This document shows positions 1 to 47,046 of a stretch of 47,046 nucleotides of DNA, in pieces. The notes under the pieces are model-generated. The model was not told where the DNA came from, ran no database searches, and worked only from the letters and a program-made list of their open reading frames with translations. Both the position numbers and the translations under genes were made by a program. Origin of the DNA: Pseudomonadota bacterium. Lineage in GTDB: Bacteria; Pseudomonadota; Alphaproteobacteria; SP197. The stretch spans positions 1 through 47,046 of the forward strand of contig JAQCLG010000011.1 of the NCBI GenBank assembly GCA_027592745.1. Direction: 5' to 3'. How positions within the stretch are numbered: the first letter of the stretch is position 1; the number at the start of each line of letters is the position of its first letter.

Positions 1-833
1 CGCACCCGCATGCCGCCCGTTGCGGTCCCCAGGTGCCGGGTCCGCTCGGCGATGAACAGCAAGGGCGGCACCAGGTAACGCGGTGCGGGCAGCAGGTTCC
101 AGCGGCCGAGCCAGGAGAGCGCCCAGAAACCCCACTGGTAGAACGGCAGTTCGAGGCCGGCATGGAAACTGACGCTGCGCAGGTGGGGATAAGACAGCGG
201 GAAGATCGCCGCGTCGGGCACGTCGCAGGCAGCGACGCGGCGCATGTCCTGCCAGCCGCGCACGGTGGTCCATGCGCCGTCGCGCCAGCGCGGGATGGGC
301 CGGCCCAGGTAGGAGAGGATCGAGGCGATCACGGCGGGGCCGCGCGGCGCGTCGTTGCCTGGAGCGATGGCGGTCTGGACCGATTCGATGCGGGAAAACC
401 GCGCCGCCAGGGCATCGACCACGGCGGAGGATAGCCCCGGGACCGAACTGGCGCCGGCGATGACGCAGATGCCGGCGTCGCGCGCCAGGCGGTCCAGGCT
501 GGCGATGGCGGCGACATCCTCGCGCCCGTCGGAGATGTCGATTTAGGGGGTGCGGTGGGCGATGCAGGCGCGCGGCACGGCGTAGTCGCGCTGCTGGAAG
601 GGGCCGCAGGTGTCGATGACGAGCGCGGGGGCGTGGCGCTGGAGCAGGGCGGGCAGGCCGTCGGGAAGGTCGACCGCCTCGGTCGCGAGATCGAGCTCGG
701 CGGCCAGGGCATCGAGGCGGGCGCGGTTGCGGCCCGCCGCAACGACCCTGACACCCTGCCGGCGCAACAGCCGGCAGGCCATGCCGCCGAAGACGCCGGT
801 GGCGCCGAGAACCAGGACCGGGCGGTCGTCCAC
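1..833 (-). pseudogene. Saccharopine dehydrogenase family protein, interrupted by in-frame stop, cut by left window edge
   Basis: Reading leftwards from a GTG at 831-833, the frame opens with a Rossmann motif (VLVLGATGVFGG) and continues to CGPFQQRDYAVPRACIAHRTP. A TAA lies at 543-545. Directly after it the same frame reads IDISDGREDV and VIAGASSVPGLSSAVVDALA and stays open to base 1. Family members read a continuous Y-[IV]DISDGRE here, so the stop most simply replaces a tyrosine codon (TAC or TAT to TAA). The family comprises NAD(P)-binding oxidoreductases, often of unknown substrate. The gene follows the PhaB-like SDR by 4 bp, suggesting an operon. It is a recent pseudogene or a base-call error, because no frameshift accompanies the stop. 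The C-terminus is outside the window. Confidence 0.8.
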
Positions 834-837
834 GCCC

Positions 838-1563
838 CTAGCGCATCAGATGGCCGCCGTTGACGTCGATCGTGGCGCCGGTGATGAAGTCGGCCTCGTC
901 GGCAGCCAGGAACAGGACGCAGCGGGCGACGTCCTCGACCTTACCGATGCGCCCGACCAGGATGTGGTCCTTGACCAGGTTGTCGATCCACTCCTGGGGT
1001 GCCACGCGCACCATGTCGGTATCGACGTAACCCGGCGCGACGGCGTTGACCGTGATGCCCTTGGACGCACTTTCCTTGGCCAGCGCCTTGGTGAAGGAGA
1101 CCATGGCGCCCTTGGCCGCACCGTAGCTGGTCTCGCCGTAGCTGGGGGCAAAGGCCGAGAGCGAGGCGATGTTGACGATGCGGCCGAAACCGGCCTGGCG
1201 CATCGGGTTGATCACCTGGTGGGTCATGTTGAAGAAGCTGTCGAGGTTGGTCGCGATCACCTTGTGCCAGAGGGCCGCGTCCATCTTGTGCAGGAACTTG
1301 TCGGGCGAGATGCCGGCGTTGTTGACCAGGACCTCGACGGGGCCGAGATCGGCGACGACCTTCTCGACGCCGGCCACGCAGGCGTCGTAGTCGGAGACGT
1401 CCCACTTGTAGGTCTTCACGCCGCTTTCTGCGGCCAGCGACGCGGCGGCCTCGTCATCGCTGCGGTAGTTCGCGGCGACCGTGTAGCCGGCCTGCGCCAG
1501 CGCCTTGGCGATGCCCCGCCCGATGCCCCGCGAGGCGCCCGATACCAATGCGACACGTCCCAT
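838..1563 (-). CDS. phaB: SDR oxidoreductase, acetoacetyl-CoA reductase / 3-oxoacyl-ACP reductase type (PhaB/FabG-like)
   Basis: A 241-residue classical short-chain dehydrogenase. It has the cofactor motif SGASRGIGRG (8-17), NNAG (81-84), catalytic Ser134, Tyr147 and Lys151 (SYGAAKGA), and a C-terminal GATIDVNGG. Length and the SxxxPxYGETSYGAAK region resemble PhaB, which reduces acetoacetyl-CoA to 3-hydroxybutyryl-CoA with NADPH; FabG-like activity is the alternative. ATG 1561-1563 is preceded by AGGAG about 8 bases upstream, so the longer frame reading in from 2769 is not the protein. The stop is TAG. It is divergent from the enoyl-CoA hydratase across 70 bp. The symbol is by resemblance only; no phaA or phaC is in view. 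Confidence 0.85.
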   Translation of the reverse strand: MGRVALVSGASRGIGRGIAKALAQAGYTVAANYRSDDEAAASLAAESGVKTYKWDVSDYDACVAGVEKVVADLGPVEVLVNNAGISPDKFLHKMDAALWHKVIATNLDSFFNMTHQVINPMRQAGFGRIVNIASLSAFAPSYGETSYGAAKGAMVSFTKALAKESASKGITVNAVAPGYVDTDMVRVAPQEWIDNLVKDHILVGRIGKVEDVARCVLFLAADEADFITGATIDVNGGHLMR

Positions 1564-1633
1564 GAACGACTCTCCTGCTGGTTCGTTTGTGAAGTTGTCG
1601 GCATTGTAGGCAGGAACGGCATTAGGGAAAGCG

Positions 1634-2413
1634 ATGACATCGCTGGTCGAGGTAACGCGGGACCGCGCGGTGGCGCGGGTGGTGCTGGCGCGCCCGGAGA
1701 AGCGGAATGCCCTCTGCGGTGCGCTGATCGGTGAACTCACCGCCGCCCTGAGCGGCCTGGCGCAGGAGGACGACCTGCGCTGCGTCGTGCTGACCGGCGC
1801 GGGCACGGCCTTTTCTGCGGGTGCCGATGTCGCGGAACTCGGGGCGGTGACCGCCGAAACCGCCGAGGCCTTCATCACGCAGCTGCACGGGGCCTGCCGC
1901 GCGGTGCGTGACTGTCCCGTGCCGGTGATCGCGCGGATCGATGGCGCCTGCCTGGGCGGGGCCCTGGAACTGGCGGCCTCCTGCGACCTGCGGGTGGCCT
2001 CGGAGCGCTCGACATTCGCCATGCCGGAGGTCCAGATCGGCATCCCCTCGGTGATCGAGGCCGCCCTGCTGCCGCGCCTGATGGGCTGGGGCAGGGCGAG
2101 CGAACTGCTGCTGACCGGCCGCGTGATTGACGGGCGGGAGGCCCTGCAGGCCGGTCTGATCGAGCGGCTGGCCGAACCCGACGCGCTCGACGATGCCGTG
2201 GGGGGATGGACCGAAGCGATCTGCGCTGCAGGTCCGCGGGCGATCCGGGCGCAGAAGGCGCTGATGCGGCGCTGGGAGGGCGGCCTGATGGATGCCGCCA
2301 TCGCCGCGGGAATCGAGGCCTTCCGGGAAGCCCACGGCAGCGACGAACCGCGGCGCATGCTGCACGAGGTGCTGGCCAGCCGGGGCGGACGCCGGCCGGG
2401 CGCCAAGGGCTGA
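1634..2413 (+). CDS. Enoyl-CoA hydratase/isomerase family protein
   Basis: A 259-residue crotonase-fold protein. The N-terminal VVLARPEKRNAL strand, the oxyanion-hole stretch AFSAGADVAEL and the second oxyanion segment DGACLGGALELAASCDLRVA are all present. ATF..PEVQIG follows and carries a glutamate at one of the crotonase catalytic positions. It probably hydrates an enoyl-CoA in fatty-acid or amino-acid degradation; isomerase or hydrolase activity cannot be excluded. AGGGAAAGCG precedes ATG 1634. It is divergent from the PhaB-like gene and ends 3 bp from the convergent ParA-family gene. Confidence 0.85.
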   Translation: MTSLVEVTRDRAVARVVLARPEKRNALCGALIGELTAALSGLAQEDDLRCVVLTGAGTAFSAGADVAELGAVTAETAEAFITQLHGACRAVRDCPVPVIARIDGACLGGALELAASCDLRVASERSTFAMPEVQIGIPSVIEAALLPRLMGWGRASELLLTGRVIDGREALQAGLIERLAEPDALDDAVGGWTEAICAAGPRAIRAQKALMRRWEGGLMDAAIAAGIEAFREAHGSDEPRRMLHEVLASRGGRRPGAKG

Positions 2414-2416
2414 GGA

Positions 2417-3070
2417 TCAGCGCCTGCCGCGCAGGGTGTCCTCGATGTAGCCGAGCAGGGGCAGCCAGTGGACGGTGGTCTCGATGGCCGGGCGGGTGTT
2501 GACGTCGAAGAGGCTGAGGCCCTGCACGGCGAGTTCGCCGTAGATCGCGCGGTCGGCGATGCGGCCGGCGGCCTCGTGGCCGACTTCGGCGAGGAAGGCT
2601 TCCAGGCGCTCGGCGGCCCGCGTGTTGGCACGCACCCGGTTGGCGACCAGCGCCAGGCCCTTGCGCTGCTTGCGGATCGCCTTGATCTCCTCGATGCGCT
2701 CGAGGAAGCGGCGCGTGGCGCTTTCGTCGAAGACCGAGGGCAGGACGGGGACCAGCACGACATCGGCAAGCTCGACGAGCGCCTCGGACTGGGCCGGGGT
2801 CATGGCCGCCGGCGCATCGATCACCAGACGGTCGATGCCCCTGGGCACCTCGCCCTGGCGCTTGGTCCAGTTGAGGCCCACGACCGCGGGCACGCCGTCG
2901 GGGCGCGTCTGGCACCACTGCAGGCTGCTCTTCTGGCGGTCGGCATCGGCCAGCGCCACGGCCTTGCCGCCGACAGCAAAGGCGACGGCAAGGTTGGTGG
3001 CCAGCGTGGTCTTGCCGCAGCCCCCCTTGATGCAGCCCCCCTTGATGTTGGCGACCAGGACGGTGCGCAT
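2417..3070 (-). CDS. ParA family ATPase with duplicated P-loop segment
   Basis: A 217-residue ParA/MinD-type P-loop ATPase of the small orphan class. The deviant Walker A KGGCGKTT is at 15-22, the switch region ALADADRQKSS at about 39-49, and VIDAPA is the Walker B-like segment. The C-terminal part (FDESATRRFLERI...ALVANRVRANTRAA) matches this class. The first P-loop half is doubled: NIKGGC is followed by IKGGCGKTT, from a perfect 15-bp tandem duplication at 3020-3049. ATG 3068-3070 is preferred because homologues begin just before this beta-strand; a start at 3127 would add 19 residues. No parB or parS is beside it, so the cargo (chromosome, chemoreceptors or other) is unknown. Confidence 0.8.
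   Translation of the reverse strand: MRTVLVANIKGGCIKGGCGKTTLATNLAVAFAVGGKAVALADADRQKSSLQWCQTRPDGVPAVVGLNWTKRQGEVPRGIDRLVIDAPAAMTPAQSEALVELADVVLVPVLPSVFDESATRRFLERIEEIKAIRKQRKGLALVANRVRANTRAAERLEAFLAEVGHEAAGRIADRAIYGELAVQGLSLFDVNTRPAIETTVHWLPLLGYIEDTLRGRR
3023..3052 (-). repeat. 15-bp perfect tandem duplication inside ParA Walker A region
   Basis: On the minus strand ATCAAGGGGGGCTGC occurs twice back to back and adds IKGGC in frame ahead of the normal KGGCGKTT loop. Polymerase slippage is the simplest origin. Coordinates are accurate to a few bases because the repeat can be phased in more than one way. Confidence 0.85.
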
Positions 3071-3180
3071 ATGGCGTTCCAAGGGCGAATCGTGATGGCA
3101 CAAGTTCGCGCGATAACGCCGGGGCATCTACCCCGGGCCGCCATTTTGACGGTCCGGGCCAATTGCGGCGGTGGATGAAC

Positions 3181-5202
3181 TCAGTTGCCGTCGCGCGGGA
3201 TGGTCTCGTTCCAGGTCCGCGCGAAGACGGGCTTGCCGTTCTCCAGGGCTTCGAGTTCGGCGTGGAAGTGGAAATCGGTCCGGTCGGCCGTCAGGTTCTG
3301 GCTGGTGCGGATCTCGATCTCGATGCCGTCCTTGCGCCAGGTATCGACGCGCCGGGTTTCGGAGCGTGCCGACAGGGGATCGCCCTCGACGATGCTGTGC
3401 CAGTTCTCGCCGCGCTCGCCCTCCAGGAGACCCGTGTCGTCGTGGCGCACCAGGCCGCCATCCTGGAGCTGATGGGCGGTGACGGTGCCGGTGACGGCAT
3501 CGCGGGTGACCTCGCGGCACAGGCCGCGGCCCGGTTCAACGACCGTGGCGGGGCTGCCCGGGCCGTTGACCGCTTCGCCGAAGGGGGCGAAGGCGCCGTC
3601 GCCGGCATCGGCGCGGCGCACCGGCAGTTCGAGATGGCAGCGCCCGGCCAGCAGGGTCAGCGTCACCGGTTCCGGCGAGGGCCAGACCAGCGGGAAGTAG
3701 GTCGAGGAGACCGAGACGGCGATGCGGTGGCCGGCCGGGAAGGCATGGCCGATATCGTCGACCTCGACGCGCACGGTGATCGGCCTGCCCGGCTCCAGCG
3801 GTGTGGTGGTGGAGGGGTCCTCCGGGCGGTTGAGGTTGAGCACGCCGTGATGGACGCGGGTCGAGGCACCATCGGGCGTGACGTCGTTGAGGCGCACGGC
3901 GACAAAGGCGTTGGGCCGGTCGCTCGAGAGCGTCAGTTCGACGATCGGCGCGCCCAGGATCTCGATGCGCTCGGCGAGCGGTTCGGAGAGGAAGACGAGG
4001 CTGACGGCATCGTCGCCGCGCTGGTCCGGCGAGAAGGTGCCGGGTTCGCCGTGATGGCAGAGCATGGCCTGGTGGGTACCGGTGGCCTGGAGGGAGTTGA
4101 GGAGCAGCGGCACCTCATCGCCGGCCGCGCGCTCCAGGCGCCCCGGATTCATCGCCCAGACCTGGGTCTCGATATGGGGGCTGGGCCAGGAGGGTTCGCC
4201 GACCCAGCGGCCGGGGCGTTCGGGATAAACGGTGGCCGGGGCAACGCTGTCCTGGATCCAGGCGCGGTACATGGGTTCGTCCATGATCCCGGTATCGATG
4301 CCCTTGAGCCAGTGGTCCCACCAGCGCACGGTCTCCTGCAGGAAGCCGATGGCCGGGCCGGGATGGCCCTTGTTGGGGTACTGGTGCGCCCAGGGTCCCG
4401 AAAGCCCCTTGCGCGGACAGGAAAGGCCTGCGAGCAGGCGCGGCACCGCCTCGTTGTAGTTGTCGGCCCAGCCGGAGACGGCATAGACGGCGCAGGTGAT
4501 GGCCGAGAAATCCTCGTTGACGCTGCCCTGGCGCCAGTAGTCGTCGCGCCGCTGGTGGCGCAGCCATTCCAGGGTCCAGGGCGTGTTGGCCTCCAGGCGG
4601 GCCTGCCACATCCCGCGCCAGGCCTCGCCGACCAGCTCCGGGTCGGGCGGCAGGGCGTTGTAGCCGAACATCACGCTGCCCCAGGCGATGTTGTCCTTGA
4701 TCAGGCAGCCGCCGTAGTAGTGCACGTCGGTGGCGTAGCGGTCGTCGGTCGAGCCGATGGTGACGATGGCCTTCAGGGCCGGGGGACGGCGTGCGGCGAT
4801 CTGCAGGCCGTTGAAGCCTCCCCAGGAGATGCCGATGATGCCGACCGCGCCGGTGCACCAGGACTGATCCGCCAGCCAGGCGACGATCTCGCAGCCGTCG
4901 CGCTGTTCCTGGACGCTGTATTCGTCGTGGTAGACGCCCTCGCTGTCGCCGGTGCCGCGGATGTCGACCCGCACGCAGGCGTAGCCGGCCTCCGCCACGG
5001 GAGGATGGTTGGTGCGGTCGCGGCCGCGCGTGCCGTCGCGCTTGCGGTAGGGCAGGTATTCCAGGATCGCCGGCACCGGCTCGTCCTCGGCATCGATGGG
5101 CAGCCAGATCTTGGCCGCCAGGCGGGTGCCGTCCGACAGCGGGATCCAGCAATGCTCGATCTCGCGGATGGCGCGCGGCTTGGCGGCGAAGTGTTCGGTC
5201 AT
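3181..5202 (-). CDS. CocE/NonD family serine hydrolase (paralogue 1)
   Basis: A 673-residue alpha/beta hydrolase of the CocE/NonD/X-Pro dipeptidyl-peptidase (PepX) superfamily. The nucleophile is Ser126 in GISWGGFNG. The likely acid is Asp247 (SGWADNY) and the likely histidine His273 (GPWAHQYP). After the catalytic domain come the family's jelly-roll domain (roughly 330-560) and an extra C-terminal segment ending NETIPRDGN. Known members cleave cocaine ester, dipeptides or acylated beta-lactams; the substrate here is unknown. No signal peptide is evident, so it is probably cytoplasmic. It is last in an operon, 14 bp after paralogue 2. ATG 5200-5202 follows GAGAGAAAG. The much longer frame reading in from 7143 is not real upstream of this ATG. 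Confidence 0.9.
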   Translation of the reverse strand: MTEHFAAKPRAIREIEHCWIPLSDGTRLAAKIWLPIDAEDEPVPAILEYLPYRKRDGTRGRDRTNHPPVAEAGYACVRVDIRGTGDSEGVYHDEYSVQEQRDGCEIVAWLADQSWCTGAVGIIGISWGGFNGLQIAARRPPALKAIVTIGSTDDRYATDVHYYGGCLIKDNIAWGSVMFGYNALPPDPELVGEAWRGMWQARLEANTPWTLEWLRHQRRDDYWRQGSVNEDFSAITCAVYAVSGWADNYNEAVPRLLAGLSCPRKGLSGPWAHQYPNKGHPGPAIGFLQETVRWWDHWLKGIDTGIMDEPMYRAWIQDSVAPATVYPERPGRWVGEPSWPSPHIETQVWAMNPGRLERAAGDEVPLLLNSLQATGTHQAMLCHHGEPGTFSPDQRGDDAVSLVFLSEPLAERIEILGAPIVELTLSSDRPNAFVAVRLNDVTPDGASTRVHHGVLNLNRPEDPSTTTPLEPGRPITVRVEVDDIGHAFPAGHRIAVSVSSTYFPLVWPSPEPVTLTLLAGRCHLELPVRRADAGDGAFAPFGEAVNGPGSPATVVEPGRGLCREVTRDAVTGTVTAHQLQDGGLVRHDDTGLLEGERGENWHSIVEGDPLSARSETRRVDTWRKDGIEIEIRTSQNLTADRTDFHFHAELEALENGKPVFARTWNETIPRDGN

Positions 5203-5216
5203 GGTTGTACTTTCTC

Positions 5217-7235
5217 TCAGATGCCGTCTCGCGGGATGGTCCGGTCCCAGGTTCTCTCGAAGATGCGCACGCCGTTCTCCTCGACCGCGATCGTCGCCTC
5301 CAGACGGAATGCCTCGGCCGTGCAGGTGAGGCGCTGACTGGTGTGGGAGACGACCTTCCAGTCGCCCCGGCGGCGGCTCATCATGAAGGTCGACCACTGC
5401 TGCGCCGAGGTCGGATCGCCCTCGACGATGCGGTGGAAGACCTCGCCGTCGGCCTCGTTTTCCATCGCGATGGCGTCGATGACGTGGGCGCCCTCGTCGC
5501 GTGGCAGGCGCACGACAGTCTCGCCGGTATAGGCATCGCGGCGGATGTCGCGGGTGTTGAACGGCGCTTCGCGCAGGACGATCACGGAGCCCGTCCTGCC
5601 GCCGACCGGCGGTCCGTAGAGGGGCAGGTCGGCATCGGCCGGATCGGGCGGGCGCACCGGCAGGCGCAGGCGGCTGGTACCGGCGTGGACGGTCAGGGTG
5701 ACCACTTCCGGACTGGGCCAGAGCAGGGGCCAGTTGGTCGAGGAGAGCGAGAGCGCGATGCGATGGCCCGGCGCGAAGCTGTGGGCGATGTCGTCGATTT
5801 CCACGGTGACGCGGCAGGGCCTGCCCGGCTCCAGCGGGTCGGTGCGGTCCATGCCGTTGCGCCGGGTGAGGTTGAGCACGCCGTGGTGGACGCGGGTCGA
5901 GGCGCCGTCGGGCGCGACATCGTTGAGGCGCACGGCAACCTGGGCGACCGGGCGGTCGCTCGACAGGATGAGTTCGACAAGCGGGGCGCCCATGATCTCG
6001 ATGCGCTCGGCGAGCGGTTCGGTGACGAAGACGAGGCTGGCGCCATCGTCCTCGCGCTGGTCGCCGGGCCACTCGCCGCCTTCGCCGTAGCGACCCAGTT
6101 CGCCCTGGGTGAGGCCGGTGGTCTGCATGGAGCAGACCGGCAGCGGTGTTTCCGGGCCCGCCCCGGCTTCCAGGCGGCCGGGATTGAGGAAAAGTTCCTG
6201 CCAGGCGATGCGCGGACTGGGCCAGGTCGCTTCGGCGACCCAGCGGCCGGGCAGGCTGGCGTAGTCGGTGCGGGGCGGGCGGCTGTCGCACATCCAGGCG
6301 CGCAGCATGGGTTCGTCCATGATCCCGGTGTCGATGCCCTTGAGCCAGTGATCCCACCAGCGCAGGCATTCCTGCAGGAAGCCGATGGTCGGGCCGGGAC
6401 GACCATCGTGCGGGTAGATGTGGGCCCAGGGACCGATCAGACCCTTGCGCGGACAGGTCAGGCCGCCGAGCATGCGGGTGATGGCCTCGCTGTAGTTGTC
6501 GCCCCAGCCGTTGACCAGGAAACAGGCCGCCTCGATCTTCCCGAAGTCCTCGCAGACGCTGCCCTGGCGCCAGTAGTCGTCGCGCCGCTGGTGTTCCAGC
6601 CACGGGATCACCAGGGGGCGGATCGCCTCCAGGCGCTCCAGCCACATGGGTCGCCAGGCCTGTCCGACCAGCTCGGGATCGGGCGGCATGCCGCCCAGCG
6701 CGAACATGTAGGCCGACCAGTCCAGGTTGTCCTTGGTCAGGGCGCCGCCGTAGTAGTGGACGTCGGTGGCGTAGCGGTCGTCGGTCGAGCCGACCGAGAC
6801 GACGGCCTTGAGCGCGGGCGGACGCATGGCGGCGATCTGCAGGCCGTTGAAGCCGCCCCAGGACTTGCCGATCATGCCCACCTTGCCGTCGCACCAGGGC
6901 TGGGCGGCGATCCAGGCGATGACGTCGAAGCCGTCCTGCTGCTCCTGGGGCAGGTACTCGTCGTGGCAGACGCCCTCGCTGTCGCCGGTGCCGCGCAGGT
7001 CGACGCGCAACACGGCGTAGCCGGCCTCGGCGATGGGCAGGTGCAGGCTTTCGTCGCGCGCGCGCGTGCCGTCGCGCTTGCGGTAGGGGATGTATTCCAG
7101 GATCGCCGGCACGGGATCGTCGTGTGCGTCCTCGGGCAGCCACATGCGGGCGGCCAGCCGGGTGCCGTCGGCAAGCGGAATCCAGAGATGCTCGATCTCG
7201 CGCACGGCGCGCGGGTTCGCAACAAGGTCCGGCAT
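5217..7235 (-). CDS. CocE/NonD family serine hydrolase (paralogue 2)
   Basis: A 672-residue paralogue of the gene at 3181, similar over its whole length. The likely triad is Ser125 (GKSWGGFNG), Asp246 (NGWGDNY) and His272 (GPWAHIYP). The jelly-roll domain and the C-terminal extension ending RTIPRDGI are both present. The residue before the nucleophile is Lys where the three other paralogues have Ile, so specificity may differ. It has no signal peptide. It lies 65 bp after the M81 metallopeptidase and 14 bp before paralogue 1, all on one strand, so co-transcription is likely. An ester, amide or peptide substrate is inferred only from the family. Confidence 0.9.
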   Translation of the reverse strand: MPDLVANPRAVREIEHLWIPLADGTRLAARMWLPEDAHDDPVPAILEYIPYRKRDGTRARDESLHLPIAEAGYAVLRVDLRGTGDSEGVCHDEYLPQEQQDGFDVIAWIAAQPWCDGKVGMIGKSWGGFNGLQIAAMRPPALKAVVSVGSTDDRYATDVHYYGGALTKDNLDWSAYMFALGGMPPDPELVGQAWRPMWLERLEAIRPLVIPWLEHQRRDDYWRQGSVCEDFGKIEAACFLVNGWGDNYSEAITRMLGGLTCPRKGLIGPWAHIYPHDGRPGPTIGFLQECLRWWDHWLKGIDTGIMDEPMLRAWMCDSRPPRTDYASLPGRWVAEATWPSPRIAWQELFLNPGRLEAGAGPETPLPVCSMQTTGLTQGELGRYGEGGEWPGDQREDDGASLVFVTEPLAERIEIMGAPLVELILSSDRPVAQVAVRLNDVAPDGASTRVHHGVLNLTRRNGMDRTDPLEPGRPCRVTVEIDDIAHSFAPGHRIALSLSSTNWPLLWPSPEVVTLTVHAGTSRLRLPVRPPDPADADLPLYGPPVGGRTGSVIVLREAPFNTRDIRRDAYTGETVVRLPRDEGAHVIDAIAMENEADGEVFHRIVEGDPTSAQQWSTFMMSRRRGDWKVVSHTSQRLTCTAEAFRLEATIAVEENGVRIFERTWDRTIPRDGI

Positions 7236-7300
7236 GCAGGCTTTCTCGACGGCTGGGGACAGCAGCCTAGCAGAGGAAACCGGGCGAAGGCGAGCCGTGC

Positions 7301-8773
7301 TCAGCCGACCAGCAGACGGATCTCGGGTTCGCCCTGATCGAAGGGCCAGCGCGGACGCTGCATCTTCGTGAACGGCAGGTTCTCGAAGTCGGGGGCGACG
7401 ACGCCGGGCGCGCCGACGTGGATCACCTGGCTGGCGAGAGGGGCGAAACCGGTGTGGAAATGCTGCGTCGACTTCACGACCACGATCCTGCGTTCGGCCG
7501 GCTCGATACCGACATTTCGGAAGAGATGCGGGGAATAGGCCTGGGTGCGGATGGCGGTGAGCACGACATCGATGCCGCTGCCGTGGATCGCGGCGCAATC
7601 GCCAAGGTCCGCGCGGGCCGGGCCGAGGAACTGATGCGCGTCGCGGGCGAGACCCGTGACCGTGACGTCGAGATCGACCGGCTGGCCCGAGAGCGGGCAC
7701 ATCTTGCCGCCGAAGCGCAGGGCGAGCCTGGCGCCCAGGCCGGCATCGAAACATGTGCGCACGGCAACGGGGTCCCACAGGGGACCCACGGCCATGCCGG
7801 TGATGCCGCGCTCCAGGGCGCGCGCGATCATCCAGGTCGAATCGCCGGGCGCCCCGCCACCGGCGTTGTCGGCCTTGTCGGCGAGCACGACGGGGCCGTG
7901 CGGGTCCGCAAGAGCGAGATCGTAGGCCGCGTCGATGGCATGGTACTGCGCATCGGTCGTACCGCGCATGGCGGCGACCTCGCGGGCGAGCGAGAGCGCC
8001 AGTTCGGCCCCCCTGGCCGGCCGGTTGTCGGTGACGACCAGGACGCGGGTGCCCAGATCGGCAACGTCGCCCCAGGGGAAGCCGTGGCCGAGAGAGACCG
8101 ACAGCACGCCGTCCCTGCCTTCCATGGCGCTCATGCGGTCGACCAGGCTGCGCACCGGCTCCATCGTGGTGTGGATCATCGCCAGGATGCCGGTGTCGGC
8201 CAGCGTCATCACCGGGCGGATGTCGCCGCGGGCCGTGGCCATCAGCAGGTCGATGAGTTCCTCGGCGCGCTCCAGGATGTCGGTGTGGGGGTATTCCTTG
8301 TAGGCGACCAGGACGTCGGCGGCCTCGAGCATCTGCGGTGTCAGGTGGCAGTGCAGGTCGAGTGCGGCGCCGACCGCGACGCCGGCCCCGACGATCTCGC
8401 GGGTGCGCGCCAGCATGTCGCCTTCGCAGTCGTCGTAGCCCTCGGCAATCATAGCGCCGTGCATGTAATAGGCCACGAGATCGACCGGCATGGCGGCGCG
8501 AAGTTCGTCGAGGATGCGGTCGCGCAGGGTTTCGTAGGCCGCCCGCGTGGTGATGCCGGCGGGTTCGGCCATGGTGCACAGGCCCTCGATCAGGACATGG
8601 TTGCCGCGGGCCGCGCGGTCGCGTGCCGCGACCAGGGGAGCGCCGGCGAAGGTCGCATGTTCGGGATGGGTTCCGGCCGGAAACCACTCGGTCTCGCGAA
8701 AACCCTGCTCGGCCGTGGGGAAGGGAGCGAAGGTGTTGGTTTCGGTGCCGAGACCGGCGACGAACATGCGCAT
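7301..8773 (-). CDS. M81 family metallopeptidase (MlrC/microcystinase C-like)
   Basis: A 490-residue protein of the M81 family (DUF1485 plus MlrC C-terminal domain). It has GLGTETNTF at the N-terminus, Glu63 (LIEGL), the metal motif LDLHCHLT (Asp139, His141) and His163 in YKEYPHTD. The D-x-H...22...H spacing is that expected of MlrC zinc ligands. The later DNAGGGAPGDSTW and HTGFAPLA stretches are also typical. MlrC degrades linear microcystin or tetrapeptide, but most homologues act on other, unidentified substrates. ATG 8771-8773 is chosen because AAGGG sits 6 bases upstream; a second ATG lies at 8767. It starts 16 bp after the permease, in the hydrolase operon. Confidence 0.88.
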   Translation of the reverse strand: MRMFVAGLGTETNTFAPFPTAEQGFRETEWFPAGTHPEHATFAGAPLVAARDRAARGNHVLIEGLCTMAEPAGITTRAAYETLRDRILDELRAAMPVDLVAYYMHGAMIAEGYDDCEGDMLARTREIVGAGVAVGAALDLHCHLTPQMLEAADVLVAYKEYPHTDILERAEELIDLLMATARGDIRPVMTLADTGILAMIHTTMEPVRSLVDRMSAMEGRDGVLSVSLGHGFPWGDVADLGTRVLVVTDNRPARGAELALSLAREVAAMRGTTDAQYHAIDAAYDLALADPHGPVVLADKADNAGGGAPGDSTWMIARALERGITGMAVGPLWDPVAVRTCFDAGLGARLALRFGGKMCPLSGQPVDLDVTVTGLARDAHQFLGPARADLGDCAAIHGSGIDVVLTAIRTQAYSPHLFRNVGIEPAERRIVVVKSTQHFHTGFAPLASQVIHVGAPGVVAPDFENLPFTKMQRPRWPFDQGEPEIRLLVG

Positions 8774-8789
8774 GGGATGCCCTTGGCGA

Positions 8790-10040
8790 TCAGAGGAGGA
8801 CGTCGAGCAGGCTCACCCAGCCGTAGGTCAAGGCGACGGAGACGACGGTGACCGGCAGCATCATCCATGCGAAACGCCAGAAGGTGAAGGGCGTGGGGCC
8901 GAACTTCTCGGCCTGCTGCACGACGATGACGTTGCTCGCTGCGCTGATGACGAGAAGATTGCCGGCCAGGGTCGCGACGCCGGCAAGCATCATGAGGGTG
9001 GACAGCGGGGCATCGGGCAGGAGCTGCAGGTAGAGCGTGACCAGCGGCACGTTGGAGACGACCTGGCTGCCCCAGAAGGCGACCACGGCGGCCGTTGCGG
9101 GATCGCCGAGGTCGCCCCGGAACGCGGCGAGCATGGCCTGCAGCGCGCCCAAGCGCATGAGGGCGGCAGTGACCACGAACATTGCGGCAAAGAAGATCAG
9201 GGTCGCCCAGTCGACCTCGCGCAGGGTGCGCAGCCGGCGGCGGCCGAACAGGTAGACCGGCGCGCAGGCGATCAGGCTGATGGCGCCGTAGGGCAGGCCC
9301 GCCCGCTGGCCGAGTGCGCCCTGCAGGCCGTCGGCGCCGATCAGGGCGATCAGCAGGAAGGCCGCGGCATAGGCCGGCCAGGTGCGCGGTGTGTCTTGGG
9401 GCAGCGGCAGGACGTGGCGTTCCGGCGCAGCGGGGGCGTCCGCCGCCGGCAGCAGCCGGGCGAGCCAGAACCAGGCGAAGGCGAGGGAGGCCAGGGAGGG
9501 CACCGCCAGCCAGAGCGCGAAGTCGGCGAGCGGGCGCGGCACGCCGCCGGAGGTCGCGACCAGGATGTTCTGGGGATTGCCGATGGGCGTGGCCATGCTG
9601 CCGACGGTGACCGCGGCGCACAGCGCGACGAGCGGCACGCCGGGCGGCCAGCCGAAGGCGCCCGCCAGCATCAGGGCGACCGGCACGCCGATCACCGCGG
9701 CGGCATCGTTGGTCAGTGCGGCGGCGCCGCCCGCCGCGGCGAGCAGGAACAGCAGGAAGGCGCGCGACGACTGCCCCGAGCGGCCCAGGCGCCGCCCCAG
9801 GGCATGGGAGATGCCGCTGTCGTAGAGCGCGGCGGCAATGGAGAAGACACCGAACAGGTAGGCGATGACGTTCCAGTCGATCGCGGCCAGCGCCGCGCCC
9901 GGCTCGATCTCGCCGGCCAGGAGCAGGACCAGCGCGCCGGCGACCATGACGTGCCAGATGCGCAGCGCCGGGGGCAGCCACTGGCGCATGGCGATGACCA
10001 GGACGACAAGCAGGCTGACGACGAGGCTGACGGTGAACAT
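8790..10040 (-). CDS. Ion-transporter superfamily permease (ArsB/NhaD/SLC13-like)
   Basis: A 416-residue, very hydrophobic protein with about 10-12 predicted membrane helices in two repeated halves. The hallmark half-site sequences are LTNDAAAVIGVPVALML, GSMATPIGNPQNI in the first half, and VVSNVPLVTLYL with NLLVISAASNVIVVQQAE in the second. These mark the CitMHS/ArsB/NhaD (PF03600-like) fold, which moves organic anions, arsenite or Na+/H+. The substrate is not readable from sequence. As first gene of an operon with a metallopeptidase and two serine hydrolases, it may import their substrate or export a product; that is inference. It is divergent from the methyltransferase across 114 bp. Confidence 0.85.
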   Translation of the reverse strand: MFTVSLVVSLLVVLVIAMRQWLPPALRIWHVMVAGALVLLLAGEIEPGAALAAIDWNVIAYLFGVFSIAAALYDSGISHALGRRLGRSGQSSRAFLLFLLAAAGGAAALTNDAAAVIGVPVALMLAGAFGWPPGVPLVALCAAVTVGSMATPIGNPQNILVATSGGVPRPLADFALWLAVPSLASLAFAWFWLARLLPAADAPAAPERHVLPLPQDTPRTWPAYAAAFLLIALIGADGLQGALGQRAGLPYGAISLIACAPVYLFGRRRLRTLREVDWATLIFFAAMFVVTAALMRLGALQAMLAAFRGDLGDPATAAVVAFWGSQVVSNVPLVTLYLQLLPDAPLSTLMMLAGVATLAGNLLVISAASNVIVVQQAEKFGPTPFTFWRFAWMMLPVTVVSVALTYGWVSLLDVLL

Positions 10041-10154
10041 GGACCGCTTTCGGGGAGGCGGCGCAGACTAGCGGACCCTTGGCGGCGCAGCCATGGGCGG
10101 TGCTCACGCGGCGTGATAGGACTGGATGACCTGCCGCAACAGCCGAGGACGACG

Positions 10155-11006
10155 ATGGAAGCCCAGGACCAGCCCAACAGCGACCAGATCGCCTTCTGGA
10201 ACGGCGATGCCGGCCAGCGCTGGGTCGACGACCAGGAGGCGATGGACGCGACGCTGGCGCCCTTCGACGAGGCGGCGATGGAAGCTCTCGGGGTGCCCAA
10301 GGGCGGCGAGGTGATCGACCTGGGTTGCGGCTGCGGCGGCACGACGCTGGAACTTGCCCGGCGCACCGGACCGATGGGCCGCGTGCTGGGCATCGACATC
10401 TCCACGCCCATGCTGGGGCGCGCCCGAGAGCGGGCCAGCGCGGCGAGCCTGGGCCACACCCTGTTCGTCAACACCGACGCCTCGACCTATCGGTTCGAAG
10501 CCCAGGCCTTCGATTGCGCCTTTTCCCGCTTCGGCGTGATGTTCTTCGACAGGCCGGCCGCGGCCTTCGCCAACATCCGCAAGGCGCTGCGGCCCGGCGG
10601 ACGCCTCGGCTTTGCCTGCTGGCGCGCCCTGGCGGAAAACGAATGGGTGACCTTGGCGCGCGATGTCGCGCTGCGCCACGTCGCCCCGCTGGAACCCGCC
10701 CGGCCGGGCGCGCCGGGGCCGTTCGCCTTCGCCGAGCCGGCGCATGTCGCGTCCGTGCTGGGCCGGGCGGGTTTCACCGGCATCACGCTGCGACCCGTCG
10801 ACCATGCGATGCGTCACGCGGGCGAGGTGGCCGAGATCGCCGCGACCATGGCGCGCATGGGGCCGGCCTCGCGCCTGATCGCCGATGCACCCGAGAATGT
10901 ACGCGGGCGCATCGTCGAGGATCTCGCCGAGGCCATCGCGCCGCGCCACGACGGCAAGGCCATCGACCTTGCCGCCGCGGCCTGGATCGTGACGGCCAAT
11001 GCCTGA
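10155..11006 (+). CDS. Class I SAM-dependent methyltransferase
   Basis: A 283-residue Rossmann methyltransferase. Motif I is VIDLGCGCGGTTLELA (about 53-68), GIDIS gives the acidic end of strand 2, and FDCAFSRFGVMFF is motif II, followed by IRKALRPGGRLGFACWR. It resembles the UbiE/type-11 methyltransferases that often annotate as generic small-molecule methylases. GAGGA precedes ATG 10155. The long upstream frame from 8547 is antisense to the permease and is not coding. It lies 37 bp before the SDR at 11044 on the same strand. The substrate is unknown. Confidence 0.85.
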   Translation: MEAQDQPNSDQIAFWNGDAGQRWVDDQEAMDATLAPFDEAAMEALGVPKGGEVIDLGCGCGGTTLELARRTGPMGRVLGIDISTPMLGRARERASAASLGHTLFVNTDASTYRFEAQAFDCAFSRFGVMFFDRPAAAFANIRKALRPGGRLGFACWRALAENEWVTLARDVALRHVAPLEPARPGAPGPFAFAEPAHVASVLGRAGFTGITLRPVDHAMRHAGEVAEIAATMARMGPASRLIADAPENVRGRIVEDLAEAIAPRHDGKAIDLAAAAWIVTANA

Positions 11007-11043
11007 GACCGGCAGGACCTGAAGGCAGCAAGGGAGACCGGAC

Positions 11044-11748
11044 ATGAGCGAGAAAGCCGTGGCCATCGTGGTCGGAGGCGGCAGCGGCATGGGCGCCGAT
11101 GCGGCCAGGAAACTTGCCGTAGACGGCTGGCGTGTCGCGGTCATGTCCTCGTCGGGCAAGGGCGAGGCGCTGGGCAGGGAACTGGGCGGCCTGGGGCGCA
11201 CCGGGTCCAACCGTTCGGTCGCCGATCTCACCGCCCTGGTGGAGCAGACCATGGCAGCCTGGGGGCGCATCGATGCGGTGGTCAACAGCGCGGGCCATGC
11301 GGCCAGGGGGCCGGTGCTGGAGATCGAGGATGCCGACTGGTTTGCCGGCATGGAGATCTACCTGCTCAACGTCGTGCGCATGGCGCGGCTGGTGAGCCCG
11401 ATCATGGCGGCCCAGGGCGGCGGTTCGATCGTCAACATCTCGACCTTTGCGACCTTCGAACCCGATGCTGCCTTCCCGCTCTCGGGCGTGTTCCGCTCGG
11501 GCCTGGCGGCCTTCACCAAACTCTTCGTCGACGAACACGCCGCAACCAACGTGCGCATGAACAACGTGCTGCCCGGTTTCATCGACAGCTTCGATGAAAG
11601 CGCGGAGATCGTCGCGCGCATCCCGGCGGGCCGCTACGGCACGGTGGGCGAGGTTTCCGACCTGATCGCCTTCCTGGCCGGTCCGCGTTCGGGCTACATC
11701 ACGGGGCAGAACATCCGCATCGACGGCGGCATCACCCGTTCGGTGTGA
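11044..11748 (+). CDS. SDR family protein with non-canonical active site (S-x3-R)
   Basis: A 234-residue short-chain dehydrogenase fold. The cofactor loop is VVGGGSGMGADAA, NSAG (81-84) replaces NNAG, and the C-terminus has TGQNIRIDGG. Ser133 (NISTF) is kept, but where YxxxK is expected it reads S147-G-V-F-R151. Both catalytic Tyr and Lys are therefore absent while the surrounding helix (GLAAFTKL) aligns. Such divergent SDRs exist as a minority class and may be binding proteins or use other residues. GGGAG lies upstream of ATG 11044. The 3' end overlaps the convergent GNAT gene by 17 bp. Confidence 0.83.
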   Translation: MSEKAVAIVVGGGSGMGADAARKLAVDGWRVAVMSSSGKGEALGRELGGLGRTGSNRSVADLTALVEQTMAAWGRIDAVVNSAGHAARGPVLEIEDADWFAGMEIYLLNVVRMARLVSPIMAAQGGGSIVNISTFATFEPDAAFPLSGVFRSGLAAFTKLFVDEHAATNVRMNNVLPGFIDSFDESAEIVARIPAGRYGTVGEVSDLIAFLAGPRSGYITGQNIRIDGGITRSV

Positions 11749-12304
11749 AGCGCCGGGCGAGTTCGGCATCGCGCCGGGCCAGAGCGTCGGCCACGGGTCC
11801 GGGGTGCAGCAGCGCGGGATCGGTCGGCAGGCGGTAGAGCCAGGACGAGCCCTCGCGGCGCAGCGGTGCTGCGATGGCGGCCATCATGGTGCGCGCGGGA
11901 CGGTTCTCGTCGAGCACCGATGCGGTGAAGGACGTGATGCCGACGCTCCGGGCACGCGCCATCAGGGCGGCCAGCAGCAGCTTGGCGATGCCCCGGCGCT
12001 GCCAGCCGTCGACCACGGTGAGGGTGAGATCGGCCGTCGCGGGTTCCTCCGGCAAACGCACGAAACGGCCCAGGGCGATGCCGCCGGAAGGGGCGAAGAC
12101 GGCCAGGGCGACATGGTCGACCTGGTCGACCGTGGTGAGATAGGCGATGTCGCGTTCGCGCAGGCGCGGGTCGAGCTTGTGAAAGCGCAGGTAGCAGCTG
12201 CGGTCCGAGAGCTTGCGGAAGGCGCCGAGGAAGGCCTCGCGGTCGGATGGACGCAGGGGGCGCAGGATGACGCCCGTGCCGTCGTCCAGGAGGAAGCGCG
12301 CCAA
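11732..12304 (-). CDS. GNAT family N-acetyltransferase
   Basis: A 190-residue GNAT protein. VILRPLRPSDREAF starts the fold, the hydrophobic LTLTVVDGWQRRGIAKLLL segment contains the acetyl-CoA pyrophosphate-binding Q-R-R-G-I-A motif, and FTASVLDENRPARTMM follows. It resembles the GNAT domain found on protein-acetyltransferase (Pat-like) enzymes, but stands alone. The only suitable start is TTG 12302-12304, preceded by GGGG and 10 bp after the upstream GNAT stop. It closes the minus-strand envelope-motor operon. The acceptor substrate is unknown. Confidence 0.8.
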   Translation of the reverse strand: MARFLLDDGTGVILRPLRPSDREAFLGAFRKLSDRSCYLRFHKLDPRLRERDIAYLTTVDQVDHVALAVFAPSGGIALGRFVRLPEEPATADLTLTVVDGWQRRGIAKLLLAALMARARSVGITSFTASVLDENRPARTMMAAIAAPLRREGSSWLYRLPTDPALLHPGPVADALARRDAELARRFTPNG

Positions 12305-12314
12305 GGCGCCCCGC

Positions 12315-12800
12315 TCAGCCGCGTCCGACCAGACGGGCCAGCGCCGCGCCGGTCAGCAGCAGGGGACGGCTGGTGGAGGCGGTGAAACCGAGCCGTTCGT
12401 AGACCGCCGCGGCATCGTCGTTGCTGCGGTCGACCTCCAGCTTGAGGAAGCCGTCGCCGCGCCGCTGGGCCATCTCGGCCATGTGGGAAAGCAGGCGCCG
12501 CCCCAGGCCACGGCCGCGTTCGGCGGCATCGACATAGAGGTCGAGCACGAAGATGCCGCCGCAGCCCATGGAGGTGGAATAGACCGGGTACCAGGTCGCC
12601 ATGGCGCAGGGCCGGCCACCGCGTTCGAGCAGTTCGGCGTTGAGCGCGGGCGGGCGGGCCGACAGCGCTGCGGCGATGTCGCCGACCGTTGCCGGCATGT
12701 CGGGATCGCCGTGGACGTGGCTTTCGAGCCGGTGGACGAAGCCATGGATGGTCGCCGCGTCATCGGGCGTGGCGCTGCGGATGGTCGGTTCCGGGGTCAT
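12315..12800 (-). CDS. GNAT family N-acetyltransferase
   Basis: About 161 residues. The N-terminus IRSATPDDAATIHGFV is typical of GNATs. GIFVLDLYVDAAERGRGLGRRLL contains the acetyl-CoA-binding R-G-R-G-L-G-R loop, and DRSNDDAAAVYERLGF is the standard motif B. The start ATG 12798-12800 shares one base with the stop of the MotB-like gene (TGATG), indicating translational coupling; a GTG three bases earlier is the alternative. The acceptor may be an amine, peptide or antibiotic-like compound. Coupling to the motor gene does not by itself prove a shared role. Confidence 0.83.
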   Translation of the reverse strand: MTPEPTIRSATPDDAATIHGFVHRLESHVHGDPDMPATVGDIAAALSARPPALNAELLERGGRPCAMATWYPVYSTSMGCGGIFVLDLYVDAAERGRGLGRRLLSHMAEMAQRRGDGFLKLEVDRSNDDAAAVYERLGFTASTSRPLLLTGAALARLVGRG

Positions 12801-14290
12801 CACTTCTCGGTCAGCTTGAACTCGATGCGGCGGTTGCGGCGCAGCTCTTCCGGGCTGTTGCCGGTCACCAGCGGCTGGTACTCGCCAAAGCCGGTGGCGG
12901 CAAGGTGGTCGGCCGGCACCCCCTGGGAGATCAGGAAGCGCACCACGGCGGTGGCACGCGCGGTGGAGAGTTCCCAGTTGCTGGGGAACTGCGGGGTGTT
13001 GATCGGCACACGGTCGGTATGACCGTCGACCCGGAGAATCCAGTCGACCTCGCGCGGGATCTGCGCCGTCAGATCGATCATCAGGCGGGCGATCTTGCCC
13101 AGCTCGTTCTTGCCGGCCGGCGAGATCTCGGCGCTGCCGCTGTCGAAGAGCAGTTCGGAAGGCAGGACGAAACGGTCGCCGACGACACGGATGTCGTCGC
13201 GCCCCTCGAGCACACGCATGAGCTGCTCGAAGAAGGCGCTGCGGAAGCCGGCAAGCTCCTGGACCTTGCCGGCCAGCGCCGCATTGAGGCGGGCGCCCAG
13301 CTCGGCGATCTGGACCTCGTTGGCCTCGGCCTCGGCCTCGCTGGCCTCCAGGACCTCGTTGAGCGCGGCGATCTGGGCGCGCAGGGCCGAAAGCTGCTGG
13401 TTGAGCAGGACGATCTGGGCGAGGCGGCGGTCGGAGATGCGCAGCGCCTCGTCACGCTCCTCCTGTGTCATGGTCACCGCCTGGGCCAGTTCGGTGATGC
13501 GGATGTCGCGCTCCTCGATCTCGCTCTGGGCGAGGGCGGTGCGCTCCGCCTCGTCGGAGAGCCGGGCCTCGAGCTCCATGGAACGGTCGCGTGCGGCGGT
13601 GAGTTCGGCGAGCAGCGCCTCGATGCGTTCCCTGCCGGCGGCAAGTTCTTCTTCGCTGCGTTCCAGGGCCTCGCCGGCCTCCAGTTCCCTTGCCCTGGCC
13701 TCCTCCAGCAGCAGGACCATGCGGCCAACCTCGGCTTCCATGGCATCGCGCGTCGCCTGCAGGGCGTCGAGGTCGCGCTGCAGGCTGGCGATCTCGGCGA
13801 GTTTCATCTCGATGGTGTCGCGCCCGACGGAAACATCCTGGAGGGCGCGGTCGAGATCGGCCTTGAGCAGGTCGAGGCGCGCCCGGGCCTCGTCGCGCGC
13901 TTCGGCGGCGTCGGCGGCGCGGTCCTGGGAGGCGGCGAGCCGGTCGATCAGGCCGTCGCGTTCGGCCGAAAGGATGGCGAGCGCCTGCTGGGCCTCGTCG
14001 CGCCCGGCGTTGGCGCCCTGCAGTTCGGCCGAAAGCTGGGCCAGTTCCAGGCGCATCTCGGCATTGCCGGACTTCTCCAGCGCCAGCATGTCGGCAAGCT
14101 GGGCGACACGGTCCTCGAGGCGGGCCAGCGCCTCGTCGCGCCCGGTCAGCGCGATGTTGAGGAAGAACTGGGCCAGCATGAAGACGACCAGCGCGAAGAT
14201 CAGCACCATCAGCAGGGTCGAGAGGGCATCGACGAACCCGGCCCAGGTGTCGCCTCCCTGTTGCGCCCCGCGGCGCGAGCGTCGGGCCAT
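12800..14290 (-). CDS. MotB/OmpA-like peptidoglycan-binding protein with long coiled coil
   Basis: A 496-residue inner-membrane protein. A short basic N-terminus is followed by one helix, WAGFVDALSTLLMVLIFALV..., with Asp21 at the position of the MotB/TolR proton-binding aspartate. Residues about 50-340 form a heptad-rich, Glu/Ala/Arg-rich coiled coil. The C-terminal OmpA-like domain contains RVDGHTDRVPIN, NWELSTARATAVV and RRNRRIEF, all typical peptidoglycan-binding elements. Flagellar MotB has no such long coil. It starts 6 bp after the MotA-like gene. The pair probably forms an ion-driven stator that reaches the wall. Flagellar genes are absent, so a non-flagellar role is likely. Confidence 0.87.
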   Translation of the reverse strand: MARRSRRGAQQGGDTWAGFVDALSTLLMVLIFALVVFMLAQFFLNIALTGRDEALARLEDRVAQLADMLALEKSGNAEMRLELAQLSAELQGANAGRDEAQQALAILSAERDGLIDRLAASQDRAADAAEARDEARARLDLLKADLDRALQDVSVGRDTIEMKLAEIASLQRDLDALQATRDAMEAEVGRMVLLLEEARARELEAGEALERSEEELAAGRERIEALLAELTAARDRSMELEARLSDEAERTALAQSEIEERDIRITELAQAVTMTQEERDEALRISDRRLAQIVLLNQQLSALRAQIAALNEVLEASEAEAEANEVQIAELGARLNAALAGKVQELAGFRSAFFEQLMRVLEGRDDIRVVGDRFVLPSELLFDSGSAEISPAGKNELGKIARLMIDLTAQIPREVDWILRVDGHTDRVPINTPQFPSNWELSTARATAVVRFLISQGVPADHLAATGFGEYQPLVTGNSPEELRRNRRIEFKLTEK

Positions 14291-14296
14291 GACGGC

Positions 14297-15439
14297 CTAG
14301 CCCCTGTCGTCGCGGGGGCTGGCGGCGAGCGTGCGGGCGAGCAGCTTGATCTCGGCGCGCAGCTCGTCGGCAAGCTGGCCGCGGCCGGCGATGGTTTCCT
14401 CGAGCAGGCGGGTCATGACGACATCGAGGTTGCGCAGGTGGGCGCGGCTTGCCTCGTCGATGGCGTTGCCGGTCTGCTGGGCCGCAAGGCGCTCGACAAT
14501 GGGATGCAGGTCGCTCTGGCCCTGGACCAGCTTCACCAGCAACTGCTGCTCGGCGTGCATCTGGTCGGTCAGCGTCGCCAGCCGGTCGGTGAGCTGGCCA
14601 AGCTGCTGGTCGGCGCTGCGCCGGCTTTCCTCGCCGCGCGCCATGGTGCGCTGCAGCCGGTCGAGGCTTTCGGCGCTCTGCTCCAGCAGCGCCCCGACAT
14701 AGGCCGGCACCGACTGGTCGGCCTCGATGGCGATGGCGCCGCCGCCGGTCAGACGGGTGATCGAGGAAAGCCATTCCTCGAGCTCGTTGTAGAAGCGGTT
14801 CTGCGCCTGGCCGGCCTGGAGATCGAGGAACCCCAGGACCAGGGAACCCGCCAGGCCGAACAGGGAGGAACTGAAGGCCGTGCCCATGCCCGAAAGCGGC
14901 GCGGCAAGGCCCATCTTGAGGTCGTCGAAGATGGCGACCATGTCCTGGCCCTCGGCGACCGTGAGGCCGCTCAGCGCCCCGGAGACCGCGCCGATGGTCT
15001 TGATCAGGCCCCAGAAGGTGCCGAGCAGGCCAAGGAAGATCAGCAGGCCGATCAGGTAACGGGCGATGTCGCGGGATTCATCGAGGCGCGTGCCGATGCT
15101 GTCGAGCAGCGAGCGCATCGAGGAGGGCGACAGGCGCAGCTGGCCCTGGCGTTCGCCGACCATGCTCGCCATGGGTGCGAGCATGCGCGGCGGCGGGCGC
15201 ACCGAGGCGCCGGGCAGGTTGCTGCGGAAGCCGCCGATCCAGTCGACCTCGGCATAGAGCAGCTGCACCTGGCGGAAGATGTAGAGGATGCCGAGCAGCA
15301 GGACGCCCAGGATCAGGCCGTTGAGCGCCGGGTTGGCGCGGAAGGCCTCGAGCAGGGTGCCGATCAGGAAGACGACGATCAGGGCGACCACGACGAGGAA
15401 GGCCGCCATGCGGATCAGATAGAGATGGGGCCGGGTCAT
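14297..15439 (-). CDS. MotA/TolQ/ExbB-type proton channel protein with cytoplasmic tail
   Basis: A 380-residue membrane protein. Helices lie at about 10-30 and 41-58. The conserved MotA/TolQ core follows with LLIFLGLLGTFWGLIKTIG and APLSGMGTAFSSSLFGLAGS. From about 245 onward the chain is polar and helical (LLEQSAESLDRLQRTM..., SDLHPIVERLAAQ), predicting a cytoplasmic coiled tail. It partners the MotB-like gene 6 bp downstream. The tail and large partner recall ZorA/ZorB of Zorya defence, but no ZorC/D/E follows. The stop is TAG. Confidence 0.87.
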   Translation of the reverse strand: MTRPHLYLIRMAAFLVVVALIVVFLIGTLLEAFRANPALNGLILGVLLLGILYIFRQVQLLYAEVDWIGGFRSNLPGASVRPPPRMLAPMASMVGERQGQLRLSPSSMRSLLDSIGTRLDESRDIARYLIGLLIFLGLLGTFWGLIKTIGAVSGALSGLTVAEGQDMVAIFDDLKMGLAAPLSGMGTAFSSSLFGLAGSLVLGFLDLQAGQAQNRFYNELEEWLSSITRLTGGGAIAIEADQSVPAYVGALLEQSAESLDRLQRTMARGEESRRSADQQLGQLTDRLATLTDQMHAEQQLLVKLVQGQSDLHPIVERLAAQQTGNAIDEASRAHLRNLDVVMTRLLEETIAGRGQLADELRAEIKLLARTLAASPRDDRG

Positions 15440-15478
15440 GACACCGGCTTCATGGACGCTGCCCTGCCATGGCCGGAA

Positions 15479-16474
15479 CTAGGGCTCGACCAGCACGATG
15501 TCGATGCGATCGAGCGGGCCTCCGCCCTCGACCTTGTCGCCCAGGGCGCGCACGTCGATGCGCGTCGATCGGACGCCGTTCTCGATCAGGTAGGCGCGCA
15601 CCTGCAGGGCGCGGGCCAGGGCCAGGCGGCGGGCGGCCGAGGCCGTGCCGTCGTCGCTGGAGGCGTAGGCACGAAGCTGGATGCGCTGGTCGGGATTTCC
15701 CGAGAGGCGGCCGGCAAGCTGGTCGAGCAGGGCCTGGTCGGCCTCGGTCATGGTGTCGACGCCGGCATCGAAGAGAATCTGCAGGTCGAGGTTGTCGCCC
15801 GAGACGACCTCCGAGGGCGGCAGGGAGACGACTTCGGTCGTCTCCATCTCCATCTCGGGTTCAGGGACGACGATGGTCTCGGGCTCGACCGGCTCGTTGA
15901 GCATGGCGTCGATCTGCTCGAAGGGATCGTCGCTGGCTGCCGCCAGATCGTCCGAGGTCACTTCCGGGGCGATCACGGCGACGGGTTCAGGTTCGGGTTC
16001 CGGGGCCGGTTCGGCAATCACCGTGGTCACGGTGGTCGTCGTGGTCGCGCCGTCGTCCTGCGTGCTGGAGACGACCGAGGCCCCTTCGGGCACGGCAGGC
16101 TTGGTCTCGGGCACGGCGGGGAAGACGAAGGTGCTGGAGGCGGCGGCAGGCTGGGTCGCCGGCTGGTCGAGCAGCAGAACGGAATCCGAGCCGTTCGAGG
16201 ACGGCGTCACCGCGGTGCCCGAACCCCCGGACGGCGGGGCGATCAGGAGGACCGAGCCGGTCGTGGAGGTCGCCGGCTGCTGCAGGGTGGAGCCGTAGAG
16301 TTCGCTGGAGGCGCCGCCGGTATCGGGGCCGAGGCTGTCGAGTGCGCCGAGGTTGACGGTGACGCCGGATTCGGAAACGTCGCCGATCACCGTCTGGCCA
16401 AGGGCAGAACCCGCCGCAAGGGTCAGTGCCGCGGCCAGGGTGCCGACTGTTACAAAATGGCGCATCTGGGTCAT
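15479..16474 (-). CDS. Secreted OmpA-domain protein with long Pro/Thr/Glu linker
   Basis: About 331 residues. The signal peptide (RHFVTVGTLAAALTLAAGSALGQ) predicts export. Residues about 40-210 are low complexity, rich in Ser, Thr, Pro, Glu and Val (AEPAPEPEPEPVAVIAPE). The C-terminal OmpA-like domain begins near LDLQILFDAGVDTM and includes LRAYASSDDGTASAARRLAL and STRIDVRALGD. ATG 16472-16474 has GAGG nine bases upstream; an upstream ATG would put extra residues before the signal peptide. It lies 39 bp before the MotA-like gene and is probably the periplasmic or outer-membrane partner of the motor. Confidence 0.83.
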   Translation of the reverse strand: MTQMRHFVTVGTLAAALTLAAGSALGQTVIGDVSESGVTVNLGALDSLGPDTGGASSELYGSTLQQPATSTTGSVLLIAPPSGGSGTAVTPSSNGSDSVLLLDQPATQPAAASSTFVFPAVPETKPAVPEGASVVSSTQDDGATTTTTVTTVIAEPAPEPEPEPVAVIAPEVTSDDLAAASDDPFEQIDAMLNEPVEPETIVVPEPEMEMETTEVVSLPPSEVVSGDNLDLQILFDAGVDTMTEADQALLDQLAGRLSGNPDQRIQLRAYASSDDGTASAARRLALARALQVRAYLIENGVRSTRIDVRALGDKVEGGGPLDRIDIVLVEP

Positions 16475-16511
16475 GATCCCGACCTCAACTCTTGTTCGCA
16501 TGGCAGCGCCC

Positions 16512-16530
16512 CCGGGCCTTGCCGGCCCGG
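16512..16530 (-). terminator. GC-rich hairpin between suhB and OmpA-domain gene
   Basis: CCGGGCC, five loop bases, then GGCCCGG form a perfect 7-bp stem 72 bp after the suhB stop. No T-run follows, so it could equally be a 5' leader structure of the OmpA-domain gene. Confidence 0.35.
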
Positions 16531-16601
16531 ACACACCATAAAGAACGCAAGCGCTGCAAACAACGTGCCCCGGTCCCGCCTCGCGCGCATCGCCTTTTGC
16601 C

Positions 16602-17396
16602 CTAGCGGCCGGCGAGCGCCTTGTGGAGCTGGCCGTGCAGATGGGGGTTGGCAGCGAGCACCGAACCGCGCTCGAGTTCGACCGGGCTGCCGTCGACCGC
16701 GGTCAGGTAACCGCCGGCCTCACGCACCAGCACGATGCCGGCGGCGATGTCCCAGGGCTTCAGGCCGTCTTCCCAGTAACCGTCGAGCCGGCCCGCCGCG
16801 ACATAGGCCAGGTCGAGGGCGGCCGAACCCATGCGGCGCAGATCGCGGGTGTGGCTGAGCACGTGGTTCATCTGGGTCATGAAACGCTGGCGCGCCTCCG
16901 GGCTCTCGTCGGCCGAGCGGCCGTGGGCGACCAGGCTGCTCGACAGCTTGTCGCGCGCCGAGACCCGCAGGCGGCGGTGGTTGAGGAAGGCGCCGCGGCC
17001 CTTCTCGGCCCAGAACAGCTCGTCCTTGATGGGATCGAAGACAATACCCGCGATCAGCTCGCCATCCTGCTCGACGCCGATGGAGATCGCGAACTGGGGC
17101 ACCGAATGCATGAAGTTGAGCGTGCCGTCGAGCGGGTCGACGATCCAGCGCGAACGGCCGTCGGCGGCCTTCACCGGGCCCGATTCCTCAAGCAGGAAGC
17201 CGAACCCGGGGCGTACCCGGGAAAGTTCCTCCTTCAGCGTCTGCTCGGCGCGCAGGTCGGCGGCGGTGACGAAATCGTTGGTGCCCTTGCGCGAGACCTG
17301 CAGGTTCTCGACCTCGTTGAAGTCGCGGATCAGGCTGCGGGCCGCCTTGTCGGCGGCCTGGGCCATCATGGAAATGAGCGGTGAACGCTGTGCCAC
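16602..17396 (-). CDS. suhB: Inositol monophosphatase family protein (SuhB)
   Basis: A 264-residue Mg2+/Li+-type phosphatase. Metal-site motifs are EESG, WIVDPLDGTLNF and PWDIAAG. The N-terminus (SPLISMMAQAADKAARSLIRDF, then SRKGTNDFVTAAD) is characteristic of alphaproteobacterial SuhB. It hydrolyses inositol-1-phosphate or a related phosphate ester; SuhB also has RNA-polymerase roles in E. coli. The GTG at 17394-17396 is chosen because the homologous N-terminus begins there; an ATG at 17369 would remove conserved residues. It lies 7 bp after efp on the same strand, so co-transcription is likely. The stop is TAG. Confidence 0.9.
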   Translation of the reverse strand: MAQRSPLISMMAQAADKAARSLIRDFNEVENLQVSRKGTNDFVTAADLRAEQTLKEELSRVRPGFGFLLEESGPVKAADGRSRWIVDPLDGTLNFMHSVPQFAISIGVEQDGELIAGIVFDPIKDELFWAEKGRGAFLNHRRLRVSARDKLSSSLVAHGRSADESPEARQRFMTQMNHVLSHTRDLRRMGSAALDLAYVAAGRLDGYWEDGLKPWDIAAGIVLVREAGGYLTAVDGSPVELERGSVLAANPHLHGQLHKALAGR

Positions 17397-17403
17397 GGAC
17401 CGC

Positions 17404-17970
17404 TCAGCCCTTGGAGCGTTCGCGGTAGGTCTGATCCTCGGTGTTGACGACGATCTTCGTGCCGACCTCGATGAAGGGCGGGACCATGACGCGCATGCCG
17501 TTGTCGCAGATCGCCGGCTTGTAGGACGAGGTTGCGGTCTGGTTCTTCACGACGCCTTCGGTCTCGGTGATCGTCAGGACCACGGTCTCGGGCAGGCTGA
17601 CACCCAGGGGTTCATCGTCGTAGGACTGCACGGTCACCATCATGCCGTCCTGCAGGAAGGCGGCCTTGTCGCCGATCAGGTCGCGCTCGATGGCGATCTG
17701 CTCGAAGGTCTCGGTGTCCATGAAGGTGAAGTGGTTATCGTCGGCAAAGAGGAACTGGTAGTCCTTGTCGTAGAGGCGCACGCGTTCGACGGTCTCGGAA
17801 GAACGGAAGCGCTCGTTGATCTTGGTGCCGTCGCGGATGTCCTTGAGCTCGACCTGCAGATAGGCGCCGCCCTTGCCGGGCTGTGTGTGCTGGATCTTGG
17901 TCGCTACCAGCAGGCGGCCCTTGTGCTCGATGACCATGCCGGGCCGGACCGCGTTACCATCGATCTTCAT
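17404..17970 (-). CDS. efp: Translation elongation factor P
   Basis: A 188-residue EF-P with the three beta-barrel domains. The N-terminal KOW-like domain has the loop QPGKGGA, with Lys33 at the tip corresponding to the residue modified in many bacteria. The C-terminal domain runs from VVLTITETEGVV to the end. EF-P rescues ribosomes stalled at polyproline stretches. ATG 17968-17970 fits the family length. It is first of a two-gene unit with suhB. The 310 bp between it and the divergent DUF1254-type gene should hold its promoter. Confidence 0.97.
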   Translation of the reverse strand: MKIDGNAVRPGMVIEHKGRLLVATKIQHTQPGKGGAYLQVELKDIRDGTKINERFRSSETVERVRLYDKDYQFLFADDNHFTFMDTETFEQIAIERDLIGDKAAFLQDGMMVTVQSYDDEPLGVSLPETVVLTITETEGVVKNQTATSSYKPAICDNGMRVMVPPFIEVGTKIVVNTEDQTYRERSKG

Positions 17971-18280
17971 TGCGTGACCTGATGTCAGGGGTTGTTCGGG
18001 GCGCGGAAGCTATCAGCGCGACCATGCCTTGGCAATTCGCGCCGCAACGGCGGTTTTGGGGCGGTAACGGGGTCACATGCGGGGCCCGGACCGTGGTCTG
18101 CACGAGATGACAGGACTCCGGGCGTAACAGACTTCATATTGCGCCGTGCAGAACCGTTGATTCGAAGACAGCAGCGATCGCTTTTGCCCGACAAGCAGGG
18201 CTGTGAGGCATTTCAGCAACGCCAAGGTTATCTGCCGTCATCGTCCCGGTGGGTACCTGTGATAGCTCAAGGGAGTAAAG
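17971..18280. other. 310-bp divergent intergenic region
   Basis: The region lies between the starts of efp (minus) and the DUF1254-type gene (plus), so it should carry promoters for both. AGGGAG just before 18281 is a good ribosome-binding site. I found no convincing -35/-10 pair, no tRNA-like cloverleaf and no supported small gene. A GCGATCGC palindrome lies at about 18174-18181; its significance is unknown. Confidence 0.5.
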
Positions 18281-19912
18281 ATGGTGTTCCACCTCCGCAA
18301 GATTTCGACCCTGGCCCTTCTGGCCGGCGCGCTCAGCCTGGGCGGGGCGATGCACGCAGCCGCCGAGGAGGCGTTCCAGACGCCGGATTACCTGATCACG
18401 CCCGACAAGCCGGACTCCAGCATTGGCACGCTGGAGTTCACCGACGGCGCGCCGACCTAGGAGACGGCCGACAAGGTCTGGGACACGCTCGACTTCAACA
18501 ATGCGCTCAGCGTCTATCTCAACAGCTATGGCGGGGCCTCGGCCTATGCCATCCGCCAGGGCTTCATCGACGCCGGCATCGAGGACAACTCGGTCCTCAT
18601 CTTCGAGAGCCTGATGGACTCCAAGTCGCTGTTCCTGACGGCCAACGCCGATACGGTTTATTACCTCTCCGCGATCGACCTTTCCAAGGGTCCCATGGTG
18701 ATCGAGCAGCCTTCCGATGCGGTGGGCACGATCAACGACATGTGGTTCACCTGGATCATCGACATCGGCGGGCCCGGCCCCGACCGTGGCTAAGGTGGCC
18801 GCTACCTGATCGTTCCGCCCGGCTACGACGGCCCGCTGCCGGAGGGTGGTTTCTTCATCGGCCACTCCAAGACCGACCATGTGCTCTATGCCGCGCGCGC
18901 CTATCTCAAGGACAACGATCCCAAGCCGGCGGTCGACAACATCAAGGCCAATCTCAAGATCTATCCCTATACGCCGGGCGGCGTCGGTTCGAGCATCGCC
19001 ACGGCGCTCGAGGGCGGTCTCCGGCTGGAGCAGACCCCGCCGGCGCCCGAGACCAAGTTCATCGATGGCAGCGGCATGGCGTTCAACACGATCCCGCCCA
19101 GCGATGCCTCGGTCTTCGACATGATCAATGCCAACGTCCAGGCCGAGCCGGCGACCTCCTACGATGTCGAACTGCTGGGCCAGATGGCCGCCATCGGCAT
19201 CGTCAAGGGGCAGGAGTTCAAGCCCGACGCCAGGATGCAGAAGATTCTGGCCGACGCCGCTGCGGTGGGTAGTGCGACCTCGCGTGCGCTCAACTGGATG
19301 CCGCGGGAAGAACTGGGATGGACGTACTATCCCGACTCGTACTGGGCCAACATGCTCTGGCAGGGTGGTGCCAACTTCGAGACGCCGCCGCCGATGATCA
19401 ACAAGGACGGCACGTTCGCGCCGCTGCCTGCGACCGGCGCACGCACCCTGGCCTCGCGCACGGCCTTCTACTACGGCTACACGCTCAGCTCGCCAGGCAT
19501 GATCATGCGCCTGCCGCACGTCGGTTCGCAGTACCTGATGGGCTTCCTGGACGCCAAGGGCGAAGTCCTGGACGGCGCCAAGACCTACAAGGTGACCATG
19601 CCCAAGGACATCCCGGCGGCAGCCTTCTGGTCGTTCACGCTCTACGACAACCAGACCCGCTCGATGCTGCAGACGCCCCAGGGTTATCCCCGTTCCGGCA
19701 GCCAGAGTTATCCCTCGCCCGCGGCTGAGGCTGCCGAGGACGGCACCACGACGGTCTGGTTCTCGCCCGAGCAGCCCGAAGGTGTGGCCCGCGGCAACTG
19801 GATCCAGACGGTGCCGGGCAAGGGCTGGTTCACGCTGCTGCGCCTCTACAGCCCCCTGGGGTCGTTCTTCACCAAGGAATGGCGCCTGAGCGAGATCGAG
19901 GTCGTCGAGTAG
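18281..19912 (+). pseudogene. DUF1254/DUF1214-type secreted protein gene with two in-frame stops
   Basis: From ATG 18281, with AGGGAG upstream, a signal peptide (LALLAGALSLGGAMHAAAEE) leads into a frame stopped by TAG at 18458-18460 (codon 60) and TAA at 18791-18793 (codon 171). Between and after the stops the same frame is fully conserved: LFLTANADTVYYLSAIDLSKG, RYLIVPPGYDGPLPEGG, and WSFTLYDNQTRSMLQ near the end, as in DUF1254/DUF1214 proteins of unknown function. Both stops are one substitution from a Gln, Glu or Lys codon. The reading frame is otherwise intact for 543 codons. It is a recent pseudogene, or a sequence-error product. Internal re-initiation at 18881 could give a C-terminal fragment. 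Confidence 0.85.
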
Positions 19913-19924
19913 TTCGCTGCGGTG

Positions 19925-19951
19925 CGGACCGCGCCGGAACGGCGCGGTCCG
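19925..19951 (+). terminator. Perfect 12-bp GC stem-loop after the DUF1254-type gene
   Basis: Two exactly complementary 12-base arms surround a GAA loop, beginning 13 bases after the TAG stop. There is no T-tract directly behind it. It lies between convergent genes and may act on both strands. Confidence 0.65.
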
Positions 19952-19977
19952 ATCGATCCGGGGATCGCATCGGCTCT

Positions 19978-20007
19978 GCGGGGCTGGTGCGGTCCCCGCT
20001 TCGTTTT
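19978..20007 (+). terminator. Rho-independent-type hairpin with T-rich tail
   Basis: GCGGGG, ten loop bases, CCCCGC, then TTCGTTTT. It follows the first hairpin and precedes the end of the convergent ThiE-like gene. The stem with T-rich tail fits a plus-strand terminator. Confidence 0.55.
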
Positions 20008-20023
20008 CGGTGCTGAGCGGAAG

Positions 20024-20638
20024 TTACGCGATCGCCGCCGCAGCGCAGGCGGCGGCGGCGGAAGCGCCTTCGGGCGCGTCCCAGACGGCGCCGCGCAGCA
20101 GGACGAAATCGGCGCCAGCAGCCTTCGCGGCGGCCATGTTGCCGAGATCGAGGCCGCCCGCGGCGATGCAGGGCAGCTCCATCATGAGCTGCCACCAGGC
20201 AAGCGCTTCGGCAGCCTCGGGTGCCCATGGACCGAACGAGACGTAATCGGCGCCGGCTTCGCCGGCTTCCATGGCCTCGTGGCGCGAGTGGCCGCAGCCG
20301 GCACCCAGGATGGCGCCTTCCGGCAGCTTCTTTCTCAGACCCTTGACGGGTCCCTGGACGTGGACTCCGTCGGCGCCGGTTGCGCCGACCAGGTGATGGC
20401 GGGCGTTAAGCAGGAAGGCGACATCGCGCTCCTGGCAGACCGGCGCCAGCACCCGCGCAACGGCGCCGTAGGTCTCATCATCGGCATCGGCGAGATAGAG
20501 CTGGAAGCAGGCGACGTCGGCGGCATCGAGGGTTGCCGCCAGGATATCGGCAAAGGACCCCGGATCCAGTGCCCGCGGGGAGAGGAGATAGAGGCGGCAG
20601 GGCGCCGCCTCCGTTTCCTTCGCGCCCAGGGCGGTCAG
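20024..20638 (-). CDS. Thiamine-phosphate synthase family protein (ThiE-like), apparent CTG start
   Basis: About 204 residues. RLYLLSP, DAADVACFQLYLAD, NARHHLVGATGADGVHV and GHSRHEAMEAGEAGADYVSFGPW match ThiE-like TIM barrels, which join HMP-PP and thiazole phosphate. The second alpha/beta repeat ends GADFVLLRGAVWDAP. The frame has no ATG, GTG or TTG between its upstream stop (20690-20692) and the conserved RLYLL. The best start is CTG 20636-20638, which overlaps the aldolase TGA (CTGA) with AAGGG next to it. A GTG at 20452 would delete the first third of the barrel. The stop is TAA. Proximity to fba is common in alphaproteobacteria. It may be a paralogue without ThiE activity. Confidence 0.75.
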   Translation of the reverse strand: MTALGAKETEAAPCRLYLLSPRALDPGSFADILAATLDAADVACFQLYLADADDETYGAVARVLAPVCQERDVAFLLNARHHLVGATGADGVHVQGPVKGLRKKLPEGAILGAGCGHSRHEAMEAGEAGADYVSFGPWAPEAAEALAWWQLMMELPCIAAGGLDLGNMAAAKAAGADFVLLRGAVWDAPEGASAAAACAAAAIA

Positions 20639-21555
20639 CCCTTGCCCTGGTAGATCGCGACGATCCTGTCGAGCATGGCGAGCGCATCCTCACGCTTCCG
20701 CTGGAAGGTGTTGCGCCCGATGATCGAACCCGTGGCGCCGCCGGCGTAAAGCGCGCCGATCTCCTTGTAGATGCCGTCGAGATCCTTGGCGGCACCGCCC
20801 GAGAAGACGACGATGCGGCGGCCGTTGAAGGCCGACTGCATGACGTGGGCGATGCGCGCCTCCAGCGTGGAGATGTCGATCTTCTCGGACTCGTAGACCT
20901 TCTTGGCCTCGCCCTGTTCGATGAAGGCCGTGGGCGGCTTGACCTTGATGATGTTGGCGCCGAGCTGGGCGGCCATGTGGGCGGCATAGGCGGTGATGTC
21001 GATCGCCGTCTCGCCGTCCTTGGAGAGGTCGCCGCCGCGCGGATAGGACCAGACCACGGTTGCGATGCCGCAGGACTTGGCCTCCAGCGACATCTCGCGG
21101 ATTTCCTCGAACATCTCGAACTGGTGATCGCTGCTGGGGTAGATCGTGAAGCCGATGGCCGAGCAGCCCAGGCGCAGGGCATCCTGGACCGAGGCGGTGA
21201 CCGCCTGGTCCTTGGCACTCGCCAGGCTGTTGGAGTTGTTGGCCTTGAGGATCAGCGGAATGGCGCCGGCGAAGGTATCGGCACCGGCCTCGAGGAAACC
21301 AAGGGGCGCGGCATAGGCATTGAGGCCCGCGTCGATCGCGAGCTGGAAGTGGTAGTGCGGATCGTAGGCCGCCGGGTTCTTGGCGAAGCTGCGGGCGGGG
21401 CCGTGCTCCCAGCCCTGGTCAACTGGCAGGATGACGACGCGGCCGGTGCCACCCAGGCGGCCGTGCATCAGGATGCGGGCGAGGTTGGCCTTCACGCCCG
21501 GCGGTTCGCCCTCGTACCACGACAGGATCTGCTTCACGCGGCGTGTGATCTTCAT
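20635..21555 (-). CDS. fbaB: Class I fructose-bisphosphate aldolase (DhnA/FbaB type)
   Basis: A 306-residue DhnA-type aldolase. VVILPVDQGWEHGP at the first strand, ATVVWSYPRGG, ANIIKVKPPT (with the probable Schiff-base Lys in IIKVK), and VVFSGGAAKD with GATGSIIGRNTFQR for phosphate binding are visible. It interconverts fructose-1,6-bisphosphate with DHAP and GAP. ATG 21553-21555 is preferred over 21562-21564 because AAGGGG touches the earlier ATG directly but lies 9 bases from the later one. It belongs to the tkt-gap-pgk-fba metabolic cluster. The ThiE-like gene overlaps its stop. Confidence 0.9.
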   Translation of the reverse strand: MKITRRVKQILSWYEGEPPGVKANLARILMHGRLGGTGRVVILPVDQGWEHGPARSFAKNPAAYDPHYHFQLAIDAGLNAYAAPLGFLEAGADTFAGAIPLILKANNSNSLASAKDQAVTASVQDALRLGCSAIGFTIYPSSDHQFEMFEEIREMSLEAKSCGIATVVWSYPRGGDLSKDGETAIDITAYAAHMAAQLGANIIKVKPPTAFIEQGEAKKVYESEKIDISTLEARIAHVMQSAFNGRRIVVFSGGAAKDLDGIYKEIGALYAGGATGSIIGRNTFQRKREDALAMLDRIVAIYQGKG

Positions 21556-21616
21556 GGCGGCCATCCCCTTGGAACCTTGCGACTGTGGGACTGATTAGCT
21601 TAGCGCCGCAGGCTTT

Positions 21617-22054
21617 TCAATTTGACCCGTGCGCCGCCAGCCATTGCGCCAGGGGTTCATCCACAGGGCGACCGGGGTGCAGGGCAAGCGCCGGAGGCAG
21701 CACGGCATGAAAGCGGCCGCCGCACGCGCACGTCATGGAGACAATGCGCGCGGTGCCGTCGCGTTCCATACCCAAATGGAGTTCACGCCAGCCCAGGCGC
21801 AAGGCCAGCATCGCGGTGCCGGCATCGCGCCCGCAATCGAGGATCGCGCGGGGTGCGCCGGCCTGGACCATCATTTCCAGCAGGTAACCCGGCCCGTGCC
21901 AGGCATGGGCCCCGGGTTCGGTCAGCAGGATGACCTCGGCGCGAAGGCGGCGCGCCGCGGCGACGACCGCGCACGCCTGTTCGAGGGTGCAGACGACGAC
22001 GGCGGGAGGCATGGAATGGAAAGTATTTACTTGACTATTCATGATCCCTAGCAT
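21617..22054 (-). CDS. Conserved hypothetical protein next to fba
   Basis: Up to 145 residues, not recognised with certainty. It has an alpha/beta look: VVVCTLEQACAVVAAARRL, EVILLTEPGAHAWHGPGYLLEMM, AILDCGRDAGTAMLALRLGW, and a short C-terminal part with a Cys pair (CACGG). Codon use and the hydrophobic/polar pattern support coding. Three starts are possible: 22054, 22042 and 22012. The last begins right before the first strand, and the 40 bases upstream of it are unusually AT-rich, like a promoter. It is divergent from the gene at 22078 and 61 bp upstream of fba on the same strand, so may be co-expressed with it. Confidence 0.65.
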   Translation of the reverse strand: MLGIMNSQVNTFHSMPPAVVVCTLEQACAVVAAARRLRAEVILLTEPGAHAWHGPGYLLEMMVQAGAPRAILDCGRDAGTAMLALRLGWRELHLGMERDGTARIVSMTCACGGRFHAVLPPALALHPGRPVDEPLAQWLAAHGSN

Positions 22055-22077
22055 GGCCGCCTGCTGGAGGTGCGCCC

Positions 22078-23094
22078 ATGATCCTGCCCTGTCGCCACAC
22101 CTACGTCCCCTACGCGCAAGCCGCCAGCGCCCCCAACATCGTGATCGACGGCACGCCCAACGACAACACGGTGCTGCCGCTCTCGCACTGGCCCAGGAGC
22201 GGCACGCCCTGGAAGCTGAAGGCCGACACCTCCGTCGAGGTGGTCTTCAACTATCTCGACAGCCCGCCCGACCATGTCGCCGTGGCGCCGGTGACCAACG
22301 ATCATTTCGACGAGGACGGGTTGATCGGCCTGTGGTGCATGATCCATCCGGTGGCGGCGCTCGAGCGGCGGGCGCTGCTGATCGATGCCTCCCATGCCGG
22401 GGACTTCGCGACCTATCGCGACCGGCGTGCCGCGCGCATCGCGTTCTCTATCTCCCGCCTGGTCGACCGCCAGCTTTCGCCCTGGGGCGCCGAGACCTTC
22501 CCCAAGGCCTATCCCGACTACTGCGTGCTGGTCTATAGCCGGCTGCTGGAGATGCTGCAGGACATCATCGACAACCTGGACGGCCACGAGGCGCTGTGGG
22601 CCGACGAGGACGCCCTGCTTGGCGCCAGCGAACAGGCGCTGGAGCGGGGCGAGGCCACGATCGAGGAACGCCCCGACGTCGATCTCGCGGTCGTGCGGGT
22701 GCCGGCAGACTGGCCCGAGTGGTCGGCCCACCGCTTCACGCAGCAGCGCAGGGTGATGATCCACCCCATGGCGGTGCACAACCGCACCCGGTGCAACCGG
22801 ATCGCGACGATCTGCGGCGAGCGTTTCGCCTTCACCTATCGTTATGAAAGCTGGGTGCAGATGGTGACGCACCACCCGCCCGCCCGGGTCGATCTCAAGC
22901 CGCTGGCCGAGACGCTGACCCGGGAGGAGGGCGGGCGGCATGCCTGGTCCTTCGATGGCGTCGAGCAGATCGTGCCGGTCCTGGCGCCGGGTGACGGAAT
23001 CAGCGGCCTAGGGGAGACGGCATTCCTCGCCGCTCTGGGCGAAGCGCTGGCGAACGGTGCACCGGCCTGGGATCCCTACGACGCCGACGACTGA
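22078..23094 (+). CDS. Conserved hypothetical protein (resembles DUF6687-type)
   Basis: A 338-residue protein with no signal peptide or membrane helix. NIVIDGTPNDNTVLPLSHWP, LKADTSVEVVFNYLD, NDHFDEDGLIGLWCMIHP and LLIDASHAGDFATYRD are strongly patterned. NDHFDEDG and the His/Asp-rich middle suggest a metal- or phosphate-handling enzyme, perhaps DHH-like, but I cannot assign a reaction. The DUF label is from memory. GGAGGTG lies 5 bases before ATG 22078. It sits, against the prevailing strand, between fba's neighbour and the copper operon, breaking the usual pgk-fba adjacency. Confidence 0.75.
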   Translation: MILPCRHTYVPYAQAASAPNIVIDGTPNDNTVLPLSHWPRSGTPWKLKADTSVEVVFNYLDSPPDHVAVAPVTNDHFDEDGLIGLWCMIHPVAALERRALLIDASHAGDFATYRDRRAARIAFSISRLVDRQLSPWGAETFPKAYPDYCVLVYSRLLEMLQDIIDNLDGHEALWADEDALLGASEQALERGEATIEERPDVDLAVVRVPADWPEWSAHRFTQQRRVMIHPMAVHNRTRCNRIATICGERFAFTYRYESWVQMVTHHPPARVDLKPLAETLTREEGGRHAWSFDGVEQIVPVLAPGDGISGLGETAFLAALGEALANGAPAWDPYDADD

Positions 23095-23107
23095 GGCGCT
23101 CGCGCCT
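23094..23107. terminator. Small hairpin between convergent genes
   Basis: AGGCG, CTCG loop, CGCCT at the convergent ends of the 22078 gene and copB. The stem is short (5 bp) and has no T-tract. Confidence 0.3.
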
Positions 23108-23121
23108 ACCCGCCGCTTCCG

Positions 23122-23823
23122 TCAGAACATGAGTCGGGTTCCCACGACGACGAACAGCTCGTCGATGTCCTGGCCGGCGGCACGGCGGAGGTCGGCGGTA
23201 TCGCCGAATGCCCGTTCCCAGTGGATACCGACATAGGGGCTGATCGCCCGGTCGACGAGGTCGTAGCCAAGGCGGGCCCCCAGCTCGACCGTCGGTCCCC
23301 AGGCTGCGGCGCCAATCGCCGTGTCGTCGACCAGCGGCAGCTCGATCTCCAGGAGAGGCGACAGGACGATGCGGTTGGTGATCAGCGCCTCGTACTCCGC
23401 CTCGACGCGGAGGAACGGCCGGTCCGACAGGAAGGCGTCCGCGTTGAGCTCGACCCACTGGGGGGTGAGCCCCTCGATGCCCACGACCCCGTAAAGCCTG
23501 TCGGGACCGTGCGGAGTCGAGACGCTGATGCCGGCGGAGGCATCGAAGAAGTCCGAAACCGGGACCCTGAGGCGCGCCTGGTTCTCGAGCTTTTCGAAAC
23601 TGTCCTCGTCCGGATCCCATTCCCCGCGGCTCCGCCAGACAGCCTGGAGCTCATCGGCGCCGGCGAAGGCCTCGGCCTCCCACGCGGCGAGATCGGCGTC
23701 GTCGCCCGTGCGCCATTCGAGTTGCTCAGCCTGGACACCCCAGAACACCAGGGGCTCGGCGGCTGAAGCGGTCGCGGGGCCGAGGAGGATCGTCGCCACG
23801 GCGGCGGTCAGGAGGGTTCGCAT
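23122..23823 (-). CDS. copB: Copper resistance protein B (outer-membrane)
   Basis: A 233-residue CopB family protein. The signal peptide is RTLLTAAVATILLGPATASAAE. LVFWGVQAEQLEWRTGDD begins the domain and is followed by alternating beta-strands: ENQARLRVPVSDFFDASAGI, GIEGLTPQWVELNADAFLS, SPLLEIELPL, SPYVGIHWER. The chain ends with an aromatic residue after VVVGTRLMF, as outer-membrane barrels do. The Met/His-rich N-terminal part seen in some CopB proteins is missing. It is thought to act in outer-membrane copper sequestration or export with CopA. ATG 23821-23823 lies one base after the copA stop. It is last in the copper operon. Confidence 0.88.
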   Translation of the reverse strand: MRTLLTAAVATILLGPATASAAEPLVFWGVQAEQLEWRTGDDADLAAWEAEAFAGADELQAVWRSRGEWDPDEDSFEKLENQARLRVPVSDFFDASAGISVSTPHGPDRLYGVVGIEGLTPQWVELNADAFLSDRPFLRVEAEYEALITNRIVLSPLLEIELPLVDDTAIGAAAWGPTVELGARLGYDLVDRAISPYVGIHWERAFGDTADLRRAAGQDIDELFVVVGTRLMF

Positions 23824-23824
23824 G

Positions 23825-25627
23825 TCAGCCCTCCGTGCCGTGGTGATCGTGACTCGTGGCAACACCTTCGCCCGGGCCGCCTTCGACGATAATGTGGCGC
23901 ATCATGCCCGCCTCCATGTGATAGGCGAGGTGGCAGTGCAGGAGCCACTCGCCCGTGGCGTCCACCTCCGTCTCCATGGAAACCGTCGTACCGGGCGACA
24001 CGCTCACGACGTGCTTGACCGGGTCCCATTGCCCCTTGCCGGTGTCGACGATCGACCACATGCCGTGCAGGTGCATGGGATGCGTCATCATGGTCTTGTT
24101 GACGAAGGTGAAGCGGACGCGCTCGCCGTAGTGCAGCACGATGGGCTCGGCGTCCTCGTGCTTCACGTTGTCGATCGACCAGACGTAGCGCTCCATGTTG
24201 CCGGTGAGGCGGAGCACGATCTCGCGGTCGGGCTCGCGGTCCTCGTAGAGCGGCGCGAGGGCGCGCAGGTCGGCGTAGGTCAGCATCCGCCCGCCGTCGG
24301 CCGCCGAGGGCTGCAGGCCGCTGCCCGGGGCGTAGAACGGATCGCCGCTACCTTCTCCGTCGTGCGCCATCCCGGTCATCTCGGTTCCGTCCGGCATCGT
24401 GTGGCTGCTGTGGTCCATGGCCGCCATGCCGTCCTCGCCATCCATGGCGTGCTTGTCGTGGTTGGCGCCCGCCATCATGGAGCCGTCGGCCATCATGTGC
24501 ATGGCGTCGTCCTGCTCCATGGCGCCGTGGTCCATGGATCCGTGATCGCCGTGGGCCATGCCCATGTCGGCCATGGTCAGCAGCGGTGGCTCGCGCAGAG
24601 CAGGCACGTCGCCCCACATGCCCTCGCGCGGCGCGAGGGTTCCGATGGCCATGGCGCTGCGCGCGACCGACTCCGCAACGATGGTATAGGCGCGGTCCTC
24701 GGGCAGGCGGACGATCACGTCGTAGGTCTCGGCCACCGCGATCCGCAGCTCGTCGACGACGACGGGCTGCACGTTGTTGCCGTCCGCCTGAACGACCGTC
24801 ATGGACACGCCCGGAATGCGGATGTCGAAGTAGGACATGGCTGCCGAGTTGATGAAGCGCAGCCGGACGCGCTCCCCGGGCTCGAACAGGCCCGTCCATG
24901 GCTCCGTCGGCCCGAGACCGTTGAGGAGGGGTGTGTAGCCCTGCACGTCCTCGATGTCGGTCGGCATCATGCGCATGTCGCCCCAGGCGGCGCGCTCGTC
25001 GAGAGCCGCCCCCAGGCCCATCTCCTGTGCATCGTCGATAAGGTCGAACAGGGTGCGCTGCTGCCGGTTGTAGTAGTCCGGCATCATCTTGAGGTTGCGC
25101 ATGATGCGCGCGCCGTCGTGCGGGTGCTTGTCGGTCAGCTGCACGACATGGTCGCGGTCGTAGCGGAACGGCTCGTGTCCCGCAGGCTCGATGATGATGG
25201 CGCCGTAGGCTCCGTCCGGTTCCTGGAAGCCCGAGTGGCTGTGGAACCAGTAGGTCCCCGCCTGCACCAGCGGGAAGCGGTAGGTGAAGGTCTCCCCCGG
25301 CGCGATGCCGTCGAAGCCCAGGCCCGGAACGCCGTCCTGCGTGTAGGGCAGGATCAGCCCGTGCCAGTGGATCGAGGTGTCCTCGTTGAGGTTGTTGGTA
25401 ACGTTGATCGTCACCTCCTCGCCCTCGGTCCAGCGCAGTACAGTGGGAATCTGGCTGCCGTTGTAGCCCACGCCCGTCTTCACGAAAGCGCCGGTATCGA
25501 AGCTGACGCGGTCCACCGTGATGTCGTAGGTGCCGGCCGCTGCCTCGCCTGCCGGCACGGTTGTGGCAACGGCCGTCAGCAGCACCGCGCCGAAGGCCGC
25601 GCGGGCGGCTGCGAGGCGGCGGCTCAC
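23825..25627 (-). CDS. copA: CopA-type multicopper oxidase (copper resistance)
   Basis: A 600-residue periplasmic multicopper oxidase. Copper sites: HWHG (87-90), HSHSG (129-133), HPMHLHG (516-522) and HCHLAYHMEAGMM (564-576), with Cys565, His570 and Met575 as probable type 1 ligands. Residues about 352-425 form a Met/His/Asp-rich linker for extra copper binding. The N-terminus (SRR followed by a hydrophobic stretch and an Ala-rich cleavage region) may be a Tat-type signal. It oxidises Cu(I) and protects the periplasm. The GTG start 25625-25627 overlaps the preceding stop as GTGA. It is not the CopA P-type ATPase. Confidence 0.93.
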   Translation of the reverse strand: MSRRLAAARAAFGAVLLTAVATTVPAGEAAAGTYDITVDRVSFDTGAFVKTGVGYNGSQIPTVLRWTEGEEVTINVTNNLNEDTSIHWHGLILPYTQDGVPGLGFDGIAPGETFTYRFPLVQAGTYWFHSHSGFQEPDGAYGAIIIEPAGHEPFRYDRDHVVQLTDKHPHDGARIMRNLKMMPDYYNRQQRTLFDLIDDAQEMGLGAALDERAAWGDMRMMPTDIEDVQGYTPLLNGLGPTEPWTGLFEPGERVRLRFINSAAMSYFDIRIPGVSMTVVQADGNNVQPVVVDELRIAVAETYDVIVRLPEDRAYTIVAESVARSAMAIGTLAPREGMWGDVPALREPPLLTMADMGMAHGDHGSMDHGAMEQDDAMHMMADGSMMAGANHDKHAMDGEDGMAAMDHSSHTMPDGTEMTGMAHDGEGSGDPFYAPGSGLQPSAADGGRMLTYADLRALAPLYEDREPDREIVLRLTGNMERYVWSIDNVKHEDAEPIVLHYGERVRFTFVNKTMMTHPMHLHGMWSIVDTGKGQWDPVKHVVSVSPGTTVSMETEVDATGEWLLHCHLAYHMEAGMMRHIIVEGGPGEGVATSHDHHGTEG

Positions 25628-26163
25628 TGTCCGGCATCCATCTGGAAGGGGCCGACCATGCCGGCGTCGTAGTGGCCCGGCACGGTGCAGGCGAACTCGA
25701 TCACGACGTCGCCCGCTTTGGGAAACGTCCAGGCAAGTTCGGCGGATTGTCCGGGCTCCACCAAGGCGCTGTTGGCGAAATAGTGATGCATGTCGTGCCC
25801 CATCTGGGCGCTCATGGTCTCGGCCATGTCGTGGTCGATGCGGTCGGCGTGCAGAACGCCGTGATCGACCATCATCTGCATCTCGGGCATGTGTTCGTGG
25901 TGCATGTCGGGCGTACTGATGTTGAACTCGTGAACGAGCTGGCCCTCGTTGCGAATGAGGAAGAGCACGGTCTCGCCGGCTGCGACCGAGATGCTATCGG
26001 GTTCGCAGTAGATGTCGTGCATGACGACCTCGATCGTGCGGGTAGCCTGGGTGGCATCGCCGGGCTTGCCGGCGGGGCCGTCGCCATCGGATTGTGCGGC
26101 CCAGGCGGCCGTGGTCGCGAGGAGGGCGGCGGCCATGGCCGCGCCGGAACGGAAGAGCGTCAT
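25624..26163 (-). CDS. Secreted cupredoxin-like copper-binding protein
   Basis: A 179-residue cupredoxin. The signal peptide (SGAAMAAALLATTAAWAAQ) is followed by a plastocyanin-like barrel. Type 1 ligands appear as His78 (LVHEF), then Cys159, His164 and Met169 in CTVPGHYDAGM. Between strands there is a His/Met-rich insert (about 85-127: DMHHEHMPEMQ, DMAETMSAQMGHDMHH) for extra copper. Similar proteins precede copA in copper-resistance operons and probably carry copper or electrons in the periplasm. ATG 26161-26163 follows AAAGG; a 13-residue longer version would displace the signal peptide. Its stop overlaps the copA GTG. Confidence 0.87.
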   Translation of the reverse strand: MTLFRSGAAMAAALLATTAAWAAQSDGDGPAGKPGDATQATRTIEVVMHDIYCEPDSISVAAGETVLFLIRNEGQLVHEFNISTPDMHHEHMPEMQMMVDHGVLHADRIDHDMAETMSAQMGHDMHHYFANSALVEPGQSAELAWTFPKAGDVVIEFACTVPGHYDAGMVGPFQMDAGQ

Positions 26164-26228
26164 CGGAAAACCTTTCGGGACAGACGAAGGGGAAGCCGCC
26201 ACGAGGGCGGCGCGGTCGCGGCGCTCGT

Positions 26229-26579
26229 TCAGGTGCGCGGCGGCGGCGGCTCCGCACCGGGCACGTCCCCGCGAAGATGGGTCACAAGGTCCGGCGACAT
26301 GCTGCCACCGACGCTACCGCCGGCGTTCGCGGCGACGGCCGGCGGCCGAAGGATCGCGGCGGTCAGGCAGTGTGCCGGCGACACCAGGCAATCACCGTGC
26401 TCGGAGGTAGCTGCGTTATCGCCCGCTCCGGTGCCCTTGTCATGGCAGTCGTGGGACATGCCGCTCAAGGACACACCGACGTCCACCTGACCGGCATGAG
26501 CTGCAGCCGCCACCGGCGACAGCATCAGACTGCACAGCAGCAGCACGAACCAGGACATACAATGGGATCGCAACCTCAT
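26229..26579 (-). CDS. Small secreted His/Cys-containing protein leading the copper operon (CopL-like?)
   Basis: About 116 residues. The N-terminal SWFVLLLCSLMLSPVAAAAHA is a signal peptide. The mature part contains GMSHDCHDKG, EHGDCLVSPAHC and a Pro-rich end: three Cys and several His suited to copper binding. It does not match a family I can name with certainty; position and composition recall CopL, the small regulator/metal-binding protein leading Xanthomonas copper operons. The start is uncertain: ATG 26577-26579 (or GTG 26582) lies at the expected transcription start of the CueR-type promoter, implying a leaderless message. ATG 26558 gives a short leader. Confidence 0.62.
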   Translation of the reverse strand: MRLRSHCMSWFVLLLCSLMLSPVAAAAHAGQVDVGVSLSGMSHDCHDKGTGAGDNAATSEHGDCLVSPAHCLTAAILRPPAVAANAGGSVGGSMSPDLVTHLRGDVPGAEPPPPRT

Positions 26580-26585
26580 CACCCT

Positions 26586-26616
26586 GATATGGACTTTCCA
26601 GCGGGGAGAAGGTCAA
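26586..26616 (-). promoter_or_regulatory. CueR-like (MerR-family) copper promoter/operator
   Basis: On the minus strand the -35 TTGACC (26611-26616) overlaps a 21-base dyad at 26593-26613: ACCTTCT, seven bases, GGAAAGT. This is near the CueR consensus ACCTTCC-N7-GGAAGGT. A -10 such as CATATC lies about 19 bases from the -35, the over-long spacing of MerR-controlled promoters. It faces the copper operon. No cueR is in the window. Confidence 0.78.
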
Positions 26617-26653
26617 GGGCGCCGAAGGGAATCCCGGCCGCGGACCACTCACT

Positions 26654-26683
26654 TTCCCGTGGGACGAGTTCCCGTGGGACGAA
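26654..26683. repeat. Two tandem 15-bp units upstream of the copper promoter
   Basis: TTCCCGTGGGACGAG is repeated at once, the second copy ending in A. Each unit contains the interrupted palindrome TCCC-GT-GGGA. It lies between the pgk stop and the copper promoter, about 40 bp upstream of the -35. It could be an operator, part of a pgk transcript end, or a chance slippage product. Confidence 0.7.
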
Positions 26684-26704
26684 GGGAAGATGCCCTGTGA
26701 GTTC

Positions 26705-27907
26705 TCAGCCTGCCGCCTTCTCCAGTGCGGCGACGCCGGGCAGGGTCTTGCCTTCGAGCCATTCGAGGAAGGCGCCGCCGGCGGTGGAGACGTAGGAGAA
26801 GGCTTCGAGCACGCCGGCATGGGCAAGGGCGGCCACCGTGTCGCCGCCGCCGGCAACCGAAAGCAGCCTGCCTTCGCGGGTGAGGGCGGCGGCGGCGCGG
26901 GCGACGGCGTTGGTGCCGTGGTCGAACCCTTCCAGTTCGAAGGCGCCGAGGGGCCCGTTCCAGACCAGGGTGCGGCACTCGGCCAGCCGCCGGGCGAGGT
27001 CGGCGGCGCTGTCGGGACCGACGTCGAGGATCATGCGGTCGGGGCGCACGGCATCGACACTCACGATCTGCGAGGCGGTGCCCGACTCGAACTTCTCGGC
27101 GACGACACCGTCGACGGGCAGCACGATGGTGCAGCCGGCCGCGGCGGCCTTGTCGAGAATGGCGCGGGCGGTGTCGGCCATGTCGCGTTCGCACAGCGAG
27201 GCACCGATCTCCTTGCCCTGGGCATAAAGGAAGGTGTTGGCCATGCCGCCGCCGATCGCCAGGACGTCGACACGCCCGACGAGGTTGCCGAGCAGGTCGA
27301 GCTTGGTCGAGACCTTGGCGCCGCCGACGACGGCCGCGACCGGGCGCTCGGGGTTGCCGAGCGCCTTCTGCAGGGCGGTGAGTTCCTGCTCCATCAGGCG
27401 GCCGGCGGCCGCGGGCAGGCGTTCGGCCAGGCCCACGACCGAGGCATGGGCGCGATGGGCCGCCGAGAAGGCATCGTTGACGTAGAGGTCGCCGAGACCG
27501 GCCAGGGCGTCGGCGAATGCCGGGTCGTTGGCTTCCTCGCCGGCATCGAAGCGCAGGTTCTCGAGCATGGCGATCCCGCCATCGGCCAGGGCATCGACCG
27601 CCGCGGCGGCCTCCGCGCCCGTGGCCGAGGTGACGAAGGCGACGGGGCGATCGAGCGCAGCGGCCACGGCCGCAGCGATCGGCGCCAGCGACATAGCCGG
27701 CACGACCTTGCCCTTCGGCCGGTCGAAATGGCTCAGGATGACGACACAGGCGCCGGCATCGGCCAGTTCCACCACCGTGGGCATGGCGCGTTCGATGCGC
27801 GTGGTGTCGGTCACCCTGCCGTCCTTCATGGGGACGTTGAGGTCGAGGCGGACCAGCACGCGGCGGCCCTTCACGTCGAGGTCGTCGAGGGTGGCGAAGG
27901 CGGTCAT
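26705..27907 (-). CDS. pgk: Phosphoglycerate kinase
   Basis: A 400-residue PGK. N-terminal [28 protein letters not shown], the C-domain [23 protein letters not shown] and the nucleotide site GGGDTVAAL are all present. It transfers phosphate from 1,3-bisphosphoglycerate to ADP (glycolysis) or the reverse (Calvin cycle, gluconeogenesis). ATG 27905-27907 sets the family N-terminus; a longer GTG start at 27940 adds unconserved residues. It follows gap by 63 bp. The next cluster member, fba, is displaced by about 5 kb. Confidence 0.97.
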
Positions 27908-27970
27908 GGGATCGGTGTCCTGGCGCCGGGTCCCGCCCACACGTGCGGAATCCGGCGATGGCTGCGGGTG

Positions 27971-28978
<1,008 letters not shown>

Positions 28979-29089
28979 GGGGAAACTCCTCCAGATGCGC
29001 AACGAGCCCGTCGCGCGCGTGGCTTGGGGAAACGTCACGCCTTCCTAGCGAGGGGCCGCGTGGAGGTCAACGGCACCGGGGCAGGGGCG

Positions 29090-29120
29090 CGGCCGGGCAT
29101 GCCGGAGACACACCCGGCCG
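29090..29120 (-). terminator. 8-bp stem hairpin after the outer-membrane barrel gene
   Basis: CGGCCGGG and CCCGGCCG pair perfectly across 15 bases, 20 bp after the barrel-gene stop and before the gap promoter region. There is no T-run. Confidence 0.4.
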
Positions 29121-29140
29121 GCCGTTCGTCGCCTGCCCTG

Positions 29141-29764
29141 CTAGAACTTGTAGCGCAGGCCCGCCAGGACGTTGTGGGTGGAATAATCCATGTCGAAGCT
29201 CTGACCGGCGGAATTGGTCAGGCTGGGATCCTCGAACGCGGCCAGATAGCGGTAGCCGGCAAAGAGCGTGGTGCGCTCGTCGAGGTCGTAGCCGACACCG
29301 GCGGCAAGCGCCCAGACCGGCACTTCGTCGGAATCGTCGATCGCGGGATTGGCGCCCGGCGTGCCGTCGAAGCGAACATCGGCGTAACCCACACCGCCGC
29401 CAAGGTAGGGCTTCCAGCTCTGGCCGAGGTCGAAGTCGTAATAGCCGCTGGCCAGGCCGTAGAGGGCCGAGTTGTGGCCCTCGCCGTTGTCGAGGTGGCT
29501 GTTCTGGTAGCCCAGTTCGGCTTCGGTGCGAAAGCCGTTGGCAAAATCGTAGCCGACGATGCCGCCAAGGCCGTAGCCGGTGTCGTAGCCGGTGGTGAAG
29601 TTGGCGGCGCCATCGGCATCGGCATCACCCTCGAAGACTGCCGAACCCTGGCCACCGGCATACCATGAGGAATCCTCGGCCCAGGCCGAGGTGGCGACGG
29701 CCGTGGCCATCACGAAGGGAAGAGCGACCAGCGCAGTGCGGGTCTTGGAATGCGGTCGGGACAT
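29141..29764 (-). CDS. Outer-membrane beta-barrel protein (OmpW/Omp25-like porin family)
   Basis: A 207-residue secreted protein. The signal peptide ends near ATSAWAED. The mature part alternates in beta-strand fashion: SWYAGGQGSAVF, GYGLGGIVGYDFANGFRTEAELGY, WKPYLGGGVGYADVRF, GVGYDLDERTTLFAGYRYL, with terminal aromatic HNVLAGLRYKF suited to barrel insertion. Probably an eight-stranded barrel. AGGAG lies 7 bases before ATG 29764. It sits between tkt and gap on the same strand, but hairpin-like signals at both ends suggest its own transcript. The ligand is unknown. Confidence 0.87.
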   Translation of the reverse strand: MSRPHSKTRTALVALPFVMATAVATSAWAEDSSWYAGGQGSAVFEGDADADGAANFTTGYDTGYGLGGIVGYDFANGFRTEAELGYQNSHLDNGEGHNSALYGLASGYYDFDLGQSWKPYLGGGVGYADVRFDGTPGANPAIDDSDEVPVWALAAGVGYDLDERTTLFAGYRYLAAFEDPSLTNSAGQSFDMDYSTHNVLAGLRYKF

Positions 29765-29864
29765 GCGTTTCTCCTGCGGTTGTGACCCCCGCGCGTGGAG
29801 TTGGTGGCATGTCGCCTGCCCGCAAGAGCTTGCAACGGAAGGAATATTTCGGTTCCACCGAGCA

Positions 29865-29906
29865 ACCGCCCGGCGCTGCGGGCGTTGCGGCGCCCCGCCG
29901 GGCGGT
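29865..29906 (-). terminator. Hairpin at end of tkt
   Basis: ACCGCCCGGCG at 29865-29875 is the exact complement of CGCCGGGCGGT at 29896-29906, with further GC pairing possible inside. It starts 6 bp after the tkt stop on the minus strand. A T-tract is lacking. Confidence 0.5.
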
Positions 29907-29912
29907 GGCGCT

Positions 29913-31901
29913 TCAGTCCTTCAAGTCGGCGCGCACGGCCTCGACGAGCGCCTCGGCGGTGATGCCGAAGTGCTTGTAGAGATCGCCGGCGGGCGCGGAG
30001 GCACCGAAGCCGGTCATGCCGACGAAACGGCCGTGTCCCCCGGTCATCTCGGACCAGCCGAACGAGGATCCCGCCTCGATGGCGACCAGCGCCTTGGTAC
30101 AATCGAGGATGCCGGCGCGGTATTCGGCCGGCTGGGCGCGGAAGCGCTCCCAGGAGGGCATGGAGACGACGCGGGTGGGCACCCCGCCGGCCTGCAGCCG
30201 GTCGCGGGCGTCCAGCGCGATCTCGACCTCCGAACCGGTCGCCAGGATCGTGGCGCGGTAGTCGCCGTCGGCCTGTGCCAGGACATAGGCGCCGCGGGCG
30301 CAGAGGTTCTCGCCCGAGATCTCGGTGCGGACCTGGGGCAGGTTCTGGCGGCTGAGTGCCAGCACCGACGGTGTATCGGCCGCTTCCAGGGCGAGTTGCC
30401 AGCACTCCATGGTCTCGATCGTGTCGGCGGGACGGAAGACGTTGAGGTTGGGAATGGCGCGCAGGGCGGCCAGGTGCTCGACCGGCTGGTGGGTCGGGCC
30501 GTCCTCGCCCAGGCCGATGGAATCGTGGGTCATGACATAGATGACGCGCTGGCCCATCAGGGCTGCCAGGCGGATCGAGGGGCGGCAGTAGTCGGTGAAG
30601 ACGAGGAAGGTGCCGCCGAAGGGGATGATGCCGCCGTGCAGCGCCATGCCCGCCATGGCCGCGGCCATGGCGTGTTCGCGCACGCCGTAGCGCACATAGG
30701 TGCCGCCCCAGGCACCGGCCTGGATATCGGCCATGGGCTTGGTGCGGGTGTTGTTGGAGCCGGTGAGATCGGCCGAACCGCCGACCATCTCGGGCACCGC
30801 GGCGCAGAGCACCTCCAGGGCCATCTCGCTGGCCTTGCGGGTGGCGACCTTCTGGGGCTCAGCAGCAAGGCCGGCCTTGTAGTCGGCGATGGCCTGGGAC
30901 AGGCCCGAGGGCAGGGCGCCCGAGATGCGGCGCTCGAATTCGGCACGGCCGGTATGGCCGGCCAGCTTCTTCTCCCAGGCGCTCCGGTCCGCGGCGCCGC
31001 GGCTGCCGGCCTTGCGCCATGCCGCGAGGATCTCGGCAGGAACAACGAAGGGTTCGTGGGGCCAGTCGAGTTCCTTGCGCGCGGCGGCGATCTCGTCCTT
31101 GCCCAGGGCCGCGCCATGGGTCGCCGAGGTGCCCTGCTTGTTGGGCGCGCCGAAGCCGATGATAGTGCGGCAGGCGATCAGGCTTGGCCGGTCGCTCTCC
31201 TGCGCGGCGGCGATGGCGGCCGCGACCGCCTCCGGGTCGTGGCCGTCGACGCGCGTGGTCGCCCAGCCATAGGCCTCGAAGCGCTTGAGCGTGTCGTCGG
31301 ATTCGGCGAGCGAGGTCGGGCCGTCGATCGAGATGCCGTTGTCGTCGAACAGGACGATCAGGCGGTTGAGCTTGAGGTGCCCGGCAAGCGAGGCGGCCTC
31401 GTGGCTGATGCCTTCCATCAGGCAGCCGTCGCCGGCGATGACATAGGTGCGATGGTCGACCAGGCCGTCGAACTGCGCGGCCAGATGGCGTTCGGCCAGC
31501 GCCATACCCACGGCATTGGCGATGCCCTGGCCGAGCGGACCGGTGGTGGTCTCGATGCCGGCGGCATGGCCGTATTCGGGGTGGCCGGCGGTGCGGGCGC
31601 CGAGCTGCCGGAAGTTGCGGATCTCGTCCATCGTCATGTCGGCGTAGCCGGTCAGATGGAGCAGGCTGTAGATCAGCATCGAGCCGTGGCCGGCCGAAAG
31701 CACGAAACGGTCGCGGTCGGGCCAGGACGGGGCGGATGCGTCGAACTTCAGGAAGCGGTTGAAGAGGACGGTCGCGACATCGGCCATGCCCATGGGCATG
31801 CCGGGGTGGCCGCTGTTGGCCTGCTGGACGGCATCCATGGCCAGGGCGCGAATGGCATTGGCCATCGCGCGTTCCGAAACGGTGGTCGCGCTGTCGTTCA
31901 C
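29913..31901 (-). CDS. tkt: Transketolase
   Basis: A 662-residue transketolase. Thiamine-diphosphate site [20 protein letters not shown] with D-D-N, N-terminal [11 protein letters not shown], the central E of RYGVREHAM, and [17 protein letters not shown] are complete. It moves two-carbon units in the pentose-phosphate or Calvin pathway. The start is GTG 31899-31901, with GGGAAG upstream; homologues begin at about this point. It opens the minus-strand tkt-barrel-gap-pgk block and is divergent from the zapA locus over 184 bp. Confidence 0.96.
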
Positions 31902-32085
31902 GGGTTTTCTTCCCTGATGCGGTCGATTCCCGGGCCTATCCGGGTCCGGGGCACCTTGGCGAGGGCGGAAGGGAGCGTCAACCGCGTTCTGGCGTTGCTC
32001 CGGGCCATGTCCTGTTCGGCTTTCGCGGGGCGTGATAAGCCGCTATCTTGGCGATTGGCGTCAAGGCATTGATCCAAGGCAGGGA

Positions 32086-32334
32086 ATGAGCAGCGACAAC
32101 GCGGCTATCGCTAGGCTCGGCAAAGCGATCACACGGTTGGAAACATCGGTGGCGCGGCTTGTCGAGGCCGGACAGGGCGAAACCATCGCCAAGCTCGAGG
32201 CGGAGAATCGACGCCTGAGCGAGGAACTTGCGGCAGCAACCGGCGGCCAGCAGGCCCTTGAGGGGCGCGTGCGCGACGTGTCGGGCCGCCTGGACGGCGT
32301 CATCGGGGAACTCAAGACGGTGCTGGGACGCTGA
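32086..32334 (+). CDS. Small coiled-coil protein upstream of zapA (DUF4164-like)
   Basis: An 82-residue all-helical protein: IARLGKAITRLETSVARLVEA, then AKLEAENRRLSEELAAATGG, then RVRDVSGRLDGVIGELKTVL. Heptad spacing predicts a coiled coil. Small proteins of this kind precede zapA in alphaproteobacteria; their function is not established, though division is a natural guess. ATG 32086 is chosen as the start of the helical repeat; an earlier in-frame start at 32032 would add basic residues without a ribosome-binding site. One base separates it from zapA. Confidence 0.78.
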   Translation: MSSDNAAIARLGKAITRLETSVARLVEAGQGETIAKLEAENRRLSEELAAATGGQQALEGRVRDVSGRLDGVIGELKTVLGR

Positions 32335-32335
32335 C

Positions 32336-32650
32336 ATGGCGCAGGTGACGGTGCAGATCAACGGCCGCAGCTACCAGGTGGCATGCGGCGACGGCGAGCA
32401 GGACCGCATCACGGGCCTGGCCGGCTACGTTGACGAGAAGGTCCAGGAACTGGTGGGCGCGATCGGCAATGTCGGCGACCAGCGCCTGCTGGTCATGGCC
32501 AGCCTGCTGCTGGCCGACGAGGTCTTCGAGGCGCGCGACGGCGGTGCCGCCAACGGCAAGGCCGCCGCGGCCGAACGTGCCCGCGCCGACAGCATCGAGG
32601 CGCTGGCCGAACGCATCGACCGCCTTGCCGCGAGGCTGGAGAGCGCCTAA
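32336..32650 (+). CDS. zapA: Cell division protein ZapA
   Basis: A 104-residue ZapA. VTVQINGRSYQVACGDGEQDRI starts the globular head, LVMASLLLADEVFEA is the conserved dimer region, and the C-terminal helix (SIEALAERIDRLAARLES) is the coiled coil. ZapA bundles FtsZ filaments at the division site. ATG 32336 lies right behind the stop of the preceding small gene. Its TAA stop (32648-32650) is also the first half of the -10 element of the 6S RNA promoter. Confidence 0.9.
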   Translation: MAQVTVQINGRSYQVACGDGEQDRITGLAGYVDEKVQELVGAIGNVGDQRLLVMASLLLADEVFEARDGGAANGKAAAAERARADSIEALAERIDRLAARLESA

Positions 32651-32653
32651 CTA
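32625..32653 (+). promoter_or_regulatory. Promoter of 6S RNA inside the 3' end of zapA
   Basis: TTGCCG (32625-32630), a 17-base spacer and TAACTA (32648-32653). Initiation about 7 bases later, near 32660, coincides with the 5' end of the closing stem of 6S RNA. Confidence 0.65.
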
Positions 32654-32659
32654 AGAGAG

Positions 32660-32833
32660 GTGAGGCGGATTTCTGCCTGGTGCGTGATCCGCATACTTTC
32701 CTGGGGCCAATGTCTTTTTCCAGGGAGCTGGCTCTGTCGAGAGTGTTGCTCTCGTTACCCGGCGCCCACCTGCTGACGCAGGCCACGGTGAAAGATGCAA
32801 TCGGTTGACGGCCGAGGTGGTGCCGCTTCACAA
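32660..32833 (+). ncRNA. ssrS: 6S RNA (RNA polymerase-binding regulatory RNA)
   Basis: The region lies between zapA and the 5-formyl-THF cyclo-ligase, the standard proteobacterial site of ssrS. GTGAGGCGG (32662-32670) pairs with GCCGCTTCAC (32822-32831), allowing G-U pairs, to close a long hairpin. CGAGAG-TGTTG-CTCTCG (32738-32754) is a perfect apical stem. The length of about 174 fits. 6S RNA mimics an open promoter and holds housekeeping RNA polymerase in stationary phase. Only 8 bases separate it from the next start codon. Ends are estimates. Confidence 0.85.
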
Positions 32834-32841
32834 CGCTCCCC

Positions 32842-33417
32842 ATGAGCATCCAAGACGACAAGGCGCGGTTGCGCGCCTGGGCCCTGGAGCGCCGTCCGGC
32901 GCTGCACGCGGCCCTTCCCGAGGCCGGGCAGAAGGCCTGCCGCCATTTCCTGACCCGGATCGGCTTTCCCGCCGGGGCCGAGATCTCGGCCTACCTGCCG
33001 GTCAGGGACGAGTTCGACGTCATGCCCTTTGCCTATACGGCGCATGCCTTCGGCCACCGGGTCGGCATGCCGGTGGTGCTGGGCAAGGACAAACCCCTGC
33101 AGTTCCGCGAGTGGACGCCCGACACGGTGCTGGAAGCAGGCACGATGGGCATCCCGATCCCGCCGATCGATGCCGCGCTGATCATGCCGCGCCTGCTGCT
33201 GGTGCCGCTGATGGCCTTCGACACGCAGGGCTACCGGCTGGGCTACGGCGGCGGCTTCTACGACCGCACCCTGGCGACGCTGCGGCTGCTGGAGCCCGAG
33301 ACGCTGGCGGTGGGCGTCTGTTACGCCGGCCTGGAAGTCGATGCTGTGCCCCACGACGGCTACGACCAGCCGCTCGACTGGATCGTTACGGAAGAGGGCG
33401 CGCGCGCCTTCGTCTGA
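32842..33417 (+). CDS. fau: 5-formyltetrahydrofolate cyclo-ligase
   Basis: A 191-residue cyclo-ligase. LRAWALERRPAL starts the fold, ISAYLPVRDEFD follows, and the signature LVPLMAFDTQGYRLGYGGGFYDRTL includes the nucleotide-binding G-Y-G-G-G-F-Y-D-R. It converts 5-formyl-THF to 5,10-methenyl-THF with ATP. ATG 32842 has no recognisable ribosome-binding site; the bases upstream belong to 6S RNA, suggesting processing or joint expression as at E. coli ssrS-ygfA. The CocE paralogue 3 begins 75 bp downstream. Confidence 0.95.
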   Translation: MSIQDDKARLRAWALERRPALHAALPEAGQKACRHFLTRIGFPAGAEISAYLPVRDEFDVMPFAYTAHAFGHRVGMPVVLGKDKPLQFREWTPDTVLEAGTMGIPIPPIDAALIMPRLLLVPLMAFDTQGYRLGYGGGFYDRTLATLRLLEPETLAVGVCYAGLEVDAVPHDGYDQPLDWIVTEEGARAFV

Positions 33418-33492
33418 GGCTCTCCCCATTGTCCGCTTGTCGGTCACCATGCCAAGGTGCGCTCCGCCAATGACCGTGGGGGATGCTGCCAG

Positions 33493-35508
33493 GTGGACAA
33501 GCCGCTCGAACCGAAGATCGTGACCGCCTATCCGCACAAGGTGCGCGAGATCGAGCACATGTGGGTGCCGATGCCCGACGGCACCCGCCTGTCGGCCAAG
33601 GTCTGGCTGCCGGAAGATGCCGACGACCATCCGGTACCCGTGATCCTGGAGTACATCCCCTACCGCAAGCGTGACGGCACGCGGGCGCGCGACGACACCA
33701 TGCATCCCTGGTGGGCCGGCCACGGTTATGCCTGCGTGCGCCTCGACATCCGCGGCACCGGTGAATCCGAAGGTGTCATCACCGACGAATACACCGCCCA
33801 GGAACTGCAGGACGGCTTCGACGCCATCGCATGGCTGGCCGCCCAGCCCTGGTGCGCGGGCACGGTGGGCATGACCGGCATCTCCTGGGGCGGCTTCAAC
33901 GGGCTGCAGATCGCGGCCCTGCGGCCGCCGGCCCTGAAGGCCATCGTGACGCTGTGTTCGACCGACGACCGTTATGCCGACGACGTGCATTTCATGGGCG
34001 GCACGATCACGCTGGACAACTGGTTCTGGGGTGCCGGCTTCTTCCAGTTCATGGCCCGCCCGGGCGACCCGGAGATCCAGGGCGAGCGCTGGCGCGAGCA
34101 GTGGCGGCAGCGGCTGGAGCAGTGGGAGCCGGTCGCCTCGACCATCTGGCTGCAGCACCAGCGGCGCGACGCCTACTGGAAACACGGCTCGGTGTGCGAG
34201 AACCACGGGGACATCACCTGCGCGGTCTATGCCGCGGGCGGCTGGGAGGACGGCTATTCCAACGCCATCCCGCGCCTGCTGGCCAACCTGAAGGGACCGC
34301 GCAAGGGCCTGGCCGGTCCCTGGGGCCACAAGTACCCGCATATCGGCGTGCCCGGCCCGGCGATCGACTGGATGCACGAGAGCCTGAAGTGGTGGGACCA
34401 CTGGCTGAAGGGCATCGACAACGGCATCATGGACGAACCCATGTACCGGGTGTGGATGCGCGAACCCAGCGTGCCCGATGCCATGCTGCAGATGGCAAGG
34501 GGCCGCTGGGTCACCGAACCCTCCTGGCCCTCGCCGCGCATCGGCGCGCGTTCCTGGACGCTGCTGGCGCAGGGCAACGATCCGGTGACGGTCAAGGCGC
34601 GCCAGACCGTGGGCAGCGCCGCGGGCAACTGGTGTCCCTACGGCCTGGGCGGCACGGGCCCCGACCTTGCGGTCGACCAGAGCGAGGACGACGGCCGGTC
34701 GATCGCCTTCGAATCGGCGCCCTTCGACGAACGCTTCGAATTCATGGGCCAGCCGGTCGTGAAGCTGAAGGTCTCGGTCGACAAGCCCCAGGCCTTCCTG
34801 GCGGTGCGCCTGGTCGATGTCGCACCCGACGGCACGGCCGCGCGGGTGACCTACCAGCTGCTCAACCTGACCCACCGCAACGACCACGAACACCTCGACC
34901 CGATCCCCGTGGGCGTGCCGATGGACGTGGAGGTCCACCTCAACGACATGGCCTGGTCGTTCCCGGCCGGCCACCGGCTGCGCGTCGCGGTCTCGACCGC
35001 CTACTGGCCGGTGATCTGGCCCTCGCCCGAGGCGGTGGCGCTGACCGTGTACGCCTGCGACCTGACGCTGCCAGAGCGCAAGCCGCAGGCCGACGACGGC
35101 GGCGACCCCTTCGGCCCGCCCGAGATGGCGACGCCGACGGTGCGCACGGTGATCGAACCGGGCCGCTCGGCGCGCACCGTGACGCGCGACCTGATCACCG
35201 GCGAGACCGTCACCGACCAGGTCGAGGAACATGGCGTGTGGCGCTACGACGCCATCGATCTCATCTGCTCGGAAGGGCTGACCGTGCAGTACCGCATCAA
35301 GGACGACGACCCGCTCTCGGCCGTGGCGCGCTGGGAGGCCCATTCCAGCCGCATGCGGGAGGGCTGGGACATCGAGGTCAGGAGTTCCTACACGGTGCGC
35401 GCGACGCGGGAGAACTTCCTGGTCGATGCGGTGTTGGAGACCTGGGACGACGGCAAGCCCTTCTTCAGCCGGACATGGAGCCATACGGTGCCGCGCGACG
35501 GCGTCTGA
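33493..35508 (+). CDS. CocE/NonD family serine hydrolase (paralogue 3)
   Basis: About 671 residues. The likely triad is Ser131 (GISWGGFNG), Asp253 (GGWEDGY) and His279 (GPWGHKYP). The jelly-roll domain follows and the C-terminal extension ends HTVPRDGV. GTG 33493 is chosen because the next residues (DKPLEPKIV) align with the start of paralogue 4, and GGGGGA lies about 10 bases upstream; a GTG at 33457 would add 12 residues. It is closest to paralogue 4, 23 bp downstream, indicating tandem duplication. No signal peptide. The 909-codon frame on the opposite strand (32755-35484) is a composition shadow. The substrate is unknown. Confidence 0.9.
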   Translation: MDKPLEPKIVTAYPHKVREIEHMWVPMPDGTRLSAKVWLPEDADDHPVPVILEYIPYRKRDGTRARDDTMHPWWAGHGYACVRLDIRGTGESEGVITDEYTAQELQDGFDAIAWLAAQPWCAGTVGMTGISWGGFNGLQIAALRPPALKAIVTLCSTDDRYADDVHFMGGTITLDNWFWGAGFFQFMARPGDPEIQGERWREQWRQRLEQWEPVASTIWLQHQRRDAYWKHGSVCENHGDITCAVYAAGGWEDGYSNAIPRLLANLKGPRKGLAGPWGHKYPHIGVPGPAIDWMHESLKWWDHWLKGIDNGIMDEPMYRVWMREPSVPDAMLQMARGRWVTEPSWPSPRIGARSWTLLAQGNDPVTVKARQTVGSAAGNWCPYGLGGTGPDLAVDQSEDDGRSIAFESAPFDERFEFMGQPVVKLKVSVDKPQAFLAVRLVDVAPDGTAARVTYQLLNLTHRNDHEHLDPIPVGVPMDVEVHLNDMAWSFPAGHRLRVAVSTAYWPVIWPSPEAVALTVYACDLTLPERKPQADDGGDPFGPPEMATPTVRTVIEPGRSARTVTRDLITGETVTDQVEEHGVWRYDAIDLICSEGLTVQYRIKDDDPLSAVARWEAHSSRMREGWDIEVRSSYTVRATRENFLVDAVLETWDDGKPFFSRTWSHTVPRDGV

Positions 35509-35531
35509 ACGATTTTGCAGGGGATAGAGGC

Positions 35532-37583
35532 ATGATGCTGGTGCAGGCGACCGAGCCGAAGGTGGTGCGCGACTTTCCGCACAAGGTGCGCGAACTGGAA
35601 CACGTCTGGGTGCCGATGAGCGACGGCACGCGGCTTTCGGCGCGCATCTGGATGCCCGAGGATGCCGAGACCAGGCCGGTACCGGCGATCCTGGAATACA
35701 TCCCCTACCGCAAGCGCGACGGCACGCGGGCCTGGGACGATCCGCGCCATCGCTGGTGGGCCGGCCACGGCTATGCCGCGATCCGTCTCGATATCCGCGG
35801 CACGGGCGAAAGCGAAGGCACGATCACCGACGAGTACACGCCCCAGGAACAGGCCGACGCCGTCGAGGCGATCGCCTGGATCGCCGCCCAGCCCTGGTGC
35901 ACCGGCAAGGTCGGCATGACCGGCATCTCCTGGGGCGGCTTCAACAGCCTGCAGGTCGCCGCCCACCGGCCGCCGGCGCTGAAGGCGATCATCACGCACT
36001 GCTCGACCGACGACCGCTATGCCGACGACGTGCATTTCATGGGCGGCTGTCTGCTGATCGACAACTTCTTCTGGGGTTCGGGGTTCTTCGAGTTCATGGC
36101 GCGCCAGGGCGATCCCCTGATCCAGGGTGAGCGCTGGCGCGAGCAGTGGCTCGCGCGTCTGGAAAGCTGGGAGCCGGTCGCCGCGACGATCTGGCAGCAG
36201 CACCAGCGGCGCGACGCCTACTGGAAGCAGGGTTCGGTCAACGAGAACTACGGCGACATCACCTGCGCGGTCTATGCCGTGGGCGGCTGGGCCGACGGCT
36301 ATTCCAATGCCATCCCACGCATGCTGGCCAACCTGAAATGCCCGACCAAGGGGCTGGTCGGACCTTGGGGCCACAAGTACCCGCAGGATGCGATTCCGGG
36401 GCCTTCCATCGGCTGGATGCAGGAAAGCCTGCGCTGGTGGGACCACTGGCTGAAGGGTGCCGAGAACGGCATCATGGAGGAGCCGGCCTACCGCGTGTGG
36501 CTCGACGAGCCCCAGGCGCCCGACGCCTGCCTGGCGATGTCCCAGGGGCGCTGGGTGACCGAACCGGCATGGCCCTCGGCCAACATCGGCGAGACGGTGC
36601 TGCATCTCAACGCCGACGGGCTGGCGCCGAAGAAACGGCGCTCGACCATGCTCGAACACAGCACGCCGCTGATCATGGGTGGGGCGAGCGGCGTCTGGTG
36701 CCCCTACGGCCTGGGCGGTTCGAGCCCGGATCTGGCGGGCGACCAGCGCGAGGACGACGCCTGTTCGCTGTGTTTCGACACGGCGCCGCTGGACGAACGG
36801 CTGGAGGTTCTGGGCGCGCCGGTGGTGAGGTTGCGGCTGGCCATCGACAAGCCCCAGGGCATGGTTGCGGTGCGGCTCAACGATGTTGCACCCGACGGCA
36901 GTTCGCTGCGGGTTTCCTTCGGCCTGCTCAACCTTTCCCATCGCAAGAGCCATGAACACCCGCGCGCGATGAAGCCGGGCGCCATGGTCGATGTCGACGT
37001 GCAGCTCAACGACCTGGCGCACGCCTTCCCCGCCGGCCATCGCATCCGCATCGCGGTTTCGACGAGCTACTGGCCGATGGCCTGGCCGTCGCCCGAAAGG
37101 GTGACGATGACGCTGGCGACCGGGCGCAGCACGCTGGCCCTGCCGGTGCGCGCGCCGCGTGCGGAGGATGCCCAGGTGCCGGCATTCGAGGCCCCGGAAA
37201 TGGCACCGATGCCAGAGATGGAAGAGATCGCGCCCGCCGTGGGCACGCGCCATGTCGAGCGCGACATCGCAACGGGCGAACAGATCGTGCGGGTCGTGGA
37301 GGATGGCGGCGTCACCCGCTATCCCGCGCTCGACCTGGTGGCGGCGGACGGGGCAAGCGTCGATCTCGCCATCACGGAGGGTGACCCGGCCTCGGCGCGC
37401 GGAACCTGGCGCTGGCACAGCCGGCGCACGCGCGGCGCGTGGGACGTGACGACGACCTCGCAGATGACGGTGACGGTATCGGAGGAAGCCTTCCATATCG
37501 CGACCGACCTTGAAGCCTTCGAGGGCGACAAGCGCATCTTCGCGCGCAGGTGGAACCACGACGTGAAGCGGGATCACCTGTAG
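35532..37583 (+). CDS. CocE/NonD family serine hydrolase (paralogue 4)
   Basis: A 683-residue hydrolase. Ser133 (GISWGGFNS), Asp255 (GGWADGY) and His281 (GPWGHKYP) are the likely triad. The C-terminal extension ends RRWNHDVKRDHL, changed from the PRDG of the other three. The start has ATGATG at 35532, with GGGGA and GAGG upstream. It lies in an apparent operon: 23 bp after paralogue 3 and 36 bp before an SDR, followed by a beta-lactamase-fold hydrolase. The neighbouring enzymes suggest stepwise processing of one compound, but the sequence does not reveal it. Confidence 0.9.
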   Translation: MMLVQATEPKVVRDFPHKVRELEHVWVPMSDGTRLSARIWMPEDAETRPVPAILEYIPYRKRDGTRAWDDPRHRWWAGHGYAAIRLDIRGTGESEGTITDEYTPQEQADAVEAIAWIAAQPWCTGKVGMTGISWGGFNSLQVAAHRPPALKAIITHCSTDDRYADDVHFMGGCLLIDNFFWGSGFFEFMARQGDPLIQGERWREQWLARLESWEPVAATIWQQHQRRDAYWKQGSVNENYGDITCAVYAVGGWADGYSNAIPRMLANLKCPTKGLVGPWGHKYPQDAIPGPSIGWMQESLRWWDHWLKGAENGIMEEPAYRVWLDEPQAPDACLAMSQGRWVTEPAWPSANIGETVLHLNADGLAPKKRRSTMLEHSTPLIMGGASGVWCPYGLGGSSPDLAGDQREDDACSLCFDTAPLDERLEVLGAPVVRLRLAIDKPQGMVAVRLNDVAPDGSSLRVSFGLLNLSHRKSHEHPRAMKPGAMVDVDVQLNDLAHAFPAGHRIRIAVSTSYWPMAWPSPERVTMTLATGRSTLALPVRAPRAEDAQVPAFEAPEMAPMPEMEEIAPAVGTRHVERDIATGEQIVRVVEDGGVTRYPALDLVAADGASVDLAITEGDPASARGTWRWHSRRTRGAWDVTTTSQMTVTVSEEAFHIATDLEAFEGDKRIFARRWNHDVKRDHL

Positions 37584-37619
37584 CATCGCCCCGCTGCATC
37601 CCTGAAAGGACAACAGGCC

Positions 37620-38303
37620 ATGGCCAAGGAACGGGCACTGATCGTCGGCGTGGGGGACGGGCTTTCGGCCTCCCTCGCACGGCTCTTCCACAGGGAAGGC
37701 ATGGCGCTGGCGCTGGCGGCGCGGAACACGAACAAGCTCGCGGGACTCGCCGAGGAGACGGGGGCGAAGGTCTATGCCTGCGATGCGGCCGACCGTGGCG
37801 ACGTGGCGAGCCTTTTCGATGCGCTCGAGCGCGACGGGCTGACCCCGGACCTGGCGGTCTACAATCCCAGCTTCCGCGTGCGCGGGCCGTTCGTGGAACT
37901 GGACCAGGAGGCGGTCGAGAAGACGCTGATGGTCTGCGCCTACGGCGCCTTCCTTGTGGGCCAGCATGCCGCACAGCGGATGCTGAAGGCGGGCCACGGC
38001 ACGATCCTGTTCACCGGCGCCTCGGCGGGGGTGAAAGGTTATGCCCGGTCGGCGCCCTTCGCGATGGGCAAGTTCGCGTTGCGCGGACTGGCGCAGTCCA
38101 TGGCGCGCGAACTGCATCCCCGGAACATCCACATCGGCCATTTCGTGATCGATGGCGGCATCGCGAAAGCCGGCGAGCCGCGCGGCGAGGACAGCACGCT
38201 GCAGCCCGACGCCATTGCCGAGAGTTACCTGCAGTTCCACCGCCAGGACCGCTCGTCCTGGGCCTGGGAGCTGGAACTGCGCCCCTGGGTGGAGACCTTC
38301 TGA
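37620..38303 (+). CDS. SDR family protein with catalytic Tyr replaced by Phe
   Basis: A 227-residue SDR fold. The nucleotide loop is LIVGVGDGLSASLARLF, and YNPS replaces NNAG. Ser135 (FTGAS) and Lys151 are kept, but Tyr is Phe147 (PFAMGKFALRGLAQSMA). The PFAMGKFALR stretch recurs in a recognisable SDR subfamily, so the change is probably old and not an error. The cofactor would still bind; classic hydride transfer is doubtful. The stop overlaps the next start (TGATG). It is part of the second hydrolase operon. Confidence 0.85.
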   Translation: MAKERALIVGVGDGLSASLARLFHREGMALALAARNTNKLAGLAEETGAKVYACDAADRGDVASLFDALERDGLTPDLAVYNPSFRVRGPFVELDQEAVEKTLMVCAYGAFLVGQHAAQRMLKAGHGTILFTGASAGVKGYARSAPFAMGKFALRGLAQSMARELHPRNIHIGHFVIDGGIAKAGEPRGEDSTLQPDAIAESYLQFHRQDRSSWAWELELRPWVETF

Positions 38304-39382
38304 TGGCGGCTCTCCCGCGGAACGATCCGGCCGCGGCCGGGTTCGATGCAGCCAAGCTGGCCGAGGCCTGCGCCTGGGCGGGGCGCCACGACAGCGGCGT
38401 GCCCGAGAGCCTGGATGCCTACCTTGCCGCCAGCGCCTTCAAGGACGGGGCCTGGGGCGAGACCCTGGGGCCGACGAAGGACCGGGGACCGTGTTCGGGG
38501 CTGGTGCTGAAGGACGGGGCGGTCGTTGCCTCGTGGGGCGAGCCCCGGCGCATCGACATGACCTTCTCGGTGACCAAGAGCATGCTCGCGGCGGTCGCCG
38601 GCGTGGCCTTCGATCGCGGCCTGATCGGCGATCTCGACGCGCCGGTGGGCGCCAGTGTGACGACCGGCCATTTCGACGGGCCGCACAACGGCGCGATCAC
38701 CTGGCGGCACCTGCTGCAGCAGACCAGCGAGTGGGAGGGCACCCTGTGGGACAAGCCCGACCTGGTCGACCGCAACCGCGACGTCTTCGGCAAGGACAAT
38801 GCCAGGAAGGCGACGCATCGCGACCTGCAGGCGCCGGGCAGCTTCTGGGAGTACAACGACGTTCGGGTCAACGTGCTGTCCTTTGCCCTGCTGCAGCTCT
38901 TCCGCCGGCCCCTGCCGGAGGTGGCGCGCGAGGCGATCCTCGACCCCATCGGGGCTTCGTCCGAGCTGTCGTGGAACGGCTACCGCAATTCCATGGTCAC
39001 GATCGACGGCAAGGAGATGCTCTCGGTCTCGGGCGGCGGCCACTGGGGCGGCGGCATGTTCGTTTCGGCCGACGACCTGGCGCGCTTCGGCCTGCTGTTT
39101 GCGAACCGGGGGCGCTGGGGCGATCGTCAGCTTCTCTCGGAGCGCTGGGTCGATCTCTGCACGACGCCCAGCGCCATCGAACCGCGCTACGGTTTCCTGT
39201 GGTGGCTCAACACCGGAGGGGACATGGTCCCGTCGGCACCCGAAAGCAGCTTCCTGGCGCTGGGGAACGGCGGCCATCTGGTCTGGGTCGACCGCGAACA
39301 CGGCCTTGTCGCCGTGGCGCGCTGGTTGGCCGATGCGGCACACGACGGCTTCATCAAGCGGGTGCTGCAGGCGCTTGGTTGA
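38303..39382 (+). CDS. Beta-lactamase-fold serine hydrolase (class C / esterase type)
   Basis: A 359-residue protein. The nucleophile motif is Ser89-V-T-Lys92 (TFSVTKSMLA). WEYNDVRVN (from 182) supplies the Tyr of the second motif, and LGNGGHLVWVD near the C-terminus stands in for the K/H-T-G box. HLLQQTSEWEG is typical of the family. No signal peptide is visible, so a cytoplasmic esterase or amidase is likelier than an antibiotic-resistance enzyme. Its start overlaps the SDR stop. The convergent DUF2817 gene ends 12 bp away. It may complete a pathway begun by the CocE paralogues. Confidence 0.85.
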   Translation: MAALPRNDPAAAGFDAAKLAEACAWAGRHDSGVPESLDAYLAASAFKDGAWGETLGPTKDRGPCSGLVLKDGAVVASWGEPRRIDMTFSVTKSMLAAVAGVAFDRGLIGDLDAPVGASVTTGHFDGPHNGAITWRHLLQQTSEWEGTLWDKPDLVDRNRDVFGKDNARKATHRDLQAPGSFWEYNDVRVNVLSFALLQLFRRPLPEVAREAILDPIGASSELSWNGYRNSMVTIDGKEMLSVSGGGHWGGGMFVSADDLARFGLLFANRGRWGDRQLLSERWVDLCTTPSAIEPRYGFLWWLNTGGDMVPSAPESSFLALGNGGHLVWVDREHGLVAVARWLADAAHDGFIKRVLQALG

Positions 39383-39394
39383 GGCAGACAGGGC

Positions 39395-40486
39395 TCAGGA
39401 GAGGGAAGCCAGGCCCTCGAGCATCCTCGCCTGGGTCCAGGCGGCGCGTTCCCAGACCATCAGCTTCCAGTCATCGGCATCGGGATAGAAGCAGCGGCGG
39501 ATCTCCGCCTTGATCGCCTTGCCCTGGTCGCTGGCCAGATCGCCGTGGCTGTGCAGCCAGCAATCGGCTCGCACGCTGTCGAGGACCTCCTCGATCGGGC
39601 AGGTGCCGTATTCCAGGGTGACCATGGTGAGGCTCGTGCCCTTCGGCATCTGCCTGCGGATGCCGATGTCGTTGGTGCCGGTGAGCGGCGCGGAGGTCGA
39701 ACTGCCGTCGTCGGTGGCGGTCACCTCGTTGCCCAGCCAGGCCTTGAGGCGCTCGCGCCCAGGATCGCCCGCGGGGGAATCGCCGATCAGTTCGCCGTAG
39801 CCGTAGGGGCCAAGACCGGTGTGGTAGTCGATGACGCCGACGTGGCGCGCCGCAGCGGCGTGTTCGCCGAGGATGGCGTAGAGCGTGCGGGCCGACCAGG
39901 TCAGATGCCGGCCGCCGAAGAAGACGCCCCGGTCGTCCTCGTGCTGGCCGCCCGAGACCGCCTGCTGCAGGGCCATCCAGCCGTGTTCGTCGGCATAACC
40001 GCGCAGGTGGCGGGTGGCATCGGCGCAGGTCTCCTCGTCCCAGAAACGCGGACAGATGAAGTCCTTCAGGGTGCGGTAGCCATGATTTTCCGGATAGGGC
40101 GCATCGTGGTCGACGTGGTTGCGGTTGAGATCGACGTTGTCCTCGTTGACCCGGCGCAGCCAGGCAAAGCCGTAAGGGTTGATGGCGTGGACGATGACCA
40201 GGGCGGTGTCAGCGGGAAGTTCGCGCCACTGGCCGGTGAGCAGCGTGCCAACCTGGGCGCCCGAGCCGCAGAATCCCTCGACGCCATGGGTCGCCGACAG
40301 GGTGACCAGCAGACGGGAGGCATCGGCAGGGCCGATGCGCACGACATCGGTGGCCAGTTCCTCGCCGCCGGGACCCTTCTCGGGATTGACGTGATGGGCG
40401 GGGACGAAACCGGCTTCGGCGGCGGCGTCGAGGAATCGCGCGCGCGCATCGCTGTAGGTGGAGGAGAAGAAGTCGGCGGGCTGCAT
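39395..40486 (-). CDS. DUF2817 / M14-like zinc carboxypeptidase family protein
   Basis: A 363-residue protein. The metal motif is His67-x-x-Glu70 (SATHGVEGFCGSG), then the substrate-binding Asn-Arg pair (NVDLNRN, 121-122), a third metal ligand in DYHTGLGPYG, and a catalytic Glu in VTLEYGT. This is the M14 carboxypeptidase plan as found in DUF2817. It probably removes an acyl or amino-acid group at an amide bond. ATG 40484-40486 has GAGG five bases upstream; the earlier start at 40567 adds unconserved residues. It converges with the second hydrolase operon and lies 31 bp from the TerB-like gene. Confidence 0.87.
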   Translation of the reverse strand: MQPADFFSSTYSDARARFLDAAAEAGFVPAHHVNPEKGPGGEELATDVVRIGPADASRLLVTLSATHGVEGFCGSGAQVGTLLTGQWRELPADTALVIVHAINPYGFAWLRRVNEDNVDLNRNHVDHDAPYPENHGYRTLKDFICPRFWDEETCADATRHLRGYADEHGWMALQQAVSGGQHEDDRGVFFGGRHLTWSARTLYAILGEHAAAARHVGVIDYHTGLGPYGYGELIGDSPAGDPGRERLKAWLGNEVTATDDGSSTSAPLTGTNDIGIRRQMPKGTSLTMVTLEYGTCPIEEVLDSVRADCWLHSHGDLASDQGKAIKAEIRRCFYPDADDWKLMVWERAAWTQARMLEGLASLS

Positions 40487-40517
40487 GGCGACCTCGCGAG
40501 TATCGGTCTCGCGAAAG

Positions 40518-40928
40518 CTAGACCGTCTGGTGGCGGGCGCGGGAGCCGCGCTCGATGGCGGCGGCAATGAGGCGGTCGATGTCGAGACGCCAGCGGATCT
40601 GCTGGGGCACGGTCATTTCCTCCTCGTCGACATCGAGATTGGCCGCGGCGATATCGCAGGCGATGGCGTAGGCGGTCTCGCGCAGGCGCCCAGGCAGGGC
40701 CTCGGCGATCACGGTCAACACCGTGTCGAAGCCGTCGTCGCCGGCCAGCAGGCTGGCGCAGGACTGGGCGATCTTGGGCAGTTCGTTCTCGTCGAACCCC
40801 TTGAACGCCGGCAGGCGGCGCACCGTCTCGCCGATCGCCTTCATCTCGGAATCGTCCATGTCGCCGTCGGCGGCCGAGACGATGACCATGGTGTAGATGA
40901 GCGCGGCATGGGGGTCGAGCTGGGACAT
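40518..40928 (-). CDS. TerB-like (tellurite resistance/DjlA-type) helical protein
   Basis: A 136-residue acidic helical protein. ALIYTMVIVSAADGDMDDSEM, with its D-x-D-x-D-like acidic loop, begins the first helical pair; TAYAIACDIAAANLDVDEEEM repeats the pattern. This is the TerB/DjlA N-terminal fold, which binds divalent metal in some members. Nothing in the context (no terC or terD) supports tellurite resistance itself. It is upstream of the DUF2817 gene by 31 bp and may be co-transcribed with it. Confidence 0.8.
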   Translation of the reverse strand: MSQLDPHAALIYTMVIVSAADGDMDDSEMKAIGETVRRLPAFKGFDENELPKIAQSCASLLAGDDGFDTVLTVIAEALPGRLRETAYAIACDIAAANLDVDEEEMTVPQQIRWRLDIDRLIAAAIERGSRARHQTV

Positions 40929-41049
40929 GGGAGGTCTGGCCTTCGCGTGAGGAAACAGGGGCGCCGTCGTCGCCCGCGTTGGGGTCGGGCGGAATGTAGG
41001 TACGCGGTGGGGCTTTGTCGAGATGCAGGGCGGCGCGGATTCCGGCGGG

Positions 41050-43773
41050 CTAGGGGCGATTCAGGTGCTCCTGGACCGCCGATACCGCGTCGGCCAGGCC
41101 GATTCGCTCGATTTCCACGCCCGGCGGGAAGGCGGTGGTCAGGCGGGTCGGCAGGGCCGAGTCGAGCATGACGAAGACACCCCGGTCGTCGCCCCGGCGG
41201 ACCAGGCGCCCGAAGGCCTGGCGCAGACGCAGGCGGGCGAGCATGTCGTCCCAGCGGTTGCCGTCGAAGACCTGGCGGCGTGCCTTGTGCAGGATGTCGG
41301 GGCGCGGCCAGGGCACGCGGTCGAAGACGATGAGGCGCAGGGAGCGGCCCGGGACGTCGACGCCGTCGCGGACCGCATCGGTGCCGAGCAGGCAGGCGTC
41401 CTGTTCGGCACGGAAGATGTCGACCAGGGTGCCGGTGTCCATCGCATCGACGTGCTGGGCATAGAGGGCAAGGCCGGCGTGTTCCAGCGCCTCGGCGGTG
41501 CGGCGGTGGACGTCGCGCAGGCGCGAGATGGCGGTGAAGAGACCGAGTGCGCCGCCGCCCGAGGCCAGGAACAGTTCGCGGAAGGCCGAGGCGACCTGGG
41601 CGCCGTCGTTCTTCCTGACGTCGGTGACGACGAGCACGCGGGTGAGTGCGGGATAGTCGAACGGCGAGGCGACGGCGATCTCGGCCGGGGCATTGGGCAG
41701 GTGGCGCAGTCCGGTGCGCAGGCGGGCCATGGCCCAGCCGTCGTCGGCGGCCGAAGCGTCGCGCAGGGTCGCCGAGGTGATGGCAAGGCCATGGGCACGG
41801 GCGGCGACCTCGCGGGCGAAGGGAATGCCCGGGTCCTTCCAGTGGCGGTGCATGCCGATGTCGATCTCGCGCCCCTCGAACCGCTCCAGGGCGAACCAGT
41901 CGACGAACTCCTCGGGTGTCTCGTGGGCCAGTTCGCCCAGCATGGCGCGCCAGGCCTTCACAACCGAGACGCCGCGTTTCTCCAGGCTTCTCACCATGGC
42001 CTCGACACGCATGCGGGTGCCGCTGTCCCAGGTATCGGCGTGGTCGTCGCGCTGCTGGGCGAGATGGCGGGTGAGGGCGGCAAGGGGACGCAGGAGCTCG
42101 CCCAGCGCATCCTCGAGCTGGGAAGCGGCCTCGATCAGGCCGTCGATCAGCGGGGCGGTCGGGCATTCCAGGCCGTAGCCGGATTCAGGGTTGTCGGCAC
42201 GCGCCAGGAGCTGGGCGCGCACGAGGGAAAGGAAACGCTCGGCAGGGCCGCGGGGCGTGCCGTCGGCCAGGCGCTTGGCCCAGCCTTCGGAGGGCAGGCA
42301 GCGGGCGCCCTTGAGGCTGGCATCGAGATGTTCCTCGCCGCCGTCGCCGATCAGATCGCCGACGCGGCGCGACAGGCCGCGGGCGCGGCTGCGGCGGCCT
42401 TCGGCACCGAGCAGCCAGCGGCGCAGGTCGGCTCCCTCGCGCCCGGTGATCTCGGCCGAAAAGACGCTGTCTGCGGCATCGAACAGGTGATGGCCCTCGT
42501 CGAAGACGTAACGCAGGGGAAGCTGGGATTCCTCCAGGTCGCCGGCCATGGCGGCCTGGATCAGGACGAGGGCATGGTTGGCGACGACCAGATCGGCGCT
42601 GCGGGCGCGACGGATCGAGCGTTCGATGAAACACTTCCGGTAGTGCGGGCAGGCAGCATAGATGCACTCGCCGCGCTGGTCGGCCAGGCCCAGGGTGCGG
42701 CGCTGGCCCAGCAGCTCGACCAGCCAGCCAGGAAAGTCGCCGCCGGCCATGTCGCCGTCGCGGGTCGCCGAGGCCCAGCGCGCGACCAGGCCGAGCGGGA
42801 TCGCCTCGTTGGACCGGGCGGCCACGACCTGGGTCGCCTCGGCCAGATTGAGCAGGCAGAGATAGTTCTCGCGCCCCTTGCGCACGACGACACGCCTGGC
42901 CTTGTCGGCGGCATCGGGGAAGAGGTGGTCGAGTTCCTGGTCGACCTGGCGCTGCAGGTTGCGCGTGTAGGTCGAGATCCAGACCGCGCCCTCGTTCTTT
43001 TCCGCCCAGACGCTGGCCGGGGCGATGTAGCCCAGGGTCTTGCCGACGCCGGTGCCGGCCTCGGCGATGACCGCCTCGGGTTCGCCCACCGCCTGGCGCG
43101 GGGCAAAGGCAAAGGTCAGCGCGGCGGAGAACTCGGCCTGCTGCGGGCGTGGCTCGGCGTTTTCGTCGAGCAGTTCGGCGAGGCGGTTGCGCGCCTCGTC
43201 ACCCGTGACAGGCAGATGGCCGGGCGCCGGGCGCTGGGCGGTCTCCTGCCATTCCTCGAGCGGCGTCCAGATGTCGAGGGAAGCGCCCCGGCCCGACTCG
43301 ATGCCCAGCGCCATGGCGACGTCGGGACCCCACATCCAGCCGCCTGCGATCATCGCTGCGGCGATACGCGAGGCGGCGACACTGGCAGGGCCGGCAAAGG
43401 CGGCAAGGTCGATCAGCAGGGTCTCGGCGATGCGGCGCAGGGCGATCGCCTGGTCGGCAAGGTCGTGGGGGTCCTCCAGATCGAGCGCCTGGGCGAGACC
43501 ACGCGGAGTCGGCACGCAGAATTCGGCAGGGCGCACGAAGGCCCAGAGCTCCAGGATGTCGAAGGCCGGGGCACCCCGCGCGCCGGTGCGCCGGCGCAGC
43601 GACGGTGCGTGGCAGATGAGCGGGGCAGGGCCGCGTTCCCAGCGGGCGCGGCCGCCGTCGCGTTCGAGTTCCTCGATCTCGCCGGTGGCATCGAGCCACA
43701 CGGCACCGGCGGCGCCGGCGACAAGCACGGGCGCCTCGAACCAGCCGGTTGCAGCGTCGAGGGAAAGCGTCAT
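41050..43773 (-). CDS. dinG: ATP-dependent DNA helicase, DinG/XPD family
   Basis: A 907-residue superfamily 2 helicase. Walker A is EAGTGVGKTLGYIAP. Cysteines at YLCLL, ECIYAACPHYRKCF form the probable 4Fe-4S site, VVANHALV follows, and Walker B is DEGHHLF (DEAH-like). C-terminal motifs include GTDAVRDGVDVPG and LRQAFGRLVRRGDDRGV (motif VI). It has about 170 N-terminal residues before the helicase core (WGPDVAMALG...), not recognised by me. DinG unwinds D-loops, R-loops and other structures during repair. ATG 43771-43773. It is divergent from lysK over 153 bp. The stop is TAG. Confidence 0.92.
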   Translation of the reverse strand: MTLSLDAATGWFEAPVLVAGAAGAVWLDATGEIEELERDGGRARWERGPAPLICHAPSLRRRTGARGAPAFDILELWAFVRPAEFCVPTPRGLAQALDLEDPHDLADQAIALRRIAETLLIDLAAFAGPASVAASRIAAAMIAGGWMWGPDVAMALGIESGRGASLDIWTPLEEWQETAQRPAPGHLPVTGDEARNRLAELLDENAEPRPQQAEFSAALTFAFAPRQAVGEPEAVIAEAGTGVGKTLGYIAPASVWAEKNEGAVWISTYTRNLQRQVDQELDHLFPDAADKARRVVVRKGRENYLCLLNLAEATQVVAARSNEAIPLGLVARWASATRDGDMAGGDFPGWLVELLGQRRTLGLADQRGECIYAACPHYRKCFIERSIRRARSADLVVANHALVLIQAAMAGDLEESQLPLRYVFDEGHHLFDAADSVFSAEITGREGADLRRWLLGAEGRRSRARGLSRRVGDLIGDGGEEHLDASLKGARCLPSEGWAKRLADGTPRGPAERFLSLVRAQLLARADNPESGYGLECPTAPLIDGLIEAASQLEDALGELLRPLAALTRHLAQQRDDHADTWDSGTRMRVEAMVRSLEKRGVSVVKAWRAMLGELAHETPEEFVDWFALERFEGREIDIGMHRHWKDPGIPFAREVAARAHGLAITSATLRDASAADDGWAMARLRTGLRHLPNAPAEIAVASPFDYPALTRVLVVTDVRKNDGAQVASAFRELFLASGGGALGLFTAISRLRDVHRRTAEALEHAGLALYAQHVDAMDTGTLVDIFRAEQDACLLGTDAVRDGVDVPGRSLRLIVFDRVPWPRPDILHKARRQVFDGNRWDDMLARLRLRQAFGRLVRRGDDRGVFVMLDSALPTRLTTAFPPGVEIERIGLADAVSAVQEHLNRP

Positions 43774-43856
43774 GGGTCGGCACTATAGCGGCTGCCGCCT
43801 TCGGGCAAGGGGGCGAGATGCGCGTTGTTGTGGGCAGGTGGCCTGCGCCCGCCGGC

Positions 43857-43885
43857 TTGCTTATGGTGGGGTGCGCGACTAGGTT
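43857..43885 (+). promoter_or_regulatory. Candidate sigma70-type promoter of lysK
   Basis: TTGCTT (43857-43862), an exact 17-base spacer and TAGGTT (43880-43885) about 40 bp before the lysK ATG. Prediction from consensus only. Confidence 0.45.
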
Positions 43886-43926
43886 CCGCGCCCTCAATCA
43901 ACCCCGTCTGTGGAGTCCAACGGATC

Positions 43927-45501
43927 ATGTCGCTCAGGGAGCTTGCCGAGAACAGCAACGCGTGGCCTTTCGAGGAAGCGCGCAAGCTGGTCAAACGGCT
44001 GGGCGGCCGCGATCCGGCGAAGGGCTACGTGCTGTTCGAGACGGGATACGGCCCCTCGGGCCTGCCGCATATCGGCACCTTCGGCGAGGTCGCGCGCACG
44101 ACCATGGTGCGCCATGCCTTCGAGACGCTCACCGACGTGCCGACGCGCCTGTTCGCCTTCTCCGACGACATGGACGGGCTGCGCAAGGTGCCCGACAACG
44201 TGCCCAACAAGGAGATGATGACGGCGCACCTGCAGGAGCCGCTGACCCGGGTGCCCAACCCCTTCCCGACGGAGCACAAGAGCTTCGGCGAGCACAACAA
44301 CGCCATGCTGTGCGCCTTCCTTGACCAGTTCGGCTTCGAGTACGAGTTCCAGAGCTCGACGGACTGGTACACCTCGGGCCGCTTCGATGCCGCGCTGCTG
44401 CATGTGCTGGAGCGCTTCGATGCGGTGATGGACATCATGATGCCGACGCTGCGCGACGAGCGGCGCCGGAGCTATTCGCCGTTCCTGCCGATCTCGCCGA
44501 CCACGGGGCGGGTGCTGCAGGTGCCGACGCTGGAGCGCAACGTGGAGAAGGGCACCATCGTCGTCGAGGACGAGGACGGCTCGCGCATCGAGGTGGCGGT
44601 GACCGGCGGGGCGTGCAAGCTCAACTGGAAGCCCGACTGGGCGATGCGCTGGTATGCCCTGGGTGTCGACTACGAGATGGCGGGCAAGGATCTCATCGAT
44701 TCCATCAAGGTCTCGAGCAGGATCTGCCAGGCGCTGGGCGCGCTGCCGCCGGACGGCTTCAACTACGAGCTGTTCCTCGACGACAAGGGCGAGAAGATCT
44801 CCAAGTCGCGCGGCAACGGCCTGACGATCGACGAATGGCTGCGCTACGGCACGCCGGAGAGCCTGTCGCTGTTCATGTACCAGAACCCGCGGCGGGCCAA
44901 GCGGCTCTACTTCGACGTCATCCCGCGCCATGTCGACGACTACGGGACCTACCTGGAGAAGTGCAACGGCCAGGACGACAGCCGCGTCGACAACCCGCTC
45001 TGGCACATCCATGCCGGCCATCCGCCGGTCGAGACCCAGCCGCTGACCTACGGCATGCTGCTGAACCTGGCGAGTGTGTGCAACGCCGAGGACAAGAGCG
45101 TCTTGTGGGGTTTCATCAGCCGCTACCTTCCGGGCGCGAGCCCGGAGAACGCGCCGCTGCTCGACCGGCTGGCGGGTTACGCGGTGACCTACTACCAGGA
45201 CTTCGTGAAGCCGGCCAAGCACTACCGGGCGCCGAGCGAGCAGGAGCGCGCGGCGATCGAGGACCTTGCTTCGCGGATCGACGCTCTGCCGGCCGACGCC
45301 GACGCCGAGGCGATCCAGGACGAGGTCTATGCCGTCGGCAAGGAGCATGGCTTCGAGCCGCTGCGGTCCTGGTTCCAGGCACTCTACGAGGTGCTGCTGG
45401 GCCAGGAGACCGGGCCGCGCTTCGGCAGCTTCGTCGCGCTCTACGGGCGCGCCGAGACGCTGGCGTTGATGCGCGGCATGCTGAAGGGCAACGCGCCATG
45501 A
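43927..45501 (+). CDS. lysK: Lysine--tRNA ligase, class I
   Basis: A 524-residue class I lysyl-tRNA synthetase, the archaeal-type enzyme also used by most alphaproteobacteria. The HIGH-type site is [10 protein letters not shown] and the KMSKS-type loop is [21 protein letters not shown] and [15 protein letters not shown] are conserved regions. It charges tRNA-Lys. ATG 43927; its stop overlaps the next gene start (ATGA), so the downstream SDR is translationally coupled. It is a lineage marker for the organism. Confidence 0.96.
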
Positions 45502-46259
45502 CCGCCGCGCTTGCCGGCCGGGTCGCACTTGTGACGGGCGCAGCGGGAGGCATCGGGCGGGCGACCGCCCTGATGCTGGCCGACATGGGTGCCGACCTGG
45601 TGGCGCTGGATCTCAAGGAAGAGGAACTGGCCGAGACCGCCTGCGCGGCGATCGGCAAGGGCCGGCGCGTCCACACCATCCCGCGCGACATCCGCGACCG
45701 GGACGGGCTTGCCGCCGCGATCGCCGAGGCCGAGGCGCAGTTCGGCGGCATCGACATCCTGGTCAACAATGCCGGGGTGGGGCTGGCCGGGCCGGGCGAG
45801 ATCGACGCCATCGAGGACGGCGATCTCGACCGCATGTTCGGGGTCCATGTGATCGGTGCGTTTGCGGCGACCCGCGCGGTGGTGCCGGGCATGAAGGCGC
45901 GGCGCTGGGGACGCATCGTCAACATCGCCTCGAACCGCGGCCAGGTCGGCCACACCGACGGCAGCCACTACTCGGCGGCCAAGGGCGCGCTGATCGCCGC
46001 GGCCAAGAGCTGGGCCAGGGAACTGGCCCCCTACGGCATCCTGGTCAACGCGGTCGCCCCCGGCGTGGTGAGGACGCCGATGACCGAACGGCGTGGCATC
46101 GAGGCGGTGAGTGAGGAGGCCGAACTCAACCTGGTCAAGCGCTGGGCCGAGCCCGAGGAGATCGCCGCCACGGTGGCCTTCCTGGTGGGGCCGGCCGGCA
46201 GCTACTATACCGGCCAGCTGCTGTGCCCCAACGGCGGCGATCCGGTGGTAGGCATCTGA
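45498..46259 (+). CDS. SDR family oxidoreductase, intact active site
   Basis: A 253-residue classical [15 protein letters not shown] (13-24), NNAG (90-93), and Ser145, Tyr158, Lys162 (HYSAAKGAL) are complete. It resembles 3-oxoacyl-ACP reductase or glucose 1-dehydrogenase-type enzymes; the substrate is unknown. ATG 45498 overlaps the lysK TGA as ATGA, so it is expressed with the synthetase. The upstream extension in the same frame is antisense or out-of-frame lysK. It converges with the SDR at the right edge, 21 bp away. Confidence 0.88.
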
Positions 46260-46280
46260 TACGACCTGCTGCGCACTTCC

Positions 46281-47046
46281 CTACAGCGAGGTCGAGAGTC
46301 CACCGTCGACCAGGATGGTCTGGCCGGTGATGTAGGCGGCGCCTTCCGAGGCAAGGAAGGCGACGGTCCAGCCGATTTCCTCGGGCTTGCCCCAGCGGCG
46401 GGCCGGCGCGCGTTCCGCGAGCCAGGTGTTGAAATTCTCGCTGTCCTGCAGGGCACGGCTCATGTCGGTGCGGAAATAACCCGGCGCGACGGCGTTGCAG
46501 GTGATGCCGTGTCCCGCGAGTTTCGCCGAAAGCGCCTTGGTCAGGGCGACCAGTGCGCCCTCGCTTGCGGTATCGGCCGGGGAGGCGCCCGAGGTCGCGG
46601 CGACCGAGATGCCCGCGACCATGATCAGGCGTCCCCAGCGGCGGGCCTTCATGTGCGGCGCGACGAGGCGGGCGCCCGAGAAGGCCGAGCCGAGCTTGGT
46701 CGTGATGATCTCCAGAAGATCGTCGCGGGTGGTGTCTTCGAGCGGGCGGACCAGCCAGTGGGCGGCATTGGCGACGAGGATGTCGATGCTGCCTTCCTGC
46801 GCGACGATGCCTGCGATCGCTTCGGCCATGGCCGCTTCGTCGGCGACGTCGAAACACACCGGGATGGCCCGTGCGCCGGCTGCGGCGAGTTCGCTGCAAC
46901 GTGCGGCGACGGTATCGGGGTCGCGGCCGTTGACGGCGACCGTGGCACCCTGGTGGGCAAGGCAGCGCGCGGTGGCCAGGCCCAGCCCGCGGGTCGATCC
47001 GGTGACCAGCGCGACACGCCCGGTGAGGTCGAAGGGGTTCGGGTTG
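46281..47046 (-). CDS. SDR family protein, partial at right edge, catalytic Y/K replaced (DxxxE)
   Basis: The N-terminus lies just beyond the window. The visible frame reads [30 protein letters not shown] (for NNAG), VAGISVAATSG, then ASPADTASEGALVALTK and GQTILVDGG. The position of YxxxK reads Asp (codon 46572-46574) ... Glu (46560-46562), each one base change from Tyr (TAT) and Lys (AAG). The remainder is that of a classical SDR (CNAVAPGYFRTDM). It may be a catalytically dead paralogue. It converges with the intact SDR at 45498. Confidence 0.85.
   Translation of the reverse strand, partial: NPNPFDLTGRVALVTGSTRGLGLATARCLAHQGATVAVNGRDPDTVAARCSELAAAGARAIPVCFDVADEAAMAEAIAGIVAQEGSIDILVANAAHWLVRPLEDTTRDDLLEIITTKLGSAFSGARLVAPHMKARRWGRLIMVAGISVAATSGASPADTASEGALVALTKALSAKLAGHGITCNAVAPGYFRTDMSRALQDSENFNTWLAERAPARRWGKPEEIGWTVAFLASEGAAYITGQTILVDGGLSTSL

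Follow-up and report, generated by a model that had tools for sequence, protein, structure and literature searches.

The order zapA-6S-ygfA (ygfA being another name for fau) has been published for other Proteobacteria (available portions of PMC9788540 and PMC7641849), and a zapB-zapA-ssrS-(fau)-EVE arrangement is given for the beta- and gammaproteobacteria in the same portion of the latter. In the case of E. coli, a dicistronic ssrS-ygfA transcript and its processing have been reported (PMC7641849, PMC2848244, in the excerpts available). For the Alphaproteobacteria, the accessible part of a 2007 survey reports that 6S had no conserved neighbours in its comparison of rhizobial and Brucella genomes, and places a sigma-70 candidate with a 17-nt spacer in front of the S. 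meliloti 6S gene sra56 (PMC2245857).

The locus described here lies within the window, the whole 47,046-nt stretch of alphaproteobacterial DNA that was analysed, and has the same gene order and strand as E. coli zapA-ssrS-fau (Table 1). In both, fau lacks a Shine-Dalgarno (SD) sequence. The spacing differs: 41 nt lie between the zapA stop (TGA) and ssrS and 75 nt between ssrS and fau in E. coli, whereas the corresponding distances in the window are 9 nt and approximately 8 nt, and the zapA stop falls within a putative -10 element in the window, which is not so in E. coli. The 17-nt spacer of the sra56 candidate is also that of the window site. In contrast to the lack of 6S synteny in the available part of the sra56 survey, zapA and fau flank 6S in 15/15 loci of the window's GTDB family. 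The window shares the succession of coiled-coil gene, zapA, 6S and fau with the beta- and gammaproteobacterial arrangement as excerpted in PMC7641849. That group differs at the zapA end: a TTG exactly 23 nt 5' of the zapA stop (stop-23), which recurs among the Alphaproteobacteria (see below), was found in 0/26 non-alphaproteobacterial Pseudomonadota loci with a zapA gene (30 loci examined), including those with at most 14 nt between the end of zapA and 6S.

Table 1. Features of the zapA-6S-fau region, in window coordinates.
Feature	Position	Strand	Remarks
DUF4164 / ZapB-like coiled-coil gene	32086..32334	+	directly 5' of zapA; PF13747, E 1.3e-10; PF16326 and PF06005 (ZapB) below cut-off
zapA	32336..32650	+	PF05164, E 4.6e-21; stop TAA at 32648-32650
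putative -35, TTGCCG	32625..32630	+	within zapA; its TT lies in zapA codon -8 (CTT, 32624-32626)
putative -10, TAACTA	32648..32653	+	bases 1-3 are the zapA stop codon
6S RNA (ssrS), predicted, ~174 nt	32660..32833	+	Rfam RF00013, lineage model R1, fold
closing stem, 5' arm, GTGAGGCGG	32660..32668	+	pairs with 32823-32831 in the fold
closing stem, 3' arm, CCGCTTCAC	32823..32831	+	partner of 32660-32668; fold and covariation
8-nt linker, predicted 6S 3' end to fau ATG	32834..32841	+	no Shine-Dalgarno; SD energy +0.9
fau (ygfA), 5-formyltetrahydrofolate cyclo-ligase	32842..33417	+	PF01812, E 4.2e-30

A profile search of the genome assembly returned fau as the single PF01812 match. The coiled-coil gene upstream of zapA has a weak ZapB match (E 0.001, below cut-off) and may therefore be an alphaproteobacterial counterpart of zapB. 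Two tandem genes for X-Pro dipeptidyl-peptidases (CocE/PepX-like) lie 3' of fau, at 33457-37583 of the window. The first (33457-35508) matches PF02129 and PF08530; the second corresponds to the similar C-terminal part of the ORF at 33831-37583, as judged by eye only.

Identity, fold and neighbours of the 6S RNA

The original prediction of a 6S RNA between zapA and the cyclo-ligase gene is borne out by Rfam, by covariation and by the gene order in the 15 same-family loci. The Rfam covariance model RF00013 matched 32667-32827 with 48.6 bits, only just above the cut-off of 46.4, and no second match was found with this model in the 3.85 Mb, 99% complete assembly. Low Rfam scores are common in the family: a 6S match is present in 15 of its 16 genomes, with 5/16 above the Rfam cut-off and 10 of the 15 loci below it. 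Widening the search to the order added no genome to these 16. The lineage model R1, built on the 15 family loci, widens the 6S RNA to its full predicted extent at 165.9 bits, a score obtained with the window sequence in the model's training set. The RNA ends given in Table 1 are those predicted by this model.

The 174-nt RNA has a predicted folding energy of -80.7 kcal/mol, which none of 200 shuffled sequences equalled (z -4.0), and all nine positions of the closing stem are paired in this fold. Across 54 distinct relatives, two-sided changes were seen in 32 of the 47 6S pairs, against 16-19 in controls with the pairs slid along the alignment, and standard pairs filled 91.6% of the pair cells, compared with 39-47% for the controls. 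The covariation score was 0.479 versus 0.066-0.081 with slid pairs. Fitting the alignment to the model favours the structure to some extent; even so, the slid controls lie far away. All four modelled pairs of the closing stem carry two-sided changes in the same relatives. Taken together, fold and covariation indicate that the closing stem, the central bubble and the terminal stem have been kept by compensatory change. As judged from its sequence, the window RNA is an ordinary member of the 6S family.

When R1 was run on 80 named alphaproteobacterial fau loci, 55 had a 6S preceding the gene and the other 25 gave no match. A class-wide search found a 6S match in 199/289 genomes. Seen from the RNA, fau follows 6S in 150/158 loci, 55 of which had been located by way of fau. 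The 25 fau loci lacking 6S (for example L030, L049 and L074) are mostly from Rhodobacteraceae, with neither an R1 nor an Rfam match near fau, and in many of them, as seen by eye, the fau start coincides with the last bases of a preceding gene whose product has a conserved hydrophobic C-terminus. Several genomes carry more than one 6S match. Three to five matches each were found in nine genomes (G305, G307, G313, G319, G322, G331, G335, G339 and G364), all of which except G305 belong to one non-alphaproteobacterial family (f166) with genome sizes of 2.3-3.1 Mb; several of the matches are below the Rfam cut-off. One alphaproteobacterial genome (G197, 5% contamination) has two matches on different contigs (C74:16671-16841 and C114:11754-11922), reflecting either duplication or a mixed assembly.

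A putative 6S promoter at the end of zapA

The candidate 6S promoter, TTGCCG-N17-TAACTA, covers the last eight zapA codons and the stop codon. Its two hexamers lie 17 nt apart and end approximately 7 nt before the predicted RNA start, as expected for a sigma-70-type site. A generic (E. coli-type) sigma-70 scan did not call this site, because the -10 agrees with the E. coli TATAAT at only 2/6 positions. When scored with a lineage promoter matrix derived from 58 loci of other families, it reached 18.2 bits, and no other position scored as high among 616,576 positions in 309 kb of the same genome.

The conservation of this arrangement was assessed in two sets of loci, where those with zapA ending 14 nt or less before 6S were classed as overlap-type. 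The first set held 70 loci (15 from the family and the 55 named ones); zapA was recognised in 56 of these, 25 of which were overlap-type and 31 not. The second set held 106 loci outside the window's family, taken from among the best-scoring R1 matches only, out of the 199 genomes that had matched. Dropping 18 near-duplicates left 88 loci, of which 80 had a recognised zapA and 62 were overlap-type. Across both sets, zapA went unrecognised in 22/158 loci, which were left out of the promoter counts. Of the 87 overlap-type alphaproteobacterial loci, 82 have their TTG exactly at stop-23 (24/25 in the first set and 58/62 in the second), and the latter 58 span 45 GTDB families. As the loci are related, Fisher p-values overstate the significance, and the spread over 45 families is the safer figure. 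Among the 87, TTGC is nearly invariant and the TA of the stop fully so, and T occupies the second position after the stop in 68.

The zapA stop is TAA or TAG in 87/87 of these loci (TAA 21 and TAG 4 in the first set; TAA 38 and TAG 24 in the second), whereas TGA terminates zapA in 20 of the 31 other loci of the first set. The zapA codon bearing the start of the -35 shows a similar restriction. Codon -8, counted from the end of zapA, ends in T in 82/82 cases where it is an NTN codon, as opposed to 252/2075 NTN codons elsewhere in the same genes. The first set contributes 24/24 NTT codons (ATT or CTT) versus 55/594 elsewhere, and the second 58/58 versus 197/1481. When only isoleucine is considered, ATT is used at codon -8 of the second set in 39/39 cases, compared with 62/229 elsewhere. 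The boldest claim of the original prediction, which makes the zapA TAA a part of the -10 box, is thus supported by a comparison that it could have failed: in the separate second set, TTG keeps its distance from the stop in all but four overlap-type loci, with no TGA.

The same motif might instead reflect conservation of the ZapA protein, with TTG-N17-TA encoding an Ile/Leu-Ala pair near its end and 6S RNA arising solely by processing from a promoter upstream of zapA. Several zapA genes whose stop lies well before 6S do encode an [ILV]-A pair, and a zapA-to-6S read-through transcript is possible since no terminator separates the two. However, protein conservation would leave the wobble base free, in contrast to the uniform NTT described above, and it does not account for the absence of TGA. 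Of the 15 loci in the window's own family, the six with overlap uniformly carry NTT, whereas the matching codon is mixed (CTG, ATG, GTG, ATC, CTT, ATT) in the nine without it, one of the nine having been matched at the wrong place. In these nine, zapA ends 42-106 nt upstream, and overlap is therefore not obligatory. The motif also occurs outside zapA: TTG-N16-18-TA was found at the same distance from 6S in 25/71 non-overlap or zapA-less loci, compared with 0-3 at nine shifted anchors. We consider it very improbable that protein conservation explains the motif in the place of a promoter.

Five of the 87 overlap-type loci lack TTG at stop-23, one in the first set (L018) and four in the second. 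In three of these (L018, L170 and L217), the TTGC motif and a candidate -10 located 17 nt on are visible, and it is just the stop codon that is displaced, by a few codons. This suggests that the promoter is kept, rather than the protein end. On the comparative evidence, the end of zapA doubling as a putative 6S promoter is common to many alphaproteobacterial families. While the RNA and the gene order were already known, what is new is this class-wide, sequence-constrained reuse of the zapA end as a putative 6S promoter; a zapA stop codon forming part of a 6S promoter was not found described in the accessible portions of the open-access literature.

The start of fau and its relation to the 6S 3' end

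In line with the original prediction, the 3' end of the RNA lies approximately 8 nt before the fau ATG, at 8 nt when measured from the model end and 10 nt from the closing stem. The further claim that fau has no ribosome-binding site is correct, though the feature is unremarkable. Its SD energy is weaker than that of all 34 ORFs with an unambiguous start in 309 kb of the same genome, 9 of which carry an SD tetramer. Behind 6S, an SD tetramer precedes fau in 14/147 loci (133/147 lack it), compared with 76/136 for zapA. In 8 of the 158 loci examined fau went unrecognised, and in 3 of the other 150 its start could not be assigned, giving the 147 loci counted.

A special role for the missing SD was considered and rejected, as fau without a detected 6S has an SD tetramer in 1/25 loci, a control that is imperfect since most of these genes begin close to, or right at, the point where the preceding gene ends (by eye), and the E. 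coli fau has none. Given that fau is without an SD in the presence or absence of 6S, and also in E. coli, this is an ordinary habit of fau or of the class. For Caulobacter, the accessible part of PMC4117421 puts the genes without an SD at 75.4%.

The distance between 6S and fau is 2-14 nt in 12/15 loci of the window's family, with starts assigned by script. Over all 147 loci it varies widely, being 30 nt or less in 70/147 with a median of 33 nt; the script-assigned starts are uncertain in some loci, and four that fall 19-39 nt inside 6S are probably wrong. In L010, L012 and L015, the fau start codon comes 2 nt after the 6S closing stem, so if the mature 6S RNA had any 3' overhang, some of its bases would also belong to the fau start. 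The original prediction spoke of three functions overlapping within a few bases. This holds literally on the zapA side, where the putative promoter and the stop codon share bases; on the fau side, the features merely abut.

It is possible, but in our view unlikely, that fau is translated from a leaderless or near-leaderless mRNA freed by the cut at the 6S 3' end, so that 6S maturation would gate fau. This concerns fau only and is compatible with a 6S promoter within zapA. The gaps of 8 nt in the window and 2 nt in the three loci above fit such a scheme, as do the stable nine-pair stem ending 10 nt before the ATG and the presence of an SD tetramer in only 5 of the 70 loci with a gap of 30 nt or less. 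However, the tetramer is also missing from 24/25 loci with no detected 6S and from E. coli with its 75-nt gap. In addition, the gap is without conserved sequence or a pyrimidine tract and varies widely in length, and exonuclease trimming of the 6S 3' end would destroy fau rather than release it. A pyrimidine-rich linker before fau was rejected on the basis of mean contents of 0.60 (72 loci) and 0.54 (48 zapA-6S spacers), p 0.13. A separate promoter for a leaderless fau was likewise discarded, with no base preference or -10-like enrichment at the spacing needed.

We attach next to no credence to translational coupling of fau to a short ORF within 6S that stops on the fau start in an ATGA overlap. 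The window does contain a 16-codon ATG ORF whose TGA begins one base into the fau ATG, but such an ORF was found in 14 of the 98 loci tested and the peptides are unrelated; this candidate was dropped.

A terminator between 6S and fau was not found in the window, nor was a fau promoter in the gap by the generic sigma-70 scan, which also misses the 6S promoter. In view of this, read-through is the simplest and most likely route to fau expression.

Proposed expression of the locus and its significance

We propose, with a probability of roughly 0.87, that the zapA-ssrS-fau locus contains a 6S gene with its own housekeeping-type promoter embedded in the 3' end of zapA, and that fau is expressed by read-through. 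The TTG of the -35 would be made up of the last two bases of the eighth-last zapA codon and the G that follows, and 17 nt after the -35 hexamer the zapA stop would supply the first three bases of the -10. A polymerase carrying the housekeeping sigma factor would probably recognise this site and start transcription near 32660, where the closing stem begins. From what is known of the family, the RNA would fold into an open-promoter mimic that sequesters the housekeeping RNA polymerase in slow growth. Transcripts from either the 6S or the zapA promoter may read through into fau, and the 3' end of 6S may be generated by processing or trimming of a longer RNA, as reported for E. coli. The E. coli processing is the subject of Kim and Lee 2004 and of Chae 2011.

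A more far-reaching view would treat the locus as one device: zapA transcription would block the 6S promoter during growth, and once the division genes fall silent that promoter would be freed and 6S would shut down housekeeping transcription, with the cutting of the same RNA releasing a near-leaderless fau message. Both the blocking of the 6S promoter by zapA transcription and the release of fau by 6S maturation are speculative, and we regard the device as a whole as improbable. If this is true, overlapping sequence would link cell division to global transcription and to folate recycling in much of the Alphaproteobacteria.

Under the proposed embedded promoter, the last codons and the stop of ZapA double as the putative promoter of a global regulatory RNA in at least 45 GTDB families, and such reuse would explain both the avoidance of TGA in these zapA genes and the retention of NTT eight codons from their end. 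This represents a clean case of dual-coding constraint, readable from the wobble bases. It also offers a rule for 6S promoters that are missed by generic scans, namely a TTG located 23 nt before a zapA TAA or TAG. The reason for the persistent linkage of zapA, 6S and fau, a long-standing question, may now be tested by single synonymous changes.

Follow-up and report, generated by a model that had tools for sequence, protein, structure and literature searches.

Two predicted long-form CocE/NonD hydrolases encoded in a conserved gene block with an SDR-fold protein and a NylB-like serine hydrolase

The closest described relative of the two main proteins considered here is cocaine esterase, CocE (PDB 1ju3 and relatives), which is roughly 574 residues long and combines a PF02129 catalytic domain and a PF08530 domain with a Tyr-Ser-Asp-His tetrad and the motifs PY, GxSWGG, GWxDGY and GPWxH. 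The alpha-amino acid ester hydrolases and X-Pro dipeptidyl-peptidases (S15) have this fold in common with it, and some members of the family, the alpha-amino acid ester hydrolases, form amide bonds via acyl transfer. We analysed a window of 47,046 nucleotides, contig C64 of a 3.85 Mb alphaproteobacterial genome in 263 contigs. A preliminary description of this DNA had placed two CocE paralogues in one run with an SDR and a serine hydrolase, and our domain matches bear this out for four co-directional genes (Table 1). The same description spoke of five hydrolases, a count that we correct to four hydrolases and an SDR-fold protein. The DUF2817/M14-like gene that it saw facing the run is indeed convergent with it.

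Table 1. Features of the window discussed in the text.
Feature	Position	Strand	Description	Pfam
CocE2	3181-5202	-	paralogue, clade apart from CocE3/CocE4	
CocE1	5217-7235	-	paralogue, clade apart from CocE3/CocE4	
5-formyltetrahydrofolate cyclo-ligase (5FCL) gene	32842-33417	+	upstream of CocE3; name presumed from the sequence	
CocE3	33493-35508	+	671 aa, GTG start, long-form CocE/NonD hydrolase (predicted)	
CocE4	35532-37583	+	683 aa, long-form CocE/NonD hydrolase (predicted); the conserved CocE at the locus	
SDR-fold protein (SDR)	37620-38303	+	227 aa	PF13561/PF00106
BLA	38303-39382	+	359 aa; serine hydrolase, class C beta-lactamase-related, NylB-like	PF00144
DUF2817 protein	39395-40486	-	363 aa, convergent with the run	PF10994 (E 7e-112)

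Like cocaine esterase, CocE3 and CocE4 each match PF02129 and PF08530, and they score 245.6 and 268.5 bits, respectively, against the TIGR00976 subfamily model, for which the cut-off is 66.3 bits. The four residues of the CocE4 tetrad (Y59, S133, D255 and H281) align with those of cocaine esterase, whose motifs are shared as well, and are invariant across 65 sequences from many phyla. An AlphaFold2 model of CocE4 has a mean pLDDT of 94.7, and its best fold matches in the PDB are cocaine esterase structures, with those of the alpha-amino acid ester hydrolases and X-Pro dipeptidyl-peptidases ranking lower. Judged by these features, CocE3 and CocE4 are probably ester or amide hydrolases of the CocE/NonD fold. 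They differ from cocaine esterase in that identity is only ~23% and the window proteins have ~100 more residues and an additional beta-domain at the C-terminus. In the model, the last ~120 residues of CocE4 form a series of long strands; the C-terminal region has no match in Pfam, and D618, R634 and W637 (CocE4 numbering) are nearly invariant in it across the 65 sequences. The long form would thus be a CocE fold with an added C-terminal beta-domain that lies outside Pfam and is confidently modelled for CocE4. A true X-Pro dipeptidyl-peptidase identity was rejected, since the PRK05371 models give 82.3 and 98.3 bits, far under the curated cut-off of 642.

CocE3 and CocE4 are ~62% identical to one another and, as had been remarked earlier, resemble the pair encoded at 3181-7235, with ~50% identity. 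The phylogeny of these paralogues proposed in the preliminary description was run with FastTree on 164 sequences. CocE3 and CocE4 fall in a 15-member clade private to the family, and CocE1 and CocE2 lie on a separate branch in another clade; the tree rules out a recent duplication of the 3181-7235 pair as the origin of CocE3 and CocE4. The CocE3 copies form a supported subclade and are restricted to the window genome (G000) and to G001, G005, G013 and G015, and the window copy is 90% identical to that of G001. From these sequences, CocE3 appears to be a later, patchy copy of the CocE4 type. The genome holds 14 long-form CocE genes, two of which look broken, by an internal TAG or a split between frames (contigs C184 and C259, loci L069 and L071). 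Across the family, CocE matches number 7 to 18 per genome, compared with 0 to 9 in 45 alphaproteobacterial genomes of other families, where most matches are weak.

The junctions in the run had been described as coupled or overlapping. This is accurate for SDR and BLA, for which stop and start codons overlap by 1 nt (TGATG), the sole overlap within the four-gene run, but not for CocE3/CocE4 and CocE4/SDR, which are separated by 23 and 36 nt. CocE3 starts 75 nt past the cyclo-ligase stop codon. A 6S RNA (Rfam RF00013, 48.6 bits) lies at 32667-32827, with a zapA-like gene on one side and the cyclo-ligase gene on the other.

We compared 16 genomes of the family (f1), including G001 from the same genus as the window genome; neighbours were read from extracted regions with an in-house gene caller, and gene starts are therefore approximate. 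Absence of the neighbours beside CocE in every relative had been set beforehand as the refuting outcome, and we observed instead that the order CocE4-SDR-BLA is present in eight genomes from three genera, with CocE4-SDR in a ninth. The longer order 5FCL-CocE4-SDR-BLA likewise recurs in other genera. In one of the eight genomes, G012, the block spans two contigs, and the CocE4/SDR adjacency there is deduced. A CocE4 orthologue adjoins the cyclo-ligase or DUF2817 gene in 13 of the 16 genomes, and as called it overlaps the cyclo-ligase gene by 4 nt in G004, G006 and G007. Four genomes (G008, G010, G011 and G014) keep CocE4 without SDR and BLA, G006 keeps SDR without BLA, and G002, G003 and G005 have neither a CocE4 orthologue nor the DUF2817 gene of the locus. 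Across the family, SDR at 65% identity or more (nine genomes) and BLA at 58% or more (eight genomes) are confined to this locus. G004 and G007 have an arginine-deiminase/DDAH-like gene inserted after CocE4 and before SDR (L048:8077-9051 and L050:1995-3029). Relative to G001, dN/dS is 0.13-0.16 for CocE3, CocE4, SDR and BLA (0.13 for CocE3), and these four genes are under purifying selection. With these values and a gene order that recurs in other genera, the locus is more than a chance arrangement.

A conserved order is nevertheless weak evidence of joint function here, because synteny extends from tkt all the way to the lysyl-tRNA synthetase (LysRS) gene, the tkt, zapA, cyclo-ligase, TerB-like, helicase and LysRS genes being collinear as well. 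The main rival explanation is accordingly that these genes lie together only through common descent, in a stable region, and that CocE3 and CocE4, SDR, BLA and the DUF2817 protein act in unrelated reactions. We regard this as a serious possibility, although not the one we would expect. It is in keeping with the genomes in which CocE4 is retained and SDR and BLA are absent, and with a DUF2817 gene that lies on the other strand and is separated from BLA in G009 and G012 by a three-gene set that is xanthine-dehydrogenase-like (XDH-like) by eye. It sits less easily with the persistence of SDR and BLA near CocE4 in three genera despite inserts elsewhere in the block, with the 1-nt SDR/BLA overlap, which recurs in G001, or with the similar selective constraint on CocE3, CocE4, SDR and BLA. 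The evidence for functional coupling at the locus is only moderate, because of the regional synteny, the four CocE4 genomes without SDR and BLA, and the two genomes in which the XDH-like set intervenes.

The DUF2817 gene is probably outside the operon. We considered it as a member and rejected it for its opposite strand and its separation in two genomes, yet its presence tracks that of CocE4, as it occurs in the same 13 family genomes. Its dN/dS of 0.38 against G001 indicates that it evolves faster. In addition to its PF10994 match, the protein has invariant H67, E70, H222 and E292 and an M14-like zinc ligand pattern, HxxE ... DYH. A profile search returned weak matches to REP34, carboxypeptidase N and MpaA (best E 0.013), and a single-sequence structure model was poor (pLDDT 35). 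We found no paper on DUF2817 function.

SDR has a Rossmann domain (PF00106/PF13561) and keeps the catalytic Ser and Lys, but Phe replaces the catalytic Tyr of the YxxxK motif (FAMGK). Tyr is found at this position in none of 30 aligned relatives, which sets the protein apart from classical SDRs. The closest solved SDR, 3h7a, likewise has Phe there; its PDB title is just "short chain dehydrogenase" and so gives no function. BLA has in common with NylB and the class C beta-lactamase-related hydrolases the PF00144 domain, the SxxK nucleophile motif and a conserved Tyr, although sequence similarity to them is weak; a profile search matched class C-related serine hydrolases and the 6-aminohexanoate-dimer hydrolase (NylB).

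The preliminary description had suggested a catabolic or detoxifying module. The catabolic half is plausible by analogy with the paralogue loci, and we found no evidence for the detoxifying half. The idea that xenobiotic esters or beta-lactams are the targets, inactivated by the CocE enzymes and BLA, is prompted by fold families that include cocaine esterase, beta-lactam-acting amino acid ester hydrolases and beta-lactamase relatives. We consider it very improbable, given that the solved structures matched by the BLA profile belong to class C-related hydrolases and to amide hydrolases of the NylB type, that the chromosomal position is stable in three genera, and that no signal peptide is apparent by eye at the BLA N-terminus. 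In a PADLOC search the only defence-system hits were DinG-type helicase models, on the neighbouring helicase, and a defence role was therefore dropped. Taken by itself, the locus looks like a conventional hydrolase operon.

Our preferred reading, on which we are evenly divided, is that these genes form a small operon whose products hydrolyse, inside the cell, small nitrogen compounds that are acylated or carry amide or ester linkages. As probable cytosolic serine hydrolases, CocE3 and CocE4 would cleave an ester or amide bond, with Ser133 as nucleophile, assisted by His281 and Asp255, and with Tyr59 holding the oxyanion in part. The NylB-like hydrolase would cleave a second amide or ester bond. 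The Tyr-less SDR would bind NAD(P) and either handle a product or have an altered or absent redox activity, and CocE3, the later copy, may broaden the substrate range. We infer a single transcript, this order of steps and the co-function of the four genes. The catabolic role is suggested by the family, the fold and the contexts of the paralogues rather than by the operon's own neighbours; no transporter or amino-acid gene lies beside the CocE3/CocE4 pair.

Several groups of paralogues have conserved contexts of their own. Parts of peptide-type ABC transporters occur within five genes of 35 of 89 CocE copies, rows that are not independent, many being orthologues; the genome has just 14 matches to family-5 solute-binding proteins. 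Individual paralogue groups keep Dpp-type transporter genes with an N-formylglutamate amidohydrolase, a D-aminoacylase-like amidohydrolase with a POT peptide transporter and solute-binding proteins, MTTB with Rieske and 2-hydroxyacid dehydrogenase genes, or an aspartoacylase-like gene with a solute-binding protein; further groups keep an amidase or an M81 peptidase. CocE1 and CocE2 themselves lie beside an M81 peptidase (MlrC-like, under the NCBIfam cut-off) and a CitMHS-type transporter (3181-10040 in the window), and an M81 neighbourhood is also seen in G001 and G015. These neighbours support scavenging in general. They do so less for the CocE3/CocE4 locus, because its region is syntenic, because SDR and BLA are absent from four genomes that have CocE4, and because none of 79 other CocE loci share its neighbours: no relatives of SDR, BLA or DUF2817 occur at those loci in the flanks covered, which reach up to 10 kb. 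SDR relatives in other families have neighbourhoods without CocE.

Hydrolase loci of this kind are numerous in this group of aquatic bacteria. It is conceivable, though we think it doubtful, that the long-form CocE (~670 aa, with the C-terminal beta-domain) is a family expanded to ~14 copies in the group whose orthologue groups are each specialized for a different imported nitrogen compound, CocE4-SDR-BLA being one such pathway with a tyrosine-less SDR. Such enzymes are currently annotated just as "CocE/NonD family hydrolase". The locus points to a family-wide set, and the differing conserved neighbours offer testable hints to substrates. A literature search by family name, ATP-grasp pairing and S15 expansion, with subscription papers mostly outside its coverage, found no study of such a CocE set.

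A PF13535 ATP-grasp gene lies directly upstream on the same strand in 34 of 80 long-form CocE loci from many phyla, a pair on which we found no paper. This raises the alternative that CocE3 and CocE4 transfer acyl or aminoacyl groups, or hydrolyse something that the cell itself makes, as a peptide-like metabolite or osmolyte is synthesized and turned over. The acyl transfer by alpha-amino acid ester hydrolases would fit such a role, as would the seven other loci (L079, L080, L082, L085, L086, L088 and L090) in which a D-Ala-D-Ala-ligase-like (PF07478) gene is convergent with the long-form CocE. We nevertheless consider it improbable for CocE3 and CocE4: there is no ligase gene at their locus, and the tree puts the ATP-grasp-linked copies in another clade, without any of the family's sampled copies. 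Hosts of the ATP-grasp/CocE pair include Halomonas, Thiohalocapsa, Photobacterium, Nitrosomonas, actinobacteria and Nitrospirales (L077-L153, e.g. L084:8670-12022).
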